Below, in pieces: positions 1 through 64,000 of a stretch of 64,000 nt of DNA. The stretch lies in contig NZ_JAIUFY010000012.1 in NCBI RefSeq assembly GCF_020165855.1, positions 1-64,000 on the forward strand, given 5' to 3'. Under the pieces are notes generated by a model. It saw nothing but the letters and a program-made list of their open reading frames with translations, did not search any database and was not told where the DNA came from. The stretch comes from Celeribacter litoreus (GTDB taxonomy: Bacteria > Pseudomonadota > Alphaproteobacteria > Rhodobacterales > Rhodobacteraceae). Position numbers and translations under genes: made by a program. Within the stretch, counting starts at the first letter, position 1; the number at the start of each line of letters is the position of its first letter.

Positions 1-148
1 AGTCCAGAACCTTCCCCTGCTCCGCCCAGAAACTCACCGGATCCTCAACAGAACGACGGTACATCTCGTCGTAGGTCTGCGCATTAATATGGGCCCGAGA
101 GGCAAAGTCCTCTGATGGGGCGGTCATTTTGGTGCTGTCGTCTGACAT
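1..148 (-). CDS. acs: Acetyl-coenzyme A synthetase, N-terminal fragment (runs off the window)
   Basis: Only the first 49 codons lie in the window. Acs activates acetate to acetyl-CoA through an acetyl-adenylate in the cytosol. The start ATG (complement of 146-148) has a GGGAGG ribosome site just upstream. The visible residues include an FASRAHI segment, a YDEMYRRSVEDP segment and a WAEQGK segment, the usual order at the Acs N terminus. The adenylate-forming core is outside the window, so the call rests on this N-terminal signature. Two TTTGTAAA boxes lie 120-160 bases upstream and may be regulatory. Confidence 0.75.
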   Translation of the reverse strand, partial: MSDDSTKMTAPSEDFASRAHINAQTYDEMYRRSVEDPVSFWAEQGKVLD

Positions 149-558
149 TTCGCCTCCCAATAGTCGAAATTATGGACCCGTCGATCACAACAGGTCTCCT
201 CCTCACAAAAATGTTTACACCCTTTGTTGTGAAAATTCTTGTAACTTGCTGCGCTCGCTCGGTTTATTTGTAAATACATTCACCGATTTTTCGGGATTTT
301 TGTAAAATTATTTTACAGTTCCAGTAAATTCCAGCATTAACAGAGGGTTAGAAAATGCTGCAGTGCGAATATTTGATGCGTCAGTTCTGGTATTTGTGAA
401 ACTTTCTTTTTCAAAAGCATAAATTTGTCCATTTGGTTCAACAGGGTGCAGGTGCAGCACCTCAAAAAGCCGACTCAGGCAGTTTGGCTGACATAAATTT
501 TCGGGCCAAATCTGCGCGGCATGCTGTTTGCGCAACCAGTTTCGGGGGCGACTGAGCG
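149..558. other. Gene-free, AT-rich region upstream of acs
   Basis: About 410 bases with no credible reading frame: open stretches here lack a ribosome site and coding-like composition. The acs-proximal 160 bases are markedly A+T rich and carry TTTGTAAA boxes and TTTACA-like elements. The distal part holds short inverted repeats such as the GGTGC/GCACC arms near 450-470. It probably holds the acs promoter region. Confidence 0.5.
267..306. promoter_or_regulatory. Paired TTTGTAAA boxes upstream of acs
   Basis: TTTGTAAA occurs at 267-274 and 299-306, 32 bases apart (about three helical turns). It differs by one base from the TTTGCAAA octamer bound by RamB/ScfR-type acetate and propionate regulators. 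The position in front of acs fits such a role, but binding is inference only. Confidence 0.3.
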
Positions 559-583
559 AAAAAATGCCGCCTCGAGAGGCGGC
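559..583 (-). terminator. Rho-independent terminator of the DsbA-like gene
   Basis: On the minus strand, an 8-bp GCCGCCTC/GAGGCGGC stem is followed by a run of T (A-run at 559-564 on the given strand). It sits about 40 bases past the stop codon of the gene at 621-1247. Confidence 0.8.
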
Positions 584-620
584 ATCTTCGGATTTTGGGG
601 AACTGCGGCGTTGGGAACGC

Positions 621-1247
621 TCACTCCAGAAGCGCGGCGATCCGTTCCGGTTGTTTATAGTAGTCGGACAGGGCAACGTTATAGAGCGTACCGTCTTTTT
701 CCATGATGAGCACCGGCACACCGGACAGGCCGTATTGCCGCATCATTTGTTCAGTGGAACGGGCCATGTCGCGCGCGGGCTCCTCTGCCGTGGAGAGCGG
801 TGCGTCGACGCCGAACTCTTCGCGCAGGATGGATTCCATATGAGCGGCATCTTGAGCGGACCGACCGTCTTCCCAGCGCGCTTTTTGCAAACGGCGCGCA
901 AGGGCCATCTCGGATTTGGCGCCTTTCCCGTGTACGAGGGCTGCGGCCTGTGCCGTCAGGGTCGAGTCGAGTAACTCATCGGGCGCGCGCAGGACGTTCT
1001 CGCGGTAGGCGTCGGAAAACGGCTGGCCCGACAGAGCCTCGGCGCGGGCGTCATATTGTTCGATCATGCGGCCAAGCCCGTCGCCCATCCTCTGCGCTTG
1101 GTCCGCAGCAAACAGGAGGCGGTGGCGCATCTCGACTTCGCCACCTGCCTCGATGAGGGCGGTGATCACGGGCGCGCCCGCGTAGCACCAGCCGCAATAG
1201 GTGTCATAGAGATAGGTGAAGCGCGGAGCGTTGGTGGTCTCGGTCAT
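621..1247 (-). CDS. DsbA-family thiol oxidoreductase (FrnE-like)
   Basis: A 208-residue thioredoxin-fold protein of the DsbA/FrnE/HCCA-isomerase superfamily. The active-site CGWC is at residues 18-21, straight after the first beta strand, and the cis-Pro loop (GVP) is near residue 178. The central part is helical, as in the DsbA insertion domain. There is no signal peptide, so it should act in the cytoplasm like FrnE rather than as a periplasmic DsbA. The TerB-like gene lies one base upstream, so the two form an operon that ends at the hairpin near 570. Substrates cannot be told from the sequence. Confidence 0.8.
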   Translation of the reverse strand: MTETTNAPRFTYLYDTYCGWCYAGAPVITALIEAGGEVEMRHRLLFAADQAQRMGDGLGRMIEQYDARAEALSGQPFSDAYRENVLRAPDELLDSTLTAQAAALVHGKGAKSEMALARRLQKARWEDGRSAQDAAHMESILREEFGVDAPLSTAEEPARDMARSTEQMMRQYGLSGVPVLIMEKDGTLYNVALSDYYKQPERIAALLE

Positions 1248-1248
1248 A

Positions 1249-1683
1249 TCAGGCGTCCAGATGAAGCGTCATGTAGCGTGCGCGCGCGCCGCGCTCGATG
1301 GCCGCCCCATGCAGGCGGTTGATGTTTAGTTCATACCGGATTTCTTCGAGCAGGCGCAGTTCGGCTTCGCCGGTGTGCCCGTCGGCCGCCGCCACGTCAC
1401 AGGCCAATGCATAGGCCGTCTCATGCAGGTAATCCGGCAGGTTGTCACGGATCAGGCCAAACAGAGCGTCGAGGCCGTCCTCTTCCGCGAACAGGTCGAA
1501 AACGGTCGAGGACACGATTTTGATTCGGTCCGGATCGTAGTCCGCGAAGATGGGCAGATGGTTGACGATATTCTCGATGGTTACGAGTTCCGCAGTCCGG
1601 ATGTTCTCATCGGACAGGGATTGCGCGATCATCACGGCAACAAGACAGTCCTGAGGGGTCAGGGAGTGGGGAATTCCGTTCAT
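1249..1683 (-). CDS. TerB-like tellurite-resistance-family protein
   Basis: A 144-residue, largely helical acidic protein. The segment with CDVAAADGHTGEAE near residues 95-110 resembles the metal-binding helix (A-x-ADG-x-x-x-x-E) of TerB/DUF533 proteins, whose molecular function is poorly known. The start was set at the ATG of MNGIPHS, because the longer open frame runs antisense through lysK. It lies one base before the DsbA-like gene and is divergent from lysK with about 115 bases between them. The family call is moderately secure; the role is not. Confidence 0.65.
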   Translation of the reverse strand: MNGIPHSLTPQDCLVAVMIAQSLSDENIRTAELVTIENIVNHLPIFADYDPDRIKIVSSTVFDLFAEEDGLDALFGLIRDNLPDYLHETAYALACDVAAADGHTGEAELRLLEEIRYELNINRLHGAAIERGARARYMTLHLDA

Positions 1684-1797
1684 TTTATTGATTTCTCGTA
1701 GGGCAAGTTTCCTCAAACAATATTGACGTAAGTGGGTAGGAGCAATAGGAAGCGGGCTTTGCGGGATGGACCCGTGCGAGATAAGGATTGCTTGATC

Positions 1798-3441
1798 ATG
1801 ACTGACCTGCGTGACGCTGGTATGAGCTCTAAAGCCTGGCCTTTCGAAGAGGCTCGGAAGGTTCTCAAACGGTATGAGCAATCGAAGGACAAGAAGGGCT
1901 ATGTGCTCTTTGAAACGGGTTACGGTCCGTCGGGTCTTCCGCACATCGGGACGTTTGGTGAAGTGCTCCGCACGACGATGATCCGTCGCGCGTTCGAGGT
2001 GATCTCCGACATCCCGACCCGCCTGATCTGTTTCTCTGACGACATGGACGGGATGCGCAAAATTCCGGGGAATGTGCCGAACCAAGAGCGTCTCGCCGAG
2101 GACATCCAGAAGCCGCTGACCTCGGTCTACGATCCGTTCGAAGAGTTCGAGAGCTTTGGCCACCACAACAACGCCATGCTCCGCCGCTTCCTCGACACCT
2201 TCGGGTTCGAGTATGAATTCTATTCGGCGACCGAGTTCTACAAGTCCGGTCAGTTCGACGAAGTGCTGAAGCGCGCGGTCGACAAATACGATGACGTGAT
2301 GAAGGTCATGCTCAAAAGCTTGCGTGACGAGCGTGCGGCGACCTATTCCATCTTTCTCCCGATCCATCCGGAGACGGGCCGTGTGCTCTATGTCCCGATG
2401 AAGTCGGTGAACAAGGACGATTACACGATCACCTTTGACGACGAAGACGGCCGCGAATGGACCCTGCCTGTGACCGGCGGCAACGTGAAGCTACAGTGGA
2501 AGCCGGACTTTGGCGCCCGCTGGGCGGCGCTTGGCGTGGATTTCGAGATGTATGGCAAAGACCACTCGACCAACACGCCGATCTACGATCGCATCTGTGA
2601 AATCCTCGGCGGCAAGAAGCCGGAGCACTTCACCTACGAGCTGTTCCTCGACGACAAGGGCCAGAAAATCTCGAAATCCTCGGGCAATGGTCTGACGATC
2701 GACGAGTGGCTGACCTATGCCTCGACCGAGAGCCTCAGCTACTTCATGTATCAAAAGCCGAAGACTGCGAAGCGGATGTACTTCGACGTGATCCCGCGGG
2801 CGATGGACGAGTATCACCAACAGCTCCGCGCCTATCCGACGCAGGATGCGACGCAGCAGGCAAACAACCCTGTGTTCCACATCCACGGCGAAAATGTTCC
2901 GGCGTCCGATATGGTTGTGCCGTTCACGATGCTTCTGAACCTCGCCTCTGTGGCCGGTGCGGAAGAGAAGGAGCAGCTTTGGGGCTTTATCCAGCGTTAC
3001 GCACCGGATGCGTCGCCGGAGCACAACCCGCAGCTCGACGCCGCTGCAGGATACGCCGTGCGCTACTACAACGACTTCGTGAAGCCGGAGAAAACCTTCC
3101 GCGCGCCGACCGATCAGGAACGCGCAGCGATGGAAGATCTCAAGGCCGCTTTCGGGTCTGCCGAGGTTGCGCTCGACCAGATCGCGAAAAAGAACGCGGC
3201 TATGGGCAACGACGAGGCGCTGCCGGAGGCCGATTTCGCAGATGGCGATTTCCTCCAGTCCATCGTGTTTGCGGTTGGTAAAAACCACGGGTTCGAAAAC
3301 CTGCGCGAGTGGTTCAAGGCGCTCTACGAAGTGCTCCTCGGCCAATCCCAAGGTCCGCGTTTCGGGTCTTTCGCCGCGCTCTATGGTGTCGAAGAAACCA
3401 TCGGCCTGCTGGACAAAGGGCTCAAGGGCGAACTGGCCTGA
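1798..3441 (+). CDS. lysK: Lysyl-tRNA synthetase, class I
   Basis: Charges tRNA-Lys with lysine in the cytosol. The 547-residue protein has class I signatures: HIGT at residues 49-52 within PSGLPHIG, and KISKS at 290-294. It is therefore the archaeal-type class I enzyme found in many alphaproteobacteria, not the class II LysS. I chose the ATG at 1798, with AAGGA about 10 bases upstream; the longer open frame adds 22 unlikely residues. It stands alone between a divergent TerB-like gene and a clear terminator. Length is close to that of known class I enzymes. Confidence 0.93.
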
Positions 3442-3466
3442 GCCAATGCTCTGACCCAAGAATGAG

Positions 3467-3491
3467 AGGCGGTCTTCGGGCCGCCTTTTTC
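3467..3491 (+). terminator. Rho-independent terminator after lysK
   Basis: A GGCGG/CCGCC stem with a TCTTCGGG-type loop is followed by five T, 25 bases after the lysK stop. Confidence 0.85.
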
Positions 3492-3558
3492 TATGGGCGC
3501 GCTCAAAGTGATCCGAAACCACATGTTTTCGCGTATCCTCTCATACAGGAGGTGCGTC

Positions 3559-3954
3559 ATGTCTGCTCTCAAGTCACTTATTTTCGTCACGGCTCTTTGG
3601 GCCGCGCCCTTGGCGGCGGACCCGTTGGAAGACGTGATTTCCGATCAACTGGCGGAGTTCCGAGAAGGCGATGTGCTCGGGGCGTGGAGTCATGCCAGCC
3701 CGAACATTCGGGAGTTCTTCGGCACCCCTGACACCTTCGCGCATGTGGTCGAAAATGGATATGAGACGATTTGGTCCAACACATCCGCGCGCTTCATGGG
3801 GCGTGAGGAGACGGGCGGCCGTGTGCAGCAGACTGTGGTTGTCGAAGGGCAAAGCGGCCGCATCGAGGCCTATGTGTATTACATGATCGAAACTGAAGAC
3901 GGCTGGAAGATCGACGGGGTCGAACCAACCGCGCTCCCCGACATAGCCGTCTGA
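3559..3954 (+). CDS. Secreted DUF4864-type protein
   Basis: A 131-residue protein with an AGGAGG ribosome site 6 bases before the ATG. Residues 1-20 form a signal peptide (K5, hydrophobic core, then an AxA-like PLAAD cleavage site). The mature part starts with DPLEDVISDQLAEF and contains a GTPDTFAHVV-like stretch, matching the DUF4864 pattern common in Rhodobacterales, a fold resembling SnoaL/NTF2-like proteins. It should be periplasmic. No enzymatic residues are evident and its function is unknown. It stands alone between the lysK terminator and the beta-helix gene. Confidence 0.7.
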   Translation: MSALKSLIFVTALWAAPLAADPLEDVISDQLAEFREGDVLGAWSHASPNIREFFGTPDTFAHVVENGYETIWSNTSARFMGREETGGRVQQTVVVEGQSGRIEAYVYYMIETEDGWKIDGVEPTALPDIAV

Positions 3955-3978
3955 TCAACACCCCGGGGCGTTGCGTCC

Positions 3979-4000
3979 GACCGTGCCTCTGCGCACGGTC
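3979..4000 (+). repeat. 8-bp inverted repeat after the DUF4864 gene
   Basis: GACCGTGC and GCACGGTC are separated by six bases, 25 bases after the stop codon. No T-run follows, so it may be a weak terminator, a 3'-end stabiliser or an operator for the next gene. Confidence 0.4.
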
Positions 4001-4113
4001 ACTTAAGCCCATCCTTATCCCCTCAAGATACACCCTCTCACATCTCGGGTCACGTGCAGGCTCTGCGTCGGGCAGGGCCGTGCACCGGTTTCATGGATGC
4101 GAAAGGGGTTCGG

Positions 4114-6402
4114 ATGAACAAGGCAGTCACTGACGGGTTGGCGCTCATGCCGCCAGCGTTTGAATTTGGTCTGGACGTGTGGTCCAGCGAAGACGGAACA
4201 TCCGGTTCCGCGACCTATGACGGGGCGGCGAACGCGGCACTCGTCTCGGCGGATGCCGATTTTGGTGGGTGCCTTGAGCTCGTTAAAAACGACACGGAAA
4301 CGAAGCTCCGCTACATGGGCGAAACGCCTCTGCTTCCCGGGATGTATCTGCGCATCACGGCGCGGGTGAAGGCGATTTCCGGCAACTTGCCCTCCGTGCG
4401 GATTGCGGGCTGGGCGGGAAATGCGTCGAACGCGCATGTCTCCGGTCTCACGGAAATCGGGTCTGAGGTGGCGCTGTCCTCCTATGGCGAGGTGGTCGAA
4501 GTGTCCGCGATCGTCGGCTCCGGCACGCGCGGAGGTGTCGACATGCCGTGGGGCCTTACGCCGATCTACGGCCATTTCGGGATCGATCTCACGGGGTCCA
4601 ATGGCGGCACGGTGCGGATTGATGACATCGTGATCGAGGATGTCTCGTCCTTCTTCTTGCGTGACAGCACGGGGATCATCGACGTTCGCGATTACGGTGC
4701 GATTGGCGATGGCGTGTCGGATGACGCCGCCGCGTTCGATGCGGCGAATGATGCCGCGAATGGCCGCACGGTTTTGGTTCCGGAGGGCACCTATTATCTC
4801 GGCAGCACCACGACCTTTAACACCGATGTGCGATTTGACGGGACGGTGACGATGCCATCCGGTGCGCGTTTGGTGCTGCGCAACAATTTCGAACTGAACA
4901 GCTACAAAGACGCGTTCGGCGACGAGGTCGAGGGCCTCAAACGCGGTATTCAGGCGCTGTTCAACTTTACGGACCACGAGAGCCTCGATCTCTGCGGGCG
5001 GCGCGTGGAACTCACTGAACCGCTCGATATCGCTGCGATCACGGGCAAGAGCACGCTCGAGGTGCGTCGTCTTCTGAAGAACGGCCAGCTCAACGCGGAA
5101 TCGTCGAGCGCATGGGACACCGAGGAAGTCACCTCCACCGCGAGCTATTCCGCCAACAACCAACGTGAACTCACCAATGTTGCCAATATCGCCAACATTC
5201 AGGTCGGGAGTCTCGTGACCGGCAACGGAGTCGGGCGCGAGGTCTATGTGCGGGCCGTCGATGTCGCCACAGAGACGGTCACGCTCAACCAACCGCTCTA
5301 TGGCGCGAATTCGACGCAGAGCTACACGTTCAAACGTTTCAAATACATTCTCGACTTCTCGGGCATGTCCAAGTGTTCCCAGTTCCAACTCTTCCAGTTG
5401 GAATTTCTCTGTGATGGCCATTGCTCCGCCGTGATGCTGCCGCCGTCGGGCAACAACTTCCGCATCGCGGATTGCGCGATCAAATCGCCGAAGGATCGTG
5501 GCGTGACGTCCATCGGGGGCGGGTGTCAGGACCTGCATATCGACCGGACGGCGTTTGTGTCGAACGAACAAAGCTGGCCCGTCGTCGATCGCACTTCGAT
5601 TGCGTTCAACATCAACGCCAACGACGGCAAAATCCGCGACAACCGGTTCCAGCGCTTCGGCCACACGGGGATCATCTATGGCAACGGCCACCTGATCACC
5701 GGCAACCACTGGTTTCAGGGTGATAACGAAACGGCGAGCCCGCGCTCGGCGGGTTTGGTGTTCACCTACGCCAATGCGAAGTCGATCATCACCGGCAACT
5801 ACATTGATAACGCCTTCATCGAGATGACGAACGAGCACGACGCGGAGCCTGACTTTGGGTCCGAGTATGCGTTTGGCGGGCTCACCATCACGGGCAATAT
5901 CTTCACCGTCAACGACAGTACGACGGATTTCGCATTCATTGTGGTGACGCCCTATGGCACAGATCACTACATTCAGGGCCTCTCGGTTCAGAACAACGTG
6001 TTCAAATCGCTCAACGGCAAAATCGACCGCATCGAGAAGGTCGACACGACCTTCGCGGACCTCGACTACAGCCTGATGCGCAATGTCACCTTTGCCGGAA
6101 ATACGTTCAACGGCATTGACCAGAACACGATTAACCCGTGTTCGCTCGAGTTCACGCAGGACACGGCTGCGACCAATTGGGTACTTGATCCGTCGGGCTA
6201 TTTGCCGTTCGGAGGATGGGCGCGTGTGGTGGAGAGCCTCGTTGTCCGAAACGGCCTGACGAACGCCTACGGGAACGATGTTTTCGCGACGCCCTATGCG
6301 ACGGTGAATTACGGCGCCGAGTCCAATCAGGTTCGACTGACCTTCCCCGAACCTGTCCAAGGTAAGATTCAGATGGTCGCGCGGGTCGATCGCCCGCTCT
6401 GA
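4114..6402 (+). CDS. Pectate-lyase-superfamily right-handed beta-helix protein
   Basis: A 762-residue protein. Residues about 15-175 look like a beta-sandwich, carbohydrate-binding-type domain. A typical Pectate_lyase_3 entry motif (DVRDYGAIGDGVSDD) begins near residue 190, followed by a long stretch of short beta-rich repeats with many Asn and Gly (repeated TGN, GNH and NNF turns), as in right-handed beta-helices of GH28-like enzymes and phage tail spikes. There is no signal peptide, so export, if any, must use another route. I chose the ATG at 4114 (AAGGGG 5 bases upstream); an in-frame ATG lies at 4093. Catalytic residues cannot be assigned. It resembles a protein conserved in roseobacters whose function is unknown to me. 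Confidence 0.7.
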   Translation: MNKAVTDGLALMPPAFEFGLDVWSSEDGTSGSATYDGAANAALVSADADFGGCLELVKNDTETKLRYMGETPLLPGMYLRITARVKAISGNLPSVRIAGWAGNASNAHVSGLTEIGSEVALSSYGEVVEVSAIVGSGTRGGVDMPWGLTPIYGHFGIDLTGSNGGTVRIDDIVIEDVSSFFLRDSTGIIDVRDYGAIGDGVSDDAAAFDAANDAANGRTVLVPEGTYYLGSTTTFNTDVRFDGTVTMPSGARLVLRNNFELNSYKDAFGDEVEGLKRGIQALFNFTDHESLDLCGRRVELTEPLDIAAITGKSTLEVRRLLKNGQLNAESSSAWDTEEVTSTASYSANNQRELTNVANIANIQVGSLVTGNGVGREVYVRAVDVATETVTLNQPLYGANSTQSYTFKRFKYILDFSGMSKCSQFQLFQLEFLCDGHCSAVMLPPSGNNFRIADCAIKSPKDRGVTSIGGGCQDLHIDRTAFVSNEQSWPVVDRTSIAFNINANDGKIRDNRFQRFGHTGIIYGNGHLITGNHWFQGDNETASPRSAGLVFTYANAKSIITGNYIDNAFIEMTNEHDAEPDFGSEYAFGGLTITGNIFTVNDSTTDFAFIVVTPYGTDHYIQGLSVQNNVFKSLNGKIDRIEKVDTTFADLDYSLMRNVTFAGNTFNGIDQNTINPCSLEFTQDTAATNWVLDPSGYLPFGGWARVVESLVVRNGLTNAYGNDVFATPYATVNYGAESNQVRLTFPEPVQGKIQMVARVDRPL

Positions 6403-6424
6403 CGTGATATGTTTGTAACGAGTG

Positions 6425-6455
6425 CAGCCGGGTGCGAAAGTGCCCGGCTTTTTTT
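6425..6455 (+). terminator. Rho-independent terminator after the beta-helix gene
   Basis: A GCCGGG/CCCGGC stem with a TGCGAAAGTG loop is followed by seven T. It lies between convergent genes and has a T-run only in the plus direction. Confidence 0.88.
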
Positions 6456-6458
6456 CGT

Positions 6459-6953
6459 TCAGGGCCGGAGATCGTCGGCGGTGAGGTGATAGGCCTTCCC
6501 GAACCCGCCATTGAGATCGGCGCTCAGCGGTGTGAAGCGCACGAAGGTGAAATCCGCGAAATCCACATAAAGCTGCGCCTTCGGGTGATGTGTGAGCCAC
6601 GCGTCGCGATAGGCGGTGTGGTCGTCAGACACTCGCTCGATGAAGGCGGCCTCGGCACTCACAGATAGGCGCGGAAAGGCCAGCGGGTCGCCCTTTTGCG
6701 GCGCTTCGCCGAGGAGGAGGCCGACACGCGCGTCTTCTTTCAATGCGCGGGTATGGGCCGATAGAGAAGAGATGAGCGTCAGCCAGCTTCCATCATGACC
6801 GAGGCCGAAGGCAACCCGCGTCACAGTCGGCATGCCTGTGTCCGGCGCAATGAACGCGAGGGATGCAATCCGTGCGTCACGGACGAGCGCCCCTGCGAGG
6901 GCGCGCGCGTCGTCGTCTGTGGGGCGGATAGGCGAGGTTGGTTTCTCTGTCAT
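6459..6953 (-). CDS. HugZ-like / pyridoxamine 5'-phosphate oxidase-family split-barrel protein
   Basis: A 164-residue FMN-binding split-barrel candidate. The order LASLAFI-like first strand, PTVTRVAF, WLTLISSLSAHTRAL and LLLGEA matches the N-terminal barrel of HugZ and related flavoproteins. The RLSVSAEA strand and the YVDFADFTFVRF strand complete it. HugZ proteins bind or degrade heme, whereas other members are flavin oxidoreductases. The extra C-terminal DUF2470-type heme domain of some HugZ proteins is absent, so this is the short form. It is convergent with the beta-helix gene. The substrate is unknown. Confidence 0.7.
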   Translation of the reverse strand: MTEKPTSPIRPTDDDARALAGALVRDARIASLAFIAPDTGMPTVTRVAFGLGHDGSWLTLISSLSAHTRALKEDARVGLLLGEAPQKGDPLAFPRLSVSAEAAFIERVSDDHTAYRDAWLTHHPKAQLYVDFADFTFVRFTPLSADLNGGFGKAYHLTADDLRP

Positions 6954-7088
6954 GGGGCGAGATTAGCGTCGCGGTCGCGGCATGCAAGAACTGCGGCGTT
7001 GCGACGCTCATTGAATTCCGTGCTGGCTATGACGCTAACATTTCGTGTTATGATTGGGTTAGCGGATCTGTCTAGGGAGGAGACAAAG

Positions 7089-7403
7089 ATGCAAGTCACC
7101 AAAAATTCCGGCCACCAAACCGTCATCACCACGTTCGAGACCACACCTGGTATGGCGCATGATCTCATGGACGCGTTGCAGGCAGCCTATGCTGAAGTGG
7201 TCTCTACGTTTCCGGGCTTTATCTCGGCCGCGCTGCATATCAATGACGCGCAGACGCGGATCGCGAACTATTCCCAATGGGAAAAGCGTGAAGATTACCA
7301 AGCCATGTTGCGCTCTGACGAGATGCGGCGCCGGAACAGAGAAATCAACGGGATGTGCAAGAATTTCGAACCCGTGATGTATGAAGTGGAGGGGATTTAT
7401 TGA
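7089..7403 (+). CDS. Antibiotic biosynthesis monooxygenase (ABM)-domain protein
   Basis: A 104-residue dimeric alpha/beta-barrel (ABM) candidate. It has the usual layout: strand (TVITTFE), helix, a FPGFISAALHI strand, a WEKREDYQAM motif and a final FEPVMYEV strand. ABM proteins are cofactor-free oxygenases or heme-degrading or signalling relatives; this one cannot be placed further. GGGAGGAG lies 7 bases before the ATG. Its stop overlaps the TTG start of the rhodanese gene by four bases, so the two are probably translationally coupled. Confidence 0.75.
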   Translation: MQVTKNSGHQTVITTFETTPGMAHDLMDALQAAYAEVVSTFPGFISAALHINDAQTRIANYSQWEKREDYQAMLRSDEMRRRNREINGMCKNFEPVMYEVEGIY

Positions 7404-7999
7404 AACGAAAAGCTATTACGGCGGCCGCGATCATGTGTGCGGCCGCATCCGGGGCGGCGTTTGCCGATCCCGTCGGAATTACACCGAACATGATGGCGGC
7501 GACGATTGAGACGCCATCCGGACCGATTGAAATCTCGCGCATTCAGGACAACGCCAACACCCTGAGCGGCGACTGGGCGCTCACTTCGCGGCCCTGCCCG
7601 AATTTCTGCATTCAGCCGATGACACCGGCGGAGGGCGTGACCACCATTGGAGAGCTTGAACTCATCGCGATGTTGCAGGACCCGAACGCGATGGTGCTCG
7701 ACAGCCGCGTGAAACCGGACTTTGACGGGGGAGCCATCCCGGGGGCGATCCACATGCCCTACACGGAGGCTGCCGACCGTCTCGGAGAGCTTGGGTGTGA
7801 GCCGGATTTCGAGGGCTTCATCTGCGAGGGGGACGACATCAAAACCGTCGCGCTCTATTGCAACGGGCCGTGGTGCGGGCAATCCCCGACCGCCGCGCGC
7901 CGGATGATCGAGGCGGGATTTCCGGCCGAGAAAATCCACTATTACCGTGGCGGGATGCAGGTCTGGCGGATGCTGGGTTTGAGCGTTACGGGGGAGTAA
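7400..7999 (+). CDS. Exported rhodanese-domain protein
   Basis: A 199-residue protein starting at TTG in a TTGA overlap with the preceding stop; GGAGGGG sits 5 bases upstream. Residues 1-22 form a signal peptide ending AAFAD. A single rhodanese domain spans about 75-195, with the catalytic loop CNGPWCGQS (C154, second Cys at 159). A further CPNFC pair lies near residue 67-71, which could form a disulfide. Rhodanese-fold proteins transfer sulfane sulfur or bind sulfur species; the periplasmic location and extra Cys suggest sulfur or redox work, but the substrate is unknown. Confidence 0.78.
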   Translation: MKRKAITAAAIMCAAASGAAFADPVGITPNMMAATIETPSGPIEISRIQDNANTLSGDWALTSRPCPNFCIQPMTPAEGVTTIGELELIAMLQDPNAMVLDSRVKPDFDGGAIPGAIHMPYTEAADRLGELGCEPDFEGFICEGDDIKTVALYCNGPWCGQSPTAARRMIEAGFPAEKIHYYRGGMQVWRMLGLSVTGE

Positions 8000-8171
8000 A
8001 TCGCGCGAAACGACGTATCGGCAGTAGCTTGCCTGATCGCCTCACATTGCTGCGCCGCGTCGGGACTCTCGGCGCGGTTTCGCTATGCTAAGGGCTTCGG
8101 TGCGCGTGAGGCACAAAGACTGCCAAGAAATGCCAAAGCGCGCCCGCCACAGGTTTTGGGGAGGAAAACCA

Positions 8172-8471
8172 ATGGGAAAAGCCAGCTTTGCACGCGTGAC
8201 CCCGTATCAGTTGAAACCAGGCATGCGCGACGTCGCCACGAAAAAGATCAATGGCATGAAGGGCCAGATCATGGCGCTTCATGGGATGCAAAGGTTTCTG
8301 AACGTCGTGAATTCGGACAACAGCGGCTATATCGTCGCGGTTCTCGACAGCGAAGAAGCCTCGAATAGGAACATGGCGAAGGTTCGTGAAATCTGGGGGT
8401 CCATGGCAGATTGCCTGCAAGAAATGCCGACCCCCATGGGTTATGACGTCGTGCTAGAATGGGAAAACTGA
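8172..8471 (+). CDS. Small ABM-like dimeric alpha/beta-barrel protein
   Basis: A 99-residue protein with GGGGAGGA 7 bases before the ATG. It shows strand-helix-strand segments (FARVTPYQL, then a helix, then SGYIVAVLDS, and a final YDVVLEWE strand), as in stress-responsive or ABM-like dimeric barrels. No catalytic residues can be named. It is the second such protein in 1.4 kb, after the gene at 7089, with the rhodanese gene between them. Family assignment is tentative. Confidence 0.55.
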   Translation: MGKASFARVTPYQLKPGMRDVATKKINGMKGQIMALHGMQRFLNVVNSDNSGYIVAVLDSEEASNRNMAKVREIWGSMADCLQEMPTPMGYDVVLEWEN

Positions 8472-8535
8472 TCGGCGATCCGAACGGCATCTGAACTTTT
8501 CTTGGGAACCCGAGCGCATCTCGCTGCGTTTGGTC

Positions 8536-9714
8536 ATGAGTGCTGCATGTGCAAACAATGACCGGATCGCGAGGCCAGCCCAAGTTTTGACCTTTCAGGA
8601 GTTCTTATCCCAAGCCGAAGCCTTCGTCAGAAGGCTCGACTACTTCTTCGTGGATGTGGCGGTCGTTGTTGCGGCCGTCCTCGTCGGGTTGGCTGTCAAT
8701 TGGGGTCTTCGCGCCATCATCAGGCGCGCCTTTTCCGACCGCTCTCACGTCGCGCGGGTCACGATGCGCCAGGCGCTTGTGCCGATGCGGCTCATGGCGG
8801 TGTTTCTGTCGCTGATGATCGTGCTGCCGCTCGTGTCGTTGCCCTCTGCGTGGCTCGCCAATATCCGGCACGGGATGGGGATCATTTTCATCCTCACGCT
8901 CGGCTGGGCGACCTATATCGTCGCGAACCATTTCACCTCCCGAGCGATGAGCCGCTATGCGACCGACGACGAGGAAAACCTGACCGCGCGCAAGACGCTC
9001 ACCCAATTGCGGGTGCTGCGGCAGGTGTTGTTCTTCACGATCTTCCTGTTCACGGCGGGCGGCATTCTCCTCACCTTCCCCGGCGTGCGGGAGATCGGAA
9101 CGGGTCTCTTTGCCTCCGCCGGTGTCGCCGGTCTCGTGATCGGTATCGCGGCGCGGCCCGTGCTCTCGAACGTCTTCGCCGGCATCCAGATCGCGCTCAC
9201 CCAGCCCATCCGCATCAACGATGTGGTGATTGTCGAGGGCGAATGGGGTTGGATCGAAGAGATCACGGCCACCTATGTTGTCATCCGCATCTGGGACTGG
9301 CGCAGGCTCGTGGTGCCGCTCACCTACTTCATTGAAAACCCGTTCGAGAACTGGACCCGCGACAGCACCAACGTCATCGGCGCGGTCATGTGGCGCGTGG
9401 ACTACACCGCCCCGATTGATGCGATCCGCTCAAAAGTGAAAGAGTTCGTCGAGGAGAGCGACTATTGGGACGGGCAGGTGGTGAACCTGCAAGTCGTTGA
9501 CAGCGCGTCGGACGTGGTCGAATTGCGGGGCCTGATGTCCGCGCGGACGTCGCCGAGGTTGTGGGAGTTGCGCTGCGAAGTGCGGGAGAAACTCCTGACG
9601 TGGCTCCAAGGCGCGCATCCGCACGCACTGCCACGGACACGGGCGAGCTTCGAGATCAAGGGCGAGACCCCGAGCGGGGGTGGCCCGTTCGGGAAGGGGC
9701 TAGCGGCGGAGTGA
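8536..9714 (+). CDS. Mechanosensitive ion channel, MscS family
   Basis: A 392-residue inner-membrane protein that should open under membrane tension to release solutes. Hydrophobic helices lie near residues 40-62, 85-107, 115-135 and 165-187. The pore helix region is Gly/Ala rich (FASAGVAGLVIGIAARPVLSNVFAG), continuing into the MscS beta domain at IRINDVVIVEGEWGWIEEI. The C-terminal alpha/beta vestibule domain follows. The start is uncertain: the ATG at 8536 has no good ribosome site and an in-frame TTG lies at 8530. It has four to five helices, so it is the mid-size type rather than the three-helix E. coli MscS. Confidence 0.85.
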   Translation: MSAACANNDRIARPAQVLTFQEFLSQAEAFVRRLDYFFVDVAVVVAAVLVGLAVNWGLRAIIRRAFSDRSHVARVTMRQALVPMRLMAVFLSLMIVLPLVSLPSAWLANIRHGMGIIFILTLGWATYIVANHFTSRAMSRYATDDEENLTARKTLTQLRVLRQVLFFTIFLFTAGGILLTFPGVREIGTGLFASAGVAGLVIGIAARPVLSNVFAGIQIALTQPIRINDVVIVEGEWGWIEEITATYVVIRIWDWRRLVVPLTYFIENPFENWTRDSTNVIGAVMWRVDYTAPIDAIRSKVKEFVEESDYWDGQVVNLQVVDSASDVVELRGLMSARTSPRLWELRCEVREKLLTWLQGAHPHALPRTRASFEIKGETPSGGGPFGKGLAAE

Positions 9715-9775
9715 GATTGAGCGCAGCCCTATCCATCAAACCCCGCGCCTGACCCTAGGGGTGGGGGAGTGAAAC

Positions 9776-9828
9776 GCGCCCTCCCCTGGGGGGAGGGTTA
9801 GGCGCATGCCCAAATCAGAGATTTGGGC
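9776..9828 (-). repeat. Two consecutive hairpins between mscS-like gene and orphan
   Basis: GCGCC/GGGCGC-type arms with an inner CTCCCC/GGGGAG stem span 9776-9805. A perfect 9-bp stem GCCCAAATC/GATTTGGGC follows at 9808-9828 and directly abuts the stop of the minus-strand orphan. Neither has a strong T-run. They probably serve as 3'-end structures for the two convergent genes. Confidence 0.5.
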
Positions 9829-9830
9829 AA

Positions 9831-10466
9831 TTAAGATCGAGGTGTGTACGGAAGTGAAGACAGTCTCTGTTCCATGTTGAGCTTCTGCTCACCTGCGCTG
9901 AATGGTGTGAGCAGATGTCTGAGCCAGCGAATACAATCCACTCGATGTCTTATGTCGATGAGGATTAGGCTGTGCATGGTCAATTCATCTGATCTTGCTA
10001 AAAAATCTTCTATTTTCTTTAGCTTTTCCATGTCGTCTGAATGGAAGAGGAGAGAGTAAAACGCTGTATCTAATAGTTCTTGAGCACTGAAGCCGCTCCA
10101 TGTCACGACGCCGGGTGCTGTATTCCACGTCGCACGCAGTCTTCTTGTCAGATCAATTACATCAGGATAGGCAAAGTGTCGGTCAATTTTATTGGCTACA
10201 CGCTTGAATTGTGTCTGGTCCGTTAATTCAAAAACTCGAAAATCTAAATAGAGCCCCTTAATTCTATGAATATTTGGTTCTAGCCCCTCAGCATGAAGCG
10301 AGGCACCATTCTGATGAATGACTAATTTGCTTAGATCATACTGTCGCTCCAAATCATCCCAGTTTTCCTCAAAACGGCAGGCGCGTCTGTAAAAAATACT
10401 GAAAGTGTCGCTAGTGCTTTGTTCTAGTGGAAGACTAGGGTCACGGACGGATTGTTGTGATTTCAC
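9831..10466 (-). CDS. AT-rich orphan protein coupled to uvrB
   Basis: A 211-residue protein I do not recognise. It starts at GTG inside the sequence GTGA, whose TGA is the uvrB stop, giving a 4-base overlap. Base composition is clearly more A+T rich than the flanking genes, with many A/T third positions, which suggests transfer from elsewhere. The protein is soluble and mostly helical, with Trp/Tyr-rich patches ([20 protein letters not shown]) and no signal peptide or recognised motif. It could be an accessory or defence-type gene using uvrB transcription, but nothing in the sequence shows this. Confidence 0.6.
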
Positions 10467-12643
10467 TTCTTCCGCCCCCGTCCAGCCTTACCACCCCGCA
10501 TCCCCGGTCTCCCAGCCGTCGACCGTCCACTCTTCGCCTTTGCATCCGCCACCGCATCGTCCACCGCTGACTGACGCGCGAGCGGGTCGTCGTGGAGGAC
10601 CAGATCGACGGTTTCGAGGCGTTTGATTTCGTCGCGGAGGCGGGCGGCTTCTTCGAATTCCAAATTCTCGGCGGCGACGCGCATGTCGGTTTTGAGGCCT
10701 TCCAAAACGGCCTGCAAATTCTGACCTGCCGCCGGTCGGTCGATGGTGGCGGTGACGCGGTTCATGTCGACGTCGCCTTGGTAGAGGCCGGCGAGGATGT
10801 CGTCGACGTTCTTTTTCACGGTCTGCGGCGTGATGCCGTGTTCTTCGTTGTAGGCCATCTGGCGGGCGCGGCGGCGGTCGGTTTCGTCCATGGCGCGTTG
10901 CATGGAGCCTGTGATCTTGTCGGCGTAGAGGATCACGCGGCCTTCGGCGTTCCGCGCGGCGCGGCCGATGGTCTGGATGAGAGAGGTTTCCGAGCGCAGG
11001 AAGCCCTCTTTGTCCGCGTCGAGAATGGCGACGAGGCCGCACTCGGGGATGTCGAGACCCTCGCGCAAGAGGTTGATCCCGATGAGCACGTCAAACGCGC
11101 CGAGGCGCAGGTCGCGCAGAATTTCGATGCGTTCGATGGTGTCAATGTCGGAGTGCATGTAGCGCACGCGGACGCCCTGTTCGTGGAGGTATTCGGTGAG
11201 GTCCTCGGCCATGCGCTTGGTCAGCGTGGTGACGAGGACACGGCGACCGATCTCTGCCATCTTCTTGGCTTCGTCCAGAAGGTCGTCGACCTGCGTGTCC
11301 ACGGGGCGGATTTCCACGACGGGGTCGAGGAGGCCGGTGGGGCGGATGATCTGTTCGACAAAAACGCCGCCCGTCTGCTCCATCTCCCATTTCGCGGGGG
11401 TGGCGGAGACGAAGACGGATTGCGGGCGCATGGCGTCCCATTCCTCGAACTTGAGCGGGCGGTTGTCCATGCAGGACGGCAGGCGGAAGCCGTGCTCCGC
11501 CAGTGTCGATTTGCGCCGGAAGTCGCCCCGATACATCCCGCCGATCTGCGGCACAGAGACGTGGCTCTCGTCGGCGAATACGATTGCGTTGTCGGGGATG
11601 AATTCAAAGAGGGTGGGCGGCGGCTCGCCCGGGGCGCGGCCGGTGAGGTAGCGGGAATAGTTCTCGATCCCGTTGCAGAAGCCCGAGGCCTCCAGCATCT
11701 CAAGGTCGAAATTCGTGCGCTGCTCAAGGCGTTGCGCCTCTAGCAATTTGCCCTCATCGGTGAATTTGATGAGTTGTTGTTTCAGCTCCGCCTTGATCCC
11801 GTTGATCGCCTGTTTGATCGTCGGTTTCGGCGTCACATAGTGCGAATTCGCGTAGACGCGGACCTGTTCTAGCGTGTCGGTTTTTTTGCCCGTCAGCGGA
11901 TCAAATTCGGTGATGCTCTCAAGCTCTTCGCCAAAGAACGACAGCTTCCACGCGCGGTCCTCCATGTGTGCGGGCCAAATCTCGAGACTGTCGCCCCGCA
12001 CGCGGAAGGAGCCACGGTCAAATCCGGTGTCATTGCGGCGGTATTGGAGTTCGACCAGTTGGCCCATGAGTTCGCGCTGGTCGTAGTCCTGCCCCATCAT
12101 CAGGTCGATGGTCATCGCCATGTAGAGCTCGGGCGAGCCGAGGCCGTAGATACAGGAGACGGAGGCCACGATGATCACGTCGTCGCGTTCGAGCAGAGAG
12201 CGCGTCGCGGCGTGGCGCATGCGGTCGATCTGTTCGTTAATCTGGCTTTCCTTCTCGATAAAGGTGTCCGAGCGCGGGACATAGGCCTCCGGCTGATAGT
12301 AGTCGTAATAGGAGACGAAATATTCGACGGCGTTCTCGGGGAAGAAGCCTTTGAACTCCCCGTAAAGCTGCGCGGCGAGCGTTTTGTTCGGGGCGAGGAT
12401 AATCGCCGGACGCTGGGTCTGTTCGATCACCTTCGCCATGGTGAAGGTCTTGCCCGTGCCGGTCGCGCCGAGAAGGACCTGATCGGTTTCGCCTGCTTCA
12501 ATCGCCTCCGACAATTCCTTGATCGCCGTCGGCTGGTCGCCCGACGGTTCAAACTCGCTATGCATGACAAACTTCTTGCCGCCCTCGAGCTTGGGGCGGT
12601 TCTTCAGATCTTTCGGGGGATCGGTCATCATCAGCGGGTCCAT
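10463..12643 (-). CDS. uvrB: Excinuclease ABC subunit B
   Basis: The damage-verifying helicase-like subunit of nucleotide excision repair; it receives DNA from UvrA and recruits UvrC. The 726-residue protein has Walker A GATGTGKT at 59-66, the beta-hairpin region with [12 protein letters not shown] near 112-123, a DESH box near 358, helicase motifs in the second half (GRAARN), and a C-terminal UVR domain near 650-690 for UvrC contact. A basic Gly/Arg/Lys-rich tail follows. AGGAG precedes the ATG, and a plausible promoter lies 27-55 bases upstream. No clear GTTC-N7-GTTC LexA box is visible. The last bases overlap the start of the downstream orphan. Confidence 0.97.
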
Positions 12644-12669
12644 GGGAGCTCCTTGAGTCGCACCGCTCT

Positions 12670-12698
12670 TAAATTGTCCCTTTTTGTTCTCATATCAA
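12670..12698 (-). promoter_or_regulatory. Predicted sigma70-type promoter of uvrB
   Basis: Minus strand: TTGATA (complement of 12693-12698), a 17-base spacer and AATTTA (complement of 12670-12675). This would give a leader of about 20 bases containing AGGAG before the uvrB ATG. Confidence 0.5.
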
Positions 12699-13009
12699 GT
12701 TTTCGGGGAAGCCTGTGCGATGGTTAATGGGTGTTTACCACTAATGCGTGCGATTATGAGGTATATACAACTTTAGCGATAATACTTCTTGCCAGAACAT
12801 TACCTTCGTGGCTAACTAAACGGGCAAGCAGCAATAACTGTCCGATAGCCAGTGCTCCCCCCCCCAATGACTCTAAGTCAGCACAGGCGGTCGGACAGTT
12901 TCGCTGTGCATTCCCTTAGCATCCTGCAGGAACTGACCTCGAACCAACCCGAGAGTGCCGCGAAACACTTGAAACCCTGCGCAGAAACGGGGATAACGCC
13001 TCAAGGCAA
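12699..13009. other. AT-rich gene-free region between uvrB and the NDUFS4-like gene
   Basis: No supported gene. A short open stretch at 12731-12919 lacks a ribosome site and protein-like composition. The region contains a nine-C homopolymer at 12857-12865 inside a 10-bp inverted repeat listed separately. The low G+C resembles the two orphan genes, so it may be remnant foreign DNA. Confidence 0.45.
12836..12900. repeat. Distant 10-bp inverted repeat around a C9 tract
   Basis: AACTGTCCGA at 12836-12845 is the exact reverse complement of TCGGACAGTT at 12891-12900. The 45-base interval contains nine consecutive C. It could be a folded RNA, a recombination scar or a remnant element end. Confidence 0.5.
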
Positions 13010-13023
13010 AAAGGAGTCACTCG

Positions 13024-13335
13024 ATGCGCGCTCGTATCTACCAGCCCGCCCGCAACGCCATGCAGTCTGGCCAGGGCAAAACAAAGCATTGGCTTCTCGA
13101 TTTCGCACCGGCCAAAAGCCGCGATATCGACCCGCTCATGGGCTGGACCTCGTCCAAGGACACCCAGACCCAGGTTCGTATGACCTTTGACAGCAAAGAG
13201 CAGGCGATTGCCTATGCTGAACAGAAGGGCCTCGACTACGTCGTGCAAGAACCGCACAACCGCCAGCACAACGTGCGCCCCGGTGGCTACGGCGAAAACT
13301 TTGCGACCAACAGACGCGCTCCCTGGACTCACTGA
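13024..13335 (+). CDS. NADH dehydrogenase (complex I) NDUFS4-family accessory subunit
   Basis: A 103-residue protein of the ETC complex I 18-kDa (NDUFS4) family, an accessory subunit at the peripheral arm in alphaproteobacteria and mitochondria. Family features are visible: an N-terminal [14 protein letters not shown] segment, W-x-L-x-F near residue 23, MGWTSSKDT near 39-47, and [16 protein letters not shown] near 55-70. AAGGAG lies 9 bases before the ATG. It is far from any nuo operon in this window and has its own terminator, as is usual for the gene. Confidence 0.88.
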
Positions 13336-13359
13336 GCCGGATTGCTTTCTAAAGACTTC

Positions 13360-13387
13360 AAGCGCCGGTATGTTCCGGCGCTTTTTT
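13360..13387 (+). terminator. Rho-independent terminator after the NDUFS4-like gene
   Basis: An AGCGCCGG/CCGGCGCT stem with a short TATGTT loop is followed by six T. Confidence 0.9.
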
Positions 13388-13416
13388 GACCTCGGGCATC
13401 AATGCCTGATACGTGC

Positions 13417-13493
13417 GGTCCCTTAGCTCAACTGGATAGAGCAGCTGACTTCTAATCAGCAGGTTTGGGGTTCGAGTCCTCAAGGGATCGCCA
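13417..13493 (+). tRNA. tRNA-Arg (anticodon TCT)
   Basis: A 77-base cloverleaf with encoded CCA. The acceptor arms are GGTCCCT and AGGGATC (one G-T pair), the D arm GCTC/GAGC, the anticodon stem GCTGA/TCAGC with loop CTTCTAA, and the T arm TGGGG-TTCGAGT-CCTCA. Anticodon TCT reads AGA/AGG. There is no integrase or repeated 3' end nearby, so it does not appear to be used as an attachment site. Confidence 0.97.
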
Positions 13494-13603
13494 CTTTCTC
13501 TCTCAATGAAATCGTGCTTCGATGCTGCAAGCTGTTGTTTGCGGGCTGGCTCCGAGTTGGCGTATGCTGAAACGGCTGTGGTCTCGAGACGGGAGGAACA
13601 ATC

Positions 13604-14233
13604 GTGACCGATATCGCATCTCAGGCGGATCAGATTTTCGAGCAGGTTCAGCAGGCTCCGAAAGGTGGCATACGTCGCTTGATTGCGCTCGTGGGGGCGC
13701 CGGCGTCTGGTAAATCCACCTTGGCGGAGGCGGTGGCGGAGCGTTTGACGGCGCAGGGTGATGAGGCCTGTGTGGTGCCGATGGACGGGTTTCACCTCGA
13801 TGATCGTATTCTGACAGAGCGTGGTCTCTTGGCCCGCAAGGGCGCGGCTGAGACGTTCGACTCGAAGGGGTTTGTGCGACTGATCAAGGCGCTCGGCGAG
13901 GGTGGAGAAGTCATCTACCCGATCTTTGACCGCTCACGTGAGATCGCGATTGCGGGTGCGGGTGTGGTGCCGGAGAGCTGTCAGAGTGTCGTGGTGGAGG
14001 GAAACTACCTCCTTCTTGACGCGCCGGTGTGGCGAGACTTGGCGCAGCTTTGGGATTTCACGATTTTCCTCGACGTCCCGACGGAGACGCTTCGCGCGCG
14101 GTTGATGGAGCGCTGGCTTGGCCACGGCTACACAGTCGAAGAGGCAAAGAGGAAGGCCGAGGGGAACGATCTCCTCAATGCCGAGGTCGTCCTCAAGAAC
14201 AGTCTGAAGGCGGACTTTTACGCCCGCCTCTAA
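13604..14233 (+). CDS. P-loop kinase of the uridine kinase/FrcK-like family
   Basis: A 209-residue nucleoside- or sugar-kinase-like protein. Walker A GAPASGKST is at residues 31-39, the substrate-side MDGFHLDD motif follows near 65-72, and a DVPTETLRARLMERW lid-like segment comes near 165-180. The family includes uridine kinase relatives, PanK-like proteins and FrcK, the kinase gene of rhizobial fructose ABC operons. No transporter is adjacent here, so the substrate is open. The start is GTG with GGGAGGA 7 bases upstream. The gene is convergent with the CoA-transferase, with four bases between stops. Confidence 0.75.
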   Translation: MTDIASQADQIFEQVQQAPKGGIRRLIALVGAPASGKSTLAEAVAERLTAQGDEACVVPMDGFHLDDRILTERGLLARKGAAETFDSKGFVRLIKALGEGGEVIYPIFDRSREIAIAGAGVVPESCQSVVVEGNYLLLDAPVWRDLAQLWDFTIFLDVPTETLRARLMERWLGHGYTVEEAKRKAEGNDLLNAEVVLKNSLKADFYARL

Positions 14234-14237
14234 GGTT

Positions 14238-15785
<1,548 letters not shown>

Positions 15786-15908
15786 TCAGGACGTAGCGCT
15801 CCCTTCGATGCGTTTCGGAATATGTATGTGCCCGCCAAGGGGGTGTTCTAGTCACAAGATCAGGAGGCAATCCCCTTGTGTGATTTTGCACAAAATTGGT
15901 GAATATAA

Positions 15909-15967
15909 TTTGCAAAAATTATCACAATAAGAACCTTTGCAAAGGGCTTCGATGTCTATTTTGCAAA
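15909..15967. promoter_or_regulatory. Triple TTTGCAAA operator-like cluster
   Basis: Perfect TTTGCAAA palindromes lie at 15909-15916, 15936-15943 and 15960-15967, with a degenerate TTTGCACAAAA near 15885-15895. The middle copy has GAACC in front, close to the RamB consensus. RamB/ScfR-family regulators (for example PccR) bind this octamer in acetate and propionate gene promoters. The location upstream of a CoA-transferase fits. Spacing (27 and 24 bases) differs from the four-base gap reported for PccR. Confidence 0.6.
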
Positions 15968-15968
15968 G

Positions 15969-15997
15969 AAAAACTGGCCCGCAGTGTTGCGGACCAG
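15969..15997 (-). terminator. Rho-independent terminator of the MFS/small-protein unit
   Basis: On the minus strand, a 10-bp stem (CTGGTCCGCA/TGCGGGCCAG, one G-U pair) with loop ACAC is followed by TTTTTCTTT. It lies 23 bases after the stop of the gene at 16020-16208. Confidence 0.85.
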
Positions 15998-16019
15998 CGG
16001 TGTTCTAACGTTTGAGCTC

Positions 16020-16208
16020 TCAGGTCTCGATGCCACGCTCGACACGGAGGAATTGCTTCACGCGCGAGGTGTCATCGTGTTCCTTCGGAGCGCGCTCCAC
16101 TTTGTCCCAAGTCGCAGAGCGTTTTTGGCTTTTCTCGACTTCGGTGTAGTGGGTCAGGCGCCCGTTGCCGGATGAGCTATGCGGTTTGTCTGTGATGTGG
16201 CGTGTCAT
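16020..16208 (-). CDS. Small hydrophilic protein of unknown function
   Basis: A 62-residue, strongly charged protein (many Lys, Arg, Glu, His) without hydrophobic segments. GGAGGAGG precedes the ATG at 16208 with good spacing, so expression is likely. It begins MTRHITDKPHSSSGN. It follows the MFS gene by 75 bases on the same strand and precedes a strong terminator. I recognise no family; it could be a small DNA-, RNA- or stress-related protein. Confidence 0.6.
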   Translation of the reverse strand: MTRHITDKPHSSSGNGRLTHYTEVEKSQKRSATWDKVERAPKEHDDTSRVKQFLRVERGIET

Positions 16209-16283
16209 GATTCCTCCTCCAATTGGATGATTAACATAACAGGTCTCGAAGATTTTGTCCGGGGGCCAGATCAAACCGGCGTC

Positions 16284-17501
16284 TTAGGGGCCCTGTGTTC
16301 CATGATTTCGATGCCATTGCCAGAGCACAACGCCCCCGATCAGCACAAAGCCGGTCGAGAGCAGGAATGGCGCCCCCGGCAGGAAAATCGGCGCGTCAGG
16401 AGCAGAGAAGTATGCAAAGGTTTTTGTCATCAGAAGCGGGCTCATGATTGTGGCGAGTGCGGCAATCGAGCTCGTGATCCCGTGCAATTCGCCCTGCTGA
16501 TTGTCGGGTGTCGCGCGGCTCATCATCCCTTGTAGCGCAGGGGTCGAAATGGCCGAGAGACCGGACAAAACAGAGAGAATCCAGATCATTGCTACGGACT
16601 TTGTCAGTCCCAATCCGAGAAAGACTATAATATCGAGAGCGATGCCGCCCATGGCGACGAGATAGGGGCCAAAGCGTTTGACGACTGGCCCGACGAGAAG
16701 CGCCTGTGTGAGGGCCATCGTCGCGCCGAAGATGAAGAGGGTCAGGCCGATTGTTGCGGTGTCAAAGCCAAAGCGGGCCTCCGCATAAAAGGCCCACACC
16801 GCCGGATAGACGAAATAGGCCAGCTGATAGAGGCCAAAAACCGCCAGTAACCCCGCGAGGCCCTTAAGGCTTCCGATGGCTTTGAATGACGAAAACGGAT
16901 TCGCGCGGCGGAGCGAGAAGGGACGCCGCTTTTCCACGCGGAGGCTTTCGGGCATGACGATCAGGCCGAACACCATGTTTAAGCCAGCGAAGGCGGCGGC
17001 GGCGTAAAACGGCGCGCGCGTATCAAACGTCGCGAGCAATCCGCCGATGACGGGGCCCATGGCGAAGCCAACGCCAAAAGCTGCGTGTAAGTATCCGAAA
17101 TTGCGCTCTCGATCCTCTAGGTCGGAAATGTCCGCGATATAGGCTGCCGCGGTCGAGGGGGTCGCGGCGGTAAGGCCGGCAATCAAGCGCCCTGCGAGCA
17201 AGAGCCAGATTGTGTGAGCGACTGCCATGAACATGTAATCGATCATCATGAGAAATAGCGCGGAGAGCAGGATCGGCTTGCGTCCGTAGCGGTCCGACAT
17301 ATTTCCGACAATCGGTCCGAACAGGAACTGCATGGCCGCAAATCCTGTCGCGAGTACACCGCCCCAGATCGCTGCATCGGCGATCCCTTTTCCCGTTACC
17401 TCGCGGATCAGGGATGGCAGGACGGGAAAGATAAGACCAATTCCGATCGCGTCTATGAGAACGGTGGCAATAATGAAAAAGAGGGGCAGGTGGCGCGACA
17501 T
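16284..17501 (-). CDS. MFS drug-efflux transporter, TetA-like
   Basis: A 405-residue inner-membrane antiporter of the TCR/Tet (DHA1) family. Twelve hydrophobic segments can be followed. Motif A GNMSDRYGRKP lies near residues 66-76, and the first helix carries the D17/G-rich IDAIGIGLIFPVLP signature of Tet proteins. Chromosomal TetA relatives in alphaproteobacteria often export unknown compounds, so tetracycline resistance should not be assumed. It lies downstream of three alpha/beta hydrolase genes on the same strand, 60 bases after the last. Confidence 0.85.
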   Translation of the reverse strand: MSRHLPLFFIIATVLIDAIGIGLIFPVLPSLIREVTGKGIADAAIWGGVLATGFAAMQFLFGPIVGNMSDRYGRKPILLSALFLMMIDYMFMAVAHTIWLLLAGRLIAGLTAATPSTAAAYIADISDLEDRERNFGYLHAAFGVGFAMGPVIGGLLATFDTRAPFYAAAAFAGLNMVFGLIVMPESLRVEKRRPFSLRRANPFSSFKAIGSLKGLAGLLAVFGLYQLAYFVYPAVWAFYAEARFGFDTATIGLTLFIFGATMALTQALLVGPVVKRFGPYLVAMGGIALDIIVFLGLGLTKSVAMIWILSVLSGLSAISTPALQGMMSRATPDNQQGELHGITSSIAALATIMSPLLMTKTFAYFSAPDAPIFLPGAPFLLSTGFVLIGGVVLWQWHRNHGTQGP

Positions 17502-17561
17502 GAGAACCCTAAAGCAAAGCCTGTCCTTTGTGGCGCAGGGGGCGCCCTCCGTCCATCATTC

Positions 17562-18272
17562 TTATGCCAGTGCCGTGCTGATCATCGCGGCGACTGTTTC
17601 TGGCGCCGCGAAATAGGGCGCGTGCCCTGTCTCGAGGGCCATCACCTGCTCTTTGGAGAAGGATGCGGACATGCGCCTTTGTTCGGCAGGCGGGATCACG
17701 CGATCTTTGGTGCAGAGGATGTAATGGCGCAGGATGCGAAGGCTCGCGTCTGTGATGGTTAAAGGGGTTTCTTGTGGTGCGATGGGTTGCGGTCCGAGGT
17801 TGGCGCGCACGAACGCGGAAACCTCTTCCGGGCAATCGTGACACAGGGCTTCGACGCCTCTGTCGGATTTGAAACGGAAAGCGCTAGGCGTCTCTGCGCG
17901 TTCGATCAGTTCCAGAACCGGCTGCTCGGCGGCCGCGCGGCGCAGGTCCGCGAGGCTTTTTCCGTCTTCCGGCACATAGGCGCAGAGGTAAAACAGCGCG
18001 GCGACCTTTTCGGGGCTCCGCTCCGCGGCGGCGGTAATGGCGTAGCCACCTGCGGAATGCCCGAGCAGGACGACGGGGTGCCCGCCATGGTTCTCAATGT
18101 CCGTGAGGATCGAGTCTGCATAATCGTCGAGTGTGACCTCGGAACCGTCCTCCCCGGAGAGCGGCAGGTTGATAGCGCGTGCGATGTGTCCCTGTTCCGC
18201 AAGCGCAGGGATCAGGTCGCGCCAACACCATGCGCCGTGGCAGGAGCCGGGGACGAGCAAGATGTCAGGCAT
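17562..18272 (-). CDS. Alpha/beta hydrolase, esterase/hydroxynitrile-lyase-like
   Basis: A 236-residue alpha/beta hydrolase of the EstC/salicylic-acid-esterase type. The nucleophile is S73 in GHSAGG; the oxyanion-side GSCHGAWCW lies near residues 9-17, and the catalytic His is H217 in ETGHAPYFAAPE. There is no signal peptide. I took the ATG at 18272; a TTG two codons upstream is the only alternative nearby. It overlaps the pcaD-like stop by eight bases, so the two are probably one transcript. The substrate is unknown. Confidence 0.82.
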   Translation of the reverse strand: MPDILLVPGSCHGAWCWRDLIPALAEQGHIARAINLPLSGEDGSEVTLDDYADSILTDIENHGGHPVVLLGHSAGGYAITAAAERSPEKVAALFYLCAYVPEDGKSLADLRRAAAEQPVLELIERAETPSAFRFKSDRGVEALCHDCPEEVSAFVRANLGPQPIAPQETPLTITDASLRILRHYILCTKDRVIPPAEQRRMSASFSKEQVMALETGHAPYFAAPETVAAMISTALA

Positions 18273-19050
18273 GGCCAATATCAGTGAGGAAGGTGCTGAT
18301 CAGGGCGGCGTAGCCCACTGGATCATCCACGGGCGGCAGGTGCCCGGAGCGTCGCATCAGTTCAAACCGCGAACCGGGAATCACGTCGATGGTTTCGCGC
18401 ACGAGATCGGGCGGTGTTGATCCATCGTAGCCCCCCGCGATCCCGAGGCAGGACAGGCGCAAACCGGAGCTTGGCGTGTAGAAATCGGTGCCTGCAATAG
18501 CGGCGGCACAGCCGAGATAGCCTTGGAGCGGCGTCGCCGCGACCCGCGCTCCCCAATGCTTTGCTGCGTCGGTTTTGCGAAACCTCGGCGCAAACCAACG
18601 TTCGAGAGTTGGGGCGACGATGGCAGGGAGACCGTTCGCCTCAATCTCTGCCATCCGCTTTTCCCAAACGCTCCGCGTGCCGATCTTGGCCGCCGTGTTC
18701 GAGAGCACGAGCGCGCGGACTTGATCGAGCCTTTTGACCGCGAGGCCCTGTGCAATCAGGCCCCCGAGGGAAATGCCGACAAACACCGCGTCTTTGGCGT
18801 CGAGCGCGTCGAGCAAGCGCTCCGCATCCCGCACCAGTGTGCCCATGGAATAGGGGCCATCCGGTGCGTCAGTTTCGCCATGTCCGCGAAGATCATAGCG
18901 GATCAGGCGCAGGTCTTCAGGCAGGTGGGGGAGGACGTCATCCCAAAGGTGAAGATCGGTGCCCAACGCATGAGCGAAGAGGACGGGGCGCCCCGTCTCC
19001 GGTCCACTCACTTCGACATTGAGCGCGATGTCCCCGAGGTCCAATTTCAT
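18265..19050 (-). CDS. Alpha/beta hydrolase, 3-oxoadipate enol-lactonase-like
   Basis: A 261-residue hydrolase most like PcaD, which opens 3-oxoadipate enol-lactone in the beta-ketoadipate pathway. Motifs are FAHALGTDLHLWD near 25-37, DLRGHGETD near 53-61, the nucleophile S94 in GISLGG and the His in RSGHLPPVDDP near 240. It starts within an ATGA overlap with the upstream hydrolase. No other pca genes are present, so it may be a stand-alone paralogue acting on another lactone or ester; I leave the symbol blank. Confidence 0.75.
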   Translation of the reverse strand: MKLDLGDIALNVEVSGPETGRPVLFAHALGTDLHLWDDVLPHLPEDLRLIRYDLRGHGETDAPDGPYSMGTLVRDAERLLDALDAKDAVFVGISLGGLIAQGLAVKRLDQVRALVLSNTAAKIGTRSVWEKRMAEIEANGLPAIVAPTLERWFAPRFRKTDAAKHWGARVAATPLQGYLGCAAAIAGTDFYTPSSGLRLSCLGIAGGYDGSTPPDLVRETIDVIPGSRFELMRRSGHLPPVDDPVGYAALISTFLTDIGHA

Positions 19051-19880
19051 TCCAGCGCCTCGATGAAGCGGGAAATCACATCTAGGCTCTCCGGCTCGTC
19101 CAAAAACGGAACATGCCCGCGATCTTTGACCTCGGCCGTGATCATGTCGGGACGACGGCGCTGCATTTCCTGCATGGTTTCACGGGTGAGAAGGTCCGAG
19201 TTCTCGCCACGAAGAAGCGCAAGCGGAAGGCCCTCCAAAGCATCGAAGAGGGGCCAGAGATCGGGCACTTCGCCCGTCACGCTCTGGGCTTCAATGGCAT
19301 CGCGAAGTTTGGGGTCATAGCGCAATTCAAGCCGCGTCGGCCCTTCGTTCCAGATGCGTCGGGCGTAGGTGATCCATTCTTCACGAGAGAGGTTCGGGAA
19401 CTGAGCTCCGAGCGCTCGGGGCAGCCGGTCCGCGGCGTCTGCAAAGCTCTTGAAGACCGAGGGGCGGCCCAGATAGTCCATGATATTTGACAGACCGGAG
19501 GCATCAATTTCGGGGCCGATGTCATTCAGGAGTGCCCCTGACAACCTGTCCTTCGCAAGTAGCGCCAAAGTCATCGCGATGAGACCGCCACGCGAGGTTC
19601 CGAGGATCGCGGCTTTCTCAAGCCCGAGATGGTCGAGAAGTTCGAGCGCGTCTGCTCCCTCCTGCGGAATGGTATAATTCAGGAAATTCGGGTCGTAATC
19701 CGACGCACCGCGTCCGCGCGTATCGAGCCGGATGACGCGCACGCGGTCGGCGAAATGTGTGACCACTGGCTCAAAATCATCCATGTTTCGGGTCAGACCG
19801 GCGAGGCACAGGACGGGCGTTCCCGTGCCCTGCGAGTCGTAGGCCAGTTTGAGCCCGTCTTTCGTCGTAAAATAATCCAA
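19047..19880 (-). CDS. Alpha/beta hydrolase
   Basis: A 277-residue alpha/beta hydrolase. The start is TTG (complement of 19878-19880) with AGGAGG 7 bases upstream; a longer open frame upstream has no such site. The nucleophile S96 is in GTSRGG, where Arg replaces the usual Leu/Met of the elbow. DTRGRGASDYD lies near 53-63 and the catalytic His in DRGHVPFLDEPE near 258. It is first of three overlapping hydrolase genes. The substrate is unknown. Confidence 0.8.
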   Translation of the reverse strand: MDYFTTKDGLKLAYDSQGTGTPVLCLAGLTRNMDDFEPVVTHFADRVRVIRLDTRGRGASDYDPNFLNYTIPQEGADALELLDHLGLEKAAILGTSRGGLIAMTLALLAKDRLSGALLNDIGPEIDASGLSNIMDYLGRPSVFKSFADAADRLPRALGAQFPNLSREEWITYARRIWNEGPTRLELRYDPKLRDAIEAQSVTGEVPDLWPLFDALEGLPLALLRGENSDLLTRETMQEMQRRRPDMITAEVKDRGHVPFLDEPESLDVISRFIEALE

Positions 19881-19932
19881 GAGCGATCCTCCTTTTGCGC
19901 AGAGTGTCACGGCGCAGAAGGAGAAGAAAGCC

Positions 19933-20712
19933 CTAGATCAGCCGCGTTAGGCACCAGAATCCCGCCATGAAATACACCGTTAGCGTAATCGCATAACAGG
20001 ACATGACGATGAGGGTTTGATCCTGTGAGAGCGCCATCTGATTTTCGCGTTTGCTGTGGAACAAGCTTTGAAGCGCCGCCGCGGTGAGGATACTCATCGC
20101 GATCGACTGTTCGCGCAACGCGGCGGAGGCAAAAGCCGCGACCATAAAGAGCGTGATGAATACGGCAGATTGCGGGCCAAAGGCGTTTGAGACGGCCTGT
20201 GCAATGCGCCCTCCGCCGAGCGGGCGGAACGGCATCAGCATCAGAAAGTTAAACGCGGCCAGCGTGATTGCGAGCTTGCCGAGATGGTCCGAAAGCACGG
20301 GGGAAACCGGTGACAAAACGTGAAAGAGACCGAGTGCAAGAAGTGTTGGCACAACGGCCAGAACCGGCCCGTAAAGCGCAGCAAAGCAATCTTCGAGTGC
20401 ATGGTCGAAGTCTTTTTGAGACTCCGGGCCTGACGTGTTGGAAATTGTAGAAATCCGCATTCGCGACAGGTCATGCCCAATGCTTCGGCACGCCAGCGCC
20501 AGTCCTGCTTCGTGAATCAGAACCGCGAGAATGAACCCGATGCCAAAAATCGGCGATGCGAGGCTCGATATCGCGATTGTCGCACACAAGGCGGTCAGGA
20601 AGCCGCTCCCAGTGAGGTCAACGCGTGTGACTTTCCCGCTGCGTGCAAGCGGTCCCATGACGAGGGGCAAAGCAAGAAGGCCGATCAAAATCGGCAGGAG
20701 GATAAAACTCAT
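19933..20712 (-). CDS. Degenerate M50 (site-2 protease-like) membrane protein
   Basis: A 259-residue protein with about six hydrophobic segments. The layout resembles M50 intramembrane metalloproteases: an HEAGL element at residues 67-71 at the end of a helix and an N155...P161-P164-LGGG element at 165-168. In active M50 enzymes these are HExxH and LDG. Here the second His is Leu and the Asp is Gly, while H67 and E68 remain. It is probably not a functional protease. The ATG at 20712 lacks a strong ribosome site. The gene lies 52 bases before the hydrolase genes. Confidence 0.55.
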   Translation of the reverse strand: MSFILLPILIGLLALPLVMGPLARSGKVTRVDLTGSGFLTALCATIAISSLASPIFGIGFILAVLIHEAGLALACRSIGHDLSRMRISTISNTSGPESQKDFDHALEDCFAALYGPVLAVVPTLLALGLFHVLSPVSPVLSDHLGKLAITLAAFNFLMLMPFRPLGGGRIAQAVSNAFGPQSAVFITLFMVAAFASAALREQSIAMSILTAAALQSLFHSKRENQMALSQDQTLIVMSCYAITLTVYFMAGFWCLTRLI

Positions 20713-20951
20713 GGCACAACACACCAAAACTCGAAAAAACTGCAGACAGTTGGCGAGCCAAATGCGGCAGAAGTGTGAAAATCGCCGGAACAGTTCGCTC
20801 TGCGACGGTCTGTCTCAATAGTTTCATCCTTTATGCGAAAGAAAGCGTCATCCGATTGCCGCGACAGATTCTCGGCGATTTGGAATTAGGTGACAAAATC
20901 GAAACCACCTCTACCTTGGTGTCAGGTGCACAATGGTGTTTGGAGAGGCTC

Positions 20952-21572
20952 ATGAATTCCACTGTTGAGAAGTTGCGCGAAAGCCTGCGGGAGTTGCAGG
21001 TCCAGCTTGAGAAAGATGCTCAGGCTGCGCGGGAGCGGTTCCAATATCGACTCACCAACGGGCGCGTTGTCTTTGAGGAAGAAGCACGCCGGAGGGGGCG
21101 GGAACTCAAGGTGCGCTGGTCCGTCTTTCTGCGCCGCGCACGCCCTTGGGAAATCGTGACGGCACCGGTGATCTATAGCCTGATTATCCCGTTTGCCCTG
21201 ATGGACATCTTTGTCACGATCTACCAGGCGATCTGTTTTCCGGTCTACAAGCTGCCGAAGGTCCAACGCCGGAAATACATTGCCGTCGACCGGCACAAGC
21301 TCACCTATCTCAATTTTATGCAGAAGCTAAACTGCGTCTATTGCGGCTACTGCAATGGCGTCGTCGCCTATGTGCGCGAGGTCGCGGGGCGCACGGAATA
21401 TTACTGGTGCCCGATCAAACACGCCCGAAATCTACCGGATCGGCATGAGCAGTATCAGAATTTTCTGGAGTTCGGGGATGGTGAAAGCTGGGATGAGAAG
21501 TTCATCGAGATGAAGGGCCGCGCTCGCGCCTGTGAAAGCTGTGAGAGTTGTGGGCCGGGCGGCTGTCACTGA
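20952..21572 (+). CDS. Membrane-anchored Cys-rich protein of unknown function
   Basis: A 206-residue protein. Residues 5-60 are strongly charged and helical, possibly a coiled coil. A hydrophobic stretch at about 69-97 should be one membrane helix or hairpin. After it come Cys motifs: C128-x2-C131-x2-C134, then C153 with H157, then a tail with C194, C197, C200 and C205. Two or more metal or iron-sulfur sites could be built from these. GGAGAGG lies 5 bases before the ATG. I do not recognise the family. It has its own terminator and no functional neighbours. Confidence 0.65.
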   Translation: MNSTVEKLRESLRELQVQLEKDAQAARERFQYRLTNGRVVFEEEARRRGRELKVRWSVFLRRARPWEIVTAPVIYSLIIPFALMDIFVTIYQAICFPVYKLPKVQRRKYIAVDRHKLTYLNFMQKLNCVYCGYCNGVVAYVREVAGRTEYYWCPIKHARNLPDRHEQYQNFLEFGDGESWDEKFIEMKGRARACESCESCGPGGCH

Positions 21573-21594
21573 GCGGTAGATGAAAATGCCATAG

Positions 21595-21620
21595 AAAAAC
21601 CCCGCCGGAGCGGGGTTTTT
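21595..21620. terminator. Bidirectional terminator between Cys-rich gene and fabI
   Basis: AAAAACCCCGC/GCGGGGTTTTT with a short CGGA loop. A- and T-runs flank the stem, so it can stop transcription of both convergent genes. Confidence 0.9.
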
Positions 21621-21640
21621 ACCGTTAATTTTCGGATGCC

Positions 21641-22429
21641 TCAGATATTCTCGATCCGGGGCATGCCCATGATGTGATAGCCACCATCGACGCGGATGAT
21701 CTCACCTGTCGTGAAGGCGCCGCCATCGGATGCAAGGTAAACTGCCGTCGCGCCAACAGCTTCGAGCGTTGCGTTGGATTGCAGCGGGGCGTTGGTCTCG
21801 GCGTGTTTGTAGGTGCGACGTGCGCCGCCGATTGCGGAGCCTGCGAGGGTCTTCATCGGGCCGGGCGAGATCGCGTTCACGCGGATGCCCTCGGGACCGA
21901 GGTCGTTGGCGAGGTAGCGCACGGAGGATTCCAGAGCCGCCTTTGCCACGCCCATCACGTTGTAGTTCGGAACGACCTTGTTGGAGCCTTCGAACGTCAG
22001 CGTCATCAGGGTGCCGCCATCGGTCATCAGCTCCGACGCGCGTTTCGCGACGTCGATGAAGCTAAAGCAGGAGATGTGCAGCGAATTTTTGAAGTTCGCC
22101 TCTGTGGTATCACGGAAACGGCCGGTCAGTTCGGACTTGTCTGAGTAGGCAATGGCGTGGACGACGAAATCGAGCTTGCCCCATTTCTCTTTGAGCGCGC
22201 CAAAGGCCTCGTCCATCTGTTCCGGATTGGTCACATCGACATCGACCATCGTGTCAGAGCCAACAGACGCTGCGAGCGGCTCCAACCGTTTGCCAAACGC
22301 TTCGCCCTGATAGGTGAAGGCCAGCTCGGCACCCTCGTCTGCACAGGCTTTTGCAATGCCCCATGCGATGGATCGTTCATTGGCGACACCCATCACGAGC
22401 CCGCGTTTGCCTTTGAGAAGATCAGCCAT
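21641..22429 (-). CDS. fabI: Enoyl-[acyl-carrier-protein] reductase (NADH)
   Basis: Catalyses the last reduction of each fatty-acid elongation cycle, trans-2-enoyl-ACP to acyl-ACP. The 262-residue short-chain dehydrogenase has the divergent FabI glycine motif GVANERSIAWGIA near 14-26 and the Y-x6-K pair Y156/K163 in NYNVMGVAKAALE. The C-terminal VDGGYHIMGM is typical. It is the last gene of a fabA-fabB-fabI run with about 42 bases to fabB, followed by the terminator at 21595-21620. It is the classical triclosan target type. Confidence 0.96.
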   Translation of the reverse strand: MADLLKGKRGLVMGVANERSIAWGIAKACADEGAELAFTYQGEAFGKRLEPLAASVGSDTMVDVDVTNPEQMDEAFGALKEKWGKLDFVVHAIAYSDKSELTGRFRDTTEANFKNSLHISCFSFIDVAKRASELMTDGGTLMTLTFEGSNKVVPNYNVMGVAKAALESSVRYLANDLGPEGIRVNAISPGPMKTLAGSAIGGARRTYKHAETNAPLQSNATLEAVGATAVYLASDGGAFTTGEIIRVDGGYHIMGMPRIENI

Positions 22430-22471
22430 TCCTTGGTTTCCGTATTCTAGAGACAGGACCCGTACCGCGAC

Positions 22472-23701
22472 TTAGCCGCGGTACTTGGAGAGAAGCATAG
22501 ACCCGTTTGTGCCGCCAAAGCCAAAGGAGTTGGTCATCACCGTGTCGAGGCCCGCGTTTTCCACGAGTTTCGTGGCGATTTCGGCCTCGTTGATCGCAGG
22601 GTCGAGGGTTTCGACGTTGATCGACGGGATGATGAAATCATGCTCGAGCGCGAGGAGGCAGTAGACGGCTTCTTGGGCGCCGGTGGCACCTTGGGAGTGG
22701 CCGGTCATGGATTTCGTGGAGGAAATCACCGGCGTGTTGCCTTCGCCGAAGACGCGGCGGACGGCTTCAACCTCGCCAACGTCACCAACCGGCGTCGAGG
22801 TGCCGTGTGCGTTGATGTAGTCAACCTTGCGGCCTTCGGGCAGGGTGGAGAGGGCGAGACGCATGGCGCGTTCGCCGCCTTCACCGGACGGGGCCACCAT
22901 GTCTGCACCGTCAGAGGTCGCGGCAAAGCCGGTCACTTCGGCGTAGATTTTCGCACCACGTGCTTTCGCGTGTTCCAACTCTTCGAGCACGAGGATCGCG
23001 CCGCCGCCGGAGATCACGAAACCGTCGCGGTTCGCATCGAACGCACGGGAGGCTTTCTCCGGTGTGTCGTTATACTTGGAAGACATCGCGCCCATAGCGT
23101 CGAACAGGCAAGACAGGGTCCAGTCGAGTTCTTCGCCGCCACCTGCGAACATCACGTCCTGTTTGCCGAGCATGATTTGCTCTGCGGCAGAGCCGATGCA
23201 GTGCAGGGAGGTCGAGCAAGCCGAGGTGATGGAGTAGTTGATACCCTTGATCTGATAGGCCGTCGCGAGGTTCGCGGAGATCGTGGAGCCCATGCATTTC
23301 GGCACGGCGAACGGACCGACGCGTTTGGTGGACATGGTCTTGAGCACGGATTGGTGTGCCGTGAACATCGCGGAGGTGGACGGACCGCCGGAGCCAGCGA
23401 TGAGACCGGTGCGCGGGTTGATCACGTCGCTCTCTTCGAGGCCAGAATCCGCAATCGCCTGGTTCATCGCGATATAGGCGTATGCTGCGCCCGGACCCAT
23501 GAAGCGAAGGGCACGTTTGTCGACATGCTCTTTGATGTCGATATCCACGGCGCCCGCAATCTGGGAGCGGAACCCGTATTCCTTCATGTCTTCATTGGCG
23601 GTGATGCCGGACTTGCCGGATTTCAACGAAGCCAGAACTTCGTCCGCATTGGTGCCGATCGAGGAGACAACCCCAAGACCAGTGACGACGACGCGACGCA
23701 T
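22472..23701 (-). CDS. fabB: 3-oxoacyl-[acyl-carrier-protein] synthase I
   Basis: Condensing enzyme that extends acyl chains, including the unsaturated intermediates made by FabA. The 409-residue thiolase-fold protein has the catalytic triad Cys-His-His: C162 in TSACSTS, H299 in [11 protein letters not shown] and H335 in [10 protein letters not shown]. The position directly after fabA marks it as FabB rather than FabF. It begins with the usual [15 protein letters not shown]. The gap to fabA is 46 bases. Confidence 0.96.
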
Positions 23702-23747
23702 GGCGTGTTCCTTCCCTTTGGTGTTTCGATGTGGCGCAGGTCCGAGA

Positions 23748-24257
23748 TCAGCTCTCGGACAGTGCGACTTTCATGTCTTTGACTTGGTAGATCACTTCAC
23801 CGTCAGCTTCCACGATGCCGTCCGCAACACCCATGGTCAGGCGGCGAGTCTGTATCGCTTTGGTGAAGTCGATCTTGTAGGTCAGCATTTTGCGATCCGG
23901 GCGGACCATGCCGGTGAGTTTCACTTCGCCGACGCCAAGCGCATAGCCGCGCCCCTGCCAGCCGCGCCAGCCGAGGTTGAAACCGGTGAGCTGCCACAGG
24001 CCATCGAGGCCGAGGCAGCCGGGCATGATCGGGTTGCCCGGGAAGTGACATTCAAAGAACCACAGCTCGGGCGTGATGTCGAACTCGGCAATGATGTGAC
24101 CTTTGCCGTGGGCGCCGCCATCTGCGGAGACCTCGGTGATGCGGTCCATCATGAGCATCGGCGGGGCCGGAAGCTGGGCGTTGCCCGGACCAAACAGCTC
24201 ACCTGCCGCGCATTTGAGCAGGTCTTCCTTGGTGAAACTTGTCGGATAGTCGGCCAT
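23748..24257 (-). CDS. fabA: 3-hydroxydecanoyl-[ACP] dehydratase/isomerase
   Basis: Dehydrates 3-hydroxydecanoyl-ACP and isomerises trans-2- to cis-3-decenoyl-ACP, starting anaerobic unsaturated fatty acid synthesis. The 169-residue hot-dog-fold protein has the active-site H71 in [13 protein letters not shown] and D85 in GLDGLWQL, as in E. coli FabA (171-172 residues). I chose the ATG at 24257 with GGGAG-type sites upstream; the longer frame adds an unlikely extension. First gene of the fab unit and divergent from irr. Confidence 0.96.
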
Positions 24258-24384
24258 GGCTCCCAGTGCCTCCCTCAGTAATCTTTTGAAATTCGCACCC
24301 CCTCTATCACCCAGCCCCCCGCACACGCAAGGCGCAAGACAGTTGTGTGACACGGCGGTGTCAATCGCTCTTCAAGCCATCTTT

Positions 24385-24441
24385 AACCGCCCGCGGAGGC
24401 ACGATTTGGCATTCCCGATTGAAATCGGGTGCGGTTTTTTT
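24385..24441 (+). promoter_or_regulatory. Nested hairpin with T-run just upstream of irr
   Basis: An outer AACCGC/GCGGTT pairing (24385-24390 with 24431-24436) encloses a CCCGATT/AATCGGG hairpin (24414-24420 with 24423-24429), followed by seven T. It looks like an intrinsic terminator placed 37 bases before the irr start codon, so it could be a leader attenuator or the end of a short RNA. Confidence 0.45.
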
Positions 24442-24477
24442 CTATATTCCTTCGGTAAACGTAGGAAATGGACTCCC

Positions 24478-24912
24478 ATGACCCAATTCGCAGATATCGA
24501 AATCCGCCGCAGCGAAGCTTGGCTTGCGAAGGCAGGCGTGCGCCCGACGCGTCAGCGTCTTTGCTTGGCGACCCTTCTTGTCGGGGACGGCCTTGACCGT
24601 CATGTGACGGCGGAAAGCCTCTTTGAGGCCGCCCAAGGCGCGGGTGAAAAGGTATCTCTTGCAACCGTTTACAACACTTTGCGCGCTTTCTGTGAGGCTG
24701 GCCTCATTCAGGAAGTCACCGTTGATGGCTCGCGCAGCTACTTCGATACAAACATGGACGAGCACCCGCATTTCTTCTGGGAAAAGTCGGGTGAACTCAC
24801 GGATGCGCCCTCCGAGCAGCTCAAGATCGAGCAACTTCCCGAGGCGCCCGAGGGTATGGAAATCGCATCCTTTGACGTCGTGATCCGGCTCCGCCCAAAA
24901 GCGAAGCACTAA
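24478..24912 (+). CDS. irr: Iron response regulator Irr (Fur family)
   Basis: A 144-residue Fur-family repressor that in alphaproteobacteria senses iron through heme and controls heme and iron-use genes. The DNA-binding winged helix occupies the first 80 residues, with GVRPTRQRLCLATLL and the recognition helix region VSLATVYNTLRAF. A DEHPHFFW motif (H96, H98) matches the Irr-type His cluster, while the CxxC zinc site of true Fur is missing. It is divergent from fabA, an arrangement I associate with Rhodobacterales genomes. A strong terminator follows. Confidence 0.88.
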   Translation: MTQFADIEIRRSEAWLAKAGVRPTRQRLCLATLLVGDGLDRHVTAESLFEAAQGAGEKVSLATVYNTLRAFCEAGLIQEVTVDGSRSYFDTNMDEHPHFFWEKSGELTDAPSEQLKIEQLPEAPEGMEIASFDVVIRLRPKAKH

Positions 24913-24927
24913 GTCAGGTCGAAAGAC

Positions 24928-24951
24928 GGGCGGCGGTTGCCGCCCTTTTTT
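24928..24951 (+). terminator. Rho-independent terminator after irr
   Basis: A perfect 7-bp GGGCGGC/GCCGCCC stem with loop GGTT is followed by six T. Confidence 0.92.
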
Positions 24952-24996
24952 GTGCGCCGCACTCACTAAATCCCCAGATCGATGGAGCGCGAGAGA

Positions 24997-25605
24997 ATGG
25001 CCGATCTCTTTGAAAACGAAGACGGGATTCGCCGCTGTGCTTGGTGCGCGCGTGATCCGGAATACATCCGGTATCACGATGAGGAGTGGGGCTTTCCGGT
25101 CTCCGATGATCGACGCCTTTTCGAGAAAATCTCGCTCGAAGGTTTCCAGTCGGGCCTGTCGTGGTGGACCATCCTTCAAAAACGTCCTCGTTTCCGAGAG
25201 GTCTTCGCCCAGTTCGATTACCATCAGATTGCGGACTTCGGTGACGCCGATGTCGAGCGCCTTTTAGAAGACGCAGGCATTGTCCGGCATCGGGGCAAGA
25301 TCGTGGCCGTGATCAACAACGCGGCTCGCGCAATCGAGATGGAGCAGGAGTTCGGATCCCTCGCGGCCTACTTCTGGTCTTATGAACCGCCGCGCGATCC
25401 GGACAGCGGACTCGATATCCCCACACAGACAGAAACCTCGAAACGCCTTTCGAAAGACCTCAAGAAACGCGGCTGGAAATTCGTCGGTCCGACGACGTGC
25501 TATGCATTCATGCAGGCGATGGGCCTCGTGAACGATCACCATCCTGACTGCGCCTCCAGAGAAGCCGTTGAAAATGCGCGAGTTGGGTTCGTGCCACCGC
25601 GCTGA
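24997..25605 (+). CDS. tag: DNA-3-methyladenine glycosylase I
   Basis: Removes 3-methyladenine from alkylated DNA, starting base-excision repair. The 202-residue protein has the N-terminal RCAWC...YHDEEWG element (C14 or C17 and H27) and C-terminal NDHHPDC (near 179-185), which supply the structural zinc ligands of Tag. The SLEGFQSGLSW helix contains the catalytic-pocket Glu. I chose the ATG at 24997, with GGAG 8 bases before it, over the ATG five codons upstream. It may share a transcript with the reductase 58 bases downstream. Confidence 0.93.
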   Translation: MADLFENEDGIRRCAWCARDPEYIRYHDEEWGFPVSDDRRLFEKISLEGFQSGLSWWTILQKRPRFREVFAQFDYHQIADFGDADVERLLEDAGIVRHRGKIVAVINNAARAIEMEQEFGSLAAYFWSYEPPRDPDSGLDIPTQTETSKRLSKDLKKRGWKFVGPTTCYAFMQAMGLVNDHHPDCASREAVENARVGFVPPR

Positions 25606-25663
25606 TCCGGAACAGATACCGGTGGCTCTGCGTTCTCTCCCCAAAAGGAAAGGAGAATCTGCC

Positions 25664-26335
25664 ATGAGCATCCGGCTCACGCTTGAAAAGAATGACCCCG
25701 TTACCCACGACACCCACCATCTGGTCTTCACCCGTCCGGAGAGTTTCGAAATCACCCCCGGTCAGGCCGTTGACATGACCTTGTTGCGTGAGGGCTTACG
25801 CGACGAAGCACGACCGTTCACACCTGTGGCAATGACGGACGATACGCTGGAATTCGTGATCAAGAGCTACCCCGACCACGACGGCGTTACGAAAGAAATC
25901 CCGACCCTGCGCAAAGGCGAGATGGTCGAAATCTCCGAGCCATGGGGTGCGATCCACGATGAGGGTGCCGGTACGTTCATCGCGGGCGGCGCGGGCATCA
26001 CGCCATTCCTCGCGATCCTGAATGCACGCTTGGAGCGCAAAGGTACGCTCGAGGGGTCCAAGCTCATCTTCTCGAACAAAACCGAGGAGGACATCATCTG
26101 CCGTGAGGAGCTCGAGGCAATGACAGGTCTTGAAACGGTTTTCACCGTGACTGATCAAGAAGACGCAGGCGTCGAAACCGATCTGATCGACCGCGCCTTC
26201 CTTGAGGAACACTGCGATCCAGCGGCTGGACCGGTGTATGTCTGCGGCCCTGATAAGATGATCGAAGACATCGTCGGCCACCTGAAAGACATGGGCGTGC
26301 CCGAGGACCAAATCATTATCGAGCAATTCGACTAA
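25664..26335 (+). CDS. FAD/NAD-binding ferredoxin-reductase-like flavoprotein
   Basis: A 223-residue oxidoreductase of the ferredoxin-NADP reductase superfamily. The FAD-binding barrel spans about 1-98, with ARPFTPVAM as the RxxT/S-type flavin motif. The NAD(P) domain follows, with FIAGGAGITPFLAIL near 105-119 and VYVCGPDKMIEDI near 190-202. No ferredoxin domain is attached, so it needs a partner protein. AAGGAG lies 9 bases before the ATG. The electron acceptor is unknown. Confidence 0.85.
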   Translation: MSIRLTLEKNDPVTHDTHHLVFTRPESFEITPGQAVDMTLLREGLRDEARPFTPVAMTDDTLEFVIKSYPDHDGVTKEIPTLRKGEMVEISEPWGAIHDEGAGTFIAGGAGITPFLAILNARLERKGTLEGSKLIFSNKTEEDIICREELEAMTGLETVFTVTDQEDAGVETDLIDRAFLEEHCDPAAGPVYVCGPDKMIEDIVGHLKDMGVPEDQIIIEQFD

Positions 26336-26342
26336 GGACTGC

Positions 26343-26831
26343 CTAGGGCGACGCGTATTGCGCGAGCCCCTTGATCCATTTTCGGATCGGCTCCGGCCTG
26401 AAGGCTTCTAACAAAGCTAGGTCGTCAACCGCGCCTGCAAGCCGCTCTGCCATCTCTCGCCGCTCCGCTTCAACCAGCGGCGGGAGGGGCAGAGTCACTG
26501 CGGCCTCAAGCATCTGACGTAACGACTGAACCGCCCGCATCTGGCGAAAGGCATCCATCATCTCGGTCAATGCCTCGGGTCGCTCGCGCCAGTTCTGAGA
26601 AAAAAGCGCAGTGACCCGCTGCCCCGCGCCGAGGCAGTCAAAGGCGATGCACCCGTGATACCCCTCACGGGCGAGGTCCGCATGAATCCGGCAACGAAAA
26701 TCATCTGAGAGATTGTGACAGGGAAGGCCCGCAGGTTTGTCGTGGCCGAAGCTTTCCCCTTTGTCGAACGCCAGCGTCACGCAGCAAAGCGCGGCGCAAT
26801 TCGAACAATCTGGCGCAAACTCATCAGGCAT
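26343..26831 (-). CDS. Cysteine-cluster protein
   Basis: A 162-residue protein with a Cys-rich N-terminal half: C9-x2-C12-x3-C16-C17, then C38, C47, C61 and C66, with DKPAGLPC and FRCRIHADL segments. The same pattern occurs at the N terminus of some bacterial pentapeptide-repeat proteins and in YkgJ-like cysteine-cluster proteins, and may bind a metal. The C-terminal half is helical and contains no pentapeptide repeats. The function is unknown. The ATG at 26831 has only a weak site; a TTG six codons upstream is possible. Confidence 0.65.
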   Translation of the reverse strand: MPDEFAPDCSNCAALCCVTLAFDKGESFGHDKPAGLPCHNLSDDFRCRIHADLAREGYHGCIAFDCLGAGQRVTALFSQNWRERPEALTEMMDAFRQMRAVQSLRQMLEAAVTLPLPPLVEAERREMAERLAGAVDDLALLEAFRPEPIRKWIKGLAQYASP

Positions 26832-26866
26832 GGCGCCATTTGATCCCAATCTTCTGCCTGATCAAC

Positions 26867-26884
26867 AAAAAAGGCGGCCCGCCT
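26867..26884 (-). terminator. Rho-independent terminator after the FKBP gene
   Basis: On the minus strand, an AGGCG/CGCCT stem with a GGC loop is followed by six T, 45 bases past the stop. It overlaps the upstream edge of the Cys-cluster gene. Confidence 0.6.
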
Positions 26885-26928
26885 ATCGCGCGCACCGCCC
26901 TGTCTTCTTCTTGGCCGAAATACTCGGA

Positions 26929-27357
26929 TCAGACGATCTCAACCAGCTCGATAGCGAAGGTGAGGTCCTCACCGGCCAAACGGTGGTTGGCGTCGAGGGT
27001 GACTTCTTCTTCGGTGATCTCGACCACAGTCACAGGGATCACTTGGCCCTGCGGGGATTGCATCTGAAGCTGCAGACCAACTTCGAGCGGAATCTCGGCC
27101 GGAATCTGCGCACGCGGGACGGCCTGCTGGGCGTCGGGGTGACGCTGGCCATAGGCCTCGTCAGCAACGGCGACGATGGTTTTCTTTTCGCCCACGGTCA
27201 TGCCTGGCAGGTGCTTGTCCATGCCCGGGATGATCTGGCCGGAGCCGACGGTGAATTCGAGCGGGTCACGGCCTTCGGAGCTGTCGAACACGGTGCCATC
27301 GGCCAGAGTGCCGGTGTAATGAATACGAACTTTGTCGCCCGATTTAACTTCGGTCAT
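26929..27357 (-). CDS. FKBP-type peptidyl-prolyl cis-trans isomerase (SlyD-like)
   Basis: A 142-residue isomerase and chaperone. The FKBP domain begins KVRIHYTGTLADGTVFDSSEG (split here at residues 9-29) and continues with FTVGSGQIIPGMDKHLPGM. The region of about 65-125 is the insert-in-flap chaperone domain typical of SlyD, with the DANHRLAGEDLTF return segment afterwards. The His/Cys-rich metal tail of E. coli SlyD is missing. TAGGA lies about 6 bases before the ATG. A cytosolic folding helper. Confidence 0.9.
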   Translation of the reverse strand: MTEVKSGDKVRIHYTGTLADGTVFDSSEGRDPLEFTVGSGQIIPGMDKHLPGMTVGEKKTIVAVADEAYGQRHPDAQQAVPRAQIPAEIPLEVGLQLQMQSPQGQVIPVTVVEITEEEVTLDANHRLAGEDLTFAIELVEIV

Positions 27358-27507
27358 AAAACGTCCTAACTTTTCGGGGTGAATTTCGGGGCCGATATGA
27401 ACGGGTGCCCAATGAAGATTGCGCGAGAGGATAGGGTCTGTGCCTCTGTTGTAAACCCCCATGCCGAATTCGTGGAGAAATTCGTCAGTCGAGGTGCTTT
27501 GCGCGAC

Positions 27508-28374
27508 CTAAAACCACTGCCCAGGCTCCATCAGTCCGAGATCGAGCAACTGTTGGCTGTTCCAGTCAAAGCGTACGGAGTTGTGCCACATGAATGTGTC
27601 GATATCAAAGGTCGAGCCTGCGTTGGATTTGAGCGCCTTGGCGGTCCGGAAGGATACGATGGCGGCGGTCAGGTTGTGGTGCCACGGGCAGGCATAGGTG
27701 TTGTATTCCTCGTCGTTGAAGAGATGCTCTTCGGAAATTGCGAGCCCCTTCTTCGCCTTGAAGAGCGCGATCCGGTCAATGCGGCGGCGGGTGAAGGGGA
27801 TGTGTTCTTCGAACCGCCAGCGCAAACCGCCGTGGAAATCGAGTTGGCGATCTTTGACTTGGCCTTCTGCCTCCGACCAACGGCCAAGCGCGTAATATCC
27901 GGAGCGGTCGAGGTGCGCGCAATCGGGGGAGACGGCATTCGGGTATTGGCCGAGATCGGATGCGTAGAGGTCGATCACATAGGTGAGCATCGCGTCGCGT
28001 CGCTCCTCCGTGTGGAAGGTGAGCATATCCGTGATCGTTCGCGTCTCGCAGAATGGAAAGAACAGATACTCGGCGTTGTAGCAGTAGTAGAACCAAACCT
28101 TCGGCGCGGCGGCAATCAGTTGATTGACTGCGCGGCTCATCATCCCGGCTTCGCGCGTCGCGTAACGGATGCGGTGGATGTCTTCTTCAAGCTCTTCGGG
28201 GAGCGTGACTTCATCCGGCGCGAAAAGAATGACCTGTTTGAAGCCAAGGGACAGGTGATGGCGGAGCGTCGACTCGACCTCGATCAGGTCTTCGGCAAAG
28301 ATCAGCGCAATTGGCCCCTTTGCGAGAACCTGTCTGCCGTCGATGAGAAACGTGTCGATGCTGTCGTAACGCAT
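27508..28374 (-). CDS. Conserved protein, possibly glycosyltransferase-like
   Basis: A 288-residue soluble protein. The N-terminal third (IALIFAEDLIEVESTLRHH, GFKQVILFAPDE) looks like a nucleotide-sugar Rossmann start with an E/D pair, and a YNAEYLFFPF segment sits where GT2/GT92-type enzymes have a DxDEF motif. The canonical DxD is not intact, so activity is doubtful. Many Trp, His and Tyr follow. AAGGGA lies 7 bases before the ATG. It is divergent from miaB. I do not recognise it with certainty. Confidence 0.5.
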   Translation of the reverse strand: MRYDSIDTFLIDGRQVLAKGPIALIFAEDLIEVESTLRHHLSLGFKQVILFAPDEVTLPEELEEDIHRIRYATREAGMMSRAVNQLIAAAPKVWFYYCYNAEYLFFPFCETRTITDMLTFHTEERRDAMLTYVIDLYASDLGQYPNAVSPDCAHLDRSGYYALGRWSEAEGQVKDRQLDFHGGLRWRFEEHIPFTRRRIDRIALFKAKKGLAISEEHLFNDEEYNTYACPWHHNLTAAIVSFRTAKALKSNAGSTFDIDTFMWHNSVRFDWNSQQLLDLGLMEPGQWF

Positions 28375-28590
28375 GCGGGTCCCTTGTGAAGGCTGCTGAC
28401 GCTAATCCGACCAAAAGGCCATGTCGCGATAATGATTGCAAGCAGTTGGCGTGGAAACTGGCAGGGTGTGGCTTCATAGGCAACATCGAACGTGATGCGT
28501 GGCAAGAGCGCGCTTGAAAAGCCGTTTGCCCTGTCCCGTCTGTTCCTGTAGGAAGCGCGGCAATTCCCCAACATATGTGGACCCGAGACC

Positions 28591-29916
28591 ATGTCCGAGA
28601 CCAAGAAGCTCTTTATCAAGACCTATGGCTGTCAGATGAACGTCTACGACAGTGAACGCATGGCCGAGGCGCTGGGCGGGTCTGGGTATTCCGAAGTGTC
28701 GTCGCCGGAAGAGGCGGACATGATCCTTCTGAACACCTGCCACATCCGGGAGAAGGCGGCGGAAAAGGTCTATTCGGAGCTCGGACGCTACAAGGATCTC
28801 AAGATCGCCAAACCTGATCTGAAAATCGGTGTGGCTGGCTGCGTTGCGCAGGCCGAGGGCGAAGAGATCATGAAGCGTCAGCCGCTCGTCGATCTCGTTG
28901 TGGGGCCGCAGTCTTACCACCGCTTGCCGGAGTTGGAGGCAAAGGCGGGGCATGGTGAAAAGGCGCTCGATACCGATTTCCCCGAAGAGGATAAATTCGA
29001 GAAACTGAAGTCTCGCCCGAAAGCCAAGCGCGCACCGTCTGCGTTCCTGACAGTTCAGGAAGGTTGTGACAAATTCTGCGCCTTCTGCGTTGTGCCCTAT
29101 ACCCGCGGTGCCGAAGTGTCGCGTCCGGTGGATCGTGTGCTGACAGAAGCCCGTGATCTGGTGGAGCGTGGCGTGCGCGAGATCACTTTGCTCGGTCAGA
29201 ACGTGAACGCCTATCACGGCGCGGCAGATGGCGGCACTTGGGGGCTTGCGCAGCTCGTTCGCGAGTTGGCTAAAGTCGACGGGCTGGAGCGCATTCGTTT
29301 CACGACGAGCCATCCGAACGACATGGAAGACGATCTCATCGCCGCGCATGGCGATTGCGAAAAACTGATGCCGTATCTTCATTTGCCAGTTCAGTCGGGG
29401 TCCGACAAAATCCTGAAGGCGATGAACCGCAAGCACACCGCCGAAGAATACCTGCGCCTGATCGAACGTATTCGCGAAGCACGTCCTGACATTGCCATGT
29501 CGGGCGACTTTATCGTCGGCTTCCCCGGTGAGACGGATCAGGATTTCGAAGACACCATGAGCCTCGTGCGCGAAGTTGGTTATGGCTCCGCGTTCTCCTT
29601 CAAATACTCGCCGCGTCCGGGCACGCCGGCGGCGGAGAAGGATGACAAGATGGTCGATCCCGATGTCGCGTCCGAGCGGCTCTACCGTTTGCAGGAGCTG
29701 ATCACCGAGCAGCAGCGCGCGTTCCAGGATTCGATGGTGGGTCGCGAAGTCTCCGTTCTCTTCGAGCGCAAAGGGCGTCTGCCGGGTCAGATGGTGGGCA
29801 AGTCGGAGTATCTCCATGCCGTTCACGTCACGGATGAGATCGCTGTTGGCGAGATTGCCCGCGTGAAGATCGTTGAAAGCGGCCCCAACTCGCTCGCGGG
29901 TGTGCGTCTCGGCTGA
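28591..29916 (+). CDS. miaB: tRNA-2-methylthio-N6-isopentenyladenosine methylthiotransferase
   Basis: Adds the 2-methylthio group to i6A37 of tRNAs that read UNN codons. The 441-residue protein has three parts: the UPF0004 domain with C14, C50 and C84 for the second iron-sulfur cluster, the radical-SAM core with C159-x3-C163-x2-C166 in GCDKFCAFC, and the C-terminal TRAM domain ([14 protein letters not shown] onward). It heads a plus-strand run into phoH and ybeY, a common alphaproteobacterial order, with a 223-base gap before phoH. Confidence 0.97.
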
Positions 29917-30139
29917 TTTTTGAGGCCGGGTTGCGGGCTGATTCTAGGTCATCAGAGGGGCGAAGTCTGTTCGCATCTCTCGAGAGAGCATCATTTCGGC
30001 GCGCATTAATTGGGCGTCTCGCTATAAAAAAGAGCGGTTTATTGCGCGCTAAATGCGAAGATTTAGTGTCTGTGCTTGCCAGAACCGCAATCCCTTGGCA
30101 CCATCAGACTACGGAGACATCCAGAGTCGGAGATATTTA

Positions 30140-31153
30140 TTGGGCCTGAGCGCGTTGACCCCCCCGAAATCGAAGGACGCTGTCCACGAAACGCTTCTTG
30201 AATTCAATGACAACAGGCTGCTCATAGACCTGTGCGGAGAATTCGACCGAAACCTCGCTCAAATCGAACATAAATTGGAAGTCCAGATCGTCCGACGAGG
30301 CAACATGCTATCGGTGATGGGGACGGGGGAAAGCCGCGGCCGTGCTGCCGCCGTGCTACAGGAACTCTACGGAAAACTCGAAGCCGGTCGCGAGATCGAA
30401 CCTGGCGATATCGACGGCGTGATCCGTATGGGCCATGTCCAGCAGGCCGAGCATGGCTTGCCCGGTGATCAGATGGAAATGTTCCGCGGCGGCGAGGTCG
30501 AAATCAAGACCCGCAAAAAGCTCGTGGAGCCGCGCACAGCCGCTCAGAAAGAATACGTCACCAACCTGTTCAAACATGAACTGGCCTTCGGCATCGGTCC
30601 GGCTGGTACGGGTAAAACCTACCTCGCGGTCGCTGTCGGTGTGAACATGCTGATCAACGGTCATGTGGACCGGATTATCCTCTCGCGCCCTGCCGTCGAA
30701 GCGGGCGAGCGTCTCGGCTTTTTGCCGGGCACACAGGACGAGAAAGTCGATCCCTATATGCAGCCGCTCTACGACGCGCTGAATGATTTCCTGCCTGCAA
30801 AGCAGGTGCAAAAGATGCGCGAAGAGAAAACGATCGAGATCGCGCCGCTGGCCTTTATGCGTGGCCGCACCCTGAGTCGTGCGTTTGTTGTCCTCGATGA
30901 GGCGCAGAACGCGACAACCATGCAGATGAAAATGTTCCTGACCCGTCTTGGTGAAGGCTCCCGCATGGTCATCACCGGGGACCGCTCTCAGGTCGACCTG
31001 CCGCGTGGTGTGCAATCCGGTCTGCGGGATGCAGAGCGCATTCTCGCAGGTTTGCCGAATATCTCGCTCAACTACTTCTCTTCGAAAGACGTCGTGCGCC
31101 ACCCGCTTGTCGCCGCGATCATCGAAGCGTATGAGGCCGACGAAGCGCAATAA
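30140..31153 (+). CDS. phoH: PhoH-family ATPase
   Basis: A 337-residue PhoH-like P-loop ATPase, thought to act in RNA metabolism together with YbeY. Walker A GPAGTGKT is at 153-160 and the Walker B region VVLDEAQN near 250. An N-terminal KH-like segment (LCGEFDRNLAQIEHKLEVQIVRRGN) is typical of the long bacterial form. I set the start at TTG 30140 because GGAG lies 7 bases upstream and family members begin at this point; an in-frame ATG at 30053 lacks a site. It is followed by ybeY after 20 bases. Confidence 0.92.
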   Translation: MGLSALTPPKSKDAVHETLLEFNDNRLLIDLCGEFDRNLAQIEHKLEVQIVRRGNMLSVMGTGESRGRAAAVLQELYGKLEAGREIEPGDIDGVIRMGHVQQAEHGLPGDQMEMFRGGEVEIKTRKKLVEPRTAAQKEYVTNLFKHELAFGIGPAGTGKTYLAVAVGVNMLINGHVDRIILSRPAVEAGERLGFLPGTQDEKVDPYMQPLYDALNDFLPAKQVQKMREEKTIEIAPLAFMRGRTLSRAFVVLDEAQNATTMQMKMFLTRLGEGSRMVITGDRSQVDLPRGVQSGLRDAERILAGLPNISLNYFSSKDVVRHPLVAAIIEAYEADEAQ

Positions 31154-31173
31154 GCGCCGAAATCGGAGGGCGT

Positions 31174-31662
31174 ATGTCCATTGAAGTTTTGATTGAGAAT
31201 GCTCGCTGGGAAGAGGCGGGGCTAGAAGCCCTGTCTGATGCAGCGGTCTCTGCCACTTTGGCGCATCTCGGAATTGATCCCGAACTTTGTGAGGGATCGG
31301 TTCTCGCATGTGACGATGCGCGGATCAAAGTTCTCAACGCAGACTTTCGTGAGAAAGACTCTGCGACGAATGTCCTCTCATGGCCCGCAGACGAACGCGC
31401 GAACCCGGGCGCGCGACCCGAGGCGCCTGAGCCGGATTTCGACGGGACCATTGAGCTCGGTGATATCGCGATTGCCTATGAAACCTGCGCCCGCGAGGCC
31501 GAGGAGCAAGACAAGCCTTTTGCCGAGCATGTGACCCATCTGATGGTGCACGGGATTCTTCATCTGTTGGGGTATGACCACATTACAGATGCCGATGCGG
31601 AAATAATGGAGTCCACCGAGGTCGAAATACTTGCAACTATGGGTATCAAAGACCCATATTAG
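31174..31662 (+). CDS. ybeY: Endoribonuclease YbeY
   Basis: A single-strand endoribonuclease needed for 16S rRNA 3' maturation and 70S quality control. The 162-residue protein carries the zinc motif H-x3-H-x5-H as HGILHLLGYDH, with H126, H130 and H136. The REKDSATNVLSWP segment near 52-64 is family-typical. It lies between phoH and a corC-like gene, the standard neighbourhood, and GGAGGG sits just before the ATG. Confidence 0.95.
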   Translation: MSIEVLIENARWEEAGLEALSDAAVSATLAHLGIDPELCEGSVLACDDARIKVLNADFREKDSATNVLSWPADERANPGARPEAPEPDFDGTIELGDIAIAYETCAREAEEQDKPFAEHVTHLMVHGILHLLGYDHITDADAEIMESTEVEILATMGIKDPY

Positions 31663-31700
31663 GCGAACGGCCGAGAGCCGGGTAATTTTGGAAAGGACGC

Positions 31701-32636
31701 ATGGGCGATACCGAGCCTGGGTCTTCTACGGCAGCGCAGAGCGCGCCGTCTGACCCGACCAAGAGTGGAGAAAGTCACGAGAACCACAATGGAAGAAATT
31801 CCGGCGGATGGTTCTCCCGTTTGTTTTCGTCTTTCTCGAACACCCCCGAATCGTCGAATGAGCCCACAGGGCCTTCCGGACCAACGATTGTTGATCCTCC
31901 TGCACCGGTGCGTCCGGGTATGGTCAACCTGCGCCGGATGCGTGTCGAAGATGTCGCCATTCCGAAGGCAGAGATCGTCGCCGTTCCGACCGACATCAAG
32001 AAAGAGGACCTCGTTCAGGTATTCCGCGAAAGCGGCATGACCCGTCTCCCTGTTTACAAGGGCACGATGGATTCCCCTGTCGGATTGGTGCACCTCAAAG
32101 ACTTTGCGCTGGAGCATGGCTTCAACGGCAAAGGCGAGCGGTTCAATCTCAAGAAAATGCTGCGCCCGCTGATCTACGCGCCGCCGTCGATGCCTATCGG
32201 TGTTCTGCTGCAAAAGATGCAGAGCGAACGGATGCATATGGCGCTGGTGATCGACGAATACGGCGGTGTCGACGGTCTCGTAACTCTCGAAGACTGTGTC
32301 GAGCAGGTGATTGGCGAGATTGAGGACGAACACGATATCGAAGAAGATCTGTTCTGGACCCAGACAGCACCCGGCATTCTGGTCGCTCAGGCGAAGGCCC
32401 CACTCGATGAATTCGAGACGGCCATCGGTATGCGACTTGCGGACGAAGAGGATGATGAGGAGATCGACACGCTCGGTGGTCTCGTCTTTCTCATGACCGG
32501 CCGCGTGCCGGCGCGTGGCGAAGTGATTGAGCACCCGTCGGGTGCGCAGTTCGAGATCGTCGACGCCGACCCGCGTCGGATCAAACGTATCCGTGTTCGT
32601 CTCCCGCACGCCGTCACCGCAAAGGCCGACGCGTAA
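31701..32636 (+). CDS. CorC/TlyC-like CBS-domain protein
   Basis: A 311-residue soluble protein. A low-complexity Ser/Pro/Asn-rich N terminus (about 1-65) precedes two CBS domains (about 78-205; VVIDEYGGVDGLVTLEDCVEQVIGEIEDEHD marks the second, near 180-210) and a CorC/HlyC transporter-associated domain (about 220-300). It lacks the DUF21 membrane domain, so it is the short CorC type linked to magnesium/cobalt handling rather than a hemolysin. In this cluster it lies directly before lnt, as in many Gram-negatives. Confidence 0.88.
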   Translation: MGDTEPGSSTAAQSAPSDPTKSGESHENHNGRNSGGWFSRLFSSFSNTPESSNEPTGPSGPTIVDPPAPVRPGMVNLRRMRVEDVAIPKAEIVAVPTDIKKEDLVQVFRESGMTRLPVYKGTMDSPVGLVHLKDFALEHGFNGKGERFNLKKMLRPLIYAPPSMPIGVLLQKMQSERMHMALVIDEYGGVDGLVTLEDCVEQVIGEIEDEHDIEEDLFWTQTAPGILVAQAKAPLDEFETAIGMRLADEEDDEEIDTLGGLVFLMTGRVPARGEVIEHPSGAQFEIVDADPRRIKRIRVRLPHAVTAKADA

Positions 32637-32638
32637 TC

Positions 32639-34144
32639 ATGCGGTTGCCGCGCGTGCGTCTCGGGAGCGTCCTGACGCGCTCGAACCTGCTCGCGGCTAT
32701 CGCCGGTATCGCGATTGCGCTCGGCCAAGCACCGTTTGGACTTTGGCCGGTCGCATTCGCGGGCCTTGTTGGTGCTGTGCTCCTATGGATCAACGCAGCG
32801 ACGGCGCGCGGCGCGGCTTCCACAGGATGGCTGATCGGGACGGCGACGTTCCTCGTGTCGCTGAGCTGGATCGTGAATCCGTTCCTTGTGGACCCATGGA
32901 GGCATGCGTGGATGATCCCATTTGCGCTGTTCTTTATGGCGGGCGGTTTGGCACTTTTCTGGATGCTCGCGTTCTTCGTCGCGAAACGCTTGCGGATGGG
33001 CGTCGCGGGTCTCGCCGGATTGTGGGGCGCTGCCGAGCTTCTTCGCGGGCATGTGTTCACAGGTTTCCCGTGGGCGATGCCGGGTTACATCTGGATCGAC
33101 ACGCCGATTGCGCACGTTTCGGCCCTTATCGGCCCCTATGGATTGACCGCGCTCAGTTTCGCCGTGGCGGGACTTGTGGCGGCCGCGCTTTCCCAAAAGT
33201 CAGTCGTTCTCTCTGTGGCGAGTGCTGGTGCCGTTGTGCTGGCCGTCGGGGCAGGCCTCATGCAACAAGCGCAGCCGCTACCAGAGGATACGCCCAACCA
33301 AATTCGGGTCGTGCAGCCCAACGCGCCGCAGCATCAGAAATGGAATCCTGAGTATATTCCGGTGTTCTATGACCGAGCCTTGTCACTGACGCCGCCAGAG
33401 GGGGCTGATCTCGTGGTCTGGCCAGAAACCTCGGTCGCGGCGCTACTCTATGCCGCCGGTCCGATGCTGCGCGAGATGGCGGCTCAGGCGTCTCCAGCGC
33501 AGGTGATTGCGGGATTGAACCGGTTTGACGGGGTGCGTGGTTTCAATAGCGCAGTGGTTCTCGATCCCGACGGCGGCGTGACGCAAGTTTACGATAAACA
33601 CCACCTCGTGCCCTTCGGGGAATACATGCCGATGCCCGGATTGCTCGATCGGCTCGGCCTTCGCGCGTTTACGGCGAAAGAGGGATATGGCTATTCCGCC
33701 GGTCCCGGACCAGTCCTCTTCGATCTTGGTGAATTGGGAAAGGCGCTTCCGCTCATTTGCTATGAGGCGATCTTTCCGCGCGATCTAAGGGTCGAAACGC
33801 GGCCCGACTGGCTCTTGCAAATGACGAATGATGCGTGGTTCGGAAATTTTTCCGGCCCGCAACAGTCGCTTGTCCAGTCTCGTTTCAGGAGCATCGAGAC
33901 CGGTCTGCCAATGGTGCGTGCCGCCAACACGGGTATTTCGGCGGTGATCGATGCGCACGGAGAGGTGCGCGACGCGATCCCTCTCGGGCAGTCCGGCGCC
34001 TTCACGGCCGCGCTTCCCGGCAGTGGCAAAGTGACGCCCTATGTGCGATGGGGCGAATGGCCTGTTCTTCTTTTGTTAAGCGTTTTGACGATAAGTGGCC
34101 TGATACCCGCCCGACTTGCGCGCAAGGTGTCAAATAGCGATTGA
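32639..34144 (+). CDS. lnt: Apolipoprotein N-acyltransferase
   Basis: Transfers the third acyl chain to the N-terminal Cys of lipoproteins in the inner membrane. The 501-residue protein has about seven hydrophobic helices over residues 15-200 and at the C terminus, around a periplasmic nitrilase domain with the Glu-Lys-Cys triad: E263 in WPETS, K320 in [12 protein letters not shown] and C374 in PLICYEAIF. It starts two bases after the corC-like stop. Its own stop overlaps the predicted -35 box of the metK promoter. Confidence 0.95.
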
Positions 34145-34169
34145 CCTCAAGGGGAGCGGGCTATATCGC
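34141..34169 (+). promoter_or_regulatory. Predicted metK promoter
   Basis: TTGACC at 34141-34146 overlaps the lnt stop codon. A -10-like TATATC/TATCGC lies at 34162-34169 (spacer 15-17). Transcription would start a few bases before the riboswitch at 34183. Confidence 0.5.
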
Positions 34170-34182
34170 AAATCGATCAACG

Positions 34183-34230
34183 GCCCGCACAACGGCTTCC
34201 TGGCGTGTGGGCGACATCATCAATGGAGCA
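34183..34230 (+). promoter_or_regulatory. SAM/SAH-type riboswitch controlling metK
   Basis: An 8-bp stem GCCCGCAC (34183-34190) with GTGTGGGC (34205-34212, one G-U pair) closes a loop AACGGCTTCCTGGC. Part of this loop (GGCTTCC) can pair with the ribosome site TGGAGCA at 34224-34230, forming a pseudoknot. The conserved loop sequence and the downstream GGAGCA match the SAM/SAH riboswitch class described upstream of metK in Rhodobacterales. Ligand binding should hide GGAG (34225-34228) and reduce MetK translation. Confidence 0.88.
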
Positions 34231-34238
34231 CGTCCCCT

Positions 34239-35420
34239 ATGGCCCGTAAAGATTACGTTTTCACTTCGGAATCCGTTTCCGAAGGACACCCCGATAAAGT
34301 CTGCGACCGTATCTCTGATGCCGTCCTCGATGCTCTGATCGCCGAGGAACCCGAGGCGCGCGTCGCCTGTGAGACCTTCGCGACCACAGATCGTGTGGTC
34401 ATCGGCGGTGAGATCGGCCTCTCTGATGAGAGCAAGCTGCAAGATTACATGGCGGGCGTCGATCAAATCGTGCGCGACTGTGTTCGGGACATCGGCTACG
34501 AGCAAGACAAATTCCACTGGAAGACGCTCGAGGTCCAAAACTACCTCCACGAGCAGTCCGCCCACATCGCGCAGGGCGTAGATGCGGCCGCGAACAAAGA
34601 CGAAGGCGCTGGCGACCAAGGCATCATGTTCGGCTTTGCAACGAACGAAACCGACGCAATGATGCCGGCGCCGATTCAGTATTCCCACGCAATCCTGCGT
34701 CGTCTGGCGGAAGTGCGTAAAAACGGCACGGAGCCGACCCTCGGGCCGGATGCTAAGGCTCAGCTTTCCGTGCGCTATGCGGATGGCAAACCGGTTGAAG
34801 TGTCCTCCCTCGTTCTGTCGACCCAGCACCTTGATGAAAACATGACGTCCGATGATGTGCGTGCTGTTGTGGCACCGTACATCTCGGAAGTTCTGCCCGA
34901 CGGCTGGCTCACCTCCAACACCATCTGGCACGTGAACCCGACCGGCAAGTTCGTGATCGGTGGTCCTGATGGCGACGCGGGTCTGACGGGCCGGAAGATC
35001 ATTGTGGACACCTACGGTGGCGCAGCTCCGCATGGTGGCGGCGCGTTCTCCGGCAAGGATCCGACCAAGGTGGACCGGTCCGCTGCCTACGCTGCACGAT
35101 ATCTCGCGAAGAACGTCGTGGCTTCTGGCATGGCAGAAAAATGCACGATCCAGCTTTCTTACGCCATCGGTGTCGCCGCTCCGCTCTCCATCTATGCGGA
35201 CTTCCACGGCACCGGCGAAGTCGACGAAGCGCTGATCGAGGCAGCCATCCCGCAGGTCATGGACCTGACCCCGCGCGGCATCCGCACGCACCTCGAACTG
35301 AACAAGCCGATCTACCAGCGCACCGCTGCCTACGGTCATTTCGGGCGCGCTCCTGAGGCCGACGGCGGCTTTAGCTGGGAGCGCACGGACCTCGTGGACG
35401 CTTTGAAAAAAGCGATCTGA
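34239..35420 (+). CDS. metK: S-adenosylmethionine synthetase
   Basis: Makes S-adenosylmethionine from methionine and ATP. The 393-residue protein opens with [13 protein letters not shown] (the GHPDK ATP/methionine motif at about residues 17-21) and contains the [12 protein letters not shown] and [16 protein letters not shown] signatures. Start ATG at 34239; GGAG of the riboswitch lies 10 bases upstream. The longer frame through the riboswitch is not coding. A hairpin terminator follows before queF. Confidence 0.98.
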
Positions 35421-35444
35421 TACGTGATAGACTAACTGGAATCG

Positions 35445-35470
35445 GGGGCGGGTTTTCCCGCCCCTTTCTC
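35445..35470 (+). terminator. Rho-independent terminator after metK
   Basis: A perfect GGGGCGGG/CCCGCCCC stem with a TTTT loop is followed by TTTCTCTTT, 24 bases after the metK stop and just before queF. Confidence 0.85.
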
Positions 35471-35486
35471 TTTGAGGAACACAGCC

Positions 35487-35951
35487 ATGGTGAAAACCGA
35501 TACCTCCAGTCTGACCCAATTGGGCGGCGCGACCGAACTGCCTGCGTCTCCGGACGAAGCCATCCTCGAAAAGGTGCCTCATACGCATGAGGGAGAGCGC
35601 TACGTCGCTCGATTCACTGCGCCGGAATTCACATCGCTTTGCCCGATGACCGGCCAGCCTGATTTCGGCTATCTGATGATCGACTACATCCCGAAGAAAT
35701 GGCTGGTCGAGAGCAAGTCCCTCAAACTCTTCCTCGGCTCCTTCCGCAATCACGGCGCATTTCACGAAGATTGTTCGGTCTATATTGGCAAACGTTTGGC
35801 CGAGCTTCTGGAGCCCGAATGGCTCCGCATCGGGGCCTATTGGTATCCGCGCGGGGGCATCCCGATCGACGTATTCTGGGCGACCGGACCGGAGCCAAAA
35901 GACCTCTGGATCCCTGAACAGGGCGTTCCACCCTATCGCGGACGCGGCTGA
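35487..35951 (+). CDS. queF: NADPH-dependent 7-cyano-7-deazaguanine reductase
   Basis: Reduces preQ0 to preQ1 in queuosine tRNA biosynthesis. The 154-residue single-domain (YkvM-type) QueF has the nucleophile C52 in [12 protein letters not shown] with D59, and the family motif [14 protein letters not shown] near 81-95. TTGAGGA lies 9 bases before the ATG. There is no preQ1 riboswitch in the 66-base space after metK, which the metK terminator fills. Confidence 0.95.
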
Positions 35952-35979
35952 GCCTTGCTCTGATGGGAAAAACTTGGCA

Positions 35980-36010
35980 CAAGCCCCGCCGATAGCAAGC
36001 GGGGCTTTTC
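35980..36010 (+). terminator. Hairpin between queF and trmB that also covers the trmB ribosome site
   Basis: AAGCCCCGC and GCGGGGCTT form a 9-bp stem with a nine-base loop, followed by TTTT. It looks like the queF terminator, but its 3' arm supplies the only purine-rich element (GGGG) before the trmB ATG at 36012. Confidence 0.7.
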
Positions 36011-36011
36011 C

Positions 36012-36731
36012 ATGTCTGACGAGACCAAACACGAAACCGGTGCGCCTTGGCGCAACTTCTATGGGCGTATCCATGGCAAGACGCTCAATCAGGCGCAAAA
36101 AGAATATCTCGAAGAGGACCTGCCGCGTCTTTCTCCGGGGCCGGTGACATGGGAAGAGAATCCGGATCGCGTGAAGCTCGATCTGGTCGAACGCTTTGGC
36201 GGTAAACCTGTTTGGGTCGAAGTCGGCTTTGGCGCGGGTGAGCACCTGATCCACATGGCAAAGACCTATCCGGACGTCGCGATCATCGGGTGTGAGCCGT
36301 TTGTGAATGGTGTGGCGTCCTGCCTCGGGCATCTGCGTCGTTTGGGCGGGTTGGATAATGTTGCGATCCATGCGGGCGACGCGCGCGATTTGTTCGACGT
36401 GTTGCCGGATGCGAGCATTGAGAAAGCCTTCCTCAATTATCCCGATCCTTGGCCGAAAGCTCGCCACCACCGCCGCCGCTTTGTGACGCAGGAACATCTC
36501 GTACCACTCTACCGTGTGCTCAAGAACGGTGCGGAGTTCCGTGTCGCGACTGATATTCCGGACTACGTGCGTCAGACCATGGAAGAGGTGCCGCGCGCAG
36601 GGTTCGAATGGTTGGGTGAAAGTGCCGAAGATTGGCGCAAGCCTTGGGCGGACTGGTTCTCCACCCGCTACGAGAAAAAGGCGATCCGTGAGGGGCGCAC
36701 CCCGCATTACATGACGTTTCGGAAGAACTGA
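36012..36731 (+). CDS. trmB: tRNA (guanine-N7-)-methyltransferase
   Basis: Methylates G46 in the tRNA variable loop using SAM. The 239-residue protein has the SAM-binding segment WVEVGFGAGEHLIHMA near 68-83, the acidic EPFVNG strand, and the TrmB signature NYPDPWPKARHHRRRF near 137-153. The ATG lies two bases after a terminator-like hairpin, and its ribosome site falls inside that hairpin, so expression may depend on read-through or RNA folding. Placed after metK and queF, two other tRNA/SAM-related genes. Confidence 0.95.
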   Translation: MSDETKHETGAPWRNFYGRIHGKTLNQAQKEYLEEDLPRLSPGPVTWEENPDRVKLDLVERFGGKPVWVEVGFGAGEHLIHMAKTYPDVAIIGCEPFVNGVASCLGHLRRLGGLDNVAIHAGDARDLFDVLPDASIEKAFLNYPDPWPKARHHRRRFVTQEHLVPLYRVLKNGAEFRVATDIPDYVRQTMEEVPRAGFEWLGESAEDWRKPWADWFSTRYEKKAIREGRTPHYMTFRKN

Positions 36732-36861
36732 TTGTCCGGTTTCAACGGCGCGCGCGTTGAATTTGGGGCGCTAACGGTCCCGAACCTGCATTCCATGCGT
36801 AAAGCGGTGGACGAAACGGTCCGCCTCGGTTAATCGGCTATGGCAATTCGAGGAGGATGCC

Positions 36862-38211
36862 ATGTCGAGCCAAGCTACCCCGATCCCGATGAGCGCGCGC
36901 AAATCCGGCCCGCTCAAAGGCACCGCTGCTGTTCCGGGGGATAAATCCATTTCCCACCGCGCCCTGATTTTCGGGGCCATGGCTGTTGGTGAGACGCGGA
37001 TCAGTGGCTTGCTTGAAGGCGAGGACGTTCTTGACACCGCAAAGGCAATGCAGGCGCTTGGGGCCTCTGTCGTGCGGTCCGGCGCTGGTGAATGGGTCGT
37101 GAACGGCGTTGGTGTTGGCGGCTTCACCGAACCGGAGAACGTCATCGACTGCGGCAACTCCGGCACGGGCGTCCGTCTCATCATGGGCGCTGTCGCGACC
37201 TATGACTTTTGCACGACCTTCACGGGCGACGGCTCTCTCCGTAAACGCCCTATGGCGCGTGTGACGGATCCTCTCGCCCTGTTTGGCACGCGCTCTGTCG
37301 GTCGCTCCGGCGGACGTCTCCCGTTGACCCTCATTGGTGCCGCGGAACCTGTCCCTGTCGAATATGAAACGCCGGTGCCGTCTGCGCAGGTGAAGTCTGC
37401 TGTTTTGCTCGCGGGCCTGAACGCGCCCGGTCAGACCGTCGTCATCGAAAAAGAAATGACCCGCGACCATACGGAGCGGATGCTCAAGGGCTTCGGCGCC
37501 GAGATCACGACCGAAACGACGCCCGAAGGCTATCACAAGATCACGCTCACCGGTCGTCCGGAACTGACCCCGCAAGAGGTCGCCGTTCCGCGCGATCCGA
37601 GTTCTGCGGCCTTCCCTGTCTGTGCCGCTCTGATCATCGAAGGCTCCGACATCATCGTTCCTGGCGTGAGCCAGAACTCGACGCGTAACGGTCTCTATAC
37701 GACGCTCGTCGAGATGGGTGCTCAGATCGAATTCCAGAACGAGCGCGAAGAGGGCGGCGAACCCGTTGCAGATCTCCGCGTGCGCGCCTCCAAGCTCAAA
37801 GGCATCGAAGTCCCGCCGGAGCGCGCGGCGTCGATGATTGACGAATACCCGATCCTCTCCGTGGTTGCGGCATATGCCGAAGGCACCACTGTGATGCGCG
37901 GTGTGAAAGAGCTTCGCGTTAAGGAATCGGATCGTATCGACGCGATGGCGCGCGGGCTGGAGGCCTGTGGCGTTCAGATCGAAGAAGATGAAGATACCCT
38001 GATCGTGCACGGCCTCGGCCCGAACGGCGTCAAAGGCGGCGCGACCTGTGTGACGCACCTCGATCACCGGATCGCCATGTCGTTCCTCATCCTTGGGATG
38101 GCCTCTCAGGAACCCGTTGCGGTGGATGACGGCGCGCCGATCGCGACCTCCTTCCCGATCTTCGAGAACCTGATGACGGGCCTCGGTGCCGACGTGACGC
38201 GGGACAACTGA
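36862..38211 (+). CDS. aroA: 3-phosphoshikimate 1-carboxyvinyltransferase (EPSP synthase)
   Basis: Joins PEP and shikimate-3-phosphate in aromatic amino acid synthesis. The 449-residue protein shows the [18 protein letters not shown] start motif near 26-43, [13 protein letters not shown] near 95-107, [10 protein letters not shown] and the late [13 protein letters not shown] motif. The overall pattern is closer to the alphaproteobacterial class II (CP4-like) group than to E. coli AroA, but I did not align it. AGGAGG lies 6 bases before the ATG. A membrane-protein gene begins one base after the stop. Confidence 0.95.
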
Positions 38212-38212
38212 G

Positions 38213-38737
38213 ATGCGTATCGCGGCGTTTTGGGTGGTCTGTCTCCTGACGATCGCCCTCTATGCCGTTATGGTGCTCTGGACCCTATCCGCGATTGCTC
38301 ACGACGCCGGTGCGCCCGCATTCGATATGCGCCCAAGTGGCTATTCCATCGCAGAAGCGCGCGCATTTCTCTCGACGCTCTCAGATGAGGGCCGAGCGCT
38401 CTATCAAGGTCCCCAGAGATGGATGGACGCGGTCTATCCCGCGCTGCTCGCCATAACCGCGATCTGGTCCTCTCGTTGGGCGGCTGACGGGCGTTGGAAA
38501 TGGCTCTTCCGGAGTTTAGCCGTCTTTGCCTGCCTCAGCATGATCGGTGACTACGCGGAAAACATCTCTGTCGCGGTCCTGCTCGCCCAGCCGACCGATG
38601 CAGTCACCGATGCGGCAATTGAGCGGGCGGCGTTTTTCACGCGGTTCAAATCGCTCTTTGGCACATTCGCCATGACGCTCTGGCTCGTGCTGTTGGTGAT
38701 GCGCGGGTGGCGGAAATTGACAGTGTCGCGACACTGA
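38213..38737 (+). CDS. Small integral membrane protein of unknown function
   Basis: A 174-residue protein with about four hydrophobic segments: residues 5-28, 73-87, 97-115 and 145-165. The loop between the first two is about 45 residues and carries YSIAEARAFLSTLSDEGRALYQGPQRWMD. I recognise no catalytic motif. It starts one base after the aroA stop and is followed by cmk, so it is probably cotranscribed with both. Confidence 0.65.
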   Translation: MRIAAFWVVCLLTIALYAVMVLWTLSAIAHDAGAPAFDMRPSGYSIAEARAFLSTLSDEGRALYQGPQRWMDAVYPALLAITAIWSSRWAADGRWKWLFRSLAVFACLSMIGDYAENISVAVLLAQPTDAVTDAAIERAAFFTRFKSLFGTFAMTLWLVLLVMRGWRKLTVSRH

Positions 38738-38769
38738 GTCAGAACTGATCTTCCGAATTGGAGGTTCAA

Positions 38770-39378
38770 ATGAGTTTTTGTATTGCGATCGATGGTCCTG
38801 CCGCTGCCGGTAAAGGCACCATCTCCAAAGCCGTTGCGAAACATTACAATTTTGCGCACCTCGACACGGGGCTCTTGTATCGGGCGACGGGGGCTAAGAC
38901 CTTTGAGGGTTTGACGCCGATTGATGCGGCAGAGGCACTGACGGCTGCCGATCTTGAGCGAGACGATCTTCGGACTGGTGATGCAGGGCAGGCGGCGAGT
39001 CGCGTTGCCGCGATTCCAGAGGTCCGTGCGGCGCTGGTCGATTTCCAACAGGCCTTTGCCCGCCGTGAGGGCGGTGCGGTTCTCGATGGGCGCGATATCG
39101 GGACGGTGATCTGTCCGGATGCCGAGGTGAAGCTCTATGTCACGGCCTCGGACGAAGTGCGCGCCTCGCGTCGGCATCAGGAACTCATTGGCAAAGGCGA
39201 AGACGTGACCTTTGAGCAAGTGCTCGAAGATCTGCGGGAACGCGACGAACGCGACGCCGCCCGTGCGACTGCGCCACTCAAGCCTGCGGACGACGCAACG
39301 GTGATTGATACCTCTGATATGACCATCGATGAGGCGGTTGCGCAGGTGCTTGCGCTCATTGATGCACGGCGGAAATAA
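38770..39378 (+). CDS. cmk: Cytidylate kinase
   Basis: Phosphorylates CMP and dCMP. The 202-residue P-loop kinase has GPAAAGKGT at 9-17, the GLLYRATG substrate segment near 36-43, the [22 protein letters not shown] stretch (DGRDIGT near 112-118) and a lid RDERDAAR near 161-168. GGAGG lies 6 bases before the ATG. The order aroA-cmk-rpsA is widely conserved; here a membrane-protein gene and a BLUF gene are interposed. Confidence 0.96.
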
Positions 39379-39570
39379 GCAGCCTGTGCGATATCTCACG
39401 ATGCGCGGAAATGTGCCGTAAAATCTGCGGATTTTTGCGCGTGCGTGACAATTTGCGACTTGCCAGAGTGCCCCCCGATGTGCAGCGTAACCGTCGGAAA
39501 CTGCTCGGACTTTCTAGACTGATGAGCTGAGTTAGTTTCTGAGCTCTCGCAGACAAAGGAGGTGTCGCCG

Positions 39571-40065
39571 ATGAAGTATCTGCATGTTTTGTATCGGTCG
39601 CGCCCCACGCATGGCGAGTTCGATGAAACCGACCTCGATATCCTCAAAAGCGCGCTTGCGTTCAATAGCGAGAACGGCATCACGGGGCTGCTCGTGCGGG
39701 TGGATGAGCAATTCTATCAGGCTCTGCATGGGCCGAAGGATGCCGTGAGCACGCTGTTGGCGAAAATCGAAAATGACCCGCGCCACACGAACATGGAAAT
39801 CCTGTTGAGTGAGAGCGCCGCCGAGGTCTCGCCCTACGGCGAATGGGCCATGGCGTATGATAGCCTGATCGGCTTCGAAAATGATCTGGGCGCTGCTGCG
39901 GACGGCAATCTTCCAGAGATCACCGCAGAGAAAGCGCGTCACATCCTTGGACTGCTGGCTGATCTGGCCCGTGGCGTTGCCGAATTCGGATCTGCTTTCC
40001 CCTATTCCCGCCAGTTCGGTGAGACGGACGCGGCCTATATGGAACGGCTCGGCGGGCTCGCATAA
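39571..40065 (+). CDS. BLUF-domain blue-light photoreceptor, stand-alone
   Basis: A 164-residue flavin photoreceptor. The BLUF fold covers about 1-95 with the key residues Y8, N32, Q50, W92 and M94, spaced almost exactly as Y21, N45, Q63, W104 and M106 of AppA; the FYQALHG and DPRHTNMEILL segments are typical. The C-terminal 65 residues are a helical extension, not a recognised output domain, so signalling must go through partner proteins. A perfect AAGGAGGT ribosome site precedes the ATG. It lies between cmk and rpsA with its own upstream region. Confidence 0.88.
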   Translation: MKYLHVLYRSRPTHGEFDETDLDILKSALAFNSENGITGLLVRVDEQFYQALHGPKDAVSTLLAKIENDPRHTNMEILLSESAAEVSPYGEWAMAYDSLIGFENDLGAAADGNLPEITAEKARHILGLLADLARGVAEFGSAFPYSRQFGETDAAYMERLGGLA

Positions 40066-40077
40066 GGGCGTTTTCCC

Positions 40078-40106
40078 TTGCTTTTATGGGGATTCGGGAG
40101 TATACG
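40078..40106 (+). promoter_or_regulatory. Predicted rpsA promoter
   Basis: TTGCTT (40078-40083), a 17-base spacer and TATACG (40101-40106). It would give a leader of about 180 bases before rpsA, room for the autoregulation known for S1. Confidence 0.5.
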
Positions 40107-40294
40107 CGCGTCAGTCTATGAGGCCATCAGACGTCATCAAGACATTGCGGGCAGGGTCGGAGAGCAGCTTCGGCCCTGATTTGTGTTTTTCCTGCAAGGT
40201 CTTCTGAGCGTTGGGTCATAGGCAAAATGAAACCAAGACCGGCGGAGACAACCGCTTGGCCCGCATAAACGTATGAAAAGGAAATTGAGACCAC

Positions 40295-41971
40295 ATGGCT
40301 CAGAACGTATCTATGGAGGATTTCGAAGCCCTCCTGAACGAAAGCTTCGAAATTGACACCCCGGCTGAAGGTTCGGTTGTCAAAGGCAAGGTGATCGCTA
40401 TTGAAGCTGGTCAGGCCATCATCGACGTAGGCTACAAAATGGAAGGCCGCGTTGATCTGAAAGAATTCTCCAACCCGGGCGAAGCACCTTCCGTTGCTGT
40501 TGGCGACGAAGTTGAAGTGTTCCTCGACCGCGTTGAAAACGCACGTGGCGAAGCCGTCATCTCCCGCGACAAAGCCCGTCGCGAAGAAGCATGGGATCGT
40601 CTCGAAAAAGCCTACGCTTCCGAAGAGCGCGTCGAAGGCGCCATCTTTGGTCGTGTTAAAGGCGGCTTCACTGTTGATCTCGGCGGCGCAGTTGCGTTCC
40701 TTCCGGGCTCCCAGGTTGACGTGCGTCCGGTACGTGACGCTGGCCCGCTCATGGGTCTCAAGCAGCCGTTCCAGATCCTCAAGATGGACCGTCGTCGTGG
40801 CAACATCGTTGTGTCCCGTCGCGCAATCCTCGAAGAGTCCCGCGCAGAACAGCGCGCAGAAGTCATCGGCAACCTGTCCGAAGGTCAGGCAGTTGACGGT
40901 GTTGTCAAGAACATCACCGAATACGGTGCATTCGTTGACCTCGGCGGTGTTGACGGTCTTTTGCACGTCACCGACATGGCATGGCGTCGCGTGAACCACC
41001 CGTCCGAGATCCTCTCCATCGGTGAGACGATCAAGGTTCAGGTGATCAAGATCAACAAAGAGACCCACCGTATCTCCCTCGGCATGAAACAGCTTCAGGC
41101 CGATCCGTGGGATGCAGTCGAGAACAAATACCCGCTCGAGTCTGTTCACACGGGCCGCGTCACCAACATCACCGACTACGGTGCATTTGTTGAGCTGGAA
41201 CCGGGTGTTGAAGGCCTCGTGCACGTCTCCGAGATGTCCTGGACCAAGAAAAACGTCCACCCGGGCAAAATCGTCTCCACCTCCCAGGAAGTGGAAGTCA
41301 TGGTTCTCGAGATCGACTCCGCGAAACGTCGTGTGTCCCTCGGCCTCAAGCAGACCATGCGCAACCCGTGGGAACTCTTTGCAGAGACCCATCCGGAAGG
41401 CACCGTTGTCGAAGGCGAAGTCAAGAACATCACCGAATTCGGTCTGTTCATCGGCCTGCCGGGCGAGATCGACGGCATGGTTCACCTCTCCGACCTGTCT
41501 TGGGAAGAGCGTGGCGAAGACGCCATCCAGAACTACCACAAGAACGACGTCGTCAAAGCCGTTGTCACCGAAGTGGACGTGGAAAAAGAGCGTATCTCTC
41601 TCTCCATCAAAGCTCTCGACGACAGCTTCTCCGGTGCAGTTGAGGGCGTGAAACGCGGCTCCATCATCACCGTGACCGTGACTGCGATCGAAGACGGTGG
41701 CATCGAAGTCGAGTATGAAGGCGCGAAATCCTTCATCCGTCGCTCCGACCTGTCCCGTGACCGTGCTGAGCAGCGTCCTGAGCGCTTCCAGATCGGTGAT
41801 CACGTCGACGTACGCGTGACCAACGTGGATCAGAAAACCCGCCGTCTGGGTCTGTCCATCAAAGCACGTGAGATTGCAGAAGAGAAAGAAGCCGTCGAAC
41901 AGTACGGTTCCTCCGACTCCGGCGCATCGCTCGGCGATATCCTCGGCGCAGCCCTCAAGGGCGACGAGTAA
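40295..41971 (+). CDS. rpsA: 30S ribosomal protein S1
   Basis: The mRNA-binding ribosomal protein that helps initiate translation on structured leaders. The 558-residue protein contains six S1 OB-fold repeats; the later ones show clear G-x-V-x-NITxYGAFVxL-type starts (NITEYGAFVDL, NITDYGAFVEL, NITEFGLFIGL). Codon use is strongly biased toward a small set of codons, as expected for a highly expressed gene. AAGGAAATTGAG precedes the ATG. Typical alphaproteobacterial length. Confidence 0.98.
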   Translation: MAQNVSMEDFEALLNESFEIDTPAEGSVVKGKVIAIEAGQAIIDVGYKMEGRVDLKEFSNPGEAPSVAVGDEVEVFLDRVENARGEAVISRDKARREEAWDRLEKAYASEERVEGAIFGRVKGGFTVDLGGAVAFLPGSQVDVRPVRDAGPLMGLKQPFQILKMDRRRGNIVVSRRAILEESRAEQRAEVIGNLSEGQAVDGVVKNITEYGAFVDLGGVDGLLHVTDMAWRRVNHPSEILSIGETIKVQVIKINKETHRISLGMKQLQADPWDAVENKYPLESVHTGRVTNITDYGAFVELEPGVEGLVHVSEMSWTKKNVHPGKIVSTSQEVEVMVLEIDSAKRRVSLGLKQTMRNPWELFAETHPEGTVVEGEVKNITEFGLFIGLPGEIDGMVHLSDLSWEERGEDAIQNYHKNDVVKAVVTEVDVEKERISLSIKALDDSFSGAVEGVKRGSIITVTVTAIEDGGIEVEYEGAKSFIRRSDLSRDRAEQRPERFQIGDHVDVRVTNVDQKTRRLGLSIKAREIAEEKEAVEQYGSSDSGASLGDILGAALKGDE

Positions 41972-41998
41972 TCGCATCTCGCGATCAGAATTATGGAG

Positions 41999-42026
41999 AA
42001 GGCCCTGCATTTGCGGGGCCTTTTTC
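41999..42026 (+). terminator. Rho-independent terminator after rpsA
   Basis: AAGGCCC and GGGCCTT arms with a TGCATTTGCG-type loop are followed by five T, 27 bases after the stop. Confidence 0.88.
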
Positions 42027-42321
42027 GTTTGGGCCAGCCGTATGAAGGAGCATGCGAATCGCAGGGCAATTCTGCAATGCGGCATGCGCCTAATGCCTGC
42101 CTAACCCTACGATTGCCCGGCCAAAGGCAGGCGAAACCGGATTTTCGGGCCTAATCTCAGCACATTAAAGAGAAAAAAGCGCTCCGTATCGCGCGGCCCC
42201 TATTCCCCGCTCACGGAACCCACCCTATATTCGTTTCATAGGATGTGTCGCTGACAGACAGAAAAATGGCCCTGCAGCATCACATGTAACATGGACGACG
42301 TGCCAGCGAAGGGGAGGCTTC
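42027..42321 (+). promoter_or_regulatory. Gene-free leader region upstream of ihfB
   Basis: About 295 bases without a gene. A perfect 8-bp inverted repeat GCCTGCCT (42095-42102) and AGGCAGGC (42125-42132) could form a stem-loop. An A-rich stretch near 42165-42180 and a TATATT element near 42225 are possible promoter parts. IHF genes are often autoregulated, but I see no certain IHF site. Confidence 0.4.
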
Positions 42322-42603
42322 ATGATCCGGTCCGAACTGATTCAGAAGATCGCAGACGAGAACCCACATCTCTACCAGCGGGACGTCGAACGGATCGTGA
42401 ATACGATCTTTGAAGAAATTATCGAAGCGATGGCGCGCGGTGATCGGGTCGAGCTTCGCGGCTTCGGCGCGTTCTCCGTCAAAAAGCGTGATGCACGCAT
42501 GGGGCGCAACCCGCGCACCGGCGAAGCAGTGCCTGTCGAGGAAAAGCATGTGCCGTTCTTCAAAACCGGCAAGCTTCTACGTGACCGCCTGAACGAAGAA
42601 TAA
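42322..42603 (+). CDS. ihfB: Integration host factor subunit beta
   Basis: Forms the DNA-bending IHF heterodimer with IhfA. The 93-residue protein has the HU/IHF signature: N-terminal helices ([14 protein letters not shown]), the [14 protein letters not shown] strand pair and the DNA-arm segment [30 protein letters not shown], where RNPRTGE is at about 61-67. The start MIRSELI is typical of the beta subunit. It leads a unit with a LapA-like gene and trpF, 17 and 3 bases apart. Confidence 0.95.
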
Positions 42604-42620
42604 ATCTGGAAAGGGCGCCC

Positions 42621-42968
42621 ATGCGCTATATCCGCTACGCGTTTCTCGCTGCTCTTGCCGTGGTTCTTGTGACCGTGGCGCTGGCGAACCGTGATCTCGT
42701 CACTCTCAACCTGCTTCCGGCTGAACTCGCGAACCTGACAGGTGTGTCCTTGGCGATTAGCCTGCCGATGTTCGTTGTGATTTTCGGGGCGATCATCGCC
42801 GGTCTTCTGATTGGCTTTGTCTGGGAGTGGATGCGGGAATACAAACACCGCTCTGCTGCCTCCATGCACAAACGCGAGAAGGAAAAGCTCGCGCGGGAAG
42901 TGGATAAGCTCAAGACCCAAAAGGCGAAGAACGAGGGCGACGAAGTCCTCGCACTGCTGGACAACTGA
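42621..42968 (+). CDS. LapA-domain (DUF1049) inner-membrane protein
   Basis: A 115-residue membrane protein of the LapA/YciS family, involved with LapB in lipopolysaccharide assembly control in E. coli. Two helices lie at about 5-23 and 45-68, separated by a short loop with ANRDLVTLNLLP, a family-typical turn. The cytoplasmic C terminus (75-115) is a charged coiled coil. It lies between ihfB and trpF, as ihfB-lapA neighbours do in many proteobacteria; a lapB partner is not visible here. Confidence 0.8.
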   Translation: MRYIRYAFLAALAVVLVTVALANRDLVTLNLLPAELANLTGVSLAISLPMFVVIFGAIIAGLLIGFVWEWMREYKHRSAASMHKREKEKLAREVDKLKTQKAKNEGDEVLALLDN

Positions 42969-42971
42969 TCC

Positions 42972-43613
42972 ATGGACACACGTGTAAAGATTTGCGGGCT
43001 GAAAACGCCCGAGGCTCTCACCTGTGCGGTCGAGGCTGGCGCCCAATATCTCGGGTTCGTGTTCTTCCCGAAATCCCCACGCAATGTCGATGTTCCGACG
43101 GCACGTGAACTTGCGCTCGAGGTTCCTATCGGCGTGGCCAAAGTTGCGCTTGTGGTAGATGCCTCTGATGAGGAGCTAGATCGCATCACGGGCGAGGTTC
43201 CTCTCGATATGCTTCAACTGCACGGCAAGGAGACACCTGAGCGCGTCGCAGAAATTCGTGCGCGCTATGGTCTGCCTGTGATGAAGGCTGTCGGTGTCGC
43301 CGCGCCGGAGGATGTGCCGGCGCTGGACGCGTATGGGATGGTGGCCGACCAGATCCTCGTCGATGCAAAGGCACCGAAGGGTGCTGATTTGCCCGGCGGC
43401 AACGGTCTCTCCTTTGACTGGCGTCTGATCGCAAAGCGCGGCTGGAACCGGCCGTGGATGCTCGCCGGTGGGCTGACGCCGGAGAACGTCGTGACGGCGA
43501 TTCAAATGACCGGCGCAAAGCAGGTCGATGTGTCTTCGGGCGTCGAAAGCGCGCCGGGAGAGAAAGACCCTGCGAAAATTCGCGCGTTTATCGAAGCGAT
43601 CAGACAGGCCTGA
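42972..43613 (+). CDS. trpF: Phosphoribosylanthranilate isomerase
   Basis: Amadori rearrangement in tryptophan synthesis (PRA to CdRP). The 213-residue TIM barrel begins [12 protein letters not shown], with the catalytic Cys at about residue 8, has [13 protein letters not shown] near 28-40, the catalytic Asp region [11 protein letters not shown] near 128-138, and the phosphate-binding [10 protein letters not shown] near 160-169. It is followed by trpB after 116 bases; trpA is 12 kb away on the other strand. Confidence 0.95.
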
Positions 43614-43621
43614 CGCCGATT

Positions 43622-43642
43622 GCCTGCATTTGCGGGCTCTTT
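43622..43642 (+). terminator. Weak hairpin between trpF and trpB
   Basis: GCCTGC/GCGGGC (one G-T pair) with loop ATTT is followed by TCTTTT. It could partly terminate after trpF; trpB has its own ribosome site. Confidence 0.4.
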
Positions 43643-43729
43643 TGCAGTGCGATGCTTTACGGTCCAGCGCGGCTAGGCTAAATCCATGGGAACTCCTCGA
43701 CACATGAGGATCCGCAAGGGAGCGATCTA

Positions 43730-44980
43730 ATGAACGATCTTTTCAACAGCTTTATGAATGGCCCTGACGAGAAGGGGCGCTTTGGTATCTATGGCGGTCG
43801 CTTCGTGTCCGAGACCTTGATGCCGCTGATCCTCTCGCTCGAGGAGGAATATGACAAAGCGAAGGACGATCCGACCTTCTGGGCCGAGATGGATGATCTC
43901 TGGAAGCACTACGTTGGTCGTCCGAGCCCGCTCTATTTTGCGGAGAAGATGACCGAAGAGTTGGGTGGCGCGAAGATCTATCTCAAGCGTGACGAGCTCA
44001 ACCACACCGGCGCGCACAAGATCAATAACGTGCTTGGTCAGATCATTCTGGCCCGCCGTATGGGAAAAACGCGGATTATCGCGGAAACCGGCGCGGGTCA
44101 GCACGGTGTGGCGACTGCGACCGTCTGTGCGAAGTTCGGTCTGAAGTGTGTAGTCTACATGGGCGCGCATGACGTTGAGCGTCAGATGCCGAACGTGTTC
44201 CGGATGCAGCTTCTCGGTGCCGAAGTGGTGCCGGTGAAGTCCGGTCGCGGCACGCTCAAAGACGCCATGAACGACGCGCTGCGCGATTGGGTGACCAACG
44301 TGCGGGATACTTTCTACTGCATCGGCACAGTTGCGGGTCCGCACCCCTATCCGGCCATGGTCCGCGACTTCCAATCCATCATCGGGAAAGAAGTCCGTTG
44401 GCAGCTTCCGGAGCAAGAAGGCGAAGGCCGTCTGCCGGATACGGTCATTGCGGCAATCGGTGGTGGCTCCAACGCGATGGGTCTGTTCTATCCGTTCCTT
44501 GATGACGAGAGCGTCAACATCATCGGTGTCGAAGCTGGCGGCAAAGGCGTCGACGAGAAGATGGAGCACTGCGCCTCACTGACGGGCGGCCGCCCGGGCG
44601 TTCTGCACGGCAACCGCACCTATCTTCTTCAGGACGACGACGGTCAGATCCTCGAAGGGTTCTCGATTTCGGCCGGTCTGGACTATCCTGGCATCGGGCC
44701 TGAACACGCTTGGCTCAACGACATTGGCCGCGCGAAATACGTCTCGATTACGGATAAGGAAGCACTTGAAGCCTTCCAATTCTCGTGCCGCACCGAGGGC
44801 ATTATTCCCGCGCTTGAGCCTTCTCACGCACTTGCACACGTGATGAAAATCGCTCCGACGTTGCCGAAAGACCATATCATCGTCATGAACATGTGTGGCC
44901 GTGGCGATAAGGACATCTTTACCGTTGCGCGTCACCTCGGCGTTGATATCGCAGGTTCCGAAGGTCGCGATAGCGAATAA
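43730..44980 (+). CDS. trpB: Tryptophan synthase beta chain
   Basis: Condenses indole with serine to tryptophan using PLP, in an alpha2beta2 complex with TrpA. The 416-residue protein has the PLP lysine K97 in [10 protein letters not shown], the [11 protein letters not shown] loop near 122-132 and the phosphate-binding GGGSNAMG near 243-250. AAGGGAG lies 7 bases before the ATG. The partner trpA lies at 56028-56819, so the pair is not cotranscribed. Confidence 0.98.
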
Positions 44981-45028
44981 ATATAGCCTTTTCAGCGCCT
45001 TGCGCTGTGCGATGCGATGGGTTTATGC

Positions 45029-45059
45029 AGGGCGTCCGGTTCCTTGGACGCCCTTTTTA
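45029..45059 (+). terminator. Rho-independent terminator after trpB
   Basis: AGGGCGTCC/GGACGCCCT, a 9-bp stem with a GGTTCCTT-type loop, is followed by five T. Confidence 0.9.
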
Positions 45060-45259
45060 TGTCATAAACCAAAGTTTATTCCCTGATTTTATTGGATTTT
45101 TATCCGTTCGTATCCTTTCGGTTTATTTTCTGAATCGACCCTTGGGCGCATGCTTTCCTCAATGACGCGCCCGTCAATTGTGATCCGCTAACATCTGGCT
45201 GGGTTACAAAATTGACCGGAGACGCGTCTCTAGAGAAGTCGAGCAGAAGGTTGGAACTG

Positions 45260-45751
45260 ATGGGAAAAGGGCGTTTTCTCCTTATGACGTCGCTCTTTGC
45301 GCTTGGGGCTTTCCCCAGGGAAGGGCGAGCCTGTGTCGCATCGAAAGCGGTCGAGGCAGCTGAGGCAGTCGGGTGTCGAGTACTCTCGTGTCGGCTGACC
45401 GGAACACAGCTCATGGTACAGGTTCTTGAGAGCAACATCGTCAGCTCTCTTGTCTACGATCTGGAAACGGGTCGCTTCGAAGAAGTCACTATGGCGAACG
45501 CCCGACATCTTCCTGAATTTAGCTCCGATATCTCGCTCATCGACGCCATTCTGGCCGCTGAGGCGCACGGCTATGAAGTGCGATCAGCGACGCTGAGAGC
45601 CGGTGCGAAAAGCAACCTGATTGTCCGACGCTTCGGCACAGAGCACATCGAGCTCGAATACAATCACCTTCGACATGCCTTCATGGAGACGACACATCCG
45701 TTTGACGAGCCGATGCTTGCTTCGGCGTCGTGTGGTTTGCAGTCTCTCTAA
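45260..45751 (+). CDS. Secreted PepSY-like repeat protein
   Basis: A 163-residue protein with a signal peptide (basic start GKGR, hydrophobic core to about residue 18, then ACVA). The mature part appears to hold two copies of a PepSY-like unit: a helix (AVEAAEAVGC; then AILAAEAHGYEV) followed by strands ending in a YDLETGRF-type turn. This pattern suits small periplasmic inhibitor or sensor domains. I do not recognise a named family. The ATG at 45260 has AAGGTTGGA upstream. It is the first of three codirectional small genes ending with a LuxR-type regulator. Confidence 0.55.
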   Translation: MGKGRFLLMTSLFALGAFPREGRACVASKAVEAAEAVGCRVLSCRLTGTQLMVQVLESNIVSSLVYDLETGRFEEVTMANARHLPEFSSDISLIDAILAAEAHGYEVRSATLRAGAKSNLIVRRFGTEHIELEYNHLRHAFMETTHPFDEPMLASASCGLQSL

Positions 45752-45969
45752 GCGACGTCCTGGCCGCTCTCTCCTGATCCATTCCCCCCCTGGATCTTAC
45801 GAGAGCGAAGTAGATGGACGTCGGCAGGGTCATGGCGTGAACACAGCGCCATGGCCCTCCCAAATTCAGGCGAGAGGTGGACAGCGCCTGCCTTGACCCG
45901 CTACAACTAAATCGTTGCCCGTCCGACCTCACCTTGCCGGATTGTGGCCCTCATCCGCAGGTTTCTCCC

Positions 45970-46518
45970 ATGCTGAGATTGTTTCCCATCGCCCTTTGCC
46001 TAGTCATGAGCGCAGGTAGTGCGTCCGCCTCTGTGACAGATGACGTTGTGGCTTCCCTTGTGAATGACGGGTTCAAGCAGGTCACGATCAGGCGGACCTT
46101 GCTGGGCCGCGTGCATATCGTCGCGGTTTCCGAAGATGAAACGCGCGAAATCGTTCTCGACCCCCGCAACGGATCCATCCTGCGGGACTACTCCGAACCA
46201 AGCCTGCCGATAGTCCGATCCTCTGCAGAACCGAAACCGAGCGCCGTCTCTATCGACAACACACCGGAGGCTGCCGAGGATGGAGATGATGGTGGGTCGA
46301 AGGATGAAACAGAGCAATCGACGGCGGGAGCATCCGGATCGACGTCGAGCGGAGAGACGGGCACCTCCCCTGAGGCACCGGAAGACGATGGCGGCGCCAG
46401 CTCGGACCCGAACGCTTCTCAGTCGGACAAAGGGAAGAACTCTGAAAAGGGCAATAACGGGAATAATGGCAAAGGGCGCGGAAATTCTGATAAACGATCG
46501 GGTAAATCCGGTCGATAG
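45970..46518 (+). CDS. Secreted PepSY-like protein with low-complexity tail
   Basis: A 182-residue protein. Residues 1-20 form a signal peptide ending SASAS. Residues about 21-75 form one PepSY-like unit (VVASLVNDGFKQVTIRRTLLGRVHIVAV, then LDPRNGSILRDY). Residues 85-182 are low complexity: an acidic, Ser/Glu/Gly-rich part, then a basic Gly/Asn/Lys tail (GNNGNNGKGRGN). The acidic-to-basic switch suggests an extended, possibly wall- or polymer-interacting region. The longer upstream frame lacks a signal peptide. It lies nine bases before the regulator gene, so they are cotranscribed. Confidence 0.6.
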   Translation: MLRLFPIALCLVMSAGSASASVTDDVVASLVNDGFKQVTIRRTLLGRVHIVAVSEDETREIVLDPRNGSILRDYSEPSLPIVRSSAEPKPSAVSIDNTPEAAEDGDDGGSKDETEQSTAGASGSTSSGETGTSPEAPEDDGGASSDPNASQSDKGKNSEKGNNGNNGKGRGNSDKRSGKSGR

Positions 46519-46527
46519 GATGAGGTT

Positions 46528-47085
46528 ATGCGCCGCATATCGCTTGCAATTCTTTTTCTCGTTCAGGCGGGCTCGGCGATTTTTTTCGTATCAGGGATCA
46601 TTCTTTCCGTGCTTGGGGTCTATGTGCCGCCGATCAACTGGGAATTCCGTGAAATCATGGAGATCGCGGCTGCTTTCAGCCTCGTCTTGGGGATGATTTT
46701 CGGCGCTCAGGCGCTTTTGCAGGCACAGCGCGAAGCCGGAGATGCGCACGACCGTCTCAAGAGGATATCAAGCGAGTTCTCTGATCTTCTTGTTGAGCGT
46801 TTTGAGGCATGGGGGCTCACAGCCGCTGAGCGGGATGTGGCGATCCTGACGATCAAGGGGCTAAGCGTTGCCGAAATCGCTGCGGCGCGCGGTGTTTCGA
46901 GTGGTACGGTGAAGGCGCAGAGCAACGCGATTTATCGGAAGGCTTCGGTAAGCGGACGCGGCGGTTTGCTGAGCCTGTTTCTCGACGATCTTATGGATGA
47001 AGAGGTGATGCAGCGGCTCCGCAGTGCGGAAGGCACTATCATCGAGCCGCCAACTGAAGATGCTCCTCACCAGAGATCTGCCTAA
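46528..47085 (+). CDS. Membrane-anchored LuxR-type transcriptional regulator
   Basis: A 185-residue protein. Two hydrophobic helices lie at about 5-30 and 43-65; a short charged linker follows, then a GerE/LuxR helix-turn-helix at about 95-160 ([35 protein letters not shown], with the recognition helix at [13 protein letters not shown]). A one-protein membrane-tethered regulator should read a periplasmic or membrane signal and bind DNA directly. No receiver or autoinducer domain is present. It follows two secreted PepSY-like genes; its 3' end overlaps the convergent pth gene by four bases. Confidence 0.75.
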
Positions 47086-47777
47086 CTCTTGAATTTATCG
47101 CGGAGTTTCTCGAGCGGGCTTCGCGTGTCTTCCGCTTTGGCCGCAACAGTTTTCTGCTGATCTGCCGTGGATTGAGCCGCAGGCTTTTTGTTTCCCGTTG
47201 AACTGCGTGGCGGCGCCGTCCGAAGAGCAACCGCGTTCGAGAACTTCGCAGGCTCTCCGTCCGCCAAAGCCGGCGCACCGTCAGAGCATCCTCGGATCAC
47301 ATCGTCGAGCCAGTTCTCATCCGCTTTCGCAAAGTCGGACAGGACGTAACCCGCGACACGGTCCTTATGACCTGGGTGCCCGATTCCGAGGCGCACACGA
47401 TCATAGTTCTGCCCGATGTGCTGATGGATGGACCGCAACCCGTTGTGCCCCGCATGACCGCCACCTGTCTTGGTCCGGACTTTCCCGGGCGCGAGGTCGA
47501 GTTCGTCGTGAAAGACGGTGATGTCTTCGGGCTCCAGTTTGAAAAAGCGCATGGCCTCACCAACCGACTGACCGGAGAGGTTCATGAAGGTCTCGGGCTT
47601 GAGCAGGATAACCTTCTCACGACCGAGGCGCCCCTCAGTCACCTGCGCCTGAAATTTCGAACGCCACGGGGCGAAACCGTGATCGGATGCGATCCGGTCC
47701 AGAACCATAAAGCCAATATTGTGGCGGTTTCCCGCATATTTAGACCCGGGGTTTCCGAGGCCGACGAACAAGCGCAT
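47082..47777 (-). CDS. pth: Peptidyl-tRNA hydrolase
   Basis: Cleaves peptidyl-tRNA released from stalled ribosomes. The 231-residue protein has LFVGLGNPG near 3-11, the catalytic H19 in RHNIGF, the tRNA-binding [11 protein letters not shown] near 59-69, [12 protein letters not shown] near 90-101 and [12 protein letters not shown] near 106-117. The C terminus has an extra 40-residue Lys/Ala/Thr-rich tail not present in E. coli Pth. It tail-overlaps the LuxR-type gene. rplY, its usual neighbour, lies 0.9 kb upstream with a phosphodiesterase gene between. Confidence 0.96.
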
Positions 47778-47809
47778 GGACGGTCTCCTTTTGTGAGAGA
47801 CCTAGCGCG

Positions 47810-48547
47810 TCACAACGCCATTTGCGAGTCCTGCGACATGCGGAATGAGTTGAAACTGGAAATGTGGTCGGTGTTGATGCAGTCGACGCCCCAATCGCGG
47901 ACGCGGGCGAAGACGGTTGGGTCATTTCGCTCGGTGAAGACTTGGGTTTTTAGGCCCGCCGCCTGCGCCGCGCGGACGTTTTCGAGTGTGAAATCGTTCT
48001 TTGCGCCCTCACCATCAAAGAATTCGACGATGCTCGCCCCGAAGAGGTCAATCGCGGCCTTCGCGTTCGCGGTGCGACGCCAGTGTATCATTTGGCGCAC
48101 TTCCGGTGCGTAACGGCGCATGTCGAGATGCATTTGTTCTGAGAAGGAGCAGGTGTAGCAGGCGCGCGCGACATCGAGGTCACGGACCATTTTGCCGACC
48201 GCCGCGCAATCCGCCCATTTGATCTCGACATAGAACTCGGCGCGGCCTTTGTAGCGTTGGAAAAAGCTGTCGAGGCGCGGAACGCGCAGACCCGCAAAAC
48301 GCGGATCGAACCAGCCGCCCGCGTCGAGCGCGTCGATTTCTTTAGAGGTCATCTCTGCGATTGGGCCCGACCCGTTGGTCGTTCGATCGACGGTTTCGTC
48401 GTGCAGCACGTAAAGCACGCCGTCCAGCGATTGGCGGACGTCAAATTCAAGGATCTCTCCGCCCTGAACCAAAGCGGCGTCAAAGGCCGCAAATGTGTTT
48501 TCGGGAGCGGAAAAGCGGGCGCCGCGATGGCAGGAAATCTTTGTCAT
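47810..48547 (-). CDS. Glycerophosphodiester phosphodiesterase-family protein
   Basis: A 245-residue TIM-barrel phosphodiesterase. The GDPD motifs are present: H7-R8-G9 with PENT at 15-18, E34-x-D36 and the H49-D50 pair in VLHDE. Such enzymes split glycerophosphodiesters to glycerol-3-phosphate and an alcohol. There is no signal peptide, so it is cytosolic (UgpQ-like). It lies between rplY and pth on the same strand but after the rplY terminator. Confidence 0.9.
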   Translation of the reverse strand: MTKISCHRGARFSAPENTFAAFDAALVQGGEILEFDVRQSLDGVLYVLHDETVDRTTNGSGPIAEMTSKEIDALDAGGWFDPRFAGLRVPRLDSFFQRYKGRAEFYVEIKWADCAAVGKMVRDLDVARACYTCSFSEQMHLDMRRYAPEVRQMIHWRRTANAKAAIDLFGASIVEFFDGEGAKNDFTLENVRAAQAAGLKTQVFTERNDPTVFARVRDWGVDCINTDHISSFNSFRMSQDSQMAL

Positions 48548-48625
48548 GCTGACAGCTTAACCGAGTGCTGTGACAGTAGAGTAACGGCCGATCCTTTCGC
48601 GCCGGCAATTGGCTCCGGCCCAAAG

Positions 48626-48655
48626 AAAAACGCGGGCCCCGAAGGACCCGCGTTT
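48626..48655 (-). terminator. Rho-independent terminator after rplY
   Basis: On the minus strand, AAACGCGGG/CCCGCGTTT with a TCCTTCGGGG-type loop is followed by T residues, about 35 bases after the rplY stop. Confidence 0.88.
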
Positions 48656-48690
48656 CAAATTTGTACGACAGCGCGATGCTGCGGCGAGGA

Positions 48691-49314
48691 TTATTCCTCT
48701 GCTGCTGCTTCTTCTGCTTCGTCTTCGTCAGAACCGCCGCCGAGGCCAGCCGGAGCTGCGATGTTCGCGATCACGAAGTCACGCTCGATGACCGGCTTCA
48801 CGCCGTTCGGCAGTTTCACGTCGGAGATGTGGTACACATCGCCGATTTTGCCGCCAGAGATGTCGAGGGTGATGTGGTCCGGAATGTCGGACGCGGTCAC
48901 GATCAGCTCAACGTCGGAACGAACGTGGGTCACAACACCACCGCGCTTTACGCCCGGAGCAGCTTCTTCACCAACGATCTCAACAGGAATGAAGAGGTTG
49001 ATGCGGGAGTTGCGGTGCAGACGCATGAAGTCGACGTGGGTCGGAAGGTCTTTTACAACGTCACGCTGAACGCCGCGGCAGATCACGCGGACGTCGTCCT
49101 GGCCTTCAACTTTGAGGTTGAAGAGCGTGGACAGGAAGCGGCCAGCTTTCAGCTGCTTCAGCAGTTCGTTGAATTTGATGTTGATCGGGAGCGGTTCTTT
49201 GTCATCACCGTACACGATCCCCGGAACGTAGCCCTCACGACGAGCTTTGCGAGCGGCGCCCTTGCCTGTCCCCGCGCGTTCCAAGGCAATAAGATCAGGA
49301 ATCTCACCAGCCAT
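48691..49314 (-). CDS. rplY: 50S ribosomal protein L25/general stress protein Ctc
   Basis: Binds 5S rRNA in the large subunit. The 207-residue two-domain (TL5/Ctc) form has an N-terminal L25 domain ([20 protein letters not shown] near 17-36) and a beta-rich C-terminal domain, ending in an acidic Glu/Ala tail. TGGAGAAT lies 7 bases before the ATG at 49314; the longer frame has no basis. The gene is followed by its own terminator. Confidence 0.95.
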
Positions 49315-49439
49315 TGTATATTCTCCAAGGTTAAGGCGGGACTCCTCCAAGGCTGTAGTCCCGCGTGAATTCCGCGCGTATAGGCGAGAATCCTTTAAAA
49401 GGGAAGCGATTTGTTCCCTTCAAAGTCCATGGGCGCGTA

Positions 49440-50603
49440 TTACACCCAGCGCCCTTCGAAATCTTCAGGCACGAGCACGATGTCGCGGTCCACGTCTTCG
49501 ATATTCTTACGACCGCACAGCGCCATCGAAACGTCGAGTTCCTTGTGGATCACTTCAAGCGCCTTTGTCACGCCTGCTTCGCCCATGGCGCCAAGGCCGT
49601 GGACGAACGCGCGGCCAATAAAGGTGCCGGTTGCGCCGAGGGCCTTCGCCTTGAGCACGTCCTGACCGCTGCGAATGCCGCTGTCGAGGTGGATTTCCAC
49701 CTGATCGCCGACTGCGTCGACGATCTTCGGCAGCATCTTGATCGAGGAGAGCGCCCCGTCGAGTTGTCGCCCGCCGTGGTTCGAGACGACGATGGCGTCA
49801 CAACCAACCTTCGCAGCCATGATCGCATCCTCGGGCTCCATAACGCCTTTGAGGATGAGCGGCCCGCCCCACATCTCTTTGATCGCTTCGATCTTGGCCC
49901 AGTCGAGGCGCGGGTCGAATTGCTGCGCGGTCCAGGTGAAGAGGCTCGACGGATCGTCCACGCCCTTCGCGTGCCCGATGATATTGCCGAACCCGCGACG
50001 CTTTGTTTGGAGCATCTCAAGGCCCCAGGTCCATTTCGTCGCGAGGTCCGCGATCACGGCGGGGGTGAGTTTCGGCGGCGCGGAGAGACCGTTTTTAAGG
50101 TCTTTGTGACGCTGGCCGAGAATTTGCAGGTCGAGCGTGAGCACGAGGGCGGAGCAACCGGCATCCTTCGCGCGCTGGATCACGTTCTTCAGGAACTCTT
50201 GGTCGCGCATGACGTAGAGCTGGAACCAGAACGGCTTGGATGTGTTTTCGGCTACATCCTCGATCGAGCAGATCGACATGGTCGAGAGTGTGAAGGGCAC
50301 CCCAAATTTCTCTGCAGCTTTCGCCGCTTTGATCTCGCCATCGGCGCGTTGCATCCCCGTCAGGCCGACAGGGGCAAGAGCGACGGGCATGGCCACGTCC
50401 TGACCGATCATCTTCGTCGCGGTCGAGCGGCCTTCCATATCCACAGCAACACGTTGGCGTAGGCGGATTTTGTCGAAGTCGGTGGTGTTCTCGCGAAAGG
50501 TCTGCTCCGTCCACGATCCGCTCTCGCAGTAATCGTAGAACATCTTCGGGGTGCGTTTTTTGTGAAGCTTCTTGAGGTCGTCAATATTGGTGATGACAGG
50601 CAT
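49440..50603 (-). CDS. lldD: L-lactate dehydrogenase (FMN-dependent alpha-hydroxy-acid oxidising protein)
   Basis: Oxidises L-lactate to pyruvate at the membrane, passing electrons to the quinone pool. The 387-residue TIM barrel has MPVALAPVGLTGMQR near 72-86, FQLYVMRD near 126-133, the phosphate-binding and catalytic SNHGGRQLDG with H276, and DSGIRSGQDVLKA near 303-315. I chose the ATG at 50603, with AAAGG 8 bases before it, over an in-frame GTG three codons upstream. Other alpha-hydroxy acid oxidases (glycolate, mandelate) share these motifs, so the substrate is inferred from overall similarity to LldD. Confidence 0.87.
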   Translation of the reverse strand: MPVITNIDDLKKLHKKRTPKMFYDYCESGSWTEQTFRENTTDFDKIRLRQRVAVDMEGRSTATKMIGQDVAMPVALAPVGLTGMQRADGEIKAAKAAEKFGVPFTLSTMSICSIEDVAENTSKPFWFQLYVMRDQEFLKNVIQRAKDAGCSALVLTLDLQILGQRHKDLKNGLSAPPKLTPAVIADLATKWTWGLEMLQTKRRGFGNIIGHAKGVDDPSSLFTWTAQQFDPRLDWAKIEAIKEMWGGPLILKGVMEPEDAIMAAKVGCDAIVVSNHGGRQLDGALSSIKMLPKIVDAVGDQVEIHLDSGIRSGQDVLKAKALGATGTFIGRAFVHGLGAMGEAGVTKALEVIHKELDVSMALCGRKNIEDVDRDIVLVPEDFEGRWV

Positions 50604-50744
50604 GTCGAGCACCTTTCGGTCAAATTGGTTCTATTCACATACCAATTCGCACATATTGCCCCAGAGACCAAGACCGAACTCGGTTTGCTATGGTGCAGCA
50701 ATCCAAAAAGAGACAGTCTGCGCGCATATAGATTGAGGTTCGGC

Positions 50745-51518
50745 ATGGATATTATCTGGATAGGCATTATGGCGTCGATGGGGGCCGGTTTGATGACCGG
50801 TGTCGGGGCGATTCCGGTCCTGTTCGGTAAGACCATGACGAAACGCACGAACGACATGCTCTTGGGGTTTGCCGCGGGCGTTATGATCTCCGCGTCTTAC
50901 TTTTCGCTGATCTTGCCCGGCCTTGATGCCGCCGATGAGCTCTATGGGAAAGTTGTGATCTCCGCCGCAATTGCAGGGGCGGGGATTGCGCTCGGGGCAG
51001 GCATCGTCGCGCTCTTGAATAACACTTTGCCGCACGAGCACTTTATCACCGGCCCTGACGGGGCGGACCCAGGGGCGCTCGCCAAAATATGGCTCTTCAT
51101 CATTGCAATCACGATCCACAACTTCCCCGAAGGGATGGCCGTCGGTATCGGTTTCGGCGGGGGCGATGTCACGAACGGCATGTCGCTCGCGACGGGGATC
51201 GGGCTTCAAAACGCGCCAGAGGGTCTCGCGGTCGCGGTGGCCTTGCGCGGGCAAGGCTATAATCGTTGGAAATCCTTCGGCCTCGCGCTCCTGACAGGGT
51301 TGGTGGAGCCGGTCGGTGGCGCGCTTGGCGTCGGGTTGATCCATGTTTCCGTGCATGTTCTGCCGTGGGGGCTGAGTTTTGCCGCGGGCGCGATGCTTTA
51401 CATCATCAGCCATGAGATCATTCCGGAGACCCATCGCAATGGCTATCAGAATTACGCCACGACGGGGCTATTGGCTGGGTTGATCCTGATGATGTTCCTG
51501 GACGTGACGCTCGGCTAG
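50745..51518 (+). CDS. ZIP-family divalent metal transporter
   Basis: A 257-residue inner-membrane transporter, probably for zinc or a similar metal. Eight hydrophobic helices can be traced. The metal path motif HNFPEGMAVGIGFGGG lies in helix 4 (H about 123) and GLQNAPEGLAVAVAL in helix 5, as in ZupT-like proteins. GAGG lies 7 bases before the ATG. No metal-responsive site is evident in the 140 bases shared with divergent lldD. Confidence 0.88.
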   Translation: MDIIWIGIMASMGAGLMTGVGAIPVLFGKTMTKRTNDMLLGFAAGVMISASYFSLILPGLDAADELYGKVVISAAIAGAGIALGAGIVALLNNTLPHEHFITGPDGADPGALAKIWLFIIAITIHNFPEGMAVGIGFGGGDVTNGMSLATGIGLQNAPEGLAVAVALRGQGYNRWKSFGLALLTGLVEPVGGALGVGLIHVSVHVLPWGLSFAAGAMLYIISHEIIPETHRNGYQNYATTGLLAGLILMMFLDVTLG

Positions 51519-51542
51519 ACTGGCGTTGAAAGGCGGTGCGCC

Positions 51543-51863
51543 ATGAGATTCGACAAACTCGCGGAACGGCAGATCCTCAAAGCACAGAGCGAGGGGCAAC
51601 TCGACGATCTCAACGGGGCAGGCAAGCCCTTGAACGCGGAAGCGTCCTGCGATGCGGCTCAGAGTGCGGGTTTTCGGATCATGGCCGAGGCGGGCGTCTT
51701 GCCGCGCGAATTCGAACTCAAACGTGAAGCTGCAGACTTGAGGGCGAAACTAGCGGAGACCACCGACGAAGCGGTCCACAAGGCCTTTATGGCCAAACTC
51801 GCTGAGGTAGAAATGCGACGCGCGATTGAGGAGGAAGCGCGGCGGAAGTTCATGCGCCCCTAA
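51543..51863 (+). CDS. DUF1992 (DnaJ homologue subfamily C 28-like) protein
   Basis: A 106-residue helical protein. The opening FDKLAERQILKAQSEGQLDDLNGAGKPL is the hallmark of DUF1992 (given here for residues 3-30; LPGxGKPL-type turn at the end). No J-domain is present. Bacterial members are small soluble proteins without an assigned role. It lies 24 bases after the ZIP transporter and ends at a bidirectional terminator. Confidence 0.82.
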   Translation: MRFDKLAERQILKAQSEGQLDDLNGAGKPLNAEASCDAAQSAGFRIMAEAGVLPREFELKREAADLRAKLAETTDEAVHKAFMAKLAEVEMRRAIEEEARRKFMRP

Positions 51864-51867
51864 AACG

Positions 51868-51894
51868 AAAAGGCCCGCTGCAAGAGCGGGCCTT
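51868..51894. terminator. Bidirectional terminator
   Basis: AAGGCCCGCT/AGCGGGCCTT with a GCAAG-type loop lies between convergent DUF1992 and carboxynorspermidine dehydrogenase genes. The T-run is better in the minus direction. Confidence 0.85.
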
Positions 51895-51914
51895 CGTCAT
51901 TCTTTGGTCTGGAT

Positions 51915-53159
51915 TTACTCGTTCCAGGCTTTGTCTTCGCCGCCGAGACCGCCGATCTGCATACGGGTCGGCAGGCCGATCTGGTCGAGCAGGGTGAAGA
52001 ACGGTTTCGGGTCGAGTTCCTCAACGTTTTTCATCGTCTTCGCATCCCACTCACCGGTCGCGACGAGCATGGCGGCGGCCACAGGCGGAACGCCGGCGGT
52101 GTAGGAAATGCCCTGTGAACCGACCTCGTTATAGGCGTCTTTGTGATCCGCCACGTTGTAGACGAAGACCTCGAAAGGCTCGCCATCTTTCGTGCCTTTC
52201 ACAAGATCACCGATGCAGGTCTTGCCTGTGTAATCGGGGGCGAGGGAGGACGGATCGGGCAGCACAGCTTTCACGACTTTGAGCGGCACAACCTCTTGGC
52301 CCTCGGCGGTCATCACTGGTTGCTCGGACAGAAGGCCGAGGTTTTGCAGCACGGTGAAGACGTTGATGTAGTGATCGCCAAAGCCCATCCAGAACCGCAC
52401 ATCCGCCTGCGGATAGTTGGTCGCGAGGGAGTGAACCTCGTCATGGCCGGACTGGTAGGCGCGGCAGGTGCCGACGACGGGGAGATCCCAATCGTGGCCG
52501 GTCTCGAACATCTTCTTCTCTTTCCACTGGCCGTCTTCCCAATAGTAGACGACACCCGTGAATTCGCGGAAGTTAATCTCCGGATCGAAGTTCGTGGCAA
52601 AGTATTTGCCGTGGGAGCCCGCGTTGATGTCCACGATGTCGATGGATTTCACTTCGTCCATCATGTCGATGGCGAAACGGGCGAATGCGTTCACTACGCC
52701 CGGATCAAAGCCGGCACCGAGGATCGCGGTCACGCCCTTCTCCGCACAGAGATCGCGCTTTTTCCATTCGTAGTTGCCATACCACGGCGGGGTTTCGCAG
52801 ATCTTGGTCGGGTCTTCGTGGATCGCGGTGTCGATATAGGCGGCGCCGGTTTCGATACAGCCGTCGAGGACGGTCATGTTCACAAAGGCGGAGCCGACGT
52901 TGATCACAATCTCTGCACCCGTCTTGCGGATGAGGTCGGCAACGGCCGCGCTGTCCATTGCGTCGACCTGATGGGCCTCAAGCACGCCCTCTTGTTTCAT
53001 CGCGCCCTTTTCGCGGACCGACTCAAGGATCGCTTCGCATTTGGAGAGCGTCCGGCTCGCGATATGGATATCGCCGAGCACATCGTTGTTTTGAGCGCAT
53101 TTGTGCGCCACGACCTGAGCGACGCCGCCAGCGCCAATGATGAGAACGTTCCGTTTCAA
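51915..53159 (-). CDS. Carboxynorspermidine/carboxyspermidine dehydrogenase (saccharopine dehydrogenase family)
   Basis: Reductively joins aspartate semialdehyde to a diamine to form carboxy(nor)spermidine. The 414-residue protein starts with the NAD(P) motif LIIGAGGVAQVVAHK at 6-20 and contains the AGFDPGVVNAFARFA stretch near 155-169, typical of the CANSDH branch rather than true saccharopine dehydrogenase. The neighbouring nspC gene, 50 bases upstream on the same strand, makes this role much more likely. Whether the product is spermidine, norspermidine or homospermidine cannot be told from sequence. Confidence 0.88.
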   Translation of the reverse strand: MKRNVLIIGAGGVAQVVAHKCAQNNDVLGDIHIASRTLSKCEAILESVREKGAMKQEGVLEAHQVDAMDSAAVADLIRKTGAEIVINVGSAFVNMTVLDGCIETGAAYIDTAIHEDPTKICETPPWYGNYEWKKRDLCAEKGVTAILGAGFDPGVVNAFARFAIDMMDEVKSIDIVDINAGSHGKYFATNFDPEINFREFTGVVYYWEDGQWKEKKMFETGHDWDLPVVGTCRAYQSGHDEVHSLATNYPQADVRFWMGFGDHYINVFTVLQNLGLLSEQPVMTAEGQEVVPLKVVKAVLPDPSSLAPDYTGKTCIGDLVKGTKDGEPFEVFVYNVADHKDAYNEVGSQGISYTAGVPPVAAAMLVATGEWDAKTMKNVEELDPKPFFTLLDQIGLPTRMQIGGLGGEDKAWNE

Positions 53160-53209
53160 CGGTAGAGACCCCCTGTCGTTGTTTGAAGGTAAAGTGTCGG
53201 GTGCGACGC

Positions 53210-54304
53210 TTAGCCGAGCGCCGCGGCAAAATCCTCGTAGCCGAAGTCACGGGCCACACGGACCGTGCCATCGAGTTCCCTGATTGCAATCGCGGGCATT
53301 TTCACCCCGTTGAACCAGTTCTTTTTGACCATCGTGTAGCCTGCGGCGTCGTCAATGGTCACACGGTCGCCGATTTCCAGCGGTTTGTCGAATCGCGCCT
53401 CGCCAAAGATATCGCCCGCGAGACAAGTTTTGCCCGCGATCTGATAGGCATGATCCCCGCTCTGCGGCAGTTTCGCCGTCTCGCGGTAGATCAACAGATC
53501 GAGCATGTGCGCCTCAATGGAGCTATCGACGATGGCGATTTTTTTTCCGTTGTCGATCACGTCGAGCACCGAAACCTCTAGCGTGGTCGAGCGCGTGATC
53601 GAGGCCTCGCCGGGTTCGAGATAGACCTGAACACCGAGGTTGTCGGAGAAAGACTTAAGCCGATCGGCGAGTTTGTCGAGCGGATAGCCGTCGCCCGTGA
53701 AATGGATGCCGCCGCCGAGGCTCACCCAATCGAGGCGTTTCAGGAAATCGCCGAAGTCACGCTCAATCCGGCTCAACTGTTCCGAGAACAGATCGAAATC
53801 GGAGTTCTCGCAGTTGTAGTGGATCATCACGCCGTTGATGCGGTTTTCGGCCTGCTCCAGACGCGCCATGTCCCATTCGCCGAGACGCGAAAACGGACGC
53901 GCCGGATCAGCGAGGTCAAAGCCCGAGGTCGAAAAGCGCGGGTTCAGGCGCAGGCCCGTTGCAATGCCAGCGGCCTTGTCGCCAAAGCGGTCGAGTTGGC
54001 CGAGCGAGTTGAAGATGATCTTGTCCGCATAGGACACAGCCTCGTCGATCTCGTTATCCGCCCAACCGACGGAATAGGCATGCGTTTCCTTGCCGAACTT
54101 CTCATAGCCGAGGCGAAGCTCGTAGAGCGACGAGGAGGTCGTGCCATCCATGTAATCGCGCATGAAATCGAACACGGGCCATGTCGAAAAGCACTTGAGT
54201 GCAAGCAATGCTTTTGCGCCGGAGGCTTCGCGAAGCCACGCGATTTTTTCCATGTTCGGAAGCAGGCGCGCCTTGTCGATCAGGTAGTAAGGCGTCTGGA
54301 TCAT
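53210..54304 (-). CDS. nspC: Carboxynorspermidine decarboxylase
   Basis: PLP-dependent decarboxylation of carboxy(nor)spermidine, the last step of the alternative polyamine pathway. The 364-residue fold-III enzyme has the PLP lysine K37 in LALKCFS, a SLGGGIHFTGDGYP glycine loop near 206-219 and EPGEA near 243-247. The start was set at the ATG of MIQTPYY, with GGGGGAA 5 bases before it. It is first in a two-gene unit with the dehydrogenase. Confidence 0.93.
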   Translation of the reverse strand: MIQTPYYLIDKARLLPNMEKIAWLREASGAKALLALKCFSTWPVFDFMRDYMDGTTSSSLYELRLGYEKFGKETHAYSVGWADNEIDEAVSYADKIIFNSLGQLDRFGDKAAGIATGLRLNPRFSTSGFDLADPARPFSRLGEWDMARLEQAENRINGVMIHYNCENSDFDLFSEQLSRIERDFGDFLKRLDWVSLGGGIHFTGDGYPLDKLADRLKSFSDNLGVQVYLEPGEASITRSTTLEVSVLDVIDNGKKIAIVDSSIEAHMLDLLIYRETAKLPQSGDHAYQIAGKTCLAGDIFGEARFDKPLEIGDRVTIDDAAGYTMVKKNWFNGVKMPAIAIRELDGTVRVARDFGYEDFAAALG

Positions 54305-54462
54305 CTCATTCCCCCTCAAGGTCAAAAGGAACGGCAAGTGGGCTGCACTTAGGGCGATTCAAACCATGGGGCAAGAAAAACATGCGCCTGTCAGAGAGGA
54401 TTTCTGCGACGAAAACGTGATGGCGCGTAAGGGGTGCGCGGCTTGACTTCGTTCTGTGGTGC

Positions 54463-54972
54463 GTGCCCGATGCGCGCGGTTTTGTTGTGAGTTGGATAGC
54501 TGATTTGGAAATAGAATTCGTCCGTTTGACCGAGGTGCCTGCGGGAGACATCCTGAGCCACATGAGCGACCCGCGCGTGGCGGAGCACATGCCGCTTTTG
54601 ACCGAAGCCTGGACCGAAGACACCGTTGCGGCGTTCGTTGCCGCGAAGGAAGCCTGCTGGGCGCGCGACGGGCTCGGACACTGGGCGTTTGTCGTGGATG
54701 GCGCCTATGTCGGCTGGGGCGGGTTTCAGAAGGAGGGCGAAGAGTGGGACTTCGGTCTGGTCCTGCGGCCGGACCGCTTCGGCCTCGGCCTCCGGATCGC
54801 GAAAAAGGCGCTCGCCTTCGCCCGCACAGACCCGCGCATCCCCTATGTCACCTTCCTCCTCCCCCCGTCCCGCCGCCACCTCGGCGCGCTACGCCGCATG
54901 GGGGCGGAGCAGGTGGGCGAGATGATGTATGAGGGCAATCGGTTTTTGAAGTTTCGGTTGGGGACGGAGTGA
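54463..54972 (+). CDS. GNAT-family N-acetyltransferase
   Basis: A protein of up to 169 residues with the acetyltransferase fold: EIEFVRLTEVPAGDIL strand/helix, a GHWAFVVDGAYVGWGGFQ central strand pair, and an acetyl-CoA loop region RPDRFGLGLRIAKKALAFA in place of the classic Q/RxxGxG/A, then the FLLPPSRRHLGALRRMGAE C-terminal helix. This resembles RimJ/RimL-like members. The start is uncertain: GTG at 54463, GTG at 54487 and TTG at 54505 are all in frame and none has a strong ribosome site. The substrate is unknown. Confidence 0.72.
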   Translation: MPDARGFVVSWIADLEIEFVRLTEVPAGDILSHMSDPRVAEHMPLLTEAWTEDTVAAFVAAKEACWARDGLGHWAFVVDGAYVGWGGFQKEGEEWDFGLVLRPDRFGLGLRIAKKALAFARTDPRIPYVTFLLPPSRRHLGALRRMGAEQVGEMMYEGNRFLKFRLGTE

Positions 54973-55127
54973 GGGGTGTTAGGCGAAGGCCTGTTTTGAG
55001 CCCACACCTGCTTTTGTCGAGTGCCCACCAATGATGCCAACACAGCCAGCATCAACAGAATTTCAAAGGATGATATAAATTGGCGGATACCTGATTGGAG
55101 TAGTGATTTTCACACTAATTTTCTCTT

Positions 55128-55338
55128 CTAGGATAAAAAAGAAAGAAGAAGATCAAGCCAATTTGTAATTTCATCGATCAAAAACTTGCTCCCGACCCTT
55201 TTCCCTAACTCTTTCAAATATTTGAGAGCGAGATTCGCCAAGTCGGCTAAGGCCATTTTGTCTGGCGCAGATTGTGTCAATATCGCATCGATTGCTCCGA
55301 GATAGCCACCAATGTCTCTCTTTTGCTCTGGGGTTAGC
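55128..55338 (-). pseudogene. Frameshifted C-terminal remainder of the AT-rich orphan
   Basis: On the minus strand this stretch is open up to a TAG at 55128-55130 and continues the orphan at 55339-55953 in frame only if one copy of the 16-bp tandem repeat at 55342-55373 is removed. The continuation reads on with an ELTPEQKRDIGGYLGAID-like segment and ends in a helical, hydrophobic tail. About 69 residues are thus cut off from the present protein. No independent start or ribosome site was found. Confidence 0.75.
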
Positions 55339-55953
55339 TCATTGTCTTGTTCGATCTTTGTCTTGTTCGATCTTTGCTCTAAGATGAGTGAGGTATGTCA
55401 CATATGGTATCTGAAAGTCTGAAATCCCCAGCTTGTACTCAAATGATGGACCGCCCATAAAAACACTGGGAGGGCGCACAATTCCATCAATTGGGGCCTC
55501 TCCATTGCGGAGTGCTGCAAGCGGCTTACGCGTCCTGTAGGGCAGCCCCTCTCCATCGTAAGCGACTACATCAACTTGAAAATAATCATCTTTAAGACTG
55601 TAGGTCTGCCAAAGTTCTTCAAAAGAGCGAGCAAGAATTTTGAAGCCTGCCGTAGCGCATGTATCCTTGAAGAGTTCCTCTAGGTCTCCATCCTGTCCCG
55701 GAAACTTTCCAACACGTAAATATATTAAGTGGGAACCATTGCTTAGCTTGGTCTTCGGCGTATTCGAAATGTGCAAATTATAAGGAAACAATTCTGGATG
55801 TGTTTCCTTCAATTCATTCATATTACTGGTCTCAAAGTCGAGGGCAGTTTCAACAAAGTAGTCAATATAATCCATTTCAGCAGACCTTTCTCTAAACTGT
55901 GCCCACAGTCCGTATCGATACAGGAAAACTCGACGGTTTGGCCACGCTTCCAT
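55339..55953 (-). CDS. AT-rich orphan protein, truncated by a tandem duplication
   Basis: A protein of about 204 residues that I do not recognise. Composition is more A+T rich than the neighbours, and it lies 75 bases downstream of trpA on the same strand. It reads as a soluble mixed alpha/beta protein with a GFKILARSFEELW segment, a YFQVDVVAYDGEG segment and a PSVFMGGPSFEYK segment. The reading frame now ends (KIEQDKDRTRQ-stop) because of a 16-bp tandem duplication; the ancestral protein would have been about 270 residues. Start options are GTG 55962, ATG 55953 and ATG 55875, the last having AAAGG 9 bases upstream. Confidence 0.55.
   Translation of the reverse strand: MEAWPNRRVFLYRYGLWAQFRERSAEMDYIDYFVETALDFETSNMNELKETHPELFPYNLHISNTPKTKLSNGSHLIYLRVGKFPGQDGDLEELFKDTCATAGFKILARSFEELWQTYSLKDDYFQVDVVAYDGEGLPYRTRKPLAALRNGEAPIDGIVRPPSVFMGGPSFEYKLGISDFQIPYVTYLTHLRAKIEQDKDRTRQ
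55342..55373. repeat. 16-bp perfect tandem duplication
   Basis: TTGTCTTGTTCGATCT occurs twice in direct succession (55342-55357 and 55358-55373), and the first three bases of a third unit follow. Sixteen is not a multiple of three, so it shifts the frame of the minus-strand orphan. Confidence 0.95.
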
Positions 55954-56027
55954 CGCGCGCACTTTTGCAGAGCGTTAGGAAATTAGTCGCATTGTGTCAA
56001 AGGCATAACTCTCTGACGTCCTCTCGC

Positions 56028-56819
56028 TCACGCCCGGTGCGCACCGTCCGCCAGAGATTTCACATAGGCGGCGATCTCTTCGACCGATTTGCCGTTGGCC
56101 ACTTCATTGACGATGGCGGAGCCGACCACGGTGCCATCGGCGACGGCTGCGATCTCTTCGGCTTTCTCGGGGGTGCGGACGCCGAAGCCGACGATGACGG
56201 GTAGGTCGGTCTTGGCTTTGATCCGTGCCACTTCCGGGGCCACGTCCGCGCCGGAGGCGGCGGCTGCGCCGGTGATGCCGGTGATGGAGACATAGTAGAC
56301 AAAGCCGGAGGTGTTTTCCAAAACCTTCGGCAGGCGTTTGTCATCGGTCGTGGGGGTCGCGAGGCGGATGAAGTTCAGGCCCGCTTTCTGCGCCGGAATG
56401 CAAAGCTCTTCGTCTTCTTCCGGCGGCAGGTCCACGATGATCAGGCCGTCGATGCCGGCCTCGACCGCATCCACGAGGAATTTGTCGACGCCGCGCGAAT
56501 AGATCGGGTTGTAGTAGCCCATGAGCACAATCGGCGTGGTGTCGTCGGTCTCGCGGAAGGCTTTGGCGAGGTCGAGGGTCTTTTGCAGGGTCATCCCCTG
56601 ATCGAGCGCTCGCTGGCCGGCGAGCTGGATCGTCGGGCCGTCCGCCATCGGATCGGTGAAGGGCAGGCCCAGTTCGATGATGTCCACACCGGCGGCGGGC
56701 ATTGCCTTGACGATCTCCAGCGATTTCGCCTCATCCGGATCTCCGGCCATGACATAGGCGACGAAGGCCTTTTTGCCTGCGGCTTTCAATTCGGCGAATT
56801 TGGCGTCGATACGGGTCAT
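56028..56819 (-). CDS. trpA: Tryptophan synthase alpha chain
   Basis: Cleaves indole-3-glycerol phosphate to indole, passed by tunnel to TrpB. The 263-residue TIM barrel has the catalytic E49 in [11 protein letters not shown] and D60 in ADGP, the [10 protein letters not shown] segment near 101-110, and the phosphate site [12 protein letters not shown] near 207-218. GAGGAG lies upstream of the ATG at 56819; an in-frame GTG three codons before is less well placed. It is separated from trpF-trpB and followed by the AT-rich orphan. Confidence 0.96.
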
Positions 56820-56889
56820 CAGGTGCACTCCTCGGGAACTACCCTTTGGGAAGTGCCTTAAAACCCGCGCGTGTGCAAGTGCTCAGGCT

Positions 56890-57300
56890 CTATCCATGCT
56901 CTGCGGGCGCAACCATCACGATCCAACTCGTCCCATAGGTGTCGACGCACATCCCGAACCCGGGGGAAAAGAACGTCGCCCCGTATTCTTGCGTTGGGGT
57001 GCCGCCGTCCACCAGAGCGCCATAAATCCGGCGTCCGTCGGCGACATTTTTCGCTTCCAGACTCACAGACACGGACGCCTGCGGGCGGCTGTCCATATGG
57101 GGCGGATAGTCTGAGGCCATCAGATCGCCATAGGGGGACATGAGGGCGCTATGCATGATGGTTTTGGAGGCTTTGAACCCCTCCGGCGCGTCGGGCATGT
57201 CCTCGTAGCGCATGAGATCAAGCGTCCCGCCGAGAATGCTCTGGTAAAAGTGCATGGCCTCTTCGCAGTGGCCTTCGAAATGCAGGTAAGTGGTGATCAT
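56890..57300 (-). CDS. VOC-family (PhnB-like/glyoxalase-fold) protein
   Basis: A 136-residue beta-alpha-beta-beta-beta protein of the PhnB/YjdN-like VOC group. It begins ITTYLHFEGHCEEAMHFYQSILGG at residues 2-25, a typical first module, with the second module at SVSVSLEAKNVADGRRIYGAL and the closing FGMCVDTYGTSWIV strand. Metal ligands of glyoxalase I are not all obvious, and PhnB-like members have no known enzyme activity. GAGGAGG lies 6 bases before the ATG. Divergent from ychF. Confidence 0.82.
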   Translation of the reverse strand: MITTYLHFEGHCEEAMHFYQSILGGTLDLMRYEDMPDAPEGFKASKTIMHSALMSPYGDLMASDYPPHMDSRPQASVSVSLEAKNVADGRRIYGALVDGGTPTQEYGATFFSPGFGMCVDTYGTSWIVMVAPAEHG

Positions 57301-57427
57301 GGCAGCCTCCTCTCGCCGTTCACCCCTAAAAGGGTAGCCCAGAGCGCTGATTCCCACAAAGCGCGGGCTTGCGCGAGACCCCTTTGGGCCTTAGACAGCC
57401 TTGGAATTTCGGACAAAGGAGGCCGCT

Positions 57428-58525
57428 ATGGGCTTCAAGATGGGTATCGTCGGTCTGCCGAACGTCGGCAAGTCGACGCTCTTTAACGCATTGACCAAAA
57501 CGGCTGCTGCACAGGCGGCCAACTTTCCGTTCTGCACCATCGAGCCCAACGTGGGCGACGTGGCGGTTCCGGATCCGCGGCTTGATAAGCTCGCGGAGAT
57601 TGCTGGCTCCAAACAGATCATCCCGACGCGTATGTCGTTCGTGGATATTGCAGGCCTCGTGAAAGGCGCGTCGAAAGGCGAAGGCCTCGGTAACCAGTTC
57701 CTTGCGAACATCCGCGAGTGTGACGCGATCGCCCACGTCGTGCGCTGTTTCGAAGACGGGGACGTGACCCACGTCGAGGGCCGCGTTGATCCGGTGGACG
57801 ATGCGCAAGTGATTGAGATGGAGCTCATGCTCGCTGATCTCGAGTCGATCTCCAAGCGCCGCACCAACCTCGTCCGCAAGCTCAAGGGCAACGACAAGGA
57901 AGCGAAACTCCAAGACGATCTGCTTGCCCGTGCGCAAGCCGCTCTCGAAGCCGACAAGCCGGCCCGAACCGTTGAGGTGACGGAAGAAGAGCGCAAGCAG
58001 TGGAACATGCTCCAGCTTCTGACGCAGAAGCCGATCCTTTACGTTTGCAACGTCGAGGAAGAGAACGCTGCGACTGGCAACAGCTATTCTGACGCGGTTG
58101 CGAAGATGGCCGAAGAGCAGGGTGCTGGCACAGTGGTGATCTCCGCCAAGATCGAGGAAGAGATTTCCCAGCTCGATGGGGATGAGGCCGAGATGTTCCT
58201 TGAAGAACTCGGTCTGCATGAGGCCGGTCTCGACCGTCTGATCCGTGCGGGCTACGAATTGCTGCACCTCGAGACCTATTTCACCGTTGGCCCGAAAGAG
58301 GCCCGCGCCTGGACGATCCGCAAAGGCACTGCTGCACCGCAGGCCGCCGGTGTGATCCACGGTGATTTCGAGCGTGGCTTCATCCGCGCAGAAACCATCG
58401 CCTACGACGACTACATCGCCTGCAACGGCGAAGGCGGCGCGAAGGAAGCGGGCAAGATGCGCGCAGAGGGCAAAAGCTACATCGTGCAGGATGGCGATGT
58501 GATGCACTTCCTCTTCAACACCTGA
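57428..58525 (+). CDS. ychF: Redox-regulated ATPase YchF
   Basis: An Obg-related P-loop ATPase that binds ribosomes. The 365-residue protein has GLPNVGKST at 9-17, [20 protein letters not shown] near 76-95, the altered G4 motif NVEE (in CNVEEEN near 208) that favours ATP over GTP, a coiled-coil insert near 125-190 and a C-terminal TGS domain. AAGGAGG lies 5 bases before the ATG. A terminator follows. Confidence 0.97.
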
Positions 58526-58546
58526 GTTGAACAGAGCCAAGATTTT

Positions 58547-58577
58547 GAAAAGCCGCCCCAAAGAGGGCGGCTTTTTT
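58547..58577. terminator. Bidirectional terminator after ychF
   Basis: AAAAGCCGCCC/GGGCGGCTTTTTT with loop CAAAGA-type lies between convergent ychF and the aldehyde dehydrogenase gene, touching the latter's stop codon. Confidence 0.9.
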
Positions 58578-59971
58578 CATAGGAATTTGCGCAGCGCCTT
58601 GAGAAGCCGGAGTTTCATCCCCTTGAACGGTGGCTCGATGAGCGCCGTTCCGGCCCATTTGGATTGGTAGATGATCGGTTCCAGATGCGAGAAGCGGTCA
58701 AACCCCGCTTTCCCGTGATAGGCCCCGATGCCGGAAGCGCCGACGCCTCCGAATGGCACGCTGTCGAGCCCGGCCTGTAGCAACGTATCATTGACGCAGA
58801 TGCCGCCGGCGAGGCTTCCTTTCACCGCAGTTTCTATCTCGCCCTTGTCCTCCCCGAAAATATACATCGCCAAGGGGTGCTCTCCCATGGCGATGAACTC
58901 CAAGGCGCCTTCTAGGCTGTCATAGGGGATGACGGGAAGGGTCGGGCCGAAGATCTCTTCTTCCATGAGTTTCAGATCGGCAGGCGGGTCGAGGACCAGA
59001 GACGGAGCGACTTTGTGACCAACTTGCACGCTCTCCAAAGTGAAAGTCTTGCACCCGCGGGACTTTGCTTCCTCTAGCATCGCCATCTGGCGCGTTTTGT
59101 GCGCCGTAGAAATCATCGATGTGTAATCCGCGCTGGGCGCGCCTTCGGGATAGAGCTTCGCAAAGCCGCCCATCAAAGCATCGGACAGCATCTCCATTTT
59201 GCGCCGTTGCACCAACACGTAATCCGGCGCGACACAGGTTTGGCCCGCGTTCACGCTCTTTCCCCATGCGATCCGGCGTCCCGCGCGTTCGAGATCGGCG
59301 GACGGGAGGATCAGGGCAGGGGACTTGCCGCCGAGTTCGAGGGTGACGGGCGTCAGGTTCTTGGCTGCGGCTTCATAGACCTTTCGCCCGACCGACGTGG
59401 AGCCGGTAAAAAGCAAATGATCGAATGGCAGGCCGGAAAAGGCGGAGGCGATGTCGGGGCCGCCAGTAAAGACGCGCACTTCGTCCTCATCGAATGCGCC
59501 GTGTAGCATGTTTGCGAGCACGTCAGATACGCGGGGCGAGAGTTCTGAGGGTTTGATCATCGCGCGATTGCCCGCAGCAAGCGCACCAATCAAAGGCGAA
59601 AGCGCGAGGAGGATGGGATAGTTCCAAGGCGAGATGATCCCAACCACCCCAAGTGGTTTCGGACGCAGTTCCGCGCGCGCCGGGCGAACGGGAAGCGGTA
59701 GCGGTTGCCGACGCGTGGCCATCCAGCGTTTGAGATTACGCTGTGTGCTTTTGAGGTGGAAGAGGGTGACGTCAATCTCGACGAGGCGCGTCTCGATTGC
59801 GCTCCGATGCGAGAAGTCCTCATTGGCAGCTTTGGTGAGTGCGTCCTCATGCTCAAGAAGAGCAGCCTGCAATCGGCGGAGCCGATCAAGCCGTGTTTCG
59901 AGAGAAACGATCCGTTCCGCCCGATGCGCTGCCTTCATTGCCTCAAGACGGGCTTCCATGTTTTCGGGCAT
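58577..59971 (-). CDS. Aldehyde dehydrogenase, coniferyl-aldehyde dehydrogenase type
   Basis: Oxidises an aldehyde to its acid with NAD(P). The 464-residue protein has E212 in LELGGKSP and the nucleophile C246 in GQTCVAPDY, and the NAD-binding GSTSVGRKVYEAAA near 185-198. The shorter chain and the C-terminal FSHLEPIIYQSKW place it in the membrane-associated ALDH/coniferyl group rather than the 500-residue betaine type. I took the ATG at 59971, with GGAGG 5 bases before it; an in-frame ATG lies 12 bases upstream. Its true substrate is not known. Confidence 0.87.
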   Translation of the reverse strand: MPENMEARLEAMKAAHRAERIVSLETRLDRLRRLQAALLEHEDALTKAANEDFSHRSAIETRLVEIDVTLFHLKSTQRNLKRWMATRRQPLPLPVRPARAELRPKPLGVVGIISPWNYPILLALSPLIGALAAGNRAMIKPSELSPRVSDVLANMLHGAFDEDEVRVFTGGPDIASAFSGLPFDHLLFTGSTSVGRKVYEAAAKNLTPVTLELGGKSPALILPSADLERAGRRIAWGKSVNAGQTCVAPDYVLVQRRKMEMLSDALMGGFAKLYPEGAPSADYTSMISTAHKTRQMAMLEEAKSRGCKTFTLESVQVGHKVAPSLVLDPPADLKLMEEEIFGPTLPVIPYDSLEGALEFIAMGEHPLAMYIFGEDKGEIETAVKGSLAGGICVNDTLLQAGLDSVPFGGVGASGIGAYHGKAGFDRFSHLEPIIYQSKWAGTALIEPPFKGMKLRLLKALRKFL

Positions 59972-60023
59972 ATTTGCCTCCATTTTTGCCTATTGAGGCA
60001 GAAAAGGAGACGCGGAGAAAGTC

Positions 60024-60260
60024 TCAGCGAACAAAAATCCGCATGAACGTGGCGCGAATACCGTTCTCGGATGGCTCGAACAAGCACCCGATCACAAAAG
60101 CCAAGGGCCGAATCTCTGTCATTGGTAGGTCCTCAATGCAGTCTCGATGACGCGGGTGTTCTAGAAACGAAACATCAAGGGCATGTGACAGTGCTGCGGC
60201 TTCTTGGTGACATGAAAGGCAGGGCGCCGCGCCGGGATGAGGATCCGGCAGGGCGATCAT
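60024..60260 (-). CDS. Small open frame overlapping the pxpC stop
   Basis: A possible 78-residue protein whose ATG overlaps the pxpC stop as ATGA, which suggests coupling. The composition is mixed, with APCLSCHQ (a CxxCH pattern without a signal peptide) and a final ATFMRIFVR. I recognise no family, the ribosome site is weak, and an opposite-strand frame overlaps it. It may be a chance open frame or a gene remnant. Confidence 0.3.
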   Translation of the reverse strand: MIALPDPHPGAAPCLSCHQEAAALSHALDVSFLEHPRHRDCIEDLPMTEIRPLAFVIGCLFEPSENGIRATFMRIFVR

Positions 60261-61321
60261 TTCCGCGATTTGCTGGGCGCTTCGTGATCTCTTCCCATGA
60301 CGGCTTCCGGATGGGCGACATCACCCACGAGATTGCACGACAGTAGGAACTCGGATGTGAGCAACGCGCCAGTCGCAGGAACCAGCGCGTTCAGAATCTC
60401 TTCCTGGCGCTCTTTGTCTTTGATCTGAATGTTTTCTGCGTCGTCCCGCGAGATGATCTCGAAGTGGACCTCTGAACCGGTCGGAAATTGAGCGAGTCGG
60501 GGCAGGTCAGCCGTGATGACCGTCGCGATTTTCGGATAGCCGCCTGTGGTCTGTGCGTCCGCCATCAGGATCATCGGTTGGCCGGATGCAGCCACCTGAA
60601 TTGCTCCCGGTACGATCCCGTCCGATACAATGTCATGTCCGCGCACCGCAGCGAGTGCTGGTCCATCTAGAACCGTCCCCATGCGATCCCGTTGAGAGGT
60701 GACGCGGAAGGGCGCGTTTTCGAGCAATGCGATCACGTCTGGCGCGAAGTAGTCATCCTGTGGACCGAGGACGAGACGGATCGGTCTATCAGCTGCGATT
60801 GGGGTGAGACGCGTGGCAGGTGTCCGTGGCCGGAGGCAAATGGGTTTTTCTTTCTCGGCCCCCAGCGGGAGCACATCCCCCGCGCGCAGTGCACGGCCTT
60901 CCAGCCCGCCCAAGCCAAAGCGAAGATGCGTGGCCCGTGATCCAAGCACCTCGGGAACCTCTATTCCGCCCGAAATTGCTATGTATCCCCAAATGGCGTT
61001 CCCGAGGGCTCCAATTTTGATGATCTCACCGGCCTCAACTTTGTGGCTCTGGCCCACGGGGACAACACGGTCATCAATGCGGATTTCGCAGTCTCCACCG
61101 GTCACAGCAAAGCACAAATCACGACCGGCGCGAAACTGTCCGCCAACAGCGGCGAACTCAAGCGCAGCCGCGGTTGGCGGATTGCTGCAAAGAGCGTTCG
61201 CAAGGTCCATCGAGGGGCGATCCATCGCGCCAGCTGCGGGCACGCCTAAATGTTTTAGGCCTCGCCTTCCGTGGTCTTGCACAGTGAGCACCGGGCCAGC
61301 ACTTAGAATTTCCAAGGTCAC
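60257..61321 (-). CDS. pxpC: 5-oxoprolinase subunit PxpC (biotin-dependent carboxyltransferase family, KipA-like)
   Basis: Works with PxpA and PxpB to hydrolyse 5-oxoproline (pyroglutamate) to glutamate with ATP. The 354-residue protein begins LEILSAGPVLTVQDHGRRGLKHLGVP (residues 3-28, split here as AGPVLTVQDHGR) and contains MDRPSMDLANAL and the late DGIVPGAIQVAASGQPMILMADAQTTGGYP segment, all typical. It starts at GTG in a GTGA overlap with pxpB. Confidence 0.92.
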   Translation of the reverse strand: MTLEILSAGPVLTVQDHGRRGLKHLGVPAAGAMDRPSMDLANALCSNPPTAAALEFAAVGGQFRAGRDLCFAVTGGDCEIRIDDRVVPVGQSHKVEAGEIIKIGALGNAIWGYIAISGGIEVPEVLGSRATHLRFGLGGLEGRALRAGDVLPLGAEKEKPICLRPRTPATRLTPIAADRPIRLVLGPQDDYFAPDVIALLENAPFRVTSQRDRMGTVLDGPALAAVRGHDIVSDGIVPGAIQVAASGQPMILMADAQTTGGYPKIATVITADLPRLAQFPTGSEVHFEIISRDDAENIQIKDKERQEEILNALVPATGALLTSEFLLSCNLVGDVAHPEAVMGRDHEAPSKSRK

Positions 61322-62076
61322 TGCGCGCCCTCCGGCTGCGGTGATAATTCTCCTGCGCCGATCGCGGCGGCAATTTCATTTCCGCGCTCTGCGCTAACGG
61401 GCACAAACCGCAGGCGATCACCGGCAGCAAATAGCACTGGATTCGCACTCGCGGGATCAAAAGTCCGCCACGGCGTCCACCCGACATAGCGCCATCCGGA
61501 TGGGCCCGCGACGGAATTGATGCTCCCTTGTTGCCCACCGATCCCCACGGCGCCCGCAGGGATCAGGTGTCTCGGTTTCGGAAGGCGCGGCGTGTGAAGC
61601 GCTTCGGGGAGGCCGCCGAGATAGGCAAATCCCGGTGCGAAGCCGATCATATAGACGCGGTATTCCGCGCTCGAATGCAACTCGACCAAAGCGTCCGGTG
61701 TCATCTCTTTTTCTGCTGCGAGCGCCTCAAGATCCATTCCTACTTTGCCGCCATAAACGACGGGCACACGCCAATGTCGTGAGACATCCTCCTGTGCGCC
61801 GAGTGTCGTGATACGCTCTGACAGCAGACCTTCGAGCAGAGCGCCGCGCACTTGCGTCGGATCGTACGTGACGAGCAGCGAGCGGTAGGTCGGCACAGTT
61901 TCGAGCACCCCGTCGATCGGGCGATCCAAAAGGTTTTGCGCCAATGCAATGACCCGACGGTTTGCAACAGGATCAATCATTTCACCGAACTGCACGCAGA
62001 GAGCAGAATCGCCCAAGGTCAGAAAGAGGGGGCTGCTCGCGGTTCCGTCAACGGTTGGCTGCTCGCAAGCATTCAT
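61318..62076 (-). CDS. pxpB: 5-oxoprolinase subunit PxpB (KipI-like)
   Basis: A 252-residue carboxyltransferase-domain subunit, partner of PxpC. Family motifs are LGDSALCVQFGE near 21-32, VPVVYGG near 104-110, YMIGFAPGFAYLGGLP near 142-157 (the PGFAYLG signature) and the SINSVAGPSGWRYVGWTP stretch near 184-202. The N terminus carries about 15 extra residues before the first strand. It overlaps pxpC by four bases and is divergent from pxpA across 115 bases. Confidence 0.92.
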   Translation of the reverse strand: MNACEQPTVDGTASSPLFLTLGDSALCVQFGEMIDPVANRRVIALAQNLLDRPIDGVLETVPTYRSLLVTYDPTQVRGALLEGLLSERITTLGAQEDVSRHWRVPVVYGGKVGMDLEALAAEKEMTPDALVELHSSAEYRVYMIGFAPGFAYLGGLPEALHTPRLPKPRHLIPAGAVGIGGQQGSINSVAGPSGWRYVGWTPWRTFDPASANPVLFAAGDRLRFVPVSAERGNEIAAAIGAGELSPQPEGAQ

Positions 62077-62191
62077 TCAGAAACCTCATTGGCGTTGCGT
62101 GTCTTTTCTGTATACCCATGCAATCAAGCAATTAGCACAGCTAATTTGGCATCAAAGATCAACAATATGCCTGAATGCGGGGAGGGAGCCA

Positions 62192-62965
62192 ATGACGATC
62201 ACCTTGGATCTGAATTGTGACATGGGGGAGAGCTTCGGTGCCTACACGGTCGGCGATGATGCCGCGATGCTCGACTTGGTGACGTCTGCCAATGTGGCTT
62301 GCGGGTTTCATGCCGGTGATCCGGTGGTGATGCGTCGCACAATTCAACTCGCGAAGGAGGCGGGCGTCGCAATAGGTGCGCACCCGTCCTTCATGGATCT
62401 CTATGGTTTCGGGCGCAGACGTATTTCCGGAGAGCGCCCCGAGGATCTCGAAGCCCAGCTCATTTACCAGATTGCTGCGATCCAGGGTATGGCCGCTGTG
62501 GAAGGGCATCCGATCACGCATGTAAAAACTCACGGCGCGCTTGCGAACATGGCGGCCGCAGACGCTGACCTCGCGGTGGTATGTGCGCGTGCAGTTGCTG
62601 CGGTTGATCCATCGTTGATCTATGTCTCTTTGCCTTACTCAGAGTCTTACACCGCCGCCGAAAAACTCGGGCTGAAGGTCGCTTGTGAAATTTACGCCGA
62701 TCGCAGCTATACAGATGCTGGCCAGCTCACGCCCCGCAATCAGCCGGGCGCAGTGATCCACGAGATCGCTCAAAGCACGGATCAAGTGCTCGAGATGGTC
62801 GTCAACAAGCGAATCCCGACGACGGGAGGGCAGTTTCTTCCCGTTGATCCTGCGACACTCTGTATTCATGGTGATACTATGGGTGCCCCGCAAATTGCGG
62901 CCTCTCTGCGGGATGCTCTGGAGCAGAATGGTGTCACCATTGCTCCATTTGCATCGCGGCCGTAA
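62192..62965 (+). CDS. pxpA: 5-oxoprolinase subunit PxpA (LamB/YcsF family)
   Basis: The third 5-oxoprolinase subunit. The 257-residue protein has the family start LDLNCDMGESFGAY at 5-18, SANVACGFHAGDP near 33-45, AIGAHPSFMD near 61-70 and HVKTHGALAN near 109-118; the conserved His and Asp residues fit a deacetylase-like barrel. GGGGAGGG lies 5 bases before the ATG. Unusually it is transcribed away from pxpBC instead of in one operon with them. Confidence 0.93.
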   Translation: MTITLDLNCDMGESFGAYTVGDDAAMLDLVTSANVACGFHAGDPVVMRRTIQLAKEAGVAIGAHPSFMDLYGFGRRRISGERPEDLEAQLIYQIAAIQGMAAVEGHPITHVKTHGALANMAAADADLAVVCARAVAAVDPSLIYVSLPYSESYTAAEKLGLKVACEIYADRSYTDAGQLTPRNQPGAVIHEIAQSTDQVLEMVVNKRIPTTGGQFLPVDPATLCIHGDTMGAPQIAASLRDALEQNGVTIAPFASRP

Positions 62966-63037
62966 TCCCGCATCGGTTTTGTATAAATCCTCATCGCGAG
63001 CGGAAGTCGCATTCGCACCGGCGCCCCACTGAATAGC

Positions 63038-64000
63038 TTAGGCCGCGCTTTGCTGAAGTCCAGGGCGGCCCTTGTCCAGCGTCAGTGACTGAAGCAGGGT
63101 GCTCCAATCCAGCCCGATATCTTGTTGTTTAGGGCTCGCGGGAACACACCGCGCCTTCCCGTAAATCTGGTTTTCCAGAGCGAGTGCCCAGACCTCCGGA
63201 TCGTGGCCTTTCACAAATGCCGCCCCAGCTCCGCTTTCGTGCAAGCCGTCAACATCTGCATACAACAAGGGGCGCCGCGCCGCGCGTGCTTCAAGGGCCA
63301 CGAGACCGAAGCTCTCCCACCGCGATGGCATCACCACGAGATCGACCGCGGCCATCGCTTCGACGGGATCACTGACGTAACCGAAAAACCTGATACGCGT
63401 GTCACCGTGCGCGAGAGCCTTGAGAGCGGTCTCTTCCGACCCGGAGCCATAGACGTGAAGACGCAGGTCAGGATCGGGCAGAGTTCGAAAGGCTTTGATC
63501 AGAACATCGAACCCTTTCTGCCGATCAAGTCGGCCGATGGCGCCGAGCACACGAACAGGCCCTTCAGGCGCAGGCAGATCGAAGAACGGATCAAGTGAAA
63601 CGCGTGATCGGATCACTGTGAGCCTCGTGGATCGCACCAAACCCCGCCGGCGCAGCCAGTCCGCCTGAGCCGAGCTTACCGCGATCACGCGGTCGAATAG
63701 CGCATAGGCTGTGCGGAGGAGGGTGAAAAAGCGCGCTTTGAAGGGGACGTTGTGGGCCGTGAAGCCCTCAGTGTAGCTGTGTTCGACATGATAGAGTTGC
63801 ACACCACTATGGCGGGCGCGAAATGCGATGAGACGCGGCAGGCTACGCCAGTTGATTGTGAGATGCGAGATCACCACATCGGCGTCGCACTGCGGCAGAG
63901 CTTCGCCGCGCCCGACGATACGGACCATCTGCTGCGCCATTTGTGTGAGCTCGGGAGAGTTGGTCATGAGATCAATGACGCGCATCAGCCCACCAGGGGT
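63038..64000 (-). CDS. Glycosyltransferase, GT4 type (5' end outside the window)
   Basis: At least 320 residues of a GT-B glycosyltransferase, in frame to the window edge. The edge residues TPGGLMRVIDLM match the glycine-rich N-terminal loop of GT4 enzymes, so the internal ATG at 63985 is probably not the start. The C-terminal domain begins with VLGAIGRLDRQKGFDVLIKA, has an LHVYGSGSEE strand, and carries the E-x7-E donor motif as PSRWESFGLVALEA. It probably acts in surface polysaccharide or lipopolysaccharide synthesis; donor and acceptor are unknown. Confidence 0.85.
   Translation of the reverse strand, partial: TPGGLMRVIDLMTNSPELTQMAQQMVRIVGRGEALPQCDADVVISHLTINWRSLPRLIAFRARHSGVQLYHVEHSYTEGFTAHNVPFKARFFTLLRTAYALFDRVIAVSSAQADWLRRRGLVRSTRLTVIRSRVSLDPFFDLPAPEGPVRVLGAIGRLDRQKGFDVLIKAFRTLPDPDLRLHVYGSGSEETALKALAHGDTRIRFFGYVSDPVEAMAAVDLVVMPSRWESFGLVALEARAARRPLLYADVDGLHESGAGAAFVKGHDPEVWALALENQIYGKARCVPASPKQQDIGLDWSTLLQSLTLDKGRPGLQQSAA

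Follow-up and report, generated by a model that had tools for sequence, protein, structure and literature searches.

A 16-bp tandem duplication as the probable cause of truncation of an orphan gene in an AT-rich segment beside trpA in Celeribacter litoreus

On the minus strand of the window (the whole stretch of DNA that was analysed, 64,000 nucleotides), an open reading frame ends directly against an exact 16-bp tandem repeat, and a second frame stays open beyond that end. The locus raises the question of whether the stop is the natural end of the gene or a break made by the duplication and, if a break, whether it could serve as a reversible switch. The best reading, to which a probability of roughly three in four was assigned, was an acquired orphan gene that would have been truncated by a chance slippage duplication. 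A frame-breaking short duplication is an ordinary and well-known kind of mutation. If this reading is right, the locus would add another example of an acquired gene that a short duplication by slippage has broken and that one deletion could repair. The repeat was composed as follows:

55342-55357, no strand assigned: repeat copy A, unit TTGTCTTGTTCGATCT, exact match
55358-55373: repeat copy B, unit TTGTCTTGTTCGATCT, exact match, directly adjoining copy A with 0 bases between
55374-55376: TTG, three further bases that match the start of the unit and extend the exact match at lag 16 to 19 bp

These exact copies agreed with the preliminary description, which had reported the unit twice without interruption at 55342-55373. 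Tandem Repeats Finder placed the repeat at 55342-55376 with a period of 16, 2.2 copies, 100% matches and a score of 70, the top score among 26 rows in the window (runner-up 46). An exact scan for periods of 10-100 showed that it was the sole perfect tandem duplication in the window. The same scan produced 14 rows in 735,082 bases of the other fetched loci, from which L001, L006, L028 and L036 were left out as they overlap the repeat locus. One of these rows (L124) was the repeat locus again, two were a single GTG array and, among the rest, a unit of at least 16 bp was found in L114 only. The 16-bp repeat is a real duplication event, far beyond chance, and is rare with parallels elsewhere. Phase-variable (contingency) loci feature a long hypermutable repeat array; such an array is absent at this locus, where 2.2 copies of a 16-bp unit are present.

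The unit length of 16 is not divisible by 3, and the two exact adjacent copies lie inside a coding frame. Two frames meet at the repeat:

55339-55962, minus strand: present ORF of the mechanical listing, GTG start at 55962, 207 aa, TGA at 55341-55339
55128-55340, minus strand: putatively severed C-terminal frame (the tail), 70 open codons past the present stop, then TAG at 55130-55128

The TGA at 55341-55339 directly abuts the repeat, in agreement with the earlier placement of the minus-strand stop at 55339. In the present frame the repeat region gives LRAKIEQDKDRTRQ, followed by TGA; read 16 bp out of register, it gives KIEQDNELTPEQ onward from within the repeat. Because KIEQD is read at the repeat in either frame, no stop falls between them when one unit is discounted; the junction was judged from this overlap of the two separate frames. 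The joined frame had been described as free of stops, with about 69 further codons to the TAG at 55128-55130 and 270 residues in all from 55953. The absence of stops was confirmed and both lengths were right within one codon, with 70 further codons found and 269 codons obtained by arithmetic. The possibility that the tail frame is a gene of its own, downstream of the present ORF, was considered and dropped, as the mechanical ORF list held no ORF of at least 60 aa there with an ATG, GTG or TTG start of its own.

The beginning of the gene was reconsidered as well. By eye, the motif AGAAAGG was seen nine bases upstream of an ATG at 55875. The 29 codons before this ATG (55876-55962) had a coding score of -2.1 bits and a GC content of 0.54, higher than that of the gene body (0.44). 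On this motif and score, ATG 55875 appears a likelier start than ATG 55953 or GTG 55962, and the start at 55953 used in the preliminary description was probably too early. The resulting gene is:

55339-55875, minus strand: likelier present gene, ATG at 55875, 178 aa, TGA end, based on the motif seen by eye and the coding score of the body

Annotations that begin at 55962 or 55953 probably overextend the gene, and neither boundary of ORF 55962-55339 as mechanically listed should be relied on. By arithmetic, the unbroken product from ATG 55875 would have 243 codons, against 178 aa now, and the loss of the tail seems to take about a quarter of the gene from its end. The N-terminal 178 residues gave a poor structure model (pLDDT 54), which had no match among solved folds at E ≤ 0.001; the best, at E 0.035, is meaningless at that pLDDT.

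Several measures bear on whether the tail is coding. Within 55131-55341 the tail frame was the single stop-free frame among the three minus frames. It also had the best amino-acid log-odds of all six frames at +5.3 bits, compared with -3.2 to -11.2 for the other five, under a scoring model trained on the GC-rich genes of the window. The codon-position GC of the tail (0.50/0.34/0.46) was similar to that of the body (0.54/0.37/0.42), and AlphaFold2, given the 81-residue tail alone as a single sequence without alignment, predicted three helices with a mean pLDDT of 69. Judged by these sequence measures, the tail frame looks coding. The openness of the frame is by itself weak evidence. Dinucleotide shuffles of the tail remained open in 590 of 20,000 cases, and 70 or more open codons were found in the equivalent shifted frame of 11 of the 55 long ORFs in the window, the repeat-bearing one included. 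The other ten such ORFs lie in regions with a GC of 0.53-0.64, a range in which open frames occur often; at the repeat-bearing ORF the GC is 0.43. Together with the finding of no relative with the tail attached, the open shuffles and the open shifted frames speak for the present stop being the natural end of the gene, in which case the tail would be a chance open frame and the duplication would have done no more than swap the last residues. However, shuffles that were open and also scored at least as high as the tail numbered just 15 of 20,000, the codon-position GC follows that of the body and the model of the tail is helical. A natural end at the present stop was considered unlikely.

Homologues of the N-terminal piece were searched for in genomes at five taxonomic levels and those of the tail in genomes of the genus, with E-values computed per one genome, overlapping samples and genome counts that include the own genome; the 207-aa form was used for family, genus and class and the 178-aa form for order and phylum. 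The N-terminal piece matched its own genome only, both in 295 family genomes at E ≤ 0.001 and in 398 phylum genomes at E ≤ 0.01. Two other matches (E about 0.005) were obtained in 385 class genomes and one, with an E-value of 0.0022 and three internal stops, in 390 order genomes. In 20 genus genomes searched at E ≤ 10, the N-terminal piece gave matches in three other genomes, the strongest at 0.026, and at a further site of the own genome (0.113); the tail matched six other genomes (best 0.0585). G439 (E 0.0053), G300 and G306 were among these weak matches. Four matches were rejected after inspection: G260 (E 0.026), where the frame resembles another protein, presumably of a WecG/TagA-like type; G560 (E 0.0055), an unrelated frame that we take to be cytochrome c1-like; G298 (E 0.0585, a tail match), an unrelated and presumably acyltransferase-like frame; and G890 (E 0.0022, three stops inside), where the match is not in frame and spans the end of another gene, presumably dihydroorotase-like. 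Judged from their frames, the weak matches that were opened are unrelated proteins or out-of-frame DNA.

Neither piece had a significant match in Pfam, PHROGs, PADLOC or NCBIfam (one PHROGs line for the tail had E 0.18). Nothing significant was found for both pieces against phages and plasmids by tblastn, or for 55000-56027 against plasmids by distant blastn. Scans of viral contigs with both pieces and of genome contigs with the N-terminal piece, which reach near relatives only, gave 19, 4 and 38 stretches that fitted the peptide pattern, and 0 were confirmed as homologues. Among PDB sequences, two fragilysin chains were listed at E 0.25 and 0.76. This likeness was treated as chance: the match starts before the likely start codon, and HExxH, the motif looked for in weighing it, was not seen in the translation. 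On these searches the gene appears to be an orphan within the collections covered, and the orphan status given in the preliminary description holds to that extent. No relative with one repeat copy and a full-length frame was found in the same collections.

The repeat-bearing gene lies in a stretch that differs from its surroundings in base composition:

54463-54972, plus strand: left neighbour, GNAT acetyltransferase, Pfam Acetyltransf_3
54973-56027, no strand: AT-rich stretch of 1,055 bp between the GNAT stop and the trpA stop, carrying the repeat-bearing gene only
56028-56828, minus strand: right neighbour, trpA, 93% identity with trpA of Celeribacter sp. HF31

The GC content was 0.43-0.46 over 55000-55999 vs about 0.53-0.65 in flanking intervals (about 0.6 before the drop). 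The right neighbour was recognised as what we take to be trpA, the tryptophan synthase alpha chain, and the HF31 copy (93%) was the best among the 80 matches listed. In 4 of 19 congeners (L011, L012, L013 and L016) the GNAT gene and trpA were separated by 21-53 bp according to protein match ends and by 23-29 bp according to DNA match ends, compared with 1,055 bp here. The 21-bp junction recurred in the HF31 locus (L044); L044 and L011 probably represent one genome. Another 11 of the 19 congener loci had a neighbouring decarboxylase gene and no GNAT match beside trpA; the gap measured 92-163 bp in six of them and 987-1252 bp in the other five. The remaining 4 had neither protein match on that side. 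Among these 4, L021 extends only 919 bp on the relevant side, and the trpA match of L025 (43%) is probably not the same gene. In L010, also one of the 4, 50 bp at the locus edge, about 1.4 kb from trpA, matched the 3' end of GNAT at the DNA level, which perhaps marks a separate insertion into that junction. The interval between the decarboxylase gene and trpA (54338-56027; L007-L025) varies in gene content among congeners.

ORFan genes occur in AT-rich horizontally acquired insertions. The present segment resembles them in being a single gene with a GC well below that of its surroundings and in being absent where relatives keep the neighbours adjacent; the empty site is present in 4 of 19 congeners, the other 15 being arranged otherwise. 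Unlike them, it was found without a mobile-element gene or a clear integration signature. No target-site duplication or exact terminal repeat of at least 9 bp was found at the segment ends, and no second copy of the segment was found in its own genome. The fold of 54960-55130 as a recombination site was no better than shuffles (z 0.19). The two segment ends each enclose one arm of an imperfect 11-nt inverted pair (55114-55124 / 55977-55987, 91% complementary), but six inverted pairs, this one included, were listed over 1.2 kb. An integron cassette or transposon was provisionally dropped as an explanation on the lack of terminal repeats, the z of 0.19 for the fold and the inverted pair being one of six. 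Most likely, judging from the congener junctions, the segment was gained here, at a site of variable gene content, rather than lost elsewhere.

An acquired gene truncated by slippage would have arisen in the following way. A gene unlike its surroundings in base composition would have entered a Celeribacter-like lineage by insertion between GNAT and trpA; against this stands that a comparable junction was found in only 4 of 19 congeners. Later, tandem duplication would have affected a 16-bp stretch toward its 3' end, the probable mechanism being slippage during replication between 3-bp TTG matches, which are near chance level; the single-copy ancestor would have carried TTG on both sides of a 13-bp stretch. 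The frame would then shift at the repeat because 16 bp do not make up whole codons, and TGA would be reached after six more codons. From ATG 55875 the product would now have 178 aa instead of 243, missing the C-terminal part with its three predicted helices, and function would presumably be lost. Deletion of one 16-bp copy would bring the two parts back into one frame and the mutation is therefore potentially reversible, with no selected switch needed. The preliminary description had named the duplication as the simplest cause of truncation. This is the best-supported explanation, given a repeat beyond chance, a unit that is not a multiple of three and a coding-like tail; the ancestral length within it was inferred, because the searches brought up no relative whose frame is intact over the full length.

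The other explanations were weighed against the same observations. The assembly is a 16-contig draft, and an assembly or sequencing error could have added the second copy to a locus that has one in the living cell. However, a 35-bp stretch fits well inside an ordinary sequencing read and should be resolved by an assembler, which makes such an error very unlikely. Programmed +1 frameshifting at the repeat, by which both frames would be joined in translation, is barely credible: a +1 step just before the TGA would enter the tail frame, but the codons AGA CAA TGA permit no re-pairing like that of the RF2 frameshift site, and the exact duplication accounts for the frames unaided. The earlier idea that slippage at the repeat could give an on/off C terminus found no support beyond the repeat itself, with two copies in one genome and no variant allele seen. 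The repeat architecture would permit such a switch, in which gain or loss of one 16-bp copy would turn the C-terminal part off or on, and the pneumococcal precedents of a tandem duplication in wchA and of the reversion expected for an insertion of 9 bp or less (PMC4022640) point the same way. Nevertheless, only two copies and a single allele in one genome were seen, the AT-rich insert has no second genomic copy, no known family, surface or other, was recognised in either piece and a duplication in one genome requires no selection for switching. A reversible switch is accordingly improbable, and slimmer still is the chance of a selected two-copy switch that would add or remove a three-helix C-terminal module in a free-living marine bacterium. 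If the switch were nevertheless real, tandem-duplication phase variation would reach a free-living marine alphaproteobacterium. The genus Celeribacter is described as marine in the part of PMC8874975 drawn on.

Two known systems help to place the duplication. In the portion of PMC4022640 consulted, a tandem duplication in the pneumococcal capsule gene wchA is cited as a cause of a lost capsule, reversion of an insertion of 9 bp or less is expected at about 1e-5 at most, and Waite et al. 2001 and 2003 are cited with titles that name phase variation (type 3 locus; cap8E/wchA and tts). As in those capsule genes, a short tandem duplication inside an ORF would break the gene here and the loss of one copy would restore it. 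In contrast to them, for which phase variation stands in the cited titles, the present case consists of one allele in one genome and an uncharacterised gene. The pneumococcal case would make reversal plausible, not a selected switch. Microhomology-mediated tandem duplication is described for ssp1 of fission yeast in the excerpt of PMC13207564 used. The likeness to that description lies in two tandem copies from a segment bounded by short matches, with a premature stop. The differences are that the flanking match here is a 3-bp TTG near chance, that the host is a bacterium, not a fungus, and that reversal is a prediction here.

Finally, two loci recorded as Nocardioides marinus (L049) and Enemella evansiae (L120), both presumably actinobacteria, carried trpA genes 83% and 77% identical to the trpA of this window, and these records may be mislabelled or contaminated.
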